Source of the DNA: Desulfocapsa sp.
GTDB taxonomy: Bacteria > Desulfobacterota > Desulfobulbia > Desulfobulbales > Desulfocapsaceae
DNA length: 42,650 nucleotides
Assembly: GCA_030145625.1 (NCBI GenBank)
Contig: JAQYVF010000037.1
Coordinates: 1 to 42,650 of the forward strand
Reading direction: 5' to 3'
Shown here: in pieces, positions 1 to 42,650 of the stretch
Position numbering within the stretch: the first letter of the stretch is position 1
Layout: each line of letters opens with the position of its first letter
Position numbers and translations under genes: made by a program
Notes under the pieces: model-generated
What the model was told of the DNA's origin: nothing
Databases searched by the model: none
Seen by the model: only the letters and a program-made list of their open reading frames with translations

Positions 1-53
1 AACTCTTGCATCATGCAATTTAGAACTTTTCAAAGCTGTTGGTGAGCTATTCT

Positions 54-998
54 ATGAAATTTGAAGAATCCAAAGCATCGTCCGTTGACCTTAGGGTCTC
101 CATCGGTTCCCTGACCCTCAAGAATCCAATTATGACTGCTTCGGGTACCTTTGGATATGCCAAGGAGTTTGAACCCTACGTTAACCTCCATCGATTGGGG
201 GCAGTGGTGGTCAAAGGAATTTCCCTTCTCCCACGCTTCGGCAATCCGCCTCCGCGGATTGTTGAAACCTCATGTGGTATGCTTAATGCCATCGGTCTGG
301 AGAATGTGGGGGTGGAGCGATTTATTTCCGAGAAGATGGATTCTTTGAAGGGAGTAAATGTGCCGGTGGTGGTGAATATCTTGGGAGATACCATAGACGA
401 GTATCGGGAGATCAGTAAACGACTTGCCGACGTGGAGGGTATTGCAGCCATTGAGGTCAATATTTCATGCCCTAATGTGAAAAAGGGCGGTGTTGCCTTT
501 GGTACTGTGCCCCATATGGCGGCAGCCGTGACAACAGCGGTCAAGGAAAGTTGTTCGGTTCCTGTTATTGTCAAGCTCTCGCCCAATGTGTCTGATATCA
601 CAATCATTGCCCGTGCCGTCGAGGAGGCTGGGGCAGATGCTGTATCTCTGATCAATACCCTCATCGGTATGGCCATTGATCATCACACCAGACGACCCAT
701 GCTTGCTAATGTCATTGGCGGACTTTCCGGGCCTGCAATCAAACCTGTGGCCCTGCGCATGGTCCATCAGGTGTCGCAGACTGTTTCTGTTCCTGTTATT
801 GGCATTGGTGGTATTGAGACAGTTGAAGATGTCCTCGAATTTATGCTGGCAGGAGCCACTGCGGTACAGATTGGCACTGCAAATTTTATTAACCCCAGGG
901 CCAGTGAAGAGGCAGTCGAGGGACTCAGTCGATACGTGGTTGACCAGCAGTTACAATCGGTTCGGGATCTGATTGGTGGCCTTATCCTCTCCGATTAA
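54..998 (+). CDS. pyrD: Dihydroorotate dehydrogenase, class 1B-type catalytic subunit
   Basis: Oxidises dihydroorotate to orotate on FMN in pyrimidine synthesis. The 314-residue barrel shows the family marks: TASGTFGYAKEF near the N-terminus, VVVKGISL, the NISCPN motif whose Cys (about residue 139) is the class 1 catalytic base, and a C-terminal GIGGI...AVQIGTANF phosphate-binding region for FMN. I chose ATG 54 because GGTGAG lies 7 bases upstream; in-frame GTG 42 and TTG 39 are weaker. Class 1B enzymes pair with an iron-sulfur/FAD subunit PyrK. PyrK would lie upstream, outside the window; an open frame without a recognisable motif runs from base 2 to a stop at 62-64, overlapping this start, and could be its tail, but I cannot confirm that. 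The 1B assignment rests on overall similarity. Confidence 0.95.
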   Translation: MKFEESKASSVDLRVSIGSLTLKNPIMTASGTFGYAKEFEPYVNLHRLGAVVVKGISLLPRFGNPPPRIVETSCGMLNAIGLENVGVERFISEKMDSLKGVNVPVVVNILGDTIDEYREISKRLADVEGIAAIEVNISCPNVKKGGVAFGTVPHMAAAVTTAVKESCSVPVIVKLSPNVSDITIIARAVEEAGADAVSLINTLIGMAIDHHTRRPMLANVIGGLSGPAIKPVALRMVHQVSQTVSVPVIGIGGIETVEDVLEFMLAGATAVQIGTANFINPRASEEAVEGLSRYVVDQQLQSVRDLIGGLILSD

Positions 999-1003
999 TA
1001 TCA

Positions 1004-1261
1004 ATGGCTCCTGAAAATAATCCCAGGCAGCAGAAGAAGGCTATGTGGAACAGAGTGGAATCCTGGGTCAGACTCCTCTTGCGCCGGGATACACCATGGC
1101 AGGTGAAGGCGATTCTGGGGGCTGCCGTTGTCTATCTTTTGTCTCCTGTGGATCTTATTCCTGACTGGATTTTAGGATATGGACTCCTTGACGATTTGAC
1201 CATCGTTTCACTTTTGGTGGCCCTGGCCCTTAAAATAGCCCAGAAGAATGATTTGACGTAA
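1004..1261 (+). CDS. DUF1232 (YkvA-like) small membrane-associated protein
   Basis: An 85-residue protein of the DUF1232 family, recognised by the core VVYLLSPVDLIPDWI followed by GYGLLDDLTIV. The family is widespread and without an agreed function. It has one central hydrophobic stretch (about residues 37-52) and a second at residues 63-77, so it probably sits in or on the inner membrane. It begins 5 bases after the pyrD stop with no clear Shine-Dalgarno, suggesting translational coupling to pyrD. A later ATG at 1043 is possible but has its GAAGAAGG too close. The link to pyrimidine synthesis is positional only. Confidence 0.85.
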   Translation: MAPENNPRQQKKAMWNRVESWVRLLLRRDTPWQVKAILGAAVVYLLSPVDLIPDWILGYGLLDDLTIVSLLVALALKIAQKNDLT

Positions 1262-1483
1262 CAGTGTAATCAGATGAATGCGGGAAATTCTTGCACGTCT
1301 AGTCTGCAATATCGAATTGCTACTCTGTGAAAAAGAGATACGTGGGCTATGTGTGCAAACCATTTGTTTGTGCTGATATTGCCGGGTATGCACCTTTTTC
1401 CTGTTTGTCGGTTGCAGATTTCGGATGTTCAATATTTCTCTTTGTGATAATTTTTAAACGCCATTTTTTTGAGTTTAGCAAAT
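1262..1483. other. Intergenic region before aroD
   Basis: A 222-base gap. I see no convincing terminator for the pyrD unit; only a weak GCAAT/ATTGC hairpin at 1306-1320. TTGTCG and TTCAAT spaced 17 bases apart shortly before aroD could be a promoter, but the match is poor. No reading frame here looks like a real gene. Confidence 0.4.
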
Positions 1484-2182
1484 ATGACCCAACACTCTCT
1501 TTCTCACCGTATCTGTGTTTCAATTGGTCGTGAGACCATTGATGATGTCCTGGCCGCTGCTGATTCTGCGTCCTCATTGGCCGATGTCTTGGAAATTCGT
1601 CTGGATAGTCTTTTCGTTCCAGCAGTCTCGCCGTTTGTCAATATCCTGACAAAACCTCTCCTCTTCACTAACCGGGCCAAGTGGGAAGGTGGTGGCTTTG
1701 ACGGTCTGGAGGAAGAGCGTATTGCCTCCCTGGTAGAGGCAGTGAAAGAGAACTGTGCCTATGTTGATCTGGAGCTGCTGGCTCCTGATTCATCTCATCA
1801 GGAGTTGTCGATGGCCCTGCAAGGTGGAGACACCAAGTTGATTCTGTCCTGGCATAATTTCCAGGAGACACCAGGGCGTGAAGAACTTGTAGAACGGGTG
1901 GCGATGATGCAGGATAAGGGGGCAGATATCTGCAAGATCGTGACCTTGGCTCATTCTCATCAGGATGTACTTCGGGTTTTGCAATTGCAGGAGTTTGCCG
2001 CACAGCATAATTTTCCCCTAATTGCCTTTTGTATGGGGCGTCCTGGTGTGATCAGCCGAATTGCCACAGTGGAACTTGGCGGCTATATGACCTATTGTGC
2101 GGTGAGTGAAGATGAAGCCACAGCTCCGGGCCAGCTCTCTCTTAGCACCTTGTCGGAAATCTACTCTTTAATGGGAGCGTGA
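1484..2182 (+). CDS. aroD: 3-dehydroquinate dehydratase, type I
   Basis: Third step of the shikimate pathway, dehydrating 3-dehydroquinate through a Schiff base. The 232-residue protein shows EIRLDSL, FTNRAKWEGG, the ILSWHNF segment with the catalytic His (about residue 124) and DICKIVTLAHS with the Schiff-base Lys (about residue 151), then FCMGRPGVISRI near the C-terminus, the full type I set. ATG 1484 is preferred to in-frame TTG 1469. aroE starts four bases after the stop, so the two are one transcription unit. Presence of type I rather than the small type II (AroQ) enzyme is a clear call. Confidence 0.95.
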   Translation: MTQHSLSHRICVSIGRETIDDVLAAADSASSLADVLEIRLDSLFVPAVSPFVNILTKPLLFTNRAKWEGGGFDGLEEERIASLVEAVKENCAYVDLELLAPDSSHQELSMALQGGDTKLILSWHNFQETPGREELVERVAMMQDKGADICKIVTLAHSHQDVLRVLQLQEFAAQHNFPLIAFCMGRPGVISRIATVELGGYMTYCAVSEDEATAPGQLSLSTLSEIYSLMGA

Positions 2183-2186
2183 GGTC

Positions 2187-3011
2187 ATGGTTATCAACGG
2201 AAAAACAGTGCTGTACGGGATCGTTGGCAACCCGGTCGCTCATTCCCTGAGTCCTGCCATGCAGAATGCAGCCCTGGCAGGCCGAGATATTAACGGGGTC
2301 TACCTGCCTTTTCCTGCCCCTAATATTGAGGCTGCTGTTACCGGCATACGTGGCTTAGGCGTTCAAGGTGTAAGTGTTACCATACCTCATAAGGAAAGTG
2401 TGATACCCTATCTGGACGAGATAGATCCCGTGGCAAAACGCATAGGTGCCGTAAATACAATCATGCTTCAGGAAGATGAGAATGGCAAAAAACTCATTGG
2501 CTTAAATACCGACTGGCTTGGTGCCACTCGCGCTCTTGAAGAGAAAACACGTCTTGATGGTGCTTCGGCGGTACTCCTCGGGGCAGGCGGATCGGCCAGG
2601 GCTATTGGATTTGGGCTGCTGGAAAGGGGAGCGACTGTTGTCCTGTGCAGCCGGACAGAATCCCGTGGAAGGCGATTGGCCGATGAACTTGCCTGTCCCT
2701 GGATTTCCCTTTCTGAAACGGAAAAATTGTCTGCAACTATTCTGATTAATGCAACTTCAGTGGGGATGCAGCCAAATACTTCAGTGAGTCCGGTTCCTGC
2801 TGCCATTTTATCTCGTTTTCAGGTAGTGATGGATATCGTTTATGCCCCGCTTCGCACACGCCTGTTGCAGGAAGCGGAAGCAGCCGGTTGTATAACCATT
2901 AATGGCCTGGAGATGCTCCTCTATCAGGGTGTAGCACAGTTTGAAAAGTGGACCGGCAGGCCAGCTCCGGTGGGGATTATGCGTAAAGCCCTGGGTGACG
3001 CATTGGGCTAA
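2187..3011 (+). CDS. aroE: Shikimate dehydrogenase
   Basis: NADPH-dependent reduction of 3-dehydroshikimate to shikimate. The 274-residue protein carries the substrate-binding HSLSP (Ser20, Ser22), the catalytic Lys69 in VTIPHKE and Asp109 in LNTDW, then the Rossmann motif VLLGAGGSARAI and INATSVGM. The C-terminal NGLEMLLYQGVAQFEKWTG is the usual last-helix signature. GTGAGG four bases before the ATG overlaps the end of aroD, so translation is probably coupled. The length is normal. The gap after it holds a structured leader for aroA. Confidence 0.96.
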   Translation: MVINGKTVLYGIVGNPVAHSLSPAMQNAALAGRDINGVYLPFPAPNIEAAVTGIRGLGVQGVSVTIPHKESVIPYLDEIDPVAKRIGAVNTIMLQEDENGKKLIGLNTDWLGATRALEEKTRLDGASAVLLGAGGSARAIGFGLLERGATVVLCSRTESRGRRLADELACPWISLSETEKLSATILINATSVGMQPNTSVSPVPAAILSRFQVVMDIVYAPLRTRLLQEAEAAGCITINGLEMLLYQGVAQFEKWTGRPAPVGIMRKALGDALG

Positions 3012-3031
3012 TTCTATTATGTTGTTTGAGT

Positions 3032-3095
3032 GTTAACTGAAAATGTCGAAGGTTAAACAGGATATTTTAACCCGTAAAAGTTAAAAGACTTCGAC
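3032..3095 (+). promoter_or_regulatory. Structured leader before aroA with alternative hairpins
   Basis: GGTTAAA (3051-3057) pairs perfectly with TTTAACC (3066-3072) over an 8-base loop. The same right arm, read as TTTTAAC (3065-3071), pairs perfectly with GTTAAAA (3080-3086). The two hairpins exclude each other. An outer arm GTCGAAG (3045-3051) pairs with CTTCGAC (3089-3095). A further GTTAAC sits at 3032-3037. No U-run follows, so this is not a plain terminator. It may be a regulatory leader, or the repeated GTTAA half-sites may be operators for a DNA-binding protein. Confidence 0.45.
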
Positions 3096-3122
3096 GGATA
3101 GCAATTTTAAGTGAAGAAGAGA

Positions 3123-4391
3123 ATGAAAGAGATCATACCAGTATCATCTATTGATGCCACAGTTCTTGTCCCGGGTTCAAAGAGCCTGACCCAGCGAGCC
3201 CTTATTGCAGCAGCTCTAGCTGATGGTTCCAGTACATTGATTGGCCCTCTGGCCAGTGAAGATACGAGCTACACTTCCAAGGCCCTGGAGCAGATGGGAA
3301 TTGGAGTGGAACGAGGTGAGGAGGTCTGGATTGTTCATGGCAAGGGCGGGCAGATTGCTCCTCCCGAGAAGGAAATTTTTCTCGGCAATAACGGAACTGC
3401 CACCCGTTTTCTCACCTCGGTGGCAGCTTTGGGGCATGGCCCGTTTCGTATCGATGGCGAAGAACGGATGCGGGAACGACCCATAGGTCCGTTGATGGAG
3501 GCCCTGGTGGGCTGGGGGGTCGATATCAGGTCCGTCGAGGGAACGGGATGTCCTCCTCTGCAGCTGGCAAGCAGTGGCCTCTCAGGTGGCGCCACTGTCC
3601 TTCCGGAAGGACAGTCCAGTCAATATCTCTCATCCCTGTTGCTGGTCGCTCCTTATGCGGTGGCTCCGGCAACTCTTACAGTCAGGGGAGAGGTCCTCTC
3701 GAAGCCTTATGTGGCTATGACCCTTTCGGTGATGTCCGATTTCGGTGTAGATGTGGATTGTAACAGTGACTTTACTTCTTTTACCATTCCGCGGGGGAAG
3801 TATCGGGCCATGGAATATCAGATTGAAGGTGATGCCTCCAATGCCTCTTATTTCTGGGCCGCAGCTGCAATCACTGGCGGCAGAGTGACGGTGGCAAATG
3901 TACCGGTTCCTTCATTACAGGGAGATGCCGGTCTTGTTCCACTTCTGGCACGCATGGGATGTGAAGTGAGCAGGGATGGAGACGGTATTACTCTGCAGGG
4001 ACGTGATCGTCTGGAAGGAATTACGGTGGATATGGGAGATATGCCGGATGTGGTTCCAACACTTGCTGTGGTTGCTGCATTTGCCCATGGCAAGACCGTC
4101 ATCAAAAACATTGCCCATCTGAGAATCAAGGAATGTGATCGTTTGAGCGCTGTCTTAACAGAGCTTGGCAAGATGGGGGTCAAGGTGGAAGAGGGGCCGG
4201 ATTTTATGGTGATTCACGGTTCAGGCGGTGAGGGAATGCATGGGGCCGAGATCGAAACCTATAAGGATCATCGCATGGCCATGAGTTTTGCGGTGGCAGG
4301 TCTTCGGGTGCCAGGGGTCCTGATTCAGGGTGAGGCCTGTGTCGGAAAGTCTTTCCCTGATTTCTGGGAGCGATTCGAGAAGCTTCGTTGA
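3123..4391 (+). CDS. aroA: 3-phosphoshikimate 1-carboxyvinyltransferase (EPSP synthase)
   Basis: Transfers the enolpyruvyl group of PEP to shikimate 3-phosphate. The 422-residue protein shows VPGSKSLTQRALIAAAL near the N-terminus, FLGNNGTATRFLTS, the DGEERMRERPIGPL segment, GQSSQYLSSLLL, and the C-terminal LRIKECDRLSA and ETYKDHRMAMSFAVAGL. The SSQY motif, in place of the SAQxK of class II enzymes, suggests a non-class-II enzyme, but I would not predict inhibitor sensitivity from that. ATG 3123 is chosen with GAAG about 7 bases upstream; GTG 3111 would add four residues. It follows aroE by 111 bases that hold a structured leader, so it may be regulated apart from aroDE. Confidence 0.95.
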   Translation: MKEIIPVSSIDATVLVPGSKSLTQRALIAAALADGSSTLIGPLASEDTSYTSKALEQMGIGVERGEEVWIVHGKGGQIAPPEKEIFLGNNGTATRFLTSVAALGHGPFRIDGEERMRERPIGPLMEALVGWGVDIRSVEGTGCPPLQLASSGLSGGATVLPEGQSSQYLSSLLLVAPYAVAPATLTVRGEVLSKPYVAMTLSVMSDFGVDVDCNSDFTSFTIPRGKYRAMEYQIEGDASNASYFWAAAAITGGRVTVANVPVPSLQGDAGLVPLLARMGCEVSRDGDGITLQGRDRLEGITVDMGDMPDVVPTLAVVAAFAHGKTVIKNIAHLRIKECDRLSAVLTELGKMGVKVEEGPDFMVIHGSGGEGMHGAEIETYKDHRMAMSFAVAGLRVPGVLIQGEACVGKSFPDFWERFEKLR

Positions 4392-4512
4392 TTGGTTATA
4401 GTCCTTCGGGATTATTTGCTTTTTGCTTGCTTCTAAGATAAACTTTTGTAAGTGCTATGGGAGGCAGATTAGTCCAGTCTGCAGGAATATGAAGAAAAAA
4501 GAGGAGGAAGTG

Positions 4513-5463
4513 ATGAAACGATCTGTTTGGGCAGGCCTGTGTATGGGATTAGCTTTTCTTTTGCAAGTAAATTGGCTTGCTGCAGAGACAACCATTCCAG
4601 CCCCGCCTTCCGGCAATTTGAGATATTCCATTACCGTCACTGAATTTAAAAATGAAGCAGGCTGGCATGGAAGATGGAGTGTGGGAGACGGTATGCAGAC
4701 ATCCATGACCAATCTACTCCACGAATCCGGATGGTTCATTGTTCTTGGTGATGGCGAGATGCGTAAAGCGGCCATGGCTGAACAGGATTTTGCTGCTTCA
4801 GGGCGTACTGCTCAGGGCAAAAAAACAGCTAAGATCGGGAGAATGACCCCGGCTCAGCTCCTGGTCCGCGGTTCCATTACCCATGTCCAGGATGATACCG
4901 GTAGTGGTGGTGGTGGGATCAGCTTCCAAGGGTTTAATATCGGTGGTTCCGCTGGTAAGGCGGAGATGAATGTTACTATCTACCTGGTTGATTCGGAAAC
5001 AGGACAGGTGAGGGCCTCTACTGATGTTGTTGGGGTCTCCGGTAAGAAAGGATTTACCGTCGGCTATCACGGTAGTGCTCTTGGCGGACTTGGCGGCCAG
5101 ATGGGCGGCCAGAAAAAGGATAACGTGGGTAAGGCCTTAGAGGATGCCGTGGGGCAGGCTGTTATGTTTCTTATTCAGCAGCTGGAGGGGATTCCCTGGG
5201 AAGGTTCTGTTCTTATGGTCAAGGGTGGAAAGGTTATCATCAATCGCGGCAGCCGTGAAGGGGTTGCCGAGGGGAGAGAATTTCAGGTTGGAGCCGTTGA
5301 TGAGTTGGTGGATCCTGATACCGGAGAGGTCCTTGATTCTGAGATGACCCAGGTGGGAACCATTAAGGTTACCAAGACCAAGGAAAAGATCTCCTATTGT
5401 GCGCCGGTTTCAGGTGGTGACGCGATCCAGAAGGGGATGTCTGTTTTCACCATGGATCGTTGA
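4513..5463 (+). CDS. Exported CsgG-like protein
   Basis: A 316-residue protein of the CsgG/curli-assembly family (PF03783-like). The family signature is visible in ITVTEFKNEAGWHGRWSVG, LLHESGWFIVLGDGEM, PAQLLVRGSITHV and AEMNVTIYLVDSETGQV. CsgG itself is an outer-membrane lipoprotein secretion channel. Here the N-terminus (MKRSVWAGLCMGLAFLLQ) looks like a signal peptidase I signal ending in LAA/E, with no proper lipobox. A C-terminal part of about 100 residues (KGGKVIINRGSREGVAEG) resembles the small beta domain often fused to such proteins. ATG 4513 has a strong GAGGAGGAAG upstream. No other curli genes are nearby, so a curli role is unlikely. Confidence 0.85.
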   Translation: MKRSVWAGLCMGLAFLLQVNWLAAETTIPAPPSGNLRYSITVTEFKNEAGWHGRWSVGDGMQTSMTNLLHESGWFIVLGDGEMRKAAMAEQDFAASGRTAQGKKTAKIGRMTPAQLLVRGSITHVQDDTGSGGGGISFQGFNIGGSAGKAEMNVTIYLVDSETGQVRASTDVVGVSGKKGFTVGYHGSALGGLGGQMGGQKKDNVGKALEDAVGQAVMFLIQQLEGIPWEGSVLMVKGGKVIINRGSREGVAEGREFQVGAVDELVDPDTGEVLDSEMTQVGTIKVTKTKEKISYCAPVSGGDAIQKGMSVFTMDR

Positions 5464-5493
5464 TACGTTTCCCTGATTTTCGATTATTTTAAA

Positions 5494-5530
5494 GGGGGTG
5501 TTGGAAAATTTTCCAATACCCCCTTTTTTT
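5494..5530 (+). terminator. Rho-independent terminator after the CsgG-like gene
   Basis: GGGGGTGTTGG and CCAATACCCCC pair through a 30-base near-perfect palindrome (5494-5523), followed by seven T residues. It is 30 bases past the stop and may also serve the convergent gene from the other strand, though the A-run on that side is short (AAA). Confidence 0.9.
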
Positions 5531-5539
5531 GTAAATGAA

Positions 5540-5893
5540 TCAGTGACCGATGATGATTGAATCGGATCGTTCCAGAACTCCCTTCCGGGCCCGCATATAC
5601 TCCTTTACATCGAGCATCACGTTTTTGGCTTCATCCTGGCTGAGAGTATAGACCGTGTAACTGCCGGAGCCGTCATGGACCAACAACTGTTTCAGTTTTT
5701 GTCCGGGGTGCTCAGGATGGCTGCAGTCACCATTTCCAACCTTGTAGATTTCGTCAGGCCCCACCGTGGCAAATCCTGTGTTCCCGCTACAGTCCATTGT
5801 CTCAAAGACGACCTTGTAGGAATCATCAGCAAATCCTGGCGCAGCGAGAAAGAAAAGTATGAGTAGCAGGGAAAAAGAGAGCATGGTTTTCAT
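5540..5893 (-). CDS. Small exported protein of unknown function
   Basis: A 117-residue protein with a clear signal peptide (MKTMLSFSLLLILFFLAAPG, cleavage likely FADD after Ala). The mature part of about 94 residues is polar, with two Cys in MDCSGN and NGDCSHPEHPG that could form a disulfide in the periplasm, and ends in a run of charged residues with EYMRARKGVLERSDS. A CAGGAG lies just upstream of the ATG. I recognise no domain. It is monocistronic: convergent with the CsgG-like gene through the shared terminator region, and 185 bases away from the next gene on its own strand. Confidence 0.75.
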   Translation of the reverse strand: MKTMLSFSLLLILFFLAAPGFADDSYKVVFETMDCSGNTGFATVGPDEIYKVGNGDCSHPEHPGQKLKQLLVHDGSGSYTVYTLSQDEAKNVMLDVKEYMRARKGVLERSDSIIIGH

Positions 5894-6078
5894 AAAATCT
5901 CCTGGGTAAAAGGATTGAAGACTCGGTAAAGGTTGGTGGCTGAAGAGACAACAATGCCGAAAAATTATGTTGATCTATTCGGAGAAAAAACAGCGAGCGA
6001 GTCTATCCTTTGAACGTGCTGATTTCTCTTTTTTCACGTATAGCATATGCATGAAGGGAAAACAAGATACCCGCTTTC

Positions 6079-6882
6079 TCAGGAGTAGTGGGTGACAATC
6101 ACTTCTTCTCCCACGCCACATTCCAATATCCTTGCACCATTGCCTCTGTTTGCTGCAATTTCCAAGTGTTTTCTGCTGTCGAAAATTGCCAGGAGGCGGC
6201 CCTCAGGTACTGCATCATAAGAACTGCTCAGACCTTGAATGAAATGTTTGCCGCATTGAATTGAGAGTTCTGTTTTGTTGTGGATAGTAGCCAGGTCCTC
6301 CGTGGTGATACTGGTGCGCAGGTTTCCGAAATGATCGACGTGAATGACATGGCCGCTGATACGATTTCCCCGGTGTTTGGCAGCAGGCAGGTCGATTTGA
6401 CAGCATTGAGAAGGATGAATGGAACTGCCGACATGGTGGAGCTCCATTCCCATGGAAATACGGGCAGCCACAGGTGCCATGATGTCTCTGCCGTGGAAAG
6501 TGGTTGAGATGTCTGCAAGAAAAAGATCTCGGTTCTCCAGGGTGAAGGACTGCTGCACCAGGTCGTGTTGCAAAAATGGTGTAAAAACTCCGTTGTCGGG
6601 GCCGACAAAAAAATGATTGTCGGCCTGCAGAGCCAGGAGTTTCCTGGAAGTACCGACACCCGGATCAATGACAATCAGATGCACGGTTCCCACTGGAAAG
6701 TAGTGGTAGCTGGTAAACAGGGTCCTGGCTCCTTCCCTGATATCCTGCGGCGGGATGGCGTGGCTGATATCAATGAGTGTTGTTGCGGGTGCATGAGAGA
6801 GGATGACTCCTTTCATGACGCCGACAAACTCGTCAGTCAGACCAAAATCGGTGGTAAGCGTTATGATGTGTTGTTTCAGCAT
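6079..6882 (-). CDS. SAM hydroxide adenosyltransferase (DUF62 family)
   Basis: A 267-residue member of the fluorinase/chlorinase-like family (PF01887), most members of which split S-adenosylmethionine with hydroxide to adenosine and methionine. Motifs seen: LTTDFGLTDEFVGVMKG at the N-terminus, VHLIVIDPGVGTSRK, VGPDNGVF and FHGRDIMAPVAARI; the Asp, Arg and His that activate water in the hydrolases lie in these. The C-terminal beta domain (GHVIHVDHFGNLRTSI) is present. It starts 6 bases past the upstream methyltransferase stop without a clear Shine-Dalgarno, so it is coupled to it. A SAM-dependent methyltransferase beside a SAM hydrolase suggests shared handling of SAM, an inference. Confidence 0.9.
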   Translation of the reverse strand: MLKQHIITLTTDFGLTDEFVGVMKGVILSHAPATTLIDISHAIPPQDIREGARTLFTSYHYFPVGTVHLIVIDPGVGTSRKLLALQADNHFFVGPDNGVFTPFLQHDLVQQSFTLENRDLFLADISTTFHGRDIMAPVAARISMGMELHHVGSSIHPSQCCQIDLPAAKHRGNRISGHVIHVDHFGNLRTSITTEDLATIHNKTELSIQCGKHFIQGLSSSYDAVPEGRLLAIFDSRKHLEIAANRGNGARILECGVGEEVIVTHYS

Positions 6883-6888
6883 TAGCTG

Positions 6889-7545
6889 TCATGGAGCCTG
6901 TGCCATAAGGACAACAAAACCGGCCTGCTCATCCATGCCGGACCTTGATTCTTCCTTGTGAAGAACTTTTCCGGGGCATTGGTAGAGAGTGGAGACAGAG
7001 GCCTTGATTGCAAATCCCTGGTTTGCCAGGAGTGACTTGACCTGGTCAAGAGTAAAGAAATGTGCGTGTCTATAAAAGGGATGCTTCTGCACTTTTTTCT
7101 GTTGTAAATTCTTCCCCCAAGCACTTGTTGCCGGGACAACGCCCAGAATTAGATACCCGTTTTTCTGTAAAACACGCTGCGATTCCTGGAGAACTCTTGT
7201 CGGATCTTGGAGAAAGCAAAGGGTAAAAAACAGAGAGATCGTGGCAAAGCTGTCATCGCGAAAGGGGAGTGCTTCTCCAATGGCCTGACAGGCAAGTATT
7301 CCTCTGCTTCCCGCTTTTTTTAGAGGGCTCGAAGCGGGATCGATACCAAAGCGGGAACCAAGTGCTTCGGCAAAGCGACCGGGCCCTACGCCGATTTCGA
7401 GGGCAGGGGGCTGTATGGTACGTGCTAACCCACGGATAGCCGTTGTTTCTATGGCGAAGAGAAGGCTCTCGTCAAACCAACTGTCATATTCTTCGGCACG
7501 GTTATGAAAGACTGCAGAGCTGTCTCGCCAATGCTGCGTCACCAT
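6889..7545 (-). CDS. Class I SAM-dependent methyltransferase
   Basis: A 218-residue Methyltransf_11-type enzyme. Motif I is ALEIGVGPGRFAEALG, the acidic end of strand beta2 is FGIDPASS, motif II/III region is ALPFRDDSFATISLFFTLCF, and post-motif III is VLQKNGYLILGVVPA. The substrate cannot be told from the sequence. The N-terminus VFHNRAEEYDSWFD is typical of small-molecule methyltransferases. AGGAGG stands just before ATG 7545; an immediately following GTG at 7542 is spaced better from it and may be the real start. It sits 11 bases after mltA and 6 before the DUF62 gene, forming a three-gene unit. Confidence 0.85.
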   Translation of the reverse strand: MVTQHWRDSSAVFHNRAEEYDSWFDESLLFAIETTAIRGLARTIQPPALEIGVGPGRFAEALGSRFGIDPASSPLKKAGSRGILACQAIGEALPFRDDSFATISLFFTLCFLQDPTRVLQESQRVLQKNGYLILGVVPATSAWGKNLQQKKVQKHPFYRHAHFFTLDQVKSLLANQGFAIKASVSTLYQCPGKVLHKEESRSGMDEQAGFVVLMAQAP

Positions 7546-7556
7546 TTCCCTCCTGA

Positions 7557-8780
7557 CTAATCTTCCCGGTCTTCAAAATTATTTTTTACCAGAAAATAGA
7601 GTTTCCCACTTTCCTTCATGCTTCCTGCCGCCTGTTTGGCGTAGTTGCCGCTTCCCCAGTAAAGGTCGGTCCGTCCTGTTCCCTGGATGGCAGAACCAGT
7701 GTCCTGGGGGAAGACGAAACGGTGCAGCGGAACCCAGGTATCAATCTCGCCGGAACTATTTAATACAGGTTTGCGGCTGATCAGGAAGGCCAGTGTTTCA
7801 TGGGGCAGCACTGCGCGGTCTATGGCTATGGAGCGGCCGGCTGTCAGCGGTTCGCCAAGACTGCCGATGGGGTCTCCACCTTGTTCCCAGCGAAAAAAGA
7901 TGAACTTGCTGTTGTGATGGAGGATTGCTTCCTGTTCGTCCGGGTGTGTACGAAGGTAATGGCGGATGGAGGGGATACTCGCCGCTTCCAGAGTCATCTT
8001 TCCCTGGTCCACCAGAAGTTTGCCGATGGAAAAATACTCCAGACCATTTGATGCCGCATAATGAATGGAGCGAATGGATCCATCCGGCAGCTGTATTTTT
8101 CCGGAACCCTGGACATGGAGAATGAAGGCATCAACGGGGTCGTTCAGGTAAACCAGTTCGTGGCCGGCAGCAAGATTGTTTTTTTCGATCTCTCTACGTG
8201 TCCAATAGGGAAGGAGTTTGCCTGATTTATCACGCCGTTTGAAGAGGAGCTCGCCGTTTTCAGACTCTTTCACCTGGATCAGGGAGTCGGGGGGAGCATA
8301 GAGAGGGTAGAGAAAGGGGGCCTTCTTTTCCAGGCTTCCCTGGAGAAAGGGTTCATAGTATCCGGTGATCAGCATTTCGCCGCGGGGCAGATCTTTTCTG
8401 CCGCCTGCCCGATAGACAGTGAAGTTTTCCAAGACGATACGATTCAGTTCTTCAGGATCTGGTTCCTGTTTCAGGATATCGATAAAAGTCTCCATGGATT
8501 CGCGCAGCCAGGAAACTGGATAGGAGTCTGAACCCAGGGTGACAGTTGTTTGCGGGGGGATTTTGTTCAGGTAATGCAGGTGCCGTACGGCCCCGGTGAG
8601 CAATCCTTCCAGGCCCAGATCGTCAGTAAACTCTGGAAGAGTGTCGGTTTCCATTCTGTCTAGGGGAGCTTTGGCGCAGCCATGCATGAGCAGGAGGAAG
8701 ATGAAGAGGAGCAGCAACTGTGGGCGAAGGCTCCATGAGTAAGTCAGAGCTGAAAATGGGGATTGGTTAGTCTGGGACAT
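7557..8780 (-). CDS. mltA: Membrane-bound lytic murein transglycosylase A
   Basis: Cleaves the MurNAc-GlcNAc bond of peptidoglycan with formation of the 1,6-anhydro product. The 407-residue protein has a hydrophobic N-terminal segment ending LLLMHGC, a somewhat degenerate lipobox with Cys35, so it is probably an outer-membrane lipoprotein. The MltA domain shows GYYEPFLQGS, YLNDPVDAFILHVQGSG, GEPLTAGRSIAID, and the C-terminal 3D domain with GTGRTDLYWGSG, whose Asp is the catalytic residue in the family. The Shine-Dalgarno is poor. A terminator-like hairpin with a U-run stands directly upstream, which separates it from mltB. Confidence 0.93.
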   Translation of the reverse strand: MSQTNQSPFSALTYSWSLRPQLLLLFIFLLLMHGCAKAPLDRMETDTLPEFTDDLGLEGLLTGAVRHLHYLNKIPPQTTVTLGSDSYPVSWLRESMETFIDILKQEPDPEELNRIVLENFTVYRAGGRKDLPRGEMLITGYYEPFLQGSLEKKAPFLYPLYAPPDSLIQVKESENGELLFKRRDKSGKLLPYWTRREIEKNNLAAGHELVYLNDPVDAFILHVQGSGKIQLPDGSIRSIHYAASNGLEYFSIGKLLVDQGKMTLEAASIPSIRHYLRTHPDEQEAILHHNSKFIFFRWEQGGDPIGSLGEPLTAGRSIAIDRAVLPHETLAFLISRKPVLNSSGEIDTWVPLHRFVFPQDTGSAIQGTGRTDLYWGSGNYAKQAAGSMKESGKLYFLVKNNFEDRED

Positions 8781-8797
8781 AATATGTTTGTCTCATT

Positions 8798-8843
8798 AAA
8801 AAAAAAGCTTATCGGGGGGACCTTCAGTGAGCTATCCCCGGAT
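8798..8843 (-). terminator. Terminator-like hairpin between mltB and mltA
   Basis: On the minus strand the arm at 8835-8843 (ATCCGGGGA) pairs, with one small internal loop, with the arm at 8811-8820 (TCCCCCCGAT), followed after AAGC by nine U residues (A-run 8798-8806 on the plus strand). It ends only 18 bases before the mltA start codon. It either terminates the lptD-DHH-mltB transcript or acts as an attenuator for mltA; no clear promoter is visible between it and mltA. Confidence 0.7.
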
Positions 8844-8959
8844 GTTAGATGAGCGTATCTTGGAGCACCATGTGAGTTCGTGCAGGGAGACAGGGGGCTT
8901 TGTTCAGGTGTATGGGCCATCTGTTCTGCATGAAGGTGTGGTGCTGGCGAACTCCTCTG

Positions 8960-10000
8960 TTATTTTATGGCTTCGGCCAACTCGCTGACCGCCATGGCAT
9001 AGCGGTTGGAGTGGTTCCATTGGGTGATGGCCTGGAAATTGGGGTAACCGGCAACGAAGCGAATTCCTCCGCCTTTTGCAGGATCTTTTTCCAGGCTGAC
9101 AATGGTAAGTGGTGAGTTGTCAGGTGGCGTGGGGAGGGAGATACCCTGGATTTTCGCGACCTGTTGCCATTCCACCAGTCCCTTTCGTCCTTTAAGATTG
9201 GCACTGATCAGTTCCTGACCTTTAAGTTCTGAGCCGATATCAATATAGAGCGGTGCCGCAAGGACCCAGTGGTAACGATGGAGGTAATTGGCTATGGAGG
9301 CGAGAATATCCTCAATGGAGCCAAACACGTCGCGTCGTGAATCCCCGTCAAAACTCACCGCATATTCACGAAAACTGGAAGGAATAAACTGGGTCTGGCC
9401 AAAGGCACCAGCATAGGAACCGGTTATGACCAGCGGGTCGTAGCCATTTTCCCGGCAGAGGAGGAGGAAATGGAGCAGTTGCTTGCGGAAGAAGGCAGAG
9501 CGTCGAGGATAGGCGTCAAAAAGGGTATTTAAGGTCTGGAAAACTCCATAACCACCTTTATGGCTGCCGAAGCGGGATTCTATGCCCCAGATGGCAATGA
9601 CAACTTCCCGGTCAACGCCCAGTTCTTGCTCAATACGGTCAAGAATTTTTTTATGCTTCCGCAATTTCTTTTTGGCTTTTTTGATAACCGAGCGAGTGAT
9701 GAACAGGGGACGATATTGGAAGTATGGTTTTGCTTCCCACTGTTTGTCCATGAGAACGAGAACACGACGATTGATGGTGACGCCCTGAAAAAGGGCGCTC
9801 AGTTCTTTTCTACTGAAGCCGTGATCCTGTTCCAGTTCTTTGAAGAGAAGTTGGAATTTTTCCTGGTTCAGATCAATCTGCTGACCATCGACAACCAGGT
9901 CTGCAGCCGGAACTGTCTCTTCTCCAATTCCAGTTTGGGGCAGGAGAAGGAGAAATGTCAAAAGAAGAAGAGCTCTGAAAAGGTGTTGTGAAGAAAAAAT
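8960..10000 (-). CDS. mltB: Lytic murein transglycosylase B, probable ATT start
   Basis: Exported peptidoglycan lytic transglycosylase of the MltB family (SLT_2 domain). Visible are VVIAIWGIESRFG with the catalytic Glu, GGYGVFQTLNTLFD, GSYAGAFGQTQFIPSSF and DIWGSIEDIL-like DVFGSIEDILASIANYL. The frame is open from a TTG at 10045, which has no Shine-Dalgarno. A perfect AGGAGG (10008-10013) instead sits 7 bases before an in-frame ATT at 9998-10000, and starting there gives a textbook signal peptide (FSSQHLFRALLLLTFLLLLP) of 346 residues total. I therefore place the start at ATT, a rare codon limited by IF3. The protein lacks a lipobox, so it is soluble periplasmic rather than a lipoprotein like E. 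coli MltB. Confidence 0.85.
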   Translation of the reverse strand: MFSSQHLFRALLLLTFLLLLPQTGIGEETVPAADLVVDGQQIDLNQEKFQLLFKELEQDHGFSRKELSALFQGVTINRRVLVLMDKQWEAKPYFQYRPLFITRSVIKKAKKKLRKHKKILDRIEQELGVDREVVIAIWGIESRFGSHKGGYGVFQTLNTLFDAYPRRSAFFRKQLLHFLLLCRENGYDPLVITGSYAGAFGQTQFIPSSFREYAVSFDGDSRRDVFGSIEDILASIANYLHRYHWVLAAPLYIDIGSELKGQELISANLKGRKGLVEWQQVAKIQGISLPTPPDNSPLTIVSLEKDPAKGGGIRFVAGYPNFQAITQWNHSNRYAMAVSELAEAIK

Positions 10001-10089
10001 GGGAGTACCTCCTGGAGAGTTGAGGAGATGAATCACTCGGGACAATGGGATAAATACCGGGGATACATTTTTGGGCGTATCCTGGAGTT

Positions 10090-11049
10090 TCAGGCTGAAA
10101 ATGTTGTATGAAAACGCTCAAGAAAATTTTCGAGCATTTCCGGGGGAAGGTTATTGATACCGGCAGCTGCAGCTCGTCCTCCTCCGGTGGGAAATGATCG
10201 ACACAGGGTGTCTGCATCTTTGCGCTGGTTGAGGGGGGCCCTGACACTAATACGCAGTGTCGTATCACTATTCTCAACAATCAGGGCGTGGGCGGCCTCT
10301 TTTTTTTCTCTTGCCCTGAGATTGGAAAAGACTCCGGAAACCCGCCTGGCCCATGGGGCATTGGGGAATAAATAGACCCGGTTATTTTGTTTTGGCTCGA
10401 GTTCTTTTTGTTCCATGGCTAGGGCCATATCCTCTGTAAAACCTGCGCGCAGGGTAGCGAGATCTGGGGACTCGGCTAAGAAGTCAAAGGGGTCCTGAAA
10501 CGAGTGCAGGGCACAATAGAGTTTGTCCGGAGCAAAGTGGAGATCGCTGACCTCTGCTCCATAGCCATTGTAGTTGAGCAGTTCACCCAGTTCCTGCAGG
10601 GAAGATATCTCTTCATCATTAATGGACATCTCTGTTGCGATCTGCCTGGCAGATTCATGGAAATTGTCGCCAAAGGCCGCAGCAACTGCCCAGCCTCGGT
10701 ATTTTCCCTGCAGCAGTTTGTCAACGATCAGCGAGGTGCAGATCGTGGGAGTCAGGTCGATGTGAGCTGTCAGCTTCTCTGTGGCTGGGATGTCACCTGC
10801 AAAGTGGTGATCGATATATGTGATCTCGTTTTCCTGTTCCAGAAGCCGGAGGAGGGAATCTCGATTGGAGTCAAGGGAGATATCCAGCACTGTAATAGTG
10901 CTGTTGCGCACCTCCAGGATCTTGTCCAGAAGCTTGATGTCACGCTTGACCCCGGTAACAAGAATGGCCTCCGGGTGTGGTTCATGCAGACGGAGCTGGT
11001 GCAACGCACAGATGCCGTCTGCATCTCCATTGAAGATATCATAATACAT
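10090..11049 (-). CDS. DHH-family phosphoesterase
   Basis: A 319-residue DHH/DHHA1 protein, the superfamily of RecJ, NrnA and cyclic-dinucleotide or nanoRNA phosphodiesterases. Metal-binding motifs are present: NGDADGICA (Asp9, Asp11), TVLDISLD (Asp56), and YIDHHFAG with Asp80-His81-His82; the GDNFH segment may supply the fourth Asp. The C-terminal DHHA1 domain has the substrate-binding GGGRAAAAGINNLP. It begins 7 bases after the lptD stop and so is probably in the same transcript. It has no membrane segments. Whether it acts on nanoRNA, pAp or cyclic dinucleotides cannot be decided; the length fits NrnA-like enzymes, but the sequence is divergent. Confidence 0.88.
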   Translation of the reverse strand: MYYDIFNGDADGICALHQLRLHEPHPEAILVTGVKRDIKLLDKILEVRNSTITVLDISLDSNRDSLLRLLEQENEITYIDHHFAGDIPATEKLTAHIDLTPTICTSLIVDKLLQGKYRGWAVAAAFGDNFHESARQIATEMSINDEEISSLQELGELLNYNGYGAEVSDLHFAPDKLYCALHSFQDPFDFLAESPDLATLRAGFTEDMALAMEQKELEPKQNNRVYLFPNAPWARRVSGVFSNLRAREKKEAAHALIVENSDTTLRISVRAPLNQRKDADTLCRSFPTGGGRAAAAGINNLPPEMLENFLERFHTTFSA

Positions 11050-11056
11050 GTTGATC

Positions 11057-13378
11057 TTACAGGCCCAGTCCCAAGGGGCTTCCTATGTTGGCCAGATTGA
11101 AAACCAGCATGAGGTTGTGGTCGCCGGGAGTGTATTGGGATTTCAGTTCCACAGACCAGCAGGCAGGCTGATAGAGGAGCGAGATGTTCTGCTCAATCAC
11201 CCTGGATTCGGAGAGAGAGTGCTCGATTGCATATTTGGCAAAAATGGTATCAAAGAGCTGAGCTCTGGCGCTGACGTTGAGCTGATGAACGGTGTCTTCC
11301 CGGTTATATCGATAATCGAAATTGAGATAATCACCGCGGCTGTTTTTGTAATAGCTCTCCAGTCCGTAAAAGGTGACGCCTTCACCATAGACATCGATAT
11401 CCGTTTTATAAATGACATTGAAATTGGTCAGCGGGTTCCATCCCAGCTTGATGTTTACCGGGGTGAGTGGTTTGTCGGAGGATTCACTGCGCAGGTCATA
11501 TGACTGCAGGATCTTCAAGTATCCATAATCCCTTTCTGTATCCCTTCCTTCTCTATTACCGAAAAGATTGAAAAAGTTGTCAATACCATAGCTGATTGCA
11601 TTGATGTCTTCAATTCGGTCAACAGAATCAAAATCGGGAAGATCTTCCTGGTCAGTTTCTGAGAGATAGTCGTAGGCGATGTATGGTCTGAAATTGTGAC
11701 TGATCTCTGTGGTCTCACCCATGTTGAGTGCAAAATTCCTCAGGAGGGTGGTTCCTACCTCGGTGTGGAAATCGCCCAGGAAACGGTTTGGGGTGTCGCT
11801 CTGGTTCCAGGTCCCGTCACCATAGGTCTGTACTTTATAAAAGGTGTCGCGGACACCAGCGTCGGCACGGGATTCCAGGTAGGGACCAAGGGGCAGGGGC
11901 ATACTCAGGCGGGGATAGATATCAAAACGGTGGCCACCTACTCCATCTTCGCGGTAGTAGTTGACGTAGTTTGTATCCCAGTCAAAGGTAAGCGTTGTCT
12001 CACCCAAGGATTGACTTCCCGTAAAATCAAGGCTGGGCAGTTTCCAGAGCGGGGTTGGACTGGTGGTGGTGGTCCTGACATCGTTTATGGCCAGCAGGTT
12101 TCCTTCAAGGGACATACCGCTCCAGGATTTCAGGATCTTCATGCTGTTTTTACGCTCGTCATCGGTCTTGTTCTGAAAACCTCGTCCATACATGTTGAAA
12201 AATAGGTCGTTGGACTGGGTGAACCCGGTGATGCCTGTGTTGAATTCGGTCAGGTAGTCTCGATCGGAGACGATATCGAGATCCACACGGGTGACCACAT
12301 TGTTGTCGAAATCGTGGTCCATTTTTCCCCGGACCCAGTATCTGTCCTTATTGGTGTGGGTGTAACCTGTATCTTTCCAGTAATCTGTCTCGGAGGGGTC
12401 GGAGAGATCATCATAGAGATAGTTTGCCATGAAGGTTCCCTTTTTTTGACTGCCGAGGATGTATCGAAATTCCATGCCCGGCATAAAACCGCGATTGGCG
12501 TAATATTCCGGATAGAGGGTGATGTCGGTGGAGTCGGAGATGTTGACAAAGATGGGCAGGTTCAGGCCGAAACCGTTTTGGTCCGAATTGGAAATTTCTG
12601 GAAAAAGCAAGCCGGTATGGCGTTTATTGCCAACCGGAAGCATGATCCAGGGCGTATAGAGAACCGGGACATCTTTAATCCGGAAGGTAGCGTGTTTGAG
12701 AACAGCATATCCGCCCTGGGTAATTTTGGTGTCTTTGCTGGCAAAACTCCAGGGAGGTGCTTTCTCTTTTTCGACCTTACAGGTTACCACCCAACCGTCT
12801 TCAATTTGATAGGTGTTAAAGCCGGTTTTTTGAATGGTTTTCCCCTCAAGGTGCAGATCCAATGAATCACGAAGGATGGTGGCCTCTGTAAAGGTACCTG
12901 TTTCACTGGTCAGATCTACCACACCTTCCTTGGCCAGGAGTTGGTCGCTATTGCTATTGATGGCTACATTACCTTTGGCCTTGATGCTGTTTTGTTCCAC
13001 GTCATAGGCTATCCAGTCGGCCTTTATGGTCACCTCTGTTACATAACGAGGTGTTGTCTCCTTGGGGATCTCCTGGGTAACAACTTCTTCGACAACTTCT
13101 TCAGGGCTTTCTTCCAGCAGCAGAGTCCATTCGGTGGTTCTTTGCTGAGGGGCGGTACTCCTTGGTGGCAGCTTCCGTAGCTTGGTGAGGACCACATGTC
13201 CTTCAGCAATGATGCTTTTTGGGTTGTCGAAACGAGTAACCTTGTCAGCTTCTATTTGCCACTCTTCGGTGTTCACCGTGTCGGCACGAATAAAATCGGG
13301 CGTAACGGCAAGGGCAAGAAGTGAGGCGAGGCAGAGAGGAAATTTTTGGTAAGGGGTGGGTGTAGAGAGCTTTGTCAC
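11057..13378 (-). CDS. lptD: LPS-assembly outer-membrane protein LptD
   Basis: Outer-membrane beta-barrel that inserts lipopolysaccharide into the outer leaflet with LptE. The 773-residue protein has a signal peptide to about residue 32, a periplasmic OstA jellyroll (WQIEADKVTRFDNPKS, IIAEGHVVL, NSIKAKGNVAI), then an LptD barrel beginning VPVLYTPWIMLPVG and GLLFPEI, and ends in an amphipathic strand. Only two Cys remain in the mature protein, about residues 200 and 740, in place of the four of E. coli; they could give a single jellyroll-barrel disulfide. An acidic Pro/Glu-rich insert (residues 70-112) interrupts the jellyroll. The start is GTG with AAGGAG 7 bases upstream. The DHH gene follows at 7 bases. 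Confidence 0.93.
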   Translation of the reverse strand: MTKLSTPTPYQKFPLCLASLLALAVTPDFIRADTVNTEEWQIEADKVTRFDNPKSIIAEGHVVLTKLRKLPPRSTAPQQRTTEWTLLLEESPEEVVEEVVTQEIPKETTPRYVTEVTIKADWIAYDVEQNSIKAKGNVAINSNSDQLLAKEGVVDLTSETGTFTEATILRDSLDLHLEGKTIQKTGFNTYQIEDGWVVTCKVEKEKAPPWSFASKDTKITQGGYAVLKHATFRIKDVPVLYTPWIMLPVGNKRHTGLLFPEISNSDQNGFGLNLPIFVNISDSTDITLYPEYYANRGFMPGMEFRYILGSQKKGTFMANYLYDDLSDPSETDYWKDTGYTHTNKDRYWVRGKMDHDFDNNVVTRVDLDIVSDRDYLTEFNTGITGFTQSNDLFFNMYGRGFQNKTDDERKNSMKILKSWSGMSLEGNLLAINDVRTTTTSPTPLWKLPSLDFTGSQSLGETTLTFDWDTNYVNYYREDGVGGHRFDIYPRLSMPLPLGPYLESRADAGVRDTFYKVQTYGDGTWNQSDTPNRFLGDFHTEVGTTLLRNFALNMGETTEISHNFRPYIAYDYLSETDQEDLPDFDSVDRIEDINAISYGIDNFFNLFGNREGRDTERDYGYLKILQSYDLRSESSDKPLTPVNIKLGWNPLTNFNVIYKTDIDVYGEGVTFYGLESYYKNSRGDYLNFDYRYNREDTVHQLNVSARAQLFDTIFAKYAIEHSLSESRVIEQNISLLYQPACWSVELKSQYTPGDHNLMLVFNLANIGSPLGLGL

Positions 13379-13549
13379 AGCTAACTCCTTGAAGTTTCAA
13401 ACAGTATTATGTCAGACTGTGGGTGTGACACGTATTGGATCCAGTATGAGAAGATACCTGTACCGGGGAAATGAGTATAAACAGCCTCAAGTCGAGGGAT
13501 GATTGCTCTGTAACCCTGATTGGCAAAGGACAAATAGATTAGAAAGTGG

Positions 13550-13578
13550 AATGTACGGTTAAGGGCGTTTGGTGTCAA
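13550..13578 (-). promoter_or_regulatory. Sigma70-type promoter for lptD
   Basis: Read on the minus strand, TTGACA (13573-13578) and TACATT (13550-13555) are separated by exactly 17 bases. Transcription would begin near 13543 and leave a leader of about 165 bases before the lptD GTG. This is the best promoter match in the 5' part of the window. Confidence 0.7.
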
Positions 13579-14339
13579 GCTTAAAATCACAGATTTACCT
13601 TGATAATAAAGGGAAATTGTTTTACTTTCGACATTAGTGTACCGCGTTTTTTGCAAGAAGAACAGTGTTTTTTTCTTCTCTTACTGTAGGAAAACATCTT
13701 TTTCTGCCGCTGGCGAGATCAGGCGGAGTCCTATTTATTTCCCCCTGTAATTTGGCAGCTGTTAACCCATTGTCTATTGATTTGGTGATGAGTTGGTTTG
13801 AGCAGAGACAGAATGTTTTTGTTTGATATTTGTCGTCCTTTTTTGCTTCCGGCGGCAGAAATACAAACCCTTTTTGAAGGGCAGTGTTTGTGAGCTGCTG
13901 TAAAGCGCGTTGTTGGTACCTGAAACGCTGTTTTCCTTGTTGTGAGGATCAGCAGAAAACGAAATTGATTAATCCCCGCTGATAAAAAAGAATCGTTGAG
14001 AGAAACGATTTGAAACGCTTATCCGGGAGATTAAGAGACCCTGTATTTCAGGGAAACAAGATGTCTGAGAGGGATTGCAACAGTCTTTGCAGTGTTTTTT
14101 CCTTTCTGAAAAGAAGTGTCATGTGCCTGTTTAGGCCCGACTTGCTCAAATGCATAGTTCACCTGGGAACACTCCCTGGTTGAGTTTCGGGATTCTAAGT
14201 GGTGTGGGCAAAATGTAGAACAGGATGCAGGGGTGAAAAACTTTTCTGTTCCTGTTGATAAAGTGTGATGGCCTGTATAGACAGGTTGTTTCAAAGATTG
14301 CGGAGAGGGCAATGACCTGCTCCGGTAAAAGGAAAATGT
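13579..14339. other. Long non-coding region upstream of the RNase E/G gene
   Basis: The part of the lptD-rne divergent gap beyond the lptD promoter. No frame looks like a gene. It contains small hairpins: ATCAGC/GCTGAT (13948-13953 with 13978-13983), AATCGTT/AACGATT (13991-14010) and CCCTG/CAGGG (14039-14053). TGAAACGCT occurs twice (13921 and 14011). RNase E genes in enterobacteria have a long structured leader through which the enzyme cuts its own mRNA; this region could play that part, but nothing here matches the enterobacterial hairpin by eye. I see no strong promoter on the plus strand. Confidence 0.4.
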
Positions 14340-16769
14340 ATGGCAGACAAAAAAACAGAGTCTGAGAAGGGCGCAGTGCAGGAAAAACCTGCAAAGGCAA
14401 CCACAGGAGCCTGGTGGAAAAGTACGGTCCAGGAAGAAGTAGTAACAAAAACGGCTGAGCCGGAGAGCGGTTCGACAGCTAAGACTGAAGGGGACGTTCC
14501 CAAGCCCCGAAAGAGATCGCCTCGCAAAAAAGCGGCTGAGGGCGATGTTTCTCAACCTCGCAAGAGATCACCCCGTAAAAAAGCGGTAGAGCCGGAGAGT
14601 GCTTCGACGGTCAAAGTTGAGGGTGATGTTCCCCAACCGCGCAAGAGATCACCCCGTAAAAAAGCGGCTGCGCCAGCGAGCGGTTCGACGGCCAAGGCTG
14701 AGGGTGATGTTCCCCAACCGCGCAAGAGATCGCCTCGTAAAAAAGCGGTAGAGCCGGAGAGTGATTCGACAGTCAAGGCCGAGGGTGATGCTTCCCAACC
14801 TCGAAAGAGATCGTCTCGCCAAAAAGCAGTTGAGCCAGAGAGCGGTTCGATAGCTAAGGCCGAGGATGATGCTCCGCAACCTCGGAAGAGATCGCCTCGT
14901 AAAAAACCGACAAGTCGGTCTCGTGGTCGGGGCAAAAAGAGTGAGTCTGTCACGGAAGAAGTTTCGTCCGTGGCGCAGGCAGACGATACGCCGGAGTTGA
15001 AAAAAGATGTGGAAGAGGCAGTTAAATCTGTCGAACCCGGTGTGGCTGAGCCTGTCTCAGGTGACGAACCGGGAGTAGAGAAACCGCAGGTTGAGAGTAC
15101 TGAGGAAAAGAAGCAGGGAGGGCGGACTTCACGCCCTCGCGGCGGAAGAAAGCAGAAAGCAAAAGAGAATGGAAAGGCAGAGCAGGCATCCCAAGATCTG
15201 AAAAGTGAATCTGAAATAAAAACAGAGACACCGCAGGTTCTGAAGCTGCTGGTGAATGCCGAAGAGCCAGAAGAGTGTCGTCTGGCACTGCTTGCTGATG
15301 GCCGCCTGGAATCTATCCATGTTTCCACGGTCTCTTCTAAACAGACAAAGAATAATATCTACAAGGCCAGGATCGTGGCCATCGAGAGCAGTCTTCAGGC
15401 TGCCTTTGTTGATTACGGTACCGAGAAAAACGGTTTTCTCCCATTTAATGAGATTCATCCTGAGTACTACAAGCAGGAGATCAGTCAGAAGACTAAAAAA
15501 CTCATTGAACAGCATCAGTGGACTAAATTGAACATCACCGATGTTCTTGAACGGGGGCAAGAGGTCCTGATTCAAGTGGTGAAAGAGGAAGTGGGGAACA
15601 AGGGTGCTAATATGACCACCTATCTCTCCATTCCCGGGCGCTGCGTTGTACTCATGCCAGGATCGGATTCCACAGGTATTTCGAGGAAAATATCCGGAGA
15701 AGAGCGACGATCGCAGCTGCGTGAAATCATAACCAGTTTAAACATCCCGGAAGGGATCGGCTGGATTGTCCGTACTGCCAGCGTTGATATTACCAAAACT
15801 GCTCTGAGTCGGGATGTCAGCTATCTGATAAATCTTTGGAAAGAGATCAAGACAAAGGGGCAGGCCCTGGAAGGAGTTGGCCTGGTTTACCAGGATCATG
15901 ATTGTGTTCTGCGTTTTCTGCGCGAACATTTTGATCCTGATATCAAAGAGATTTTGGTGGATGACCTGGCAGCCTTGGAAAAGGTTGATGATTTCCTCGA
16001 GCTCCTTCCGTCCAAGCAGAAGGGGGCAAAGGCCCGTTTGCACAAAGGTGCACGGCCTATTTTCAACCAGTACAACGTTGAAGATCAGATTGAATCGATT
16101 TACCAGCCTCAAGTGGCCTTGCCTTCAGGTGGATCCATTGTGATTGATCCAACAGAGGCCTTGGTGGCCATTGATGTCAATTCCGGATCCACGGGCAAGG
16201 GGCAGAATTTTGAAGATTCGATCTTTAAGGCCAATATGGAGGCAGCCACTGAGCTTGCTCGTCAGTTGCGGCTTCGTGATCTGGGTGGGTTGATTGTGGT
16301 TGACTTCATTGACATGCGCAGCAGTAAAAATATCCGTGCAGTGGAACGTCAGGTCAAGAATGCTATGAAGCGTGACCGAGCCAAGGTGGATATCAGTCGT
16401 ATATCCAAGTTCGGTCTCATGCAGATTTCCAGGCAGAAATTGGGGGCTCCCATCGAGGCTGGCAACTACCGGGTCTGTGAACACTGCAAGGGCCGTGGTA
16501 TGGTTCGTTCTGTGGAAACCCTGGCCCTTTTTTACCTGCGCCGTATTCAGACTGGTGCCAGTAAGAAAGAAGTGCTCCGGGTAGAGTGTCGTTTACCGCT
16601 GGATGTGGCTCAGTATCTTTTGAATAATAAACGTGTCGAAATCAGTGATATGGAACTACGCAATCAAATATCAATTATTATTATTGCTGATCCTACTCTC
16701 AAACCGGCAGATCATGAAATTCTTTTCCACAAACAGGAAAAAGTGATAAAAGGAAGAAAACAGGCTTGA
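14340..16769 (+). CDS. rne: Ribonuclease E/G with N-terminal basic repeat extension
   Basis: An 809-residue Rne/Rng endoribonuclease that would cut single-stranded A/U-rich RNA. The catalytic core begins only at about residue 300 (LKLLVNAEEPEECRLAL), with the S1 domain NIYKARIVAIESSLQAAFVDYG, the DNase I-like part carrying Asp612 (AIDVNSGS) and Asp655 (VVDFIDM), equal to Asp303 and Asp346 of E. coli RNase E, and the zinc-link Cys713 and Cys716 (CEHCKGRG). It ends just after the small domain, with no C-terminal scaffold. Instead, residues 1-299 are low-complexity: tandem PRKRSPRKKA units, then a Glu-rich and an RGG-like stretch. The extension may replace the degradosome/RNA-binding scaffold. 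ATG 14340 has AAGGA 7 bases upstream. Confidence 0.92.
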   Translation: MADKKTESEKGAVQEKPAKATTGAWWKSTVQEEVVTKTAEPESGSTAKTEGDVPKPRKRSPRKKAAEGDVSQPRKRSPRKKAVEPESASTVKVEGDVPQPRKRSPRKKAAAPASGSTAKAEGDVPQPRKRSPRKKAVEPESDSTVKAEGDASQPRKRSSRQKAVEPESGSIAKAEDDAPQPRKRSPRKKPTSRSRGRGKKSESVTEEVSSVAQADDTPELKKDVEEAVKSVEPGVAEPVSGDEPGVEKPQVESTEEKKQGGRTSRPRGGRKQKAKENGKAEQASQDLKSESEIKTETPQVLKLLVNAEEPEECRLALLADGRLESIHVSTVSSKQTKNNIYKARIVAIESSLQAAFVDYGTEKNGFLPFNEIHPEYYKQEISQKTKKLIEQHQWTKLNITDVLERGQEVLIQVVKEEVGNKGANMTTYLSIPGRCVVLMPGSDSTGISRKISGEERRSQLREIITSLNIPEGIGWIVRTASVDITKTALSRDVSYLINLWKEIKTKGQALEGVGLVYQDHDCVLRFLREHFDPDIKEILVDDLAALEKVDDFLELLPSKQKGAKARLHKGARPIFNQYNVEDQIESIYQPQVALPSGGSIVIDPTEALVAIDVNSGSTGKGQNFEDSIFKANMEAATELARQLRLRDLGGLIVVDFIDMRSSKNIRAVERQVKNAMKRDRAKVDISRISKFGLMQISRQKLGAPIEAGNYRVCEHCKGRGMVRSVETLALFYLRRIQTGASKKEVLRVECRLPLDVAQYLLNNKRVEISDMELRNQISIIIIADPTLKPADHEILFHKQEKVIKGRKQA
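14454..14909 (+). repeat. Six tandem 27-codon repeats inside the RNase E/G gene
   Basis: Residues 39-190 are made of six units, each an acidic part (EPESxSTxKxEGD) followed by a basic part (PQPRKRSPRKKA). Five are 27 residues (81 bases); the second is 17 residues (51 bases), having lost ten from its front. Units differ at a few positions, and the DNA copies differ at synonymous sites, so the array has been kept for some time but may still vary in number between strains. Confidence 0.9.
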
Positions 16770-16807
16770 TTAAAAGATTGAACTAGGGTATCGTCGCTCT
16801 TCCATAT

Positions 16808-16884
16808 GCGCCTGTAGCTCAGCTGGATAGAGCGCCGGACTACGAATCCGTAGGTCGCAGGTTCGAATCCTGCCAGGCGTACCA
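16808..16884 (+). tRNA. tRNA-Arg (anticodon ACG)
   Basis: A 77-base cloverleaf: acceptor GCGCCTG with CAGGCGT (one G-U end pair), D arm GCTC...GAGC, anticodon loop CTACGAA, T arm GCAGG-TTCGAAT-CCTGC, and encoded CCA. The ACG anticodon, read as ICG after A34 deamination, decodes CGU/CGC/CGA. It lies 38 bases after the RNase E/G stop. No integrase or repeated 3' end is nearby. Confidence 0.97.
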
Positions 16885-17296
16885 ATAATATCAGGGGGTT
16901 CAAACGGTGATTGTTGGTTTGTTTCCCTTTTGATCTTCTATGTTTTTGCCCTGATTTCATTTCTTTGTTGCTCATTACTTGTCTATAACTTAGTATTGCG
17001 ATGTGAGGTTTGTAAAAGGTTGTTGGGATTCTGTGTAGAATGTTCAACTTGGAATGATGAATAACATGTGACAGATATAGGAAAAACGGCAAATGTTTTT
17101 TTGCTCAACTCTTTTATATTGCCATAGTCGATTTATCTCTCAAAAACGTCGATATCTTGTTGCACCGTGTCCTTCGGCTTTCGAATTTCGGACAGGACGT
17201 AACAGTATCAATCCAGTTTTGGCAACAAAGCTGTTACCGGGTCTCACTTTTGATGATCCGGCTTATAACAAAGTGGTTCTTAAAAGAACCCAGTAC
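16885..17296 (+). other. Leader region between tRNA-Arg and the cold-shock gene
   Basis: About 400 bases with no credible gene. The 3' end holds a hairpin, GGTTCT-TAAA-AGAACC (17275-17290), ending six bases before the Shine-Dalgarno of the cold-shock gene. Cold-shock mRNAs commonly carry long temperature-sensitive leaders, so this stretch may be part of such a leader. I cannot place the promoter with confidence. Confidence 0.4.
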
Positions 17297-17312
17297 AAAG
17301 GAGTAGTACAAG

Positions 17313-17513
17313 ATGGCTGAAGGAACAGTTAAGTGGTTTAACGATGCAAAAGGTTTTGGTTTTATTGAGCAGGATGGTGGTAAAGATGTATTTGTTCATC
17401 ATTCCGCAATTCAAGACGAAGGATTCAAATCTTTGGATGAGGGCGGACGGGTAACTTTCGATGTTGTTGACGGCCCCAAAGGACCTGCTGCAGAAAATGT
17501 TGTCAAACAGTAG
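17313..17513 (+). CDS. Cold-shock protein (CspA family)
   Basis: A 66-residue single cold-shock domain, the nucleic-acid chaperone that melts RNA structure. It has the RNP1 motif [10 protein letters not shown] and RNP2 DVFVHHSAI, and the usual [14 protein letters not shown] opening and C-terminal GPAAENV. AAAGGAG stands 9 bases upstream of the ATG. It is monocistronic, between a long leader and a strong terminator. Whether it is cold-induced or constitutive cannot be read from the protein; the hairpin placed directly before the ribosome-binding site hints at post-transcriptional control. Confidence 0.96.
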
Positions 17514-17533
17514 TAACTGATATTGACCATTTA

Positions 17534-17568
17534 AAAGGCTCCGTATTGTAATACGGGGCCTTTTTTTT
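17534..17568 (+). terminator. Terminator after the cold-shock gene
   Basis: AAAGGCTCCGTATT pairs with AATACGGGGCCTTT over a 2-base turn (17534-17563) with one mismatch/wobble, followed by further T residues to 17568. It sits 20 bases past the csp stop. Confidence 0.9.
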
Positions 17569-17617
17569 GTTCTACTATTTTTTATATCGAACACGAATTC
17601 TTTATAAGGACAGTCCA

Positions 17618-17764
17618 TTGGCTAAAACAAACTATACATATGAGAAGCGCCAGAAAGAATTGGCCAAGAAAAAGAAGAAAGAAGAAAAAAAGCAGCGTAA
17701 ACTGGAAAAACAGCAGAGTCCTCTTGAACAAAAAGAGGATGTTTTGCTTCAGGTTGATGAATAA
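17618..17764 (+). CDS. Small highly basic protein, TTG start
   Basis: A 48-residue protein: (M)AKTNYTYEKRQKELAKKKKK then EEKKQRKLEKQQ and an acidic tail. I recall very similar short Lys/Glu-rich proteins with the same opening in many deltaproteobacteria; no function is known to me. AAGGA (17606-17610) lies 7 bases before TTG 17618, which replaces the usual first Met codon; longer readings to 17567 run back into the preceding terminator and are unlikely. The whole middle is likely one charged helix. It may bind RNA or ribosomes, a guess from composition and from its place after the cold-shock gene. Confidence 0.75.
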   Translation: MAKTNYTYEKRQKELAKKKKKEEKKQRKLEKQQSPLEQKEDVLLQVDE

Positions 17765-18130
17765 CTCACTGTTCTGTTCTTCTTAAGTAGAAAAAAACTC
17801 TGTGTACGGGAACCTCCTGAAACAATTTGAGTGATACGGGTGGGACTGAGATGAGCGCGTGTTGCTCTCTTCCGAGGTAAGAGGATTCTCTGACAGGGCA
17901 TGGGTAGCAAGTTGTTTTCCTGTTGAAGGAGTTCCTCTCTTTTCCCGGCATATTTGTACGAAGAAATTTCGCATTATGTTGTCATCGCAGCTGTAAAATT
18001 TTGTCGGTAGCAGCTACCGGCCTGGTTTTTGACCATGACCGGAAGCTGTTTTTTGACCCTGCGATGATATGTTTCGCAGCTCCTGTCTCTGCTATTTCAT
18101 TTCTTTGTCTTTTCCAGCCTGTCTCGATTT
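17765..18130. other. Non-coding region downstream of the C69 peptidase gene
   Basis: A 366-base convergent gap. No frame looks like a gene. It contains an inverted repeat CGGTAGC-A-GCTACCG (18005-18019) and a repeated GTTTTTGACC / GTTTTTTGACC nearby. Either could serve as a weak terminator for the minus-strand peptidase gene, but there is no clean U-run on that strand. Confidence 0.35.
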
Positions 18131-19885
18131 TTACTCTCCCCCGGTCACCTTTGTCTCCGCTTTTGTCGGTTTTGCATAACTGGTTGGTCCTTTTGGCCAG
18201 TTTGACTGCTGGTACCATTCTTTCGGATAACCAACTTCCTGAGCCATCTTTCCCGGCTCATTCACGTAGCCGTCGTCATAGCGGGCCACTAGGTCCCAGG
18301 CCAGACTCCACCAGATCTTGACTACCTGGTTTGCCTGATTCTTGGAAAAGGCGGTGAGCAGTTCCCGCGCCTTTTCCGGGTCTTTTTGATAGAGTGCCAG
18401 GGCTTCCTTATCCATGGCCTTGACGCTTTCAAATGCGGCCTGTTCGATCTCGACCTGTTTGGCCTGGATGTCTTTCAGCATGTAATTGTATTTGAGGCCA
18501 GCCCAGTTGGCCACAAAGTTGAAGGCCCACCAGGCACTGTCCTGGCTGAATTTCGTGGTGTCGCAGGTGTAGTAGGGCTTGGCAATGGAGGTGGCTCCCA
18601 CATAAAAGGGGACATAGCAGGTGGTCATGGGCTCGTCGGGACCGAACCAGACTATGCCGCCGATGGGAGCGGGCAGCCAGTCCCGTGCCTGGCACACATA
18701 ACTGAAGCCGCAGCGGTAGATGGAGATGGGACGTTCCCAGGCGCCCTTCAGTTTGGCATCTGGGTTGCCGGTATCTCCCCCTGCATCCTCGGGGCCCGGA
18801 TAGCGGTAGGGGAGGCCAAAGGGGCCGGCAGTGACGCCTTTGGAGAGATCAAATTCTGTTCCCTGATAATAGTCGCGATAGAGGTCCATTACATCGGCAA
18901 CTTCAAGTTTATTGTCCGGTTTGAGAAAAAGAGGAAACTTTGTGCTGTAGCCGTCTGTTACCCATGGCGTTTTTTCCTGGGACGGGGCAATGCGCTGCTG
19001 CAGGCGCCATACCCGGCGGAGCGAGTAGTAGGGATGGCTGTACTCACCCTGGCTTACGGTCTTCAGCCAATCCAGCTTGCCGTCAGCCGGATTCCACCAC
19101 TTATGTTTTTGGGCAATATCATGGAGATCTTTGTTGAAAAGGGTGTCAGGATCATCGGGATTGATTTCGCGGATGCGCAGCTCGTTGGCAGCCACAAAGA
19201 TCTCTCCGTCAGGGACCTTTTGGGCAACCCAGAGTCCCCCTTTTCCCTCAGGACTTGGTGCCATTTCTATGATCCAGCCTTCCTTGGTATCTCCGATGGG
19301 CAGGGTTTCACCCGTACCGTAGTAGCCGTAGGTCTCAATGAGGTGACCAATCAGTTCCACTGCTTCACGTGCAGTCTTGCAGCGTTCAGCAGCGATACGG
19401 CTGAGTTCTGCGCTGTAGAAGATGAGCTTTCCAGGAACAGGATCCGGCTGGATTTTGGTGCCGTCAGTACATTCACCGAACATGAGCTGATGCTCGTTCA
19501 TGATGGCATAACTTCCTTCATAATAGGCATAGGTGTGGGCCACTTGCGGGATGTAGCCCAAAGGAATGGACTGGGGCTGCTCCGGGTCCACATAGATGGG
19601 CCCACGGTCGGTGCCCACGTAACGGCGAAGCAGATAGCTGTGATACTCGGGCTTGTCTCCCAGGGATGAGGCATCGTAGTAGACCGGACGCATGGTCCCA
19701 GGCGCATGGTCTGCAGCAGGAACATAGGCCAGACGCTGGTCAAAGAGTTCAGAATCGTCGGAATGGGCAACAATGACGGAACCGTCTGCGGAGGCGCCCT
19801 TTGTTATGAGCATGGTGGTACAGCTCATGGCAGGATGGGCCTGCAGCGTGACTAGCAGCAGGGGAATACTCAGTTTTTTCAGCAT
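18131..19885 (-). CDS. Exported C69 family dipeptidase
   Basis: A 584-residue peptidase of family C69 (PepD/U34-like), an Ntn hydrolase usually acting on dipeptides. The N-terminus is a signal peptide (MLKKLSIPLLLVTLQAHPAM) directly followed by Ser21-Cys22, then TTMLITKGASADGSV. Removal of the signal after Ser21 would expose Cys22 as the N-terminal nucleophile, so export and activation are one step. No lipobox Leu is at -3. Other family features: IVAHSDDSE, QLMFGECTD, IETYGYYGTGETLPIGD. AAGGGAG precedes the ATG. It starts 77 bases after the acyl-CoA ligase gene on the same strand and may be the last gene of that cluster, or independent. Confidence 0.9.
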   Translation of the reverse strand: MLKKLSIPLLLVTLQAHPAMSCTTMLITKGASADGSVIVAHSDDSELFDQRLAYVPAADHAPGTMRPVYYDASSLGDKPEYHSYLLRRYVGTDRGPIYVDPEQPQSIPLGYIPQVAHTYAYYEGSYAIMNEHQLMFGECTDGTKIQPDPVPGKLIFYSAELSRIAAERCKTAREAVELIGHLIETYGYYGTGETLPIGDTKEGWIIEMAPSPEGKGGLWVAQKVPDGEIFVAANELRIREINPDDPDTLFNKDLHDIAQKHKWWNPADGKLDWLKTVSQGEYSHPYYSLRRVWRLQQRIAPSQEKTPWVTDGYSTKFPLFLKPDNKLEVADVMDLYRDYYQGTEFDLSKGVTAGPFGLPYRYPGPEDAGGDTGNPDAKLKGAWERPISIYRCGFSYVCQARDWLPAPIGGIVWFGPDEPMTTCYVPFYVGATSIAKPYYTCDTTKFSQDSAWWAFNFVANWAGLKYNYMLKDIQAKQVEIEQAAFESVKAMDKEALALYQKDPEKARELLTAFSKNQANQVVKIWWSLAWDLVARYDDGYVNEPGKMAQEVGYPKEWYQQSNWPKGPTSYAKPTKAETKVTGGE

Positions 19886-19962
19886 CTCTCTTCTCCCTTT
19901 TATATTGTACTTTCTTCTTATAATGCTAGGGGGTAAGCAACTTGATTATCCCCATTTTAATA

Positions 19963-21513
19963 TTACTTTTTTTGTCTGCCCTGCCATATTTTGCAGGCAA
20001 GTTCCTGTAACGTGTTACGGTCGATTTTTTCCAGTAGTCCCTTGACCTGAAAATCATCGATGACATGGTAATACTGGGGAATTTTACGGGCAGCCAGCTG
20101 ACCGGCGAGAAAGGTGTCGAGCTCTTTTTTACCCGGTGGTGCAGTTTGACTCAGGGGTTGGATAAAGGCAAAAACTGCCTGTTCATAGATCGGGTCCGGA
20201 ACGCCGAGCACAATGGACTGACGAACGTCAGGGTGCCTTCCCAGGGCGTCTTCCACCTCTTCCGGGCTGATATTGCCACTGTCACGGACGATGGTATTTT
20301 TGCAGCGACCCATGAAAAAGAAATAGCCATCTTCATCCTGCCTGGCAAGATCTCCGGTAATGAACCAGCCATCCTCAAAGGCCGCAGCTGTGGATTCTGG
20401 GTCCTGCCAGTATTCTTTCATGACAGAGGGGCTCTTGACCAGCATCTGCCCGGTGTCACCTGCAGCAACATCCTGGTATTTGTCGTCAACCAGACGGACC
20501 ATGGTGTCATAGGCGGGTCTTCCCAGTGTCCCCCTTCGTTGTTCGTCGTCAGGGGGGACGGTCATATAGCCGCCGCATTCGGTCATGCCCATGGAGGCTG
20601 TGAGTTCCACTCCTGTTGCTGTGAAAAAGTCGTTCTGTAGGCTCAACGGCACGGCTGAGCCGCCGGAGGTGGCATAGATCAGGGAAGGGAAATCAACTTT
20701 CTCCCCCAGTACGAGATCGGTCAGTTCCCGCCACTGGCTGGGTGAGGCTGCTGCATGGCTTATGTGGTCATTTTTGAGTGTATCGAGAAAATTCCTGGCG
20801 CTAAAATGAGCCATGAACACTGCAGTGCCTCCTGCCAGGAGCATGGGAAGAAGGAGAATGGTGGGGGCGGCGCAGTGGCAGAGGTAGGAAGTGGTCAAAA
20901 ATAGGTGGTCGGGGCTATGGTTTAACGTACTGCAGCGGTTGACGGCTGCGTGGAAGAGTGAGCCGTGTGTGTGGGTAACGCCCTTGGGCCGTCCGGTGGA
21001 GCCGGAGGTGTAAAAGATGGCTGCAGGATCATTGTCCAGGGGCTGAATCTTCGGGAGCGTGATCTCTTTGGCTGTTACGACAAGCTCTTCCCAAGAGTCA
21101 TCAATGGAATCGCCATTGGGGCCATGGTTGAGATAGAAGATTTTTTCCAGTGATTCAGCTTCACGGTCAATCTCTTTAATCTCTCCTTCCATGCTGCGGT
21201 GAGCAATATAAATTCTGGTCCCGCATAAGCCAATCTCGTAGAGCAGTTCCTTGCGCTGACTGTAAAAGCTTGACGGTACGGCAATGACACCGAGCTTAAA
21301 ACAGGCGAAATAGCAGAAGACGATTTCCAGACAGTTGGGCATAAAGAGTCCCACCCGGTCTCCCTGTTTAACACCCAGTTTCACCAGGGCCCGGGCAAAT
21401 TCCTGGACTCTCCTGTCCAGTTCCCGGTAGGTGCAGGATTGGGCGTCGATAAGAAGAGCCTTGCTCTCAGGCGTCTGCTCTAATGCTTGCCTGTATAGTC
21501 TGTTAAGAGTCAT
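19963..21513 (-). CDS. AMP-forming acyl-CoA synthetase/ligase
   Basis: A 516-residue ANL-superfamily enzyme that activates a carboxylic acid through an acyl-adenylate and transfers it to CoA. It shows the P-loop FYTSGSTGRPKG (about residues 167-178), ASMGMTECGGYM, the GWFITGDLARQDEDGYFFF hinge region, GRCKNTIV and a C-terminal Lys about residue 496 (LLEKIDRNTL) in the catalytic position, although the usual PKTxSGK context is changed. Closest in feel to medium-chain or aromatic acid CoA ligases; the substrate is unknown. Its ATG lies inside the last codons of the carboxyltransferase gene (11-base overlap, AAGGA within that gene), so the two are translated together. Confidence 0.9.
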   Translation of the reverse strand: MTLNRLYRQALEQTPESKALLIDAQSCTYRELDRRVQEFARALVKLGVKQGDRVGLFMPNCLEIVFCYFACFKLGVIAVPSSFYSQRKELLYEIGLCGTRIYIAHRSMEGEIKEIDREAESLEKIFYLNHGPNGDSIDDSWEELVVTAKEITLPKIQPLDNDPAAIFYTSGSTGRPKGVTHTHGSLFHAAVNRCSTLNHSPDHLFLTTSYLCHCAAPTILLLPMLLAGGTAVFMAHFSARNFLDTLKNDHISHAAASPSQWRELTDLVLGEKVDFPSLIYATSGGSAVPLSLQNDFFTATGVELTASMGMTECGGYMTVPPDDEQRRGTLGRPAYDTMVRLVDDKYQDVAAGDTGQMLVKSPSVMKEYWQDPESTAAAFEDGWFITGDLARQDEDGYFFFMGRCKNTIVRDSGNISPEEVEDALGRHPDVRQSIVLGVPDPIYEQAVFAFIQPLSQTAPPGKKELDTFLAGQLAARKIPQYYHVIDDFQVKGLLEKIDRNTLQELACKIWQGRQKK

Positions 21514-22888
21514 GTTCTTTCCTTACTGTTGTGGCCGGGGAGAGAAAGCGGGCAATGCGGTCACGCATCTCCTCTGCCTGAATGATCTCATCTATTAATC
21601 CCGATTCGAGCAGTTTGCGCGGTTCAGCTGCTGCCTCTTCCATGGCCCTGCGGTTTTCCCGATCTTTACTCTGCCTGCTGCGGTTACCCAGCTTTGCGGC
21701 AACGTTCTTCCCGTAGATGGAGATAACGGCTCCGGGTAGGGCCAGGAATTCTTCAGGCCCCATGCCGGGTCCTGCCATGGCATAGACACCGGCCGTGTAA
21801 TTGCGGCGCAGGGTTATGGAGAGCTTTCGGCTGGTGGCGCGGCCAATGGCCTTGAACAGTTCTGCCCCGTGCCGGATCATTCCTGCCTGTTCTGAAGCTG
21901 TACCCACCATGAATCCGGGGATATCTGCAAGAAAGACCAGGGGCAGGGAAAAATTGTCGCAAAGGGTGATGAAGCGGCTCATCTTCCAGCAGGTATCAGG
22001 GAGGAGGATACCGCTGTGGACCTTGGAATTACTGGCGACAAGGCCAAAGCTGCGTCCTTCAATTCTCGCAAGCCCTGTCACGATTTCTCCTGCGTATTCT
22101 TTTTTGATTTCCAGAAAGGAGTCCCGGTCCAGGAGCTTGTTTAAGAGGGGATGGATGTCAAAAGGAATAGCTGCACCTTTCGGCAGTAGTGAGGCAATGG
22201 ACTTTCCATCTTTTTGTGCAGGGACAGGGGCATGCTCCGGGAGTGGGGCTCCGGCCCGGGAGGGAAAATGGCCCAGGTAGTGGCGGACCCAACCCATGGC
22301 AGCCTGTTCATCTTTTGCCACCTTATCCACGGCCCCGGATATCCTGGCGTGCATCTCAGGGCTTCCCAGGCTGAGGTAGTCCACGGGATGGCCCAGCATG
22401 TCTTCCACCACGTCTGGCCTGCCGATACTCATCCCGGCATCTTCCAGCATAACGACGCTGTCGCAGAGGGCCACGGGAAAGGTCATGGAGGCGCCGAGTC
22501 TGGCACAGACCACACAGACCTGGGGGACCAGACCGGAAAGTTGCGCGTGCAGGCTGTACCAGTGGCCGATGCCTTTTCTGTGGGCCAGGAGTTTGGCTGC
22601 ATCCTGGGGAAAAGGGCTTTTACCCAGGTGTTGGTGGGCCATGATGTCAAGGATCATGACAACGGGACGTGGCCTCTCCAGGGCTTGTTCCAGCAAAGCA
22701 AAGTGGTGCTGCAATCCGTCAAAGGGACTGTCCGGCAGGTCCAGGTGGTCCACTGCCGAGATGTAGACCTCTCTGCCATTAATCAGTCCGCTTCCGGTGA
22801 CAAAACCAGTGGCCTGGCCCGTATCAAAGTGGTTGAAACTGTCGGGGTCAACCAGGGTCTCAATGCGCCTCCATACACTTCGTTTCAT
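21503..22888 (-). CDS. Acyl-CoA carboxylase carboxyltransferase subunit (divergent)
   Basis: A 461-residue two-domain crotonase-fold carboxyltransferase like PccB/AccD5, which moves CO2 from carboxybiotin to an acyl-CoA. Seen: RRIETLVDPDSFNHFD, a first oxyanion region CARLGASMTFPVALCD, and the second IPGFMVGTASEQAGMIRHGA with RRNYTAGVYAMAGPG. Compared with PccB (GGAVYSPA, GGAYDVM) both glycine-rich loops are altered, and the Asp in the second loop that governs acyl preference in PccB is Ala. It is shorter than the usual 510-530 residues. ATG 22888 has GTGAG 7 bases upstream; an in-frame TTG at 22936 lacks a ribosome site. Biotin donors AccB/AccC are encoded at the head of the cluster. The substrate is unknown. 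Confidence 0.85.
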   Translation of the reverse strand: MKRSVWRRIETLVDPDSFNHFDTGQATGFVTGSGLINGREVYISAVDHLDLPDSPFDGLQHHFALLEQALERPRPVVMILDIMAHQHLGKSPFPQDAAKLLAHRKGIGHWYSLHAQLSGLVPQVCVVCARLGASMTFPVALCDSVVMLEDAGMSIGRPDVVEDMLGHPVDYLSLGSPEMHARISGAVDKVAKDEQAAMGWVRHYLGHFPSRAGAPLPEHAPVPAQKDGKSIASLLPKGAAIPFDIHPLLNKLLDRDSFLEIKKEYAGEIVTGLARIEGRSFGLVASNSKVHSGILLPDTCWKMSRFITLCDNFSLPLVFLADIPGFMVGTASEQAGMIRHGAELFKAIGRATSRKLSITLRRNYTAGVYAMAGPGMGPEEFLALPGAVISIYGKNVAAKLGNRSRQSKDRENRRAMEEAAAEPRKLLESGLIDEIIQAEEMRDRIARFLSPATTVRKEHDS

Positions 22889-22946
22889 CTCAGTTCTCAC
22901 TCTAGGGTATCTTGAAAAAATAGAATTTTCGTTCAAAATCGAGGCG

Positions 22947-23003
22947 TGAGAAAAATTTTACCGCAGGCATATATTTGATATTCCGAGGATAAAGTTTTTC
23001 TCA
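22947..23003 (-). repeat. Long inverted repeat inside the carboxylase cluster
   Basis: TGAGAAAAATTTTA (22947-22960) and TAAAGTTTTTCTCA (22990-23003) are complementary at 13 of 14 positions over a 29-base loop. It fills the only sizeable gap between the ATPase/GNAT gene and the carboxyltransferase gene. It could be an mRNA processing or stabilising structure, or a partial terminator that sets expression of the two halves of the cluster. Confidence 0.5.
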
Positions 23004-23046
23004 TAACGAAGAGTTTGGGCGAAAAGGCAATTTTGCAAGGTGGCCT

Positions 23047-24525
23047 CTATCCGTTGGGGTCATATTGTTTGATATAGTTTTTCAGTCTCACTGCTGCCGG
23101 GTCATAGAGTTGGATAGCGTCATAATCCAGGGACAGATTGTTGCGATACTGCAGGATCAGACTGTGCTGGCCGCGCAGGCCAAACGGCAGTACCCCGGAA
23201 AAAAAGAATCCCATTTCCTCACAGAGCTCGGCAAGTTGGGCAGCGCCGCTTTTTTCAAGGTTGATGAAGAGGTAGAGGATGTCCACGTGTTCCATGCAGT
23301 ACTTGTGGAGCAGGGTGTGGATTTCGGAAGCCATGGCGGGCGTTGCGGAGAAACAGAGGATGTCAACACTGTTGAAGACTTCCATCTTGCTTGTTTCCAT
23401 GGAGAACTCATTGTCTCCCTCTTCACTGTCCGGAGTTGCCGGCTGGTGGGAGATTGGACAGTTCAGCGGGGCAAAGATCTCCTCAATGATCTCTTTATGT
23501 CTTTTGGGCGGGTAAATGCATCTTGCTTCGTTGTTGTTCAGGCTGGCATAGAAGAGTAAGGCACTCTCTTTCTGGCTGATCCTGCCACCCAGGTCTTTGA
23601 AGTCGACATCTGAGGGAAAGAGTCCTAAGAAAAGGCCTGTGGGGTGTGAACCGGTGTCCATACACTTCTTCTGGGACAGGGTGTGACTGGTTACGGCGCG
23701 GCCATAGATTCCGAAGAGTCCGGACTCGTGACTCTCACTATAGATTTGATTGGCCAGGGCGGAGAAAACACCATGCCTGCGGCAGATGGGTTTGACAAAG
23801 GCCACCCCGATCTCGGCAATGGGGTCTTCGGGGTGATAAAATTTTAAAGCCGTGTGACCCAGAAGTTGTCCTCTTTCATCTTCTGCCACCAGGGAATGGA
23901 GTGTGCCTTCCCTGTTCATACGAATGATCATGTCCGGATAATAGATATAGGGCTCGTAGGTGTAGCCATAGGTCTGCCAGGCGCAGCGTGAAATTTCCAG
24001 GGCATCTGGCTCCCGGAACTCACGAATATGCCAGGGGCCGAAGGGTGCGGGATCGGTTTCCGTTCCTTCCTCTTCGTTGTCAAGGAGGGCATCGATGCGT
24101 TTGTGCGCCAGGTGTTTGATGAGTACGGTTTCCTTGCCCTCCCTGCCCAGGTTGAGGAATTTGACCTCATCAACAGCATGACGGAGCAGATACATGCCCA
24201 GTCCCCGGGTGTCGCCTGTTGTTTCTACTTCCTGTGGATGATACTCATGGGTAAGCTCTGCCTGAAAGGGAATGCCTTTTTCATGGATTACCACTTCAAC
24301 ACTTGCAGGCAGGCCCCGGCAGCTGAGGCTGTAGTGTTCGTTAATATCATTAGAAAGGCCATGGCTGATCACATTACTCACCGACTCTTCAGTGGCCAGG
24401 ACCAGCCGCTCGGCGTCCTTTTTCGGGAGATTGAAGGCCAGGGAGGCTTCTCGGACAAAGGCCAGAACAGTTGTCAGGAAGTTGAGACTGGCGGGTACGG
24501 TGATGCTCAGTTCAATTGCTTTCAT
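23047..24525 (-). CDS. RsbW-like ATPase fused to GNAT acyltransferase
   Basis: A 492-residue fusion. Residues 1-140 are a HATPase_c domain of the anti-sigma kinase type, with N-box ATEESVSNVISHG (Asn51) and GLGMYLLRHAVDEV; the Asp of the G1 box is Glu82 (HEKG), so ATP handling may differ. Residues 162-345 form a GNAT acetyltransferase with the acyl-CoA loop CRRHGVFSAL. Residues about 385-485 resemble a second, degenerate GNAT half (AQLAELCEEMGFFFSGVLP). Such fusions exist in other anaerobes, but I know no established role. It overlaps the MFS gene end by 14 bases, with AAGGAGG inside that gene. Next to acyl-CoA enzymes, it could sense acyl-CoA and control a partner-switch, or acylate lysines; both are inference. 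Confidence 0.82.
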   Translation of the reverse strand: MKAIELSITVPASLNFLTTVLAFVREASLAFNLPKKDAERLVLATEESVSNVISHGLSNDINEHYSLSCRGLPASVEVVIHEKGIPFQAELTHEYHPQEVETTGDTRGLGMYLLRHAVDEVKFLNLGREGKETVLIKHLAHKRIDALLDNEEEGTETDPAPFGPWHIREFREPDALEISRCAWQTYGYTYEPYIYYPDMIIRMNREGTLHSLVAEDERGQLLGHTALKFYHPEDPIAEIGVAFVKPICRRHGVFSALANQIYSESHESGLFGIYGRAVTSHTLSQKKCMDTGSHPTGLFLGLFPSDVDFKDLGGRISQKESALLFYASLNNNEARCIYPPKRHKEIIEEIFAPLNCPISHQPATPDSEEGDNEFSMETSKMEVFNSVDILCFSATPAMASEIHTLLHKYCMEHVDILYLFINLEKSGAAQLAELCEEMGFFFSGVLPFGLRGQHSLILQYRNNLSLDYDAIQLYDPAAVRLKNYIKQYDPNG

Positions 24526-25921
24526 GATCCTCCTTGTTCAAGCACCAGACTCGCCAGCTGAAAAAGAGAGCCAGCAGGGGGAGCAGGGCAGCGGCCAGAT
24601 ATGTTTGTTGAAAAGAACTGATCTCCACAACCTTACTGTTGCTGCCAAGTAACAGGTCAAAGAGGCTGACGCCGATGAGGGATGCCAGGTAAATACTGGT
24701 ACGGAACAAGGCAGATACCGAGGCTACGTTCTTCCTGGATGCCCTGCCCATGACCAGTTTGGTGGCAGGTGCGATGAAAGAACCAAAGGCAAAGCCCATG
24801 CTCATGAGAAAGAGTGCGGTTAAGGCTGTGGAGGTCCGATCCAGGAAAAAGCTGAAGAGAAGGCAGGAAAGAAAACCCCAGCCCATCCCGGACATACAGA
24901 GCAGGGACGGGTTGAAGCGGTCCGCCCTGCGGCCCATATAGAGACTGAGGAGACCGTAGGTACAGGAAAAAAAGAGCATGAGAAGACCGCTTTCCGATGG
25001 AGAGAGCTGGAGTTCTGTTGCCAGATAGAATGGCATGGCAAAGTTGTTGCCACTGAGCACCATCAGGACAGCGGTGTAGGCAAGGGTCATCAGGAGAAAG
25101 GTCTTGTCCCCCAGTGCATCAAGGGGCAGAAGTGGCCAGCGGCTCCTTCTCTCCCAGAGCCAAAGTACAGCAAGGAGTGCCACTCCTGCCAGGGGCATGA
25201 GCCAGTGGGAGGTGGCATCCCAGTTGCCCTGGGTCCCGCTGTTGATGCCGCCGACCAGCAGGAGGAGGCCACTGATCAGCATCAGGGCTCCGGGAAAATC
25301 GAATTTTTCTTCATTTTTCTTTTCCGGCAGTGGATCAGACGGCAGGACCCTGGCGGCCAGCAGGCAGGCAGCTGTGCCGATGGGGATATTGACCAGAAAA
25401 ATATACTGCCAGCCCAGATGACCGCTGATGATGCCGCCCAGAGGGGCGCCGATGATCAGTCCCAGGGAGGAGGCGCTGCCCTGGATGCCGTAAGCTGAAC
25501 CCTGCCTGCTCGCAGGGATGTCCCGTGCGATAAAGGCTGGGCCGCTGACGATGAGCATCGCTGCCCCCAGGCCCTGCAGGCCGCGACCAACAGTGAGCCA
25601 GAAAAGGGAAGGGGCAAAGCCGCAGAGGGTAGAGCTTATGGTGAAAATGAGGTAGCCGCTGAGAAAGATGCGTTTCAGTCCGATCCGGTCGGCGAGTTTT
25701 CCCCAGATCGAGAGGCCTGAGGTGAGGACCAGGAGAAAGGCGAGATTGATGCGGACAACCTCACCGGCAGTCACCCCAAAGTGGCGACTGATCTCAGGCA
25801 GGGAGATGTTGACGATATAGGAGTCCAGGAGACACATGAAAGAGGCCAGACTGACACTGATCACGATCTGGCGTTGAGCAGATGTCAGGGGCGGGCTGTC
25901 AGATGTGTTCCGCTTCATCAT
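24512..25921 (-). CDS. MFS transporter, DHA2 (EmrB/QacA) family
   Basis: A 469-residue proton-driven exporter of the 14-helix DHA2 family. The first helix carries SFMCLLDSYIVNISLP, the conserved family D-motif; loop 2-3 has GKLADRIGLKRIF (motif A); helix 5 has GPAFIARDIP...GSAYGIQGSASSLGLIIGAPLGG (motif C, given here in part). Such pumps export drugs, organic acids or metabolites. It begins 10 bases after accC, without a distinct Shine-Dalgarno, and overlaps the ATPase/GNAT gene downstream. Its position between the biotin proteins and the carboxyltransferase suggests it moves the acid made or used by the cluster. Confidence 0.92.
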   Translation of the reverse strand: MMKRNTSDSPPLTSAQRQIVISVSLASFMCLLDSYIVNISLPEISRHFGVTAGEVVRINLAFLLVLTSGLSIWGKLADRIGLKRIFLSGYLIFTISSTLCGFAPSLFWLTVGRGLQGLGAAMLIVSGPAFIARDIPASRQGSAYGIQGSASSLGLIIGAPLGGIISGHLGWQYIFLVNIPIGTAACLLAARVLPSDPLPEKKNEEKFDFPGALMLISGLLLLVGGINSGTQGNWDATSHWLMPLAGVALLAVLWLWERRSRWPLLPLDALGDKTFLLMTLAYTAVLMVLSGNNFAMPFYLATELQLSPSESGLLMLFFSCTYGLLSLYMGRRADRFNPSLLCMSGMGWGFLSCLLFSFFLDRTSTALTALFLMSMGFAFGSFIAPATKLVMGRASRKNVASVSALFRTSIYLASLIGVSLFDLLLGSNSKVVEISSFQQTYLAAALLPLLALFFSWRVWCLNKEDHESN

Positions 25922-25931
25922 GTTTGCAGTT

Positions 25932-27272
25932 TCATAGCTTCAGCATCTGTTCCAGGTAATGAATATCCATTCCCCCCTCCAGGTAGCCCGGGTCGCTGAG
26001 AATGCGTTGCTGCAGGGGGATATTGGTCTTGATCCCCTCAATTTTCATCTCCTGCAGTGCCGTTTTCATCCTGGCGAGACTCCTATCCCGGTCATGGCCA
26101 TAGGCGATTACCTTGGCAACCAGGGAGTCATACTGGGGAGGAACCAGGCAGTCATTGTCCAGGTAGCTGTCCACACGAATTCCGGGGCCGCCGGGGCTGT
26201 GAAAACGGTTGACCCTGCCCGGGCTCGGGAAAAAAGTATCCGGGTCTTCCGCATTGATACGGCATTCGATGGCATGGCCCTGCTGCTGGATCATAGATTG
26301 ATCCAGGGTGAGGAGAGAGCCGGAAGCAATGAGCAACTGCCAGCGGACAAGGTCTACTCCGGTGACAAATTCGGTGACCGGATGTTCCACCTGCAGACGT
26401 GTGTTCATCTCGATGAAGTGAAATTCGTTGTTCTCATAGAGGAATTCAAATGTTCCTGCACCCCTGTAGCCGATACGGATACAGGCCTCGGCTACAATTG
26501 TACCCATTTCCCGTTTTTGTTCTTCAGGTAAATGCGGTGCCGGTGACTCTTCCACCATTTTCTGATTACGGCGCTGCATGGAACAGTCCCGCTCACCCAG
26601 GTGGATGGCATGCCCCTGTCCGTCGCCGAGAACCTGGTACTCGATGTGACGGGGGTGCTGCAGATACTTTTCCATGTACAGGGTGTCGTCACCAAAGGCC
26701 AGTTTTGCCTCCTTGCGGGTAAGGTTGATTGCTTCCTGCAATTCCTCCGGGCGATAGACGACACGCATGCCGCGGCCACCACCGCCAAGAGCAGCCTTGA
26801 TGATCACAGGATAACCGAGGCGGGCAGCAATGGTTGTGGTCTCTTTTGCGGAGTTCGGCAGAGCCCCGCCTGAATCGGGAATGCAGGGGACACCTGCTTC
26901 TTGCATGGCCTTTTTGGCGGAGATTTTGTCACCCATGAGGCGAATTGTTTCCGCTCGCGGTCCGATAAATGTCAATCCTGCTTCTTCTATCCGGGCGGCG
27001 AAGGCAGCATTTTCCGAGAGGAAACCGTAACCGGGGTGAATGGCCTCTGCTCCGGTGATAGAGGCGGCAGAGAGGAGGGCTGTCATGTTGAGATAGCTTT
27101 TGTCTGCCGGAGAAGGACCGATGCAAACGGTCTGGTCAGCTAAGGCCAGATAGGGTTGGTCACGGTCTGCCTCGGAGTAGACGGCCACCGTGGCAATACC
27201 CAGTTCTTTGCAGGCCCGAAGGATGCGGAGGGCGATCTCTCCCCGGTTGGCAATCAGCACCTTGGAGAGCAT
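25932..27272 (-). CDS. accC: Acetyl/acyl-CoA carboxylase biotin carboxylase subunit
   Basis: ATP-dependent carboxylation of the biotin of AccB. The 446-residue ATP-grasp enzyme opens [20 protein letters not shown] and shows [14 protein letters not shown], the Gly-rich [12 protein letters not shown] loop, [12 protein letters not shown] (with Glu for ATP/Mg) and [14 protein letters not shown]. Its length and lack of a biotinyl domain mark it as a free AccC rather than a propionyl-CoA carboxylase alpha chain. AAGGAG lies inside the end of accB, three codons before, so the pair is coupled. It may serve both fatty-acid synthesis and the carboxyltransferase downstream. No accA or accD is in the window. 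Confidence 0.96.
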
Positions 27273-27275
27273 GGC

Positions 27276-27698
27276 TTACTCCTTAATGACAAAAAGGGGC
27301 TGTCCGAACTCCACAGCCTGGCCGGAGTTGACGAGGATTTTCTCGATCACTCCGTCTCTGTCCGCCTCCACCATGTTCAACATCTTCATGGCCTCGATGA
27401 TGCAGAGGGGAACACCTTTTTTGACCTGCTGTCCTTCTTCTACAAAGGGCGCTTCTTCTTCGGAAGAGGCACGATAAAAGGAGCCCACCATAGGAGATCG
27501 AAATAGATTTTCCGGATCCTGTTCGCTTTTCTGTATCTTTCGGGGTACACTTTGGGAGGCTGCCACTGGGGGAGGAGGGACCGCACCTTGTGTTGCCCGG
27601 CTGATACGGATAGTTCTGCCCTCTTCGATGATCTCAATTTCCGTCACCGTTGATTCGTCAACTAAGCGGATTAAACGTTCAACAACATCAATATCCAT
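27276..27698 (-). CDS. accB: Biotin carboxyl carrier protein
   Basis: A 140-residue BCCP. The N-terminal helix IDVVERLIRLVDESTVTEI and IRISR are as in housekeeping AccB, followed by a Pro/Ala/Ser linker (VPPPPVAASQSV) and a biotinyl domain PMVGSFYRA...IEAMKMLNMVEA with the biotin-accepting Lys in EAMKM and a thumb-like VPLC region. I chose ATG 27698 (MDIDVV) with AGGG about 10 bases upstream; the open frame continues 26 codons further but has no family-like sequence. It heads the seven-gene minus-strand cluster and has a plausible promoter about 55 bases upstream. Confidence 0.95.
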   Translation of the reverse strand: MDIDVVERLIRLVDESTVTEIEIIEEGRTIRISRATQGAVPPPPVAASQSVPRKIQKSEQDPENLFRSPMVGSFYRASSEEEAPFVEEGQQVKKGVPLCIIEAMKMLNMVEADRDGVIEKILVNSGQAVEFGQPLFVIKE

Positions 27699-27759
27699 GA
27701 CTTTTTTTCCCTGTCTAGTGAATGGCAGATAGGTGTTAAGGCAAGTTGTATTAAAGAAT

Positions 27760-27789
27760 GGTATACTAGACAGCAAACATTGTACAATG
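27760..27789 (-). promoter_or_regulatory. Promoter of accB with an overlapping 12-base palindrome
   Basis: On the minus strand TTGTAC (27782-27787) and TATACC (27760-27765) are 16 bases apart. The -35 box lies within a perfect palindrome CATTGTACAATG (27778-27789), as an operator for a dimeric repressor would be. I do not recognise the palindrome as a known fatty-acid or biotin regulator site. Confidence 0.5.
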
Positions 27790-27887
27790 GACTTTTGTTT
27801 GAGGTCCTCTTTTTTTTGATGAAAAAAAAGCAGGATGGAATATACGTATACAAAACTGGTGCCTCATTCCTCAAAATCATCAAAACT

Positions 27888-27963
27888 TTGGGGTCTTGGG
27901 TGGAATTAAGGTGAGAATAAGCTTGCAGAGATCTCTGATACCTGCTACAACCCCAACTTTTTT
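27888..27963 (+). promoter_or_regulatory. Terminator-like leader element upstream of the DEAD-box gene
   Basis: TTGGGGT (27888-27894) pairs with ACCCCAA (27950-27956), followed by six T residues (27958-27963). The 55-base loop contains a perfect 12-base palindrome CAGAGATCTCTG (27926-27937) and GCAG/CTGC arms. The shape is that of a large terminator or attenuator ahead of the plus-strand helicase gene. The rest of the 27790-28105 gap holds no gene that I can support. Confidence 0.4.
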
Positions 27964-28105
27964 CTCTTCCAGGTTTGTCGCGCTTTAAAAGGGATGTCTT
28001 TTTGTGCAGCAAAGGGGATGTCCCTTCCTGTTGATTTTGTATTTTTCTTCATTGCAAGCGCTATATGGCTCTTTGTTGTGAGTCTCAATTTACCCGGTGA
28101 TCACC

Positions 28106-29839
28106 ATGTCAACCTCCCAAGACTTATCAGACTTTTCCGACCTCTCTTTGCCCCAGCCGCTCATGAAGGCAATCAAAGACCTGGGGTATGAAACACCTTC
28201 TCCTATTCAGGCAAAAATGATTCCCCTGGTTATGGAGGGGCGCGATGTCCTAGGCCAGGCCCAGACCGGTACCGGAAAAACTGCGGCCTTTGCTTTGCCC
28301 CTTATCGCCCGTCTGAATATGAAGCAGCGTCTGGTTCAGAATCTTGTCCTGGCTCCGACCAGGGAGCTGGCCATTCAGGTCGCCGAATCATTCCAGCAAT
28401 ATGCCAAGTATGTGAAGGGATTTCATGTGGTGCCCCTTTTTGGCGGCCAGGATGTGAAGATTCAACTCCGTCTGCTGCAGAAGCCTGTACAGGTGGTGGT
28501 GGGTACTCCGGGCCGGGTTATGGACCATATGCGTCGGGGAACGTTAAAGCTTGAAAACCTGCAGTGTCTGGTCCTTGATGAGGCTGATGAAATGCTGCGC
28601 ATGGGGTTTATTGATGATGTGGAGTGGATACTCTCAAAAACTCCTGAAAGCCGACAAGTAGCACTATTTTCTGCTACCATGCCGTCGACCATCCGTCGTA
28701 TAGCCCGCAAGTATCTAAATAAGCCGGAAGAAATTCAGATTAAGTCCAAAACCGCCACGGCAACCACCGTTCACCAACGCTATTTCTTGACCAACCATCA
28801 TCAGAAAGTAGAGGCGCTGGGCAGGATACTGGAGGCGGAAACCTTTGACGGGGTACTGGTATTTGTGCGCACTAAGGTCGATACCCAGCAGGTTGCTGAA
28901 AAACTTGCCGCCCGTGGTTTCTCAACGGCATTTCTGAATGGCGATATTGTCCAGAGTCAGCGTCTGCGCACGGTTGAGACTTTTAAAAAAGGGAATATTG
29001 ACATCCTGGTGGCAACCGATGTGGCTGCCCGCGGCCTGGATGTGGAGCGGATTAGCCATGTAATTAATTATGATATTCCCTACGATACCGAGGCCTATGT
29101 CCATCGCATCGGACGGACGGGCAGGGCTGGTCGTAAGGGTGAGGCCATTTTGTTTATTACCCCCCGGGAAAGAAGGATGCTCAGCACCATTGAAAGGGGA
29201 ATCAGTAAGAAAATTAAGGAGATGAAACTGCCTTCCACTGCAGTGATCAACGATAAACGCCTGGCTGCCTTTAAGGAACGGATCAGCTCCACCATGACCA
29301 CTCAGGATCTTAGTTTTTTTTCCACCCTGGTGAATGAGTACAGGGACGAAAATGACTTGGATTTTCGAGAGATTGCAGCGGCTCTGGCCTGCATGGTTCA
29401 GGGGGATGCCCCTCTTCTCCTGCCGGACGAGCCAATCAAGGGCTTTAAAAAGAAAGCGACGCAAGCCGTTGGCGTACCCAATGAGAAAATGCGGACCACT
29501 GAGACCCGGTCCGGTATGGAGCGTTATCGGATTGAAATCGGTAAAGATCATGAGGTCAAACCAGCCAACATTGTCGGTGCCATAGCCGGAGAGGCTGATC
29601 TTGATGGATCGTATATAGGTTCCATCTCCATATTTGACGGATATTCCACTGTGGATCTGCCGGAAGGTATGCCGAAGGAGATATTAGACCTTCTTCAGAA
29701 CGTCCAGATTATGGGCCGTTCTTTGCGACCTTCCCTTGTTGGGCCGGGAGAAATGAGAGCTGTGCCCAGAGGGAAAAGATCAAAGAGAGGGGGCAAAGGG
29801 AGAATGGGGAAAAAGCCAATAATACGAAAGCGCAGATAA
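28106..29839 (+). CDS. DEAD-box RNA helicase (DeaD/CsdA type)
   Basis: A 577-residue ATP-dependent RNA helicase. All motifs are present: Q (YETPSPIQAKMIP), I (AQTGTGKT), Ia (PTRELA), Ib (TPGR), II (DEAD), III (SAT), V (ARGLD) and VI (HRIGRTGR). After a linker with a dimerisation-like helical region comes a DbpA-type RNA-binding domain (YRIEIGKDHEVKPANIVGAI) and a very basic tail (RGKRSKRGGKGRMGKK). That layout is the DeaD/CsdA cold-shock and ribosome-assembly type. ATG 28106 is preceded by GGTGATCACC (28096-28105), a perfect palindrome that includes the ribosome site; GTG 28097 is an alternative. It stands alone, downstream of an unusual leader. Confidence 0.94.
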   Translation: MSTSQDLSDFSDLSLPQPLMKAIKDLGYETPSPIQAKMIPLVMEGRDVLGQAQTGTGKTAAFALPLIARLNMKQRLVQNLVLAPTRELAIQVAESFQQYAKYVKGFHVVPLFGGQDVKIQLRLLQKPVQVVVGTPGRVMDHMRRGTLKLENLQCLVLDEADEMLRMGFIDDVEWILSKTPESRQVALFSATMPSTIRRIARKYLNKPEEIQIKSKTATATTVHQRYFLTNHHQKVEALGRILEAETFDGVLVFVRTKVDTQQVAEKLAARGFSTAFLNGDIVQSQRLRTVETFKKGNIDILVATDVAARGLDVERISHVINYDIPYDTEAYVHRIGRTGRAGRKGEAILFITPRERRMLSTIERGISKKIKEMKLPSTAVINDKRLAAFKERISSTMTTQDLSFFSTLVNEYRDENDLDFREIAAALACMVQGDAPLLLPDEPIKGFKKKATQAVGVPNEKMRTTETRSGMERYRIEIGKDHEVKPANIVGAIAGEADLDGSYIGSISIFDGYSTVDLPEGMPKEILDLLQNVQIMGRSLRPSLVGPGEMRAVPRGKRSKRGGKGRMGKKPIIRKRR

Positions 29840-29908
29840 GATGGAGAGGCTAGCAATGGCTTTCTGCTTGCTGCTCATAAGGTGGAGCTGGTCCTGGGGG
29901 GGTAACGA

Positions 29909-31375
29909 TCAGTAGCTCTCTGAGTCCCACATAGAAGGATCGAAACGGAGAACCTTGTTTCTTCCGGATTCTTTGGCCTTGTACAGGGCAATGTCTGCAT
30001 ACTTGACACATTCCCAGAATGCCTCGCCATCCACAGGAAGAATAGAGACACCGATACTCAGTGTCTTGCGGATACTCAGGTTCTGTACGCGAAAAATCTG
30101 TTCTTCAACAGTTGTCCGTATTTTTTCGGCCACTGCGATCGCCTTTTCTATCTCACACTCTGTGAGGAGAATGAGAAATTCTTCACCGCCATAACGAATG
30201 ACGATATCCGATGTCCTGACACTATTCTGCATGATCACGGCCAGGGTTTTCAGGATCTGATCACCCACATCATGACCATATTCGTCGTTGACCTGTTTGA
30301 AAAAATCCAGATCGCACATAAGAATGCCCATGGCACTCTTTCTTCGTTTGACTCCGGCAAGAATGGGGTTGATATTGTTTTCCAGGAAGTGGCGGTTGGA
30401 GAGCCCGGTCAGGGAATCTTTGGTGGCCATTTCATGAAGGTTGGAGGCCAGTCTTTTGGCATGGAGGACGGGAAGGGCCTCCTGCATATAGAGGCCTGCA
30501 AGATGCAGGTTTGTCTGCAGTTCTTCCACTCGTTCGGGACTGTCGACAAAGAGTGAGAGAAACTGGACAACTCCCAGGACCTTCCCGGATACGATCATGG
30601 GGACACAGGTATGTGTCATCACGTCGGTCAAAGGGAAAACGGGACAGATGTTGGGGAAGCCACTGGAGGAAACTACCTCACTGGTGCGTCTGGCCCGGCA
30701 GAGGCTGGCGCTGCTCATGGCACAGATTTCGTGCTCCAGTTCCAGAGGCCAGGTGTAAACGGGTTTTATGGATTCATCTTTTTCTCCCACCTCCCAGATA
30801 ACAAAGGTCTGCAGCTTGAGCGTCTCCTGAAAGACATAGGCCAGCCGTTTATAGATTTCTTCTACGGTCTCATCCGCCTCAATGGTCCGCCTGAAAAGTG
30901 AGATGTCCCGAATATGGCTCGTTAAATCATTTACCAGTGTGGCGACCTCTCCAATTCTGTCCTGAGTGATCACTGGAATCAATATCCCCTGCTTACAGGC
31001 ACGGCTGCGATCATCGTTGTTACGCAGGGTTTTGAGAGAACAGATCATCTGGTCGAGAAAGTTTACCAGGGTCTGGATACAGAGAAAACTGGTCAGGCTC
31101 AGAAAGAGCATGACGACAATGACCAGGATTCCACCGTGAATGATATAGTCTTCAATGGCCTTAAACGTAGAGTCTAAAAGGTCCTGCTGTATGTTGAGTT
31201 GACTCAGTTCAAGCTTAAGAGTTTGAATAAAAGAGTAACTGTGGAGTCCGATGAGAAGATACCCTATAAGGAAACTTGTCAGAACCAGGATAAATTTTCC
31301 ATAGATGGAGAGGTTGAAAAAAGGTTGCCACAGTCGCAGCCAGAGAGAATCTTCGGGGTGTCTGTAGTTTGCCAT
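29909..31375 (-). CDS. Membrane diguanylate cyclase (GAF-like + GGDEF)
   Basis: A 488-residue c-di-GMP synthase. Two membrane helices (FILVLTSFLIGYLLIGLHSY at about residue 28 and GGILVIVVMLFLSLTSFLC at about 96) frame a short periplasmic segment; a HAMP-like stretch, a GAF-like sensor region (about 165-310) and a GGDEF domain follow. The active site is IRYGGEEFLILL, a functional GGEEF, with RTSD five residues before it forming the product-inhibition I-site. So it should be active and feedback-controlled. AGGAAAG precedes the ATG. It is transcribed away from the HD-GYP gene, which would degrade its product. The signal it senses is unknown. Confidence 0.93.
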   Translation of the reverse strand: MANYRHPEDSLWLRLWQPFFNLSIYGKFILVLTSFLIGYLLIGLHSYSFIQTLKLELSQLNIQQDLLDSTFKAIEDYIIHGGILVIVVMLFLSLTSFLCIQTLVNFLDQMICSLKTLRNNDDRSRACKQGILIPVITQDRIGEVATLVNDLTSHIRDISLFRRTIEADETVEEIYKRLAYVFQETLKLQTFVIWEVGEKDESIKPVYTWPLELEHEICAMSSASLCRARRTSEVVSSSGFPNICPVFPLTDVMTHTCVPMIVSGKVLGVVQFLSLFVDSPERVEELQTNLHLAGLYMQEALPVLHAKRLASNLHEMATKDSLTGLSNRHFLENNINPILAGVKRRKSAMGILMCDLDFFKQVNDEYGHDVGDQILKTLAVIMQNSVRTSDIVIRYGGEEFLILLTECEIEKAIAVAEKIRTTVEEQIFRVQNLSIRKTLSIGVSILPVDGEAFWECVKYADIALYKAKESGRNKVLRFDPSMWDSESY

Positions 31376-31771
31376 TCAGCTTTCCTGTATTGAGGAATAA
31401 AGCGCACGGGGCTTTGAAAAGGAGGGGCCAAGATAGTGCTTGTTGTCTGAAGGAGCTGAAAGACTCCTAATCCTAGCTGCAAATTACAAAAAAGAATAGC
31501 AGAGGGAAAAGGGATTGTCAAAGCAGGTTTTCTTCTGGGGCCTGAAAAAGAGCTGTTTCTTTTTTTTTGGTCTTAAAATCAGGGGAAAAGGTGATACAAT
31601 AAGATCAACAGTTGTGATCACATTGGGTCCTCTGGATCTGTGGGGAAATCTGTTCGGAAGGTTTTATACCATTTTCATATGGTTTTCTTCTTCTCGGTTT
31701 CTTATGGTTTCAGCTTGTCCTCTTTCGCATGGGAGCAGATTCGAGGAGATTTGGAGAGGATAAGAGAGAAA
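31376..31771 (+). other. Divergent promoter region of the c-di-GMP gene pair
   Basis: No gene is supported here. On the plus strand TGATACAAT (31592-31600) is an extended -10 element for the HD-GYP gene, with a weak -35. Just downstream is a perfect 10-base palindrome TGTGATCACA (31613-31622), which would lie at about +7 to +16 and could be an operator; it shares the core GTGATCAC with the palindrome before the helicase gene. An open frame from GTG 31640 continues into the HD-GYP gene but has no ribosome site. Confidence 0.45.
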
Positions 31772-33232
31772 ATGAGAAAAGAATCTGCTGTTCGAATTGT
31801 CATCCATTATTGCGCCGCCGCTCTGACATTGACTCTATACGGTTCCCAGGTCTGTCCTTTTCTTGAAAGTCTCTCGTTTCTTCGTCTGCTTGCGGCTGTC
31901 TGTGGACCTCTTTTTCTAGCCTATATTTTGCGTAGTGTCATTGGTCAGGAAATCCTCAAACGGATCTCTCCACTTGAACAGCCGCAGTACCAGTTTTTTT
32001 TAGAATTTGGGGTGCTGCTGCTGGCGGGTCTAGGAACCACCTTTTTTAATGTGATCTATTATCATTTTCCCCTGGTCAGTGGCCTGAAGCTGGTTGTCGG
32101 CTGTATTACTCTTGCCTTCTTTGTGGGAACCGATATGGCCCTGGCTCATGAACGCTGGGTTGCCCATGAGTTTGCAAGCCAACTCAATGATCCCGATGAA
32201 TTGGAGAAGGTTTTTCCGCTGACGCGGAAGATGGCCTTTGTCGGTGTCCTGGTTGCTTTCATGACCGGGGCTATTCTTGGCCTTGTTATCCTTCAGGATC
32301 TGGAATGGATAAGGGATCTGCCCTCAGAGGCCTCATTGGTTTCGCCCACACAAGCCGTGATCGTTGAAATCTTTTTTGTGGTGGGGATTCTCCTTATTTA
32401 TATAATCAATCTGATTATTTCCTATGCGGGGAATATGAAGATTTTTTTTGATCGGCAGTCCAGGATCCTGATCGAAGCCAGCCGCGGAAAGCTTGACGGT
32501 TTCGTGCCGATAACTACCAATGATGAGTTTGCTCTGATCGGTCATTATACTAATACTATGATCAAGGGACTGCGGGAGCGTACCGAGACACTTGCCAGTA
32601 CCCAGGATGTGACCATTCGGGTTCTGGCATCTCTGGCGGAAACCCGGGACAACGAGACCGGCAGACACATCCTTCGTACCCAGCACTATGTCAAGGTTCT
32701 TGCCGAAAAACTGCAGCAGCATCCCAGGTTTCATGATGCTCTGGACGAAGAGACCATAGAGCTCCTCTTCAAATCAGCTCCGCTTCACGATGTGGGCAAG
32801 GTTGGTATCCCTGACCGTATTCTGCTGAAGCCCGGAAAGTTGACCGACGAGGAGTTCGAGGTGATGAAGAAGCATACGCTCTATGGACGCAATACTCTGC
32901 GAGTGGCTGAGGCCGAGCTTGGTGAAGACTCCTTCCTCAACTTGGCCGCTGAGATTGCCTATACGCACCATGAAAAATGGGATGGCAGTGGCTATCCTCA
33001 AGGGTTGAAAGGTTGCGATATTCCGTTGAGTGGACGGCTCATGGCCGTGGCCGATGTCTATGATGCCCTGATCAGCAGGCGAATATATAAACCTCCCTTT
33101 GCCCACATAACGGCCTACGAGATCATCCTTGGTGCTAAGGGCAGCCATTTTGATCCGGTCATGGTGGATGCTTTTGTGGAATGCGAGGAGTCATTTAAAC
33201 GAATTGCCGCCGAGTTTGCGGACCGAAAATAA
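31772..33232 (+). CDS. Membrane HD-GYP phosphodiesterase
   Basis: A 486-residue c-di-GMP hydrolase. About six hydrophobic helices occupy residues 1-230, followed by a HAMP-like linker (DRQSRILIEASRGKL) and an HD-GYP domain: ETRDNETGRHILRTQHYV, the metal-binding HDVGKVGIPDRILLKPGKL, HHEKWDGSGYPQGLKG with the GYP signature, and AVADVYDAL. All expected metal ligands appear present, so it should be active. ATG 31772 is preferred, with GGAGAGGA and GAGAGA upstream; the frame is open back to GTG 31640, where residues look non-coding. It is divergent from the diguanylate cyclase and 28 bases ahead of the secreted repeat protein gene, with which it may form an operon. Confidence 0.92.
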   Translation: MRKESAVRIVIHYCAAALTLTLYGSQVCPFLESLSFLRLLAAVCGPLFLAYILRSVIGQEILKRISPLEQPQYQFFLEFGVLLLAGLGTTFFNVIYYHFPLVSGLKLVVGCITLAFFVGTDMALAHERWVAHEFASQLNDPDELEKVFPLTRKMAFVGVLVAFMTGAILGLVILQDLEWIRDLPSEASLVSPTQAVIVEIFFVVGILLIYIINLIISYAGNMKIFFDRQSRILIEASRGKLDGFVPITTNDEFALIGHYTNTMIKGLRERTETLASTQDVTIRVLASLAETRDNETGRHILRTQHYVKVLAEKLQQHPRFHDALDEETIELLFKSAPLHDVGKVGIPDRILLKPGKLTDEEFEVMKKHTLYGRNTLRVAEAELGEDSFLNLAAEIAYTHHEKWDGSGYPQGLKGCDIPLSGRLMAVADVYDALISRRIYKPPFAHITAYEIILGAKGSHFDPVMVDAFVECEESFKRIAAEFADRK

Positions 33233-33260
33233 TGCTACCCACTGGATAATGGAGGATGAA

Positions 33261-35327
33261 ATGATGTTGTATCGAGTGTTTTGTTGTTTGGGACTTTCTG
33301 CCTTTTTTCTGCTTTCTCTGGCCACTGTTGCGTCTGCCTCAGTGCAGAAAAGTCTTCCTGATTTTGAACCTAATGGCGGTTTTTCGATTCATCTCAAAAA
33401 AGGAAGTGCTTGGCAGAAGATTGGTTTTTTGCGTTTTGATGAATTCTTTCGCGAAAAAGGGCTGAATGTTTCCGGAGAGGAAGGGGAGCTGCACTTGCGG
33501 CTGGTGAAAGAAGGGAAAGGCGTGGCCCACATCGACCGTGTTCTGTTGAACGGTAAGGGAGCCCTGAGTGTTAAGGGGCTGTTCGATCCCTCTCCCCTTG
33601 GCAAACTCAAGGGCAAGGATTTTGATGTGGTTCATTTTCCTGAAGGAGTTGCTGGTGTAGAACTTACGTTCTCAGGTGGCGGAGAATTACTCCTGGCTGC
33701 AAGGGTTGAGGGAGAACGCCTGGATGAAACTCCTTTTCGTTTTCCCCAGGCAAACCAGAACCAGGGAAGCACCTCAATCGGAAATTTTTACAGCTATACT
33801 CCTTCAACGCAGCCCACTATGGTCTTTGCTGAAGGGACTGCTCCCGGCACAGGACATCCCTGGGGCAGGACTTCGGTCCTGGCTCAGGTCCGGGGGGATC
33901 GTTTGGAGCTTGCCCTGGATTTTGAGGCAGATAATACTCTGGATGGCGGAAAGGATTATGCCAGTCTCCATGTGCGCAGCGGCGAGATCATAAAAACTTA
34001 TACCGTATCCCAACATCAGCAGCAGTGGGGTGTTCCGTATTTCACCTATACCCCCGGGGTTCCATGGCAGCATAAGGTTTACCGTTTTTCTCTCCCCTTG
34101 GCTGAATTTCAGACTGAGCTGGAAAAAACCTTGCAGCTGGCCTTTTCCGCTTATGGCACTGCAGGGCCGGGACCATACAGTCCGGTTCTGGCCTATGGTC
34201 AGGAAAACAATGAATACCTTGTGGTTTCTCATTTGATCTCTCCGAATGGTGATTCCACAATCCAGAGCAGGGTGTATATTCCTGCCGGGACAGAGGTCGG
34301 AACCTCCGTGGATGTGAGCGACAAAACCGCGATGTCCAAGACGGAACCGGCAGTGGCTTATGATTCCGTCAATAATCGTTTTTTGACCCTCTGGGTTCAG
34401 GATTATGGTGGTGTGACCTATGTGCGTCGGCAGTTGGTGTCGGCGGCCAATAGTTTTGTTGCAGATCCGGTAACAGAACCTGGAGGAGCAGTGAATCAGC
34501 GCTATCCGGCGGCATCGTTCAGCTCGGTGAGTAATCGCTATCTTATGGCCTGGCGTGAGGATACTGTCGCCACGTCATGGGATATTAAGGGGCGGTTGAT
34601 CGATCCCAATGATAATTATGAGCTTAGCGGTGTTATTGATATCTGCAGCGAAAGTGGTAGTCAGGACAGCGCTCGAATCGCCTACAACCCCACCAATGAC
34701 TTCTTCCTCGTGGTCTGGGATGATACCCGTAATCAGGCAACCTCGAGTACTGATATCTATGGACGTCTGGTCAAAGCGGATGGAACCCTGCTGGGCATCA
34801 GTACCTCTATCAGTTCGGCGCCCGGGAGTCAAAACAAACCGGACATAGCCTTTGATCCTGAACGTAATCGCTCTCTGGTGGTCTGGCAGGACAGCCGTAA
34901 CAACGGTACCACCGGGGAGGATGTCTATGGTATATTTGTGGGCAACGGCTTGGTGCAGCAGGGCGATGAACTGGTTATCAGCACTGGTGCAGGGGACCAG
35001 TGGGAACCACAGGTGGCCTATGCGGGCAATGGTCGTTTTCTCGTGGTGTGGGAGGATCGTGCTTCAACGTATAATGAGCTTCATGGGCGCTGGCTCGACA
35101 GCAATGGGGAGATGCTCAGCGAAGAGCAGGTCTTTGTCAGACTGGATGATGGGGAAGTTTCCCAACCACGGCTGGCGGGAGACGGGAAAGGAAATTTCCT
35201 CTCCGTTTATGGTTCTGCTACCATCTCGGAAGGGCTGCAGATCGGCACAAAGAAAATTGTTACTCCCTCTTTTTCACGTCTCTTTCTCCTTGGCCTGCCT
35301 GCACAGCTCAATGGTGCAAACAAATAA
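33261..35327 (+). CDS. Secreted repeat protein, beta-propeller-like C-terminal half
   Basis: A 688-residue exported protein with a signal peptide (LGLSAFFLLSLATVASAS). The N-terminal half (to about residue 350) has no domain I recognise. The C-terminal half holds five repeats of about 55 residues of the form PxVAYDxxxNRFLxVWxDxR...DIYGRLVxxDG, from 34345 to about 35115, as in bacterial WD/kelch-like propeller proteins. There is no sortase motif, PEP-CTERM or other anchor at the end. GGAGG (33251-33255) is followed by ATG 33261 and 33264, either of which could be used. It follows the HD-GYP gene closely, so its output may be tied to c-di-GMP, an inference. Function is unknown. Confidence 0.82.
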   Translation: MMLYRVFCCLGLSAFFLLSLATVASASVQKSLPDFEPNGGFSIHLKKGSAWQKIGFLRFDEFFREKGLNVSGEEGELHLRLVKEGKGVAHIDRVLLNGKGALSVKGLFDPSPLGKLKGKDFDVVHFPEGVAGVELTFSGGGELLLAARVEGERLDETPFRFPQANQNQGSTSIGNFYSYTPSTQPTMVFAEGTAPGTGHPWGRTSVLAQVRGDRLELALDFEADNTLDGGKDYASLHVRSGEIIKTYTVSQHQQQWGVPYFTYTPGVPWQHKVYRFSLPLAEFQTELEKTLQLAFSAYGTAGPGPYSPVLAYGQENNEYLVVSHLISPNGDSTIQSRVYIPAGTEVGTSVDVSDKTAMSKTEPAVAYDSVNNRFLTLWVQDYGGVTYVRRQLVSAANSFVADPVTEPGGAVNQRYPAASFSSVSNRYLMAWREDTVATSWDIKGRLIDPNDNYELSGVIDICSESGSQDSARIAYNPTNDFFLVVWDDTRNQATSSTDIYGRLVKADGTLLGISTSISSAPGSQNKPDIAFDPERNRSLVVWQDSRNNGTTGEDVYGIFVGNGLVQQGDELVISTGAGDQWEPQVAYAGNGRFLVVWEDRASTYNELHGRWLDSNGEMLSEEQVFVRLDDGEVSQPRLAGDGKGNFLSVYGSATISEGLQIGTKKIVTPSFSRLFLLGLPAQLNGANK

Positions 35328-35351
35328 GGGAAGAGTAGATTGTCCCCTCCG

Positions 35352-36278
35352 TTACGCTGTCTTTTTCTGCAGGGAGGAGGCGAGAAAGGAATCGACGAAG
35401 AGCTGGAAGAAGTGGAACAGGAGGCAGACAATGATGGCGCTGCCGGTGTCGAATTGGATGTTGGCAAGAACGGCTACACTGATGGGCAGGGTCTTCTGGG
35501 AGGCGACAAAGAGCAGGGCCTTGCGGTCAGGGGCAGGCAGATGGAGGAGCTTTCCTGCCTGATGGTTGATGGCCAGGAGCAGGAGGTGGAGCAGGGCAAC
35601 AGCGAGCAGGATCGTTGCGTACTCCATGAGACCGAGACCGGAAAAGGCGCTTTTGGAAGTGGAAAGGGAGGTGTAGACCACCAGGATAACACAGCTGGAG
35701 TTGACGTAGCTCCAGTTTGGGGAGACCTTGCTTTTTCCGCTTACATTTCGAGTCAGTTTGCCTATGGCAAAGGGAAGGAGGACAAAAAAGAGCATCTTCA
35801 GCAGTAGAGCCGTCTGGTCGATGTCAACAGGGCCTGCAGCCTTCAGGCAGAAATCAAGCATAAAGGGCATGGTGAAGATGCCGAGCAGGTTGAGGGAGAC
35901 GGTGAGAAAGAGGGCCAGCACGGCATTGCCGCCGCTTACCTCGGTAATGACGATGCCGGAGGAGAGGGTGGGTGGTACTGCACTGATGATGATTAACCCC
36001 ATGGCCAGGGGCAGGGAGAAGCTTATCAACTTGGTTATAAACAGCCCCAGAAGGGGAGAAAGAATCAGGGAGATGGCCGCTGCCACCAGGAAAAGCGAAA
36101 GAAGTTGCCTGCCCAGAGAAAGTCCTTTCGACCCGGTCTGGTAACCGCTGACCAGGAAGATGATGAAGACCAGGATTTTGAGGCCACTGTAGTCTGAGAG
36201 AAAAATTCCGGCGCCGGGTAGAAGCAGGGCGAAAAGGACTGCCAGGAGTAGACCTGCTGGAAGAAAGAATTGTCTCAT
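35352..36278 (-). CDS. Bile acid:sodium symporter-like (YfeH family) membrane protein
   Basis: A 308-residue membrane protein with about nine to ten hydrophobic helices, of the SBF-like family (PF13593). The family-specific region is SAVPPTLSSGIVITEVSGGN, the first of the two crossover-helix motifs; the second is near FVASQKTLPISVAVL. Members carry organic anions or unknown solutes with Na+. It lies 85 bases downstream of ilvC on the same strand, beyond a large hairpin, and is convergent with the secreted repeat protein gene. The ATG has no clear Shine-Dalgarno. A link to branched-chain amino acids is only positional. Confidence 0.85.
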   Translation of the reverse strand: MRQFFLPAGLLLAVLFALLLPGAGIFLSDYSGLKILVFIIFLVSGYQTGSKGLSLGRQLLSLFLVAAAISLILSPLLGLFITKLISFSLPLAMGLIIISAVPPTLSSGIVITEVSGGNAVLALFLTVSLNLLGIFTMPFMLDFCLKAAGPVDIDQTALLLKMLFFVLLPFAIGKLTRNVSGKSKVSPNWSYVNSSCVILVVYTSLSTSKSAFSGLGLMEYATILLAVALLHLLLLAINHQAGKLLHLPAPDRKALLFVASQKTLPISVAVLANIQFDTGSAIIVCLLFHFFQLFVDSFLASSLQKKTA

Positions 36279-36298
36279 GCGGAAGTGAAAAGGCTGAA

Positions 36299-36342
36299 GG
36301 CTGAAGAGCGAAGGGAATTCCCTTTTCCTCCAGTCTTCAGCC
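36299..36342 (-). terminator. Large hairpin after ilvC with internal palindrome
   Basis: GGCTGAAGA (36299-36307) pairs with TCTTCAGCC (36334-36342), and within the loop AAGGGAATTCCCTT (36311-36324) is a perfect 14-base palindrome. On the minus strand only a short CCTTTTC follows, so termination would be weak. It may instead stabilise the 3' end of ilvC mRNA. Confidence 0.5.
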
Positions 36343-36363
36343 CTTAGTCTAAGTACCTTTTTC

Positions 36364-37836
36364 TTAGATGATCTGTTTCATGGCACCCATGTAGGAGCGC
36401 AGCTCCTCACCGATGTGCTCGACTCCGGTGTAACGGATGGCTTCGTTGGTCTCGATGAGTTCGACGTTGTTGACACCGGTATCCTTCAACTCAATTCCCT
36501 TACCGATAACATCGGTATTCACTGCCTTCATAAAACCCTGGAGCATGGGAAATGCTGCGTGGTTGAAGAGGTAGCATCCATACTCTGCAGTGTCGGAGAT
36601 AACCACATTCATCTCATAGAGCTTTTTACGGGCAATGAGATTGGCAATAAGGGGTACTTCATGCAGTGACTCGTAGTAGGCGGATTCTTCCTTGATACCT
36701 GCAGAAACCATGGTGTCAAAGGCCAGTTCCACGCCGGCTTTAATCATGGCCACCATGAGGATACCCTTGTCAAAATATTCCTGTTCGCTGATTGCTGTGT
36801 CGGCAGCGTCGGTCTTCTCAAAATCGCTTTCTCCAGTCTCGGCACGCCATTTCAGGAGATTGGCATCATCGTTGGCCCAGTCTTCCATCATGGTCCTGGA
36901 GAATTCTCCGGACATGATGTCATCCATATGCTTGTGGAAGAGGGGGGTGAGGATGGCCTTGATTTCTTCGCAGAGTTCATTGGCCTTGATCTTTGCCGGG
37001 TTGGAGAGACGGTCCATCATGTTGGTAATACCGCCGTGTTTGAGGGCCTCAGTGATGGTCTCCCATCCGTATTGCACCAATTTGACGGCGTAGGTGGCAT
37101 CCATTCCCTGTTCAACCATTTTGTTGTAGCAGAGCAGGGAACCGGTCTGGAGCATACCGCAGAGGATGGTCTGCTCACCCATGAGATCAGATTTGACCTC
37201 TGCCACAAAGGATGACTGGAGGCAGCCGGCAAGATGGCCGCCGGTGCCTGCCGCATAGGCTTTGGCAACATCCCAGCCGATTCCCTGGGGATCGTTTTCG
37301 CGATGGACTGCGATCAGGGTGGGGACGCCGAAACCGCGTTTATACTCTTCGCGAACCTCGGTTCCTGGAGATTTTGGAGCAACCATGACCACGGTTATGT
37401 CGTCACGGATCTGCATTCCCTCCTCAACGATATTGAAACCGTGGGAGTAGGAGAGGCAGGCGTTCTGCTTCATGAGCGGCATAACCGCCTCGATAACGTT
37501 GGTGTGCTGCTTGTCCGGGGTCAGGTTGATAACGAGATCAGCATCGGGGAGCATCTCTTCGTAGGTTCCGACGTTGAAGTTGTTGTCTGTGGCGTTTTTC
37601 CAGGAAAGACGTTTTTCGGAAATGGCAGCAGCCCGCAGGGTGTAGGAGACGTCAAGACCGGAATCGCGCAGGTTCAGGCCCTGGTTCAAGCCTTGGGCAC
37701 CGCAACCCACGATGACGATTTTTTTTCCCTTCAGGGCCTCGACACCGTCGAATCCAGAAACATCCATGAAACGGCACTGGCCGAGTTCTTCCAGCTGTAG
37801 ACGCAGGGGGAGGCTGTTAAAGTAGTTGTTGGACAT
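36364..37836 (-). CDS. ilvC: Ketol-acid reductoisomerase, class II (long form)
   Basis: Converts acetolactate and acetohydroxybutyrate to dihydroxy acids in valine/isoleucine synthesis. The 490-residue protein matches E. coli IlvC (491) almost throughout: [102 protein letters not shown] and a duplicated knotted C-terminal domain ([14 protein letters not shown]). Most bacteria outside the gammaproteobacteria carry the short class I form of about 330 residues. ATG 37836 has CAGGAG 7 bases upstream; upstream in-frame codons do not resemble IlvC. It is divergent from ilvY, as in enterobacteria. Confidence 0.97.
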
Positions 37837-37943
37837 GATTATGCTCCTGTATAAGTTAGATGAAAGTGGGTGGTAAAACAGTTCTTTTGCAGAAACAGTA
37901 ACATAGTTTTCGGTTGCGTCAAGTGATTTGTTTGGTATGTTGT

Positions 37944-37960
37944 GTTGCGATAACTGCAAC
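37944..37960. promoter_or_regulatory. Probable IlvY operator in the ilvC-ilvY intergenic region
   Basis: GTTGC-GATAACT-GCAAC (37944-37960), a perfect 5-base inverted repeat around a 7-base centre, fits a LysR-type TTGC-N7-GCAA box. It is 23 bases before ilvY ATG and lies in the 146-base divergent region. E. coli IlvY binds related TTGC/GCAA palindromes here. A further TTGC half-site is at 37888-37891. Confidence 0.6.
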
Positions 37961-37982
37961 GATATGCAGTTAAAGGAGAATC

Positions 37983-38867
37983 ATGGATATCCGAGAATTA
38001 CGTCTTTTTAGACACCTGGTAGGGTCTTTACACTTCGGGCGAACAAGCAGGGCCTGTCATGTCACGCCCTCGGCCCTGACCAGGACAATTCAGAGGCTGG
38101 AAGAGGAGTTGCAGGAACAGCTGTTCCTGCGTGATAATCGCTCCGTGCAGCTTACAGCAGCGGGTGAGGTTTTTAAATCCTATGCCGATGATGCAATTCA
38201 ACGTTATGAGGTGCTACAGGGGGAGCTGTCGCGGGAGCATATCCTGGGCGGGGAGATCTCGCTCTACTGTTCAGTCACTGCCGCCTATTCAATCCTGCCT
38301 GCCATATTCCAGAAATTTCGTTCTGTGCATCCCGAGGTACAGATTAATCTTCAGACCGGAGATGCGGCAAGAGCCTTGAATAAACTGCAGAACCGGGAGG
38401 TTGATATTACGGTGGCGGCTCTGCCGGCGAGTTTGCCGGAACGGGTGGAGTTCCTGAAAATTGTGGAGACTCCCCTGGTCTTTATTGCCCCGGCGGATTT
38501 TCCGGAAACGGTGCAGTATCAGGGGGAAGAGATCGACTGGCAAAAAACGCCGGTCATCACCGCCGATTTTGGACTGAGTCGTGAGCGGACCGATCGCTGG
38601 TTCCATGAGAAGGGGATAGTGCCGAATATCTATGCCCAGGTGGCAGGGAATGAGGCCATTATAGCCATGGTTGGTTTAGGCTGCGGGGTGGGAGTGGTGC
38701 CGGAGCTGGTTTTAGAGAAGAGTTCGCTGAAAGGACAGATTGATCTTCTTGAGGTGAATCCTGAATTGGAATCCTTTTCCATCGGTATCTGCACCATGAA
38801 AAAGAATATGCTCCTTCCCCAGGTGGATGCCTTTTGGCGTATTGCCACCGGCAAGGCAGAAGAATAG
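37983..38867 (+). CDS. ilvY: LysR-family activator of ilvC
   Basis: A 294-residue LysR-type regulator that in E. coli activates ilvC in response to acetolactate/acetohydroxybutyrate. The N-terminal winged helix (HFGRTSRACHVTPSALTRTI, QRLEEELQEQLFLRDNRSVQ) and the effector domain (YCSVTAAYSILPAI, TGDAARALNKL, GNEAIIAMVGLGCGVGVVPE) match E. coli IlvY closely across the full length, more closely than a generic LysR protein. AAAGGAG precedes ATG 37983. Divergent from ilvC with a palindromic box between. It is followed 43 bases downstream by a REP-type doublet and then a long hairpin. Confidence 0.95.
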   Translation: MDIRELRLFRHLVGSLHFGRTSRACHVTPSALTRTIQRLEEELQEQLFLRDNRSVQLTAAGEVFKSYADDAIQRYEVLQGELSREHILGGEISLYCSVTAAYSILPAIFQKFRSVHPEVQINLQTGDAARALNKLQNREVDITVAALPASLPERVEFLKIVETPLVFIAPADFPETVQYQGEEIDWQKTPVITADFGLSRERTDRWFHEKGIVPNIYAQVAGNEAIIAMVGLGCGVGVVPELVLEKSSLKGQIDLLEVNPELESFSIGICTMKKNMLLPQVDAFWRIATGKAEE

Positions 38868-38909
38868 TATTTTGTATGTATACCACCAGCTGAGAAGTTG
38901 TACTTTTCT

Positions 38910-39007
38910 TGTAGGAGCGGATTTATCCGCGAACAGGTATTGGCGCGTGCTATCGGTCTGTTTAGCGTAGTGGGGGGGAGAAGTTCGCGGCTGAAGCCGC
39001 TCCCCCA
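38910..39007. repeat. REP-type inverted doublet downstream of ilvY
   Basis: Two 25-base arms, 38910-38934 and 38983-39007, are inverted copies of each other. Each contains its own hairpin: GCGGAT-TT-ATCCGC (38917-38930) and GCGGCT-GA-AGCCGC (38987-39000), preceded by the GGAGCGG head typical of REP sequences in Pseudomonas, Xanthomonas and relatives. Such doublets (BIMEs) are moved by RAYT transposases; no RAYT gene is in the window. Confidence 0.75.
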
Positions 39008-39063
39008 TGGAAAGCGAATAGGGCTTTGTCGAATCTGTCGGTGTTGCACTTTTTTGAGTTTAC

Positions 39064-39107
39064 GCACTACCCACCCAGCAATTGTAAATCGCTGGGTGGG
39101 TAGTTGC
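39064..39107. repeat. Long perfect hairpin with GGGTGGG stem
   Basis: CTACCCACCCAGC (39067-39079) and GCTGGGTGGGTAG (39091-39103) are perfect 13-base complements over an 11-base loop, and pairing may extend to GCA/TGC with one bulge. It lies between ilvY (+) and the small exported protein gene (-). There is no U-run on either side, so it is more likely a repeat element or an RNA-stabilising structure than an intrinsic terminator. Confidence 0.6.
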
Positions 39108-39130
39108 TTCTGTGAATCTTGAGCCGGGAA

Positions 39131-39340
39131 CTAACATCCTTCGATAGCGGTTTTTGCTTTTTCTGTTTTAACCTTTACCTTTGCTCCTGCGGAGAGATTA
39201 GCAGCTTTTTCTCCGCAATCCATGGTTACCACCGTACCCTCAATCTTTTCCACGGTACATTTGAGAGTGGCTGCGTGAACGCTTCCAAGTGTTGTCATCA
39301 TGAATGCCAGGGCTGCTATCAGGGTCATCGCTTTCTTCAT
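39131..39340 (-). CDS. Small exported Cys-containing protein
   Basis: A 69-residue protein with a signal peptide (KKAMTLIAALAFMMTTLGSV, cleavage after VHA). The mature part of about 45 residues is ATLKCTVEKIEG, VVTMDCGEKA and a C-terminal KAKTAIEGC, with three Cys, and a pattern of short beta strands. I have seen similar hypothetical proteins in sulfate reducers; no function is known. GGAGG stands 7 bases before ATG 39340; the GTG at 39343 is spaced too closely. It is monocistronic. The odd Cys count may mean metal binding or an interchain disulfide. Confidence 0.75.
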   Translation of the reverse strand: MKKAMTLIAALAFMMTTLGSVHAATLKCTVEKIEGTVVTMDCGEKAANLSAGAKVKVKTEKAKTAIEGC

Positions 39341-39546
39341 CACTGTTCCTCCGTTGACGATTTTTTTGTTGCAGGCTCTATGCCCTTCCTTTTGTCTTAA
39401 CTGTAGGTCAGATCAGCAACGAAAAAAAGACGATTTGGGGTGATGTCGGGTGGATGTCGCCCTGTTTTTGTGTGAGAATGTTGACATATCAGATAGTTAT
39501 GTTTTGTGTGGTTTTTCCTGTTTCATTCTGGGCAAGGAAATGGGAG

Positions 39547-39574
39547 TTGAAAATTACAGGAAAGGACGTAGAAT
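39547..39574 (+). promoter_or_regulatory. Promoter candidate for the XRE regulator gene
   Basis: TTGAAA (39547-39552) and TAGAAT (39569-39574) with a 16-base spacer, 40 bases before the GTG start. A TTGACA further upstream (39490-39495) lacks a suitable -10 box. The remaining 39341-39546 sequence shows nothing else I can support. Confidence 0.5.
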
Positions 39575-39613
39575 AAACTGATTGATGAGGATGAAAAGAG
39601 ATAGAGGGAGAAA

Positions 39614-40558
39614 GTGACAGGGCAGGAGACAGCAAAATCAGGGATTGCCATGGTCCGTATCAGCGGTGCCGAGGTACGTCGCCTGCGTGAGGAACAGGAA
39701 CTGACCCAGCTTTATCTGGCCACAGGGGTTGGTGTGACCACCGAGACCATTTCTCGCTGGGAGCGTAAAGAAGCACCCACCATCAAAAAAGAAAACGGCC
39801 TGAAACTGGCCGAGGCCCTTGGGGTCACTCTGGAAGAAATCCTTGTTCCAGTGGAACAGGTGGTGGAAGAGAGTGATGAAACTGTTTTGCACGCTGTGCA
39901 GGAGCCCGTCTCCTCTGTCTTAACTCCAGCAGTCTTGAAGAACAAAATGGTCTGGTTGAGTATGCTTCTGCTGGGAGTGTTTTTCCTGGTTTTCTTTTTT
40001 GTCCGTCTTGAAAACAAGGCCACACATCTTACGGCAAGGCGAATCATGCCTGCCCATAGTGTTGCCGGTCAGCCTTTCCCTGTTATCATTGAGGTGGCTT
40101 CCGGATCTGGAAAAAGCTCTTCTCTCCTTGTAAAAGAACAGTTGCCGACAGGTAGTCGTGTCCTCCGTACCGTGCCCCCGGCCACAGTGGTAGGTAACAA
40201 TCTCTTGAAGTGGATAGACAAAAGTGGTTCAGGGGAGAGGGTCTTTGCCTATCTCGTCATCCTCAATTCGGAGGAGGGTCTAGGAGATTCCTTTTCTTTT
40301 GAAGGATCTCTTCTTGTCCGTCAATCCAGCAGGTCGGAGATCCCAGTGAATGGTCGCAGTCGAGTTCGTCTGCTGCCATTTCATTGGGCGGATAGTGACC
40401 AAAACAACATTGTTGATGATGAGGAACTCCTCGCTGTGTATGACGATTTTGGCCGGGTCGATGGTCTGGGAGTTGATGTGGAGGAGGTGGAATCCATTTG
40501 GATGGGTTCCGGGTATCGTTGGGATGCCAAAAAGGCTGTATTTGAGATAATTCCTTGA
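39614..40558 (+). CDS. Membrane-anchored XRE-family regulator with EF-hand-like motif
   Basis: A 314-residue protein. Residues 16-78 are an XRE helix-turn-helix (VRRLREEQELTQLYLATGVG, TTETISRWERKE). A single membrane helix (residues 112-130) places residues 131-314 outside. The outer part has a beta-rich domain (about 139-250) and then DSDQNNIVDDEE (260-271), a DxDxNxxxDxxE calcium-loop pattern as in dockerins, with a following helix and GLGVDVEEVESIWMGSGY. This is a one-piece transmembrane transcription regulator, like ToxR or CadC in design but with an XRE DNA-binding domain. GTG 39614 has GGGAG close upstream; ATG 39650 is possible. The outer beta domain resembles the secreted protein encoded next. 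Confidence 0.8.
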   Translation: MTGQETAKSGIAMVRISGAEVRRLREEQELTQLYLATGVGVTTETISRWERKEAPTIKKENGLKLAEALGVTLEEILVPVEQVVEESDETVLHAVQEPVSSVLTPAVLKNKMVWLSMLLLGVFFLVFFFVRLENKATHLTARRIMPAHSVAGQPFPVIIEVASGSGKSSSLLVKEQLPTGSRVLRTVPPATVVGNNLLKWIDKSGSGERVFAYLVILNSEEGLGDSFSFEGSLLVRQSSRSEIPVNGRSRVRLLPFHWADSDQNNIVDDEELLAVYDDFGRVDGLGVDVEEVESIWMGSGYRWDAKKAVFEIIP

Positions 40559-40574
40559 AGAAGGAACGGAAAAA

Positions 40575-40982
40575 ATGAAGAGAGAGAAGGGGAAAACCCT
40601 GGAAAAATATTTTGTATTCCTGCTCTTTTTTGCTTTCCTGCTCATGGCAGGCGAGATACGGGCAGAAGGTGTTCAGGCAAGATATCTGGAAAATGGCGGG
40701 AAGAAAACAGTTTTGCAACTCACAATAGACGATCCTGCGCCGAGCTCTGTTATTGTCCAGCAACAGCTTCCTCCCGGGACTCGAATTCAGGGTGCTGTGC
40801 CTGCCTATACCAAGTTCAATCCTGGTAAAGCTGAAGTGAAATGGCTGTTTAAACGGCCCCGTCCTGGGGTTCGGACCATTACCCTGCATTATGGTACTCC
40901 TCTTTCCGGAAAAGGGGCTTCAGCCGTGATCCGTTGCAAGAGTCCGATCAGCGGTCAACTCATGACTATCACTGTTCCCTGA
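40575..40982 (+). CDS. Small secreted protein, paralogous to the XRE regulator outer domain
   Basis: A 135-residue protein with a signal peptide (YFVFLLFFAFLLMAGEIRA/E). The mature part is beta-rich: VIVQQQLPPGTRIQGAVPAY lines up with LLVKEQLPTGSRVLRTVPPA of the upstream regulator, and the following KAEVKWLFKRPRPGVRTIT with LLKWIDKSGSGERVFAYLV. So the two are likely to share one fold, and perhaps to compete for or present one ligand. AAGGA lies 9 bases before the ATG; the gene is 16 bases after the regulator, in the same transcript. One Cys (IRCKSP). No known family is recognised. Confidence 0.75.
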   Translation: MKREKGKTLEKYFVFLLFFAFLLMAGEIRAEGVQARYLENGGKKTVLQLTIDDPAPSSVIVQQQLPPGTRIQGAVPAYTKFNPGKAEVKWLFKRPRPGVRTITLHYGTPLSGKGASAVIRCKSPISGQLMTITVP

Positions 40983-41347
40983 CTTGCCGAAATAATGATG
41001 TGGAGCCTCTTTTTGTAATCGGTTCCTGATCTGTTTCCCTCTATCCTATTCTCCATTGGCGGCATCCTGCCTGACCATCCGTGAGAAATCCTCTTTTTTT
41101 TTCACTCTGTTTGTTCTCCTTGCTGGTTTTTGTGGAAAGCGGACTCTCTTCTTCGCCTGATAGTATGATAGGATAAACGATGGCTGAAATATGAGAGTGA
41201 ATGCTAAAAAGTAACAATGAGCGTTTGACTCTGACTCTTAGTGCCCATAAGATAAAAAGAAGGATCGGTATTTTTCTAGAGGCTGCTACTGATGAGTTTT
41301 GTATTTTTTCTGTTGGAAAAGGGCAAGCTGCCAATAGCGAGGGAATT
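40983..41347 (+). promoter_or_regulatory. Intergenic region with a strong promoter for the solute-binding gene
   Basis: TTGACT (41225-41230) and TAAGAT (41248-41253) are 17 bases apart, giving a start of transcription near 41260 and an 88-base leader. This falls inside the upstream extension of the reading frame from 41201 and so supports the later start at 41348. Otherwise the 365-base gap contains only a pyrimidine-rich tract near 41070-41120; no gene is supported. Confidence 0.65.
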
Positions 41348-42463
41348 ATGCGAAAAACAACGTTTGTTCAAATAGTGCTTGTTGGTTTTTTAGTTCTTCT
41401 GGCGTTGGGCGCCTGTGATAAGGAGCGGTCTCCGATAAAGATAGGACTTTCAATCAATCTCAGTGGCCGGGGAGGAGAGGCCGGCGAGCATATCCGTGAC
41501 GGAGCCCTTCTGGCTGTGGAGGATGTGAATAGAAAAGGAGGGATTAACGGCAGCCCCCTGGAACTCCTGATTCGGGATGACGAAAACAGTGACGAAGGAA
41601 TTGCTCAGGCTGATCAGTCGCTTATTGATGCAGGCGTGGTGGCCATCGTTGGGCACAGCTACTCATCAACCACTGTCAAGGCCTATCCTTTGGTCATGGA
41701 AAATGAAGTCCTGCTCGTCACAGCGTATACGGGGACTGGCAGTCTGAGTGGAAAGGATGATTTTTTCGTGCGTACCGCAGTCGACACGACACTTTATGGG
41801 GAGAAAACTGCAGCTATGCTTGAAGGGGAGAAGGTTTCCTCTGTCTCCTTTCTCATGGATATGAGCAATCCCGCCTTTGTTCTCGATTATATGGAGAAGA
41901 CCAAAAAAAATTTTTCAGGAAGGGTGACAGAGGTACGTTTTAATTCAAAACAGGAGAACGACTGGCAGCAGATTGTTGCAGATCTTCTGGCCCCTACTCC
42001 GGATGCCATTATTTTCCTGACTGAGGCCTCCATGACCGGGGTCGCGTTACAAAAATTGGCCCACAGTGGATATGACGGTTTACGTATTGCCACCCTCTGG
42101 GCTCAGACTCCAGGCCTTATGCGATATGGTGGCAGTGCTGTTGAAGGCTTGCTGATTGTGAGTTTTATCAGTCCGGATAATCACTCTCCCAAGTGGTTGG
42201 TGTTTTCAGAAAAAATGGAAGCGCAGTTTGGGAAAAAGGCCACAGCCCGCTCCACAAGAGCCTATGAACTGATCATGATCCTTGCCGATGCCTTGAAACG
42301 ATGCACTGTTGTTACTTCTGCTGAATTGAAAAAGGCCATACTTGCAGGCGAATATTACACTCTCATGGGACAAGTCCGTTTTGACAGTTTTGGTGATGTA
42401 AAGAGACCAGTATACCAGATAATTGTCCAGGATGGGACGTTTTACACCGTTAAGGAGCTCTAG
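41348..42463 (+). CDS. Branched-chain amino acid-type solute-binding lipoprotein
   Basis: A 371-residue periplasmic binding protein of the LivJ/Peripla_BP_6 type. The N-terminus is a lipoprotein signal ending LLALGAC. Then come KIGLSINLSGRGGEAGEHIRD, LAVEDVNRKGGINGSPLELL (given in part), DDENSDEGIAQ and VVAIVGHSYSSTTVKAYPL, the family pattern for lobe I, with the paired lobe II DFGDV-like SFGDVKRPVYQI at the end. No permease or ATPase genes follow; instead a membrane protein begins one base group later, so the protein may feed a signalling receptor rather than a transporter. GAGGGA precedes ATG 41348. AAGGAG for the next gene lies inside its last codons. Confidence 0.88.
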   Translation: MRKTTFVQIVLVGFLVLLALGACDKERSPIKIGLSINLSGRGGEAGEHIRDGALLAVEDVNRKGGINGSPLELLIRDDENSDEGIAQADQSLIDAGVVAIVGHSYSSTTVKAYPLVMENEVLLVTAYTGTGSLSGKDDFFVRTAVDTTLYGEKTAAMLEGEKVSSVSFLMDMSNPAFVLDYMEKTKKNFSGRVTEVRFNSKQENDWQQIVADLLAPTPDAIIFLTEASMTGVALQKLAHSGYDGLRIATLWAQTPGLMRYGGSAVEGLLIVSFISPDNHSPKWLVFSEKMEAQFGKKATARSTRAYELIMILADALKRCTVVTSAELKKAILAGEYYTLMGQVRFDSFGDVKRPVYQIIVQDGTFYTVKEL

Positions 42464-42650
42464 TTGACCTCCCAGTCGCTTAAAAAAAAGATAGCTGTTG
42501 TTTTGAGCTTGGGGGCTCTGGCAGGTTTTTTCGTTGTCTCTATTCTTGGTGGATGGGACGAATACCGGGAAACAAGGGAAGAATATACGGTTGTTATGGC
42601 CTCCCGCATCAAGCTTGCCAGGGCCCTCGTTGGCAGAACTATCTATCAGA
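42464..42650 (+). CDS. Membrane protein, N-terminal part only (possible sensor)
   Basis: The window cuts this gene after 62 codons. The TTG start directly follows the stop of the solute-binding gene, with AAGGAG (42452-42457) six bases upstream, so translation is coupled. The visible protein opens TSQSLKKKIAVVLSLGALAG with one membrane helix (about residues 10-28), then a charged periplasmic stretch WDEYRETREEY and ASRIKLARALVG. That is the usual opening of a two-helix sensor kinase, chemoreceptor or GGDEF protein. The pairing with a binding protein favours a receptor, but the catalytic part is outside the window. Confidence 0.7.
   Translation, partial: MTSQSLKKKIAVVLSLGALAGFFVVSILGGWDEYRETREEYTVVMASRIKLARALVGRTIYQ

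Follow-up and report, generated by a model that had tools for sequence, protein, structure and literature searches.

The window analyzed here is the whole stretch of 42,650 nucleotides from Desulfocapsa sp. (contig JAQYVF010000037.1). An ORF check of the window bore out the original prediction of seven ORFs, all on the minus strand (Table 1), together with its family assignments: Biotin_lipoyl/BCCP, biotin carboxylase, MFS (DHA2-like), HATPase_c_2 plus Acetyltransf_1, Carboxyl_trans, AMP-binding and Peptidase_C69. The tight junctions claimed for nearly every gene pair were found as gaps of 3 (accB–accC), 10 (accC–MFS) and 77 (ligase–C69) bases and overlaps of 14 (MFS–HATPase/GNAT) and 11 (carboxyltransferase (CT)–ligase) bases, except at the HATPase/GNAT–CT junction, where the gap is 110 bases. 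The dispersed repeat in this interval has weaker copies in two other genomes; locus L007 (see below) has no copy, and the two genes overlap there by 4 bases. The CT likely starts at GTG 22900, the TTG at 22936 falling within the repeat. The accB ORF is readable from TTG 27776, probably too long a start; ATG 27698 is the likelier one and gives 140 aa, in agreement with L007/L072, where the orthologue begins at the equivalent place. Promoter-like (9 vs 8.1 in shuffles) and terminator-like sites (20 vs 12.6 in shuffles) were counted in 17000–28300, neither count being used as evidence.

Table 1. Features of the accB–C69 locus, in window coordinates.
Feature	Position	Strand	Evidence or remark
accB, biotin carboxyl carrier protein, 140 aa	27276..27698	-	TIGR00531 136.1 bits (cut-off 115.2)
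accC, biotin carboxylase, 446 aa	25932..27272	-	TIGR00514 676.8 bits (cut-off 626.5)
MFS transporter, DHA2-like, 469 aa	24512..25921	-	MFS_1 181.2 bits
RsbW-like HATPase + GNAT fusion, 492 aa	23047..24525	-	PF13581 57.7 bits, PF00583 22.9 bits, each over cut-off
Dispersed repeat, HATPase/GNAT–CT interval	22919..23049	.	95% copy at L041:12900-13028, same genome
Divergent carboxyltransferase (CT)	21503..22900	-	PF01039 272.7 bits; ORF from TTG 22936
AMP-forming acyl-CoA ligase, 516 aa	19963..21513	-	AMP-binding 249.3 bits, AMP-binding_C 39.2 bits
Block extent	19924..27872	.	Comparison with block-free site in G303 (blastn/tblastn)
C69-family dipeptidase, apparently exported; neighbor outside block	18131..19885	-	PF03577 208.1 bits

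A biotin carboxylase (PF00289/PF02786/PF02785), a biotinylatable carrier (PF00364, with the biotin motif EAMKM present in AccB) and a CT (PF01039) are encoded together. The ligase carries the motif TSGSTGRPKG and a candidate lysine, K496, in the context GLLEKID; we take these to be motifs A3 and A10, respectively. The MFS protein, with 13 hydrophobic peaks, scored 215.3 bits against efflux_EmrB (TIGR00711), just below the cut-off of 230.2.

The C69 peptidase had been proposed as the seventh member of the cluster; comparison with a genome of the same genus (G303) upheld a six-gene block but excluded the peptidase. In G303 the C69 gene occupies the same locus next to the same helicase gene, and the six genes are missing from between the two; window positions 19923 and 27873 map to 9888 and 9128 of the G303 contig L090, 760 bases apart, and blastn and tblastn found no match to the cassette in that contig. 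C69 is also present in G311 (76%), an 88% complete genome in which the CT was not found, and the outgroup G308 has neither C69 nor the block at this locus. The C69 protein scored 201.7 against its NCBIfam equivalog, below the cut-off of 250. The six-gene block appears to have been horizontally acquired or sporadically lost; a three-gene tree did not resolve the window, G298 and G303 (34.5/56) and so did not tell a gain from a loss in G303. Integration beside a tRNA was rejected, as tRNA-Arg (16808–16884) lies beyond the C69 gene, away from the block edge. GC3 (0.53–0.69 for the six genes, 0.63 for C69 and 0.47–0.64 for ten other window genes) was not diagnostic of foreign composition.

The block is not limited to one genome, as the synteny check proposed originally had asked: a second member of the genus (G298, locus L007) has the same six genes, identically ordered, at 83–89% identity, all under purifying selection (dN/dS 0.11–0.17 between window and L007), so the order is not due to chance. 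Gene content, order and conservation can be read directly from the sequences, as can the dedication of accBC to the block and the conserved domain residues described below. Full synteny is narrow, being known from two genomes of a single genus (2 of 20 members) in searches of one phylum and of plasmids and in a single scan of genome contigs. Farther relatives hold only pieces, namely HATPase/GNAT–ThiF–CT in G168, with no ligase downstream, and, in G347, a CT at the end of a contig. No biotin carboxylase (E<=1e-40) was found in these two genomes, which are 92% and 78% complete, respectively, and whose contigs begin at the cluster. The CT (E<=1e-80) occurred in 2 of 56 genomes.

AccB and AccC exceed the NCBIfam cut-offs for acetyl-CoA carboxylase, which would fit a housekeeping carrier and carboxylase of fatty-acid synthesis set among accidental neighbors; consistent with this, no biotin-carrier domain was found in the ACCA-type carboxyltransferase encoded on contig C4 of the same genome or in its biotin carboxylase. 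However, an AccC orthologue (E<=1e-150) was found in just 2 of 52 related genomes, both of them carrying the block, so that AccB/AccC lack the lineage-wide conservation of a housekeeping AccABCD, and G303 has only more distant biotin carboxylases (matches of 42–43% and 35%). In addition, the ACCA-type enzyme is separate and has its own biotin carboxylase, and the block order is conserved. The housekeeping explanation is therefore very improbable and already nearly refuted; likewise, the AccC distribution and the enzyme on C4 make unlikely the case named originally as a refutation, in which accBC would serve only an AccAD encoded elsewhere. The confinement of AccC to block genomes, together with the ACCA-type enzyme elsewhere, indicates that accBC is dedicated to the block, which would thus be a dedicated acyl-CoA carboxylase.

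In a tree, the window CT clade grouped with a YngE-type protein (support 82/80, rising to 100/99 with a haloarchaeal CT added), and AMP-ligase genes lie near both. Homologues of the window CT shared 86% (L007), 51% (G168) and 42% (G347) identity, and its best PDB sequence match was a PccB (3n6r, 188 bits). At what is presumably the oxyanion hole, the window CT has Ala-Ser, as against the Gly-Gly found in 12 of the other 15 rows of the tree. The YngE-type protein is from locus L078, which we take to be a Bacillus yng-type operon with YngE as its CT; it encodes an acyl-CoA dehydrogenase, AMP-ligase, biotin carboxylase, carrier, HMG-CoA lyase, enoyl-CoA hydratase and carboxyltransferase. The block resembles it in its AMP-ligase, biotin carboxylase, carrier and a CT that falls with it on one side of the tree (37% identical to the L078 CT over 78% of the query), but differs in being without the three catabolic enzymes and in having the MFS and HATPase-GNAT genes. 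Single-chain-beta acyl-CoA carboxylases (PCC, MCC and actinobacterial AccD) also combine a PF01039 CT with biotin carboxylase and biotin carrier; unlike these, the block has its carrier and biotin carboxylase as separate, canonical AccB and AccC, and Ala-Ser in place of the Gly-Gly of most other tree rows.

The most unusual part of the block is the RsbW-like HATPase fused to a GNAT domain (HATPase at residues 10–137, GNAT at about 183–268, followed by a conserved C-terminus with no Pfam match). Matches spanning both domains, counted from match ranges, occurred in 23 of 297 phylum genomes, with only one of 11 genomes of the same order having such a match, and no HATPase-GNAT match was found on plasmids at 1e-5. 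Among 22 aligned HATPase-GNAT proteins, Y195, R249 and Q285 were invariant and E238 was kept in 21, R249 and E238 being the motif arginine and glutamate expected of a Pat/AcuA-type GNAT. The CoA motif of GNATs usually ends in a small residue, whereas 18 of the 22 proteins have F, L or M there. The HATPase domain matched RsbW 6m36 by profile (80 bits), and the window protein has the ATP-site residues E47, N51, E82, G84, G108 and G110; across the alignment, position 82 is D in 12 of 22 proteins, and 15 retain G108 and 14 retain G110. With its N-box and glycine-box residues this HATPase_c_2 domain resembles the RsbW/SpoIIAB kinases, from which it differs by its fusion to GNAT and by the absence of a STAS, SpoIIE or sigma gene from the block. 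Like Pat/AcuA/PatZ (GNAT types I–V), the protein joins a GNAT to a possibly regulatory N-terminal domain and is encoded next to an AMP-forming ligase; unlike them, it carries an RsbW-like HATPase, a domain absent from the regulatory domains covered in parts of a review (PMC8556138), in the searched text of which the terms RsbW, anti-sigma and histidine kinase do not occur. A second GNAT copy in the C-terminus was rejected, hhalign of the parts giving nothing past their shared overlap, and an AlphaFold2 model from two sequences was unusable (mean pLDDT 30.5).

Neighborhoods of the GNAT family were compared using a crude longest-ORF gene caller. Half of 42 loci (21) lay near transporters, adenylating enzymes, Mo-hydroxylases or STAS/HATPase/SpoIIE genes and 21, including 11 with HATPase-GNAT fusions, had no scored neighbor family; a transporter gene (MFS or MATE) lay at most two genes from the GNAT in 13. 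These counts omit loci that are partial, near-duplicates or sources of seeds (L039, L044, L045, L057, L062 and L072), include L071, which has no GNAT, and leave carboxyltransferases unscored and genes exactly six places off uncounted. An earlier count gave 31 of 160 genes up to four places away against 2 of 160 at greater distance, taking one genome twice (L007 and L072) where the 42-locus count took it once. Both counts describe a trend and not a probability, as seeds came partly from the counted neighbors and some genomes have two loci. GNAT relatives also occur in operon-like sets with a ligase and ACP (L115), with LuxC/LuxE/PaaK-like genes and with GH3 genes.

The original proposal is supported in that the genes run in one direction, would together activate an acid, carboxylate it and provide transport, include a switch-like protein and are conserved beyond this one genome. 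We tentatively read the six-gene operon, with slightly less than even confidence, as a dedicated pathway of acid activation, carboxylation, GNAT transfer and export under RsbW-like control. From their families we infer that the AMP-forming ligase would convert a free acid to its acyl-CoA, which AccC, AccB and the YngE-side CT would carboxylate; the GNAT domain may then acylate an amine with the acyl-CoA, carboxylated or not, the DHA2-like protein may export the product, and the RsbW-like domain could tune the fused GNAT through binding of ATP, a STAS partner or both. The single transcript, the GNAT as the product-forming step, the direction of export, the role of the HATPase and the identity of the acid are points we only infer. 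This reading is supported by the order shared with G298, purifying selection, the block-free G303 site, the narrow occurrence of AccC (E<=1e-150) and CT (E<=1e-80), the biotin site, the ligase A3 motif, the CT tree placement, the operon-like sets and transporters of GNAT relatives and the conserved residues of the HATPase-GNAT proteins. Against it stand the loci without scored neighbors, the single fusion match among 11 genomes of the order, the F/L/M in the GNAT motif, the Ala-Ser of the CT, the lack of a downstream ligase in G168 and of a detected biotin carboxylase in G168 and G347, and the presence of the full set in only two genomes of one genus.

Alternatively, the HATPase-GNAT could be purely regulatory, gating the pathway by Pat/AcuA-like acetylation of the ligase catalytic lysine, with the RsbW-like domain as sensor or partner-switch arm and the MFS protein importing or exporting acid or product. 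AMP-forming acetyl-CoA synthetase loses its activity when a conserved lysine is acetylated (PMC8556138), and GNATs fused to cAMP, ACT, NADP or acyl-CoA synthetase-like sensor domains are described (PMC8556138; ACT-GNAT, PMC6434083). The ligase keeps the candidate K496, and in several genomes a fusion is encoded close to adenylate-forming enzymes. However, several relatives without HATPase lie next to Mo-hydroxylases with no scored ligase, and the GLLEKID context differs from the proline/GK form of the lysine in Pat targets. We also know of no control of LuxE or GH3 enzymes by such acetylation, and we regard a purely regulatory role as somewhat unlikely. Rather unlikely, in our estimate, is a catabolic operon like the Bacillus yng genes, in which an imported acid would be activated and carboxylated into central metabolism. 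The CT grouping with the YngE-type protein, the like combination of ligase, biotin carboxylase, carrier and CT at L078, and a carboxylase, ligase and TRAP transporter set in Pseudosulfitobacter agree with it, but the block has no acyl-CoA dehydrogenase, enoyl-CoA hydratase or lyase, its transporter best matches an efflux family in NCBIfam, and the HATPase-GNAT would be left unaccounted for. For the B. subtilis genes adjoining yngHB, a passage in PMC4016012 states that they may encode a methylcrotonyl-CoA carboxylase acting in leucine degradation.

Both the ligase and the carboxylase belong to known enzyme types; neither the six-gene set nor the HATPase-GNAT fusion was found described in titles and abstracts of the PMC literature searched, a body that leaves out most subscription papers and bioRxiv. 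Because it brings a carrier and a carboxylase of its own, the block is a self-contained unit for acid carboxylation that could be moved whole to a laboratory host for assay. Beyond the dedicated pathway, it is rather unlikely, though conceivable, that the fusion belongs to a recurrent partner-switching system with an acyltransferase in place of a sigma factor as output, in which a SpoIIE-type phosphatase and STAS protein would act on an RsbW-like kinase and this on the GNAT (kinase and GNAT forming one chain in the window). Such a module would sit on varied enzyme sets (Mo-hydroxylase, LuxC/LuxE/PaaK, GH3, ligase with ACP, acyl-CoA carboxylase), often with a transporter, so that acylated small molecules would be made and exported under the control of a signal. 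If partner switching did directly control a metabolic acyltransferase, RsbW/SpoIIAB logic would reach from transcription into metabolism, and uncharacterized clusters with HATPase-GNAT or unfused relatives would share one explanation. STAS genes are present in other GNAT-family clusters, and at L121 a STAS/HATPase/SpoIIE set flanks an unfused GNAT.

The block is a real and dedicated unit of six genes with a sporadic distribution, and it adds a variant to the known acyl-CoA carboxylase operons. Its genes encode AccB, AccC, an MFS protein, an RsbW-like HATPase/GNAT fusion (HAT), a carboxyltransferase (CT) and a ligase. The full gene set, with the C69 dipeptidase gene, also occurs on MAG contig JAHJNL010000010.1 (locus L007, taken to be contig C64 of congeneric genome G298), with identities over aligned codons of 0.84 (accB), 0.89 (accC), 0.87 (MFS), 0.84 (HAT), 0.86 (CT), 0.83 (ligase) and 0.93 (C69). 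In G303, also of this genus, the C69 gene (92%) adjoins the helicase gene (90%), window positions 19923 and 27873 correspond to points 760 bases apart in locus L090, and no cassette match was found in L090; in outgroup G308 the flanks are present without C69 and without the block, and the locus reads as carrying an ABC-type ATPase gene. Because of these arrangements the unit is taken to run from accB to ligase, so that the predicted seven-gene cluster stands for these six genes and loses C69. Between the window and L007, the six genes have diverged at synonymous sites (0.42-0.87) about as much as two flanking genes (0.72, 0.79). Their dN/dS is 0.11-0.17, against 0.05-0.09 in C69 and both flanking genes, which argues that selection has maintained the block in both lineages. 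Either gain of the block or its loss in G303 would account for this pattern.

The seven ORFs of the original prediction were all found on the minus strand, and domain and family profile matches agreed with the families assigned to them. Junctions comprised gaps of 3 (accB-accC) and 10 bases (accC-MFS), an overlap of 14 (MFS-HAT), a gap of 110 in the window (HAT-CT), an overlap of 11 (CT-ligase) and a gap of 77 (ligase-C69). In L007 the HAT and CT genes share 4 bases, and comparison with this locus gives ATG 27698 (accB) and GTG 22900 (CT) as the likely starts. On the plus strand, window 17117-17565 matches the cspA thermoregulator (Rfam RF01766) with 96.4 bits, over a minus-strand ORF (17280-17618).

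At E≤1e-150 the window AccC matched 2/52 genomes, its own and G298; G303, listed as 100% complete, gave only more distant biotin carboxylases (43, 42 and 35%; E≤1e-40). Two further biotin carboxylases are present in the window's own genome, one adjoining a protein of 757 aa that matches both ACCA and Carboxyl_trans (contig C4, L041:2611-6311; no biotin-carrier domain found in either protein) and one adjoining a PYC_OADA/Biotin_lipoyl protein (C114). A gene set of the methylmalonyl-CoA decarboxylase type, including OAD_beta, lies on contig C59. On this sequence evidence, accBC appears dedicated to the block. CT is as sporadic as AccC, being present in 2/56 genomes (E≤1e-80), 2/297 phylum genomes (E≤1e-90) and 2/16 genomes of the family of the more distant G168 (E≤1e-80). 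A four-row CT profile (E≤1e-75) matched 5/395 phylum genomes. The matches in the window, G168 and G347, all three included in the profile itself, exceeded 800 bits, and the next reached 261 bits. No biotin carboxylase was found in G168 or G347 (E≤1e-40), though both have CT; incomplete assembly may be the reason. In G168, a ThiF/E1-like adenylyltransferase gene absent from the window block lies between HATPase-GNAT and CT (L049:1761-2579).

In a midpoint-rooted 19-row tree, the CT clade, on a long branch, grouped with a Bacillus YngE-type protein (support 82/80) and, with a Haloarcula protein added, formed six rows (100/99) separate from the PCC/MmdA and MCC rows. The clade has Ala-Ser, Ala-Ala or Ala-Thr where 12/15 other rows show Gly-Gly, which we take to be the oxyanion-hole position, and its 'YTAGVYAMAGPG' stretch is similar to 'YGAGLYAMAGPA' in the YngE-type row. 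Enzymatic activity of CT is plausible. According to one report, B. subtilis genes adjoining yngHB may encode a methylcrotonyl-CoA carboxylase (PMC4016012).

Both HAT domains exceed the Pfam cut-off and key residues are conserved; a profile of 22 homologues matched RsbW and SpoIIAB structures (1e-21, 2e-10) and, weakly, GNAT structures (3.5e-4 and worse). HAT matches (E≤1e-10) occurred in 44/297 phylum genomes, 23 of them with both domains spanned as counted from match ranges, and in 1/11 genomes of the same order. The literature searched gave no description of a HATPase-GNAT fusion or module, and the regulatory domains named in excerpts of a bacterial GNAT review are others than RsbW-like HATPase (PMC8556138). 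As far as these searches go, the component is undescribed, and it merits experiment more than the carboxylase.

From their families, the ligase would make an acyl-CoA and AccC/AccB/CT would carboxylate it; the GNAT domain would probably acylate an amine using an acyl-CoA, and the MFS protein would export. The main rival, that the GNAT regulates the ligase, has strong precedent in the Pat/AcuA systems (PMC8556138). HATPase-GNAT surroundings vary among loci. Biosynthetic use of the GNAT is favoured by neighbourhoods with ACP, ligase and aminotransferase, and switch control by those with STAS, HATPase and SpoIIE; both may be true together. Near HATPase-GNAT genes lie LuxE/LuxC/PaaK-like sets (L059, L065, L067), two GH3 genes, an OlsH-like match (below cut-off) and MFS (L040), an AMP-binding/PP-binding/acyltransferase protein (L066), and STAS and HATPase genes (L050, L052). 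Among clusters with unfused GNATs, L115 holds aminotransferase, GNAT, ACP and AMP-ligase, and L121 holds Mo-hydroxylase subunits (MoCoBD, Fer2_2 and FAD_binding_5), a MATE transporter, GNAT, STAS, HATPase_c_2, NMT1 and Cache-HAMP-SpoIIE, with a 443-aa HATPase-GNAT-like protein and an aminotransferase also in L121:1047-13390. The L121 and L115 GNATs showed no Pfam match at 0.001; similarity to the window family is the basis of their assignment. Similar sets to L121, most of which was run against Pfam, occur in L120, L122 and L046, labelled by similarity; the examined genes of these clusters included no evident sigma factor.

Across 42 loci, scored families made up 86/380 genes ≤5 places from the GNAT vs 4/143 at ≥7 places, a trend and not a probability, given seeds partly drawn from the counted neighbours, crude longest-ORF gene calling and two loci from some genomes. 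A transporter lay ≤2 places away in 13/42 loci, an adenylating enzyme ≤5 places away in 7/42 and a Mo-hydroxylase large subunit in 10/42; scored families were absent in 21/42.

Copies of the dispersed repeat at the HAT-CT junction
Feature	Location	Match	Remark
Dispersed repeat, ~131 bases	window 22919-23049		in HAT-CT gap
Repeat copy	L041:12900-13028	95%	same genome
Repeat copy	L059:16733-16861	77.5%	
Repeat copy	L093:146-256	72%	

Judged by eye, the L093 copy apparently lies within an inverted repeat (CTAGGAGGCTGTCCGA / TCGGACAGCCTCCTAG) in the manner of a miniature transposon.
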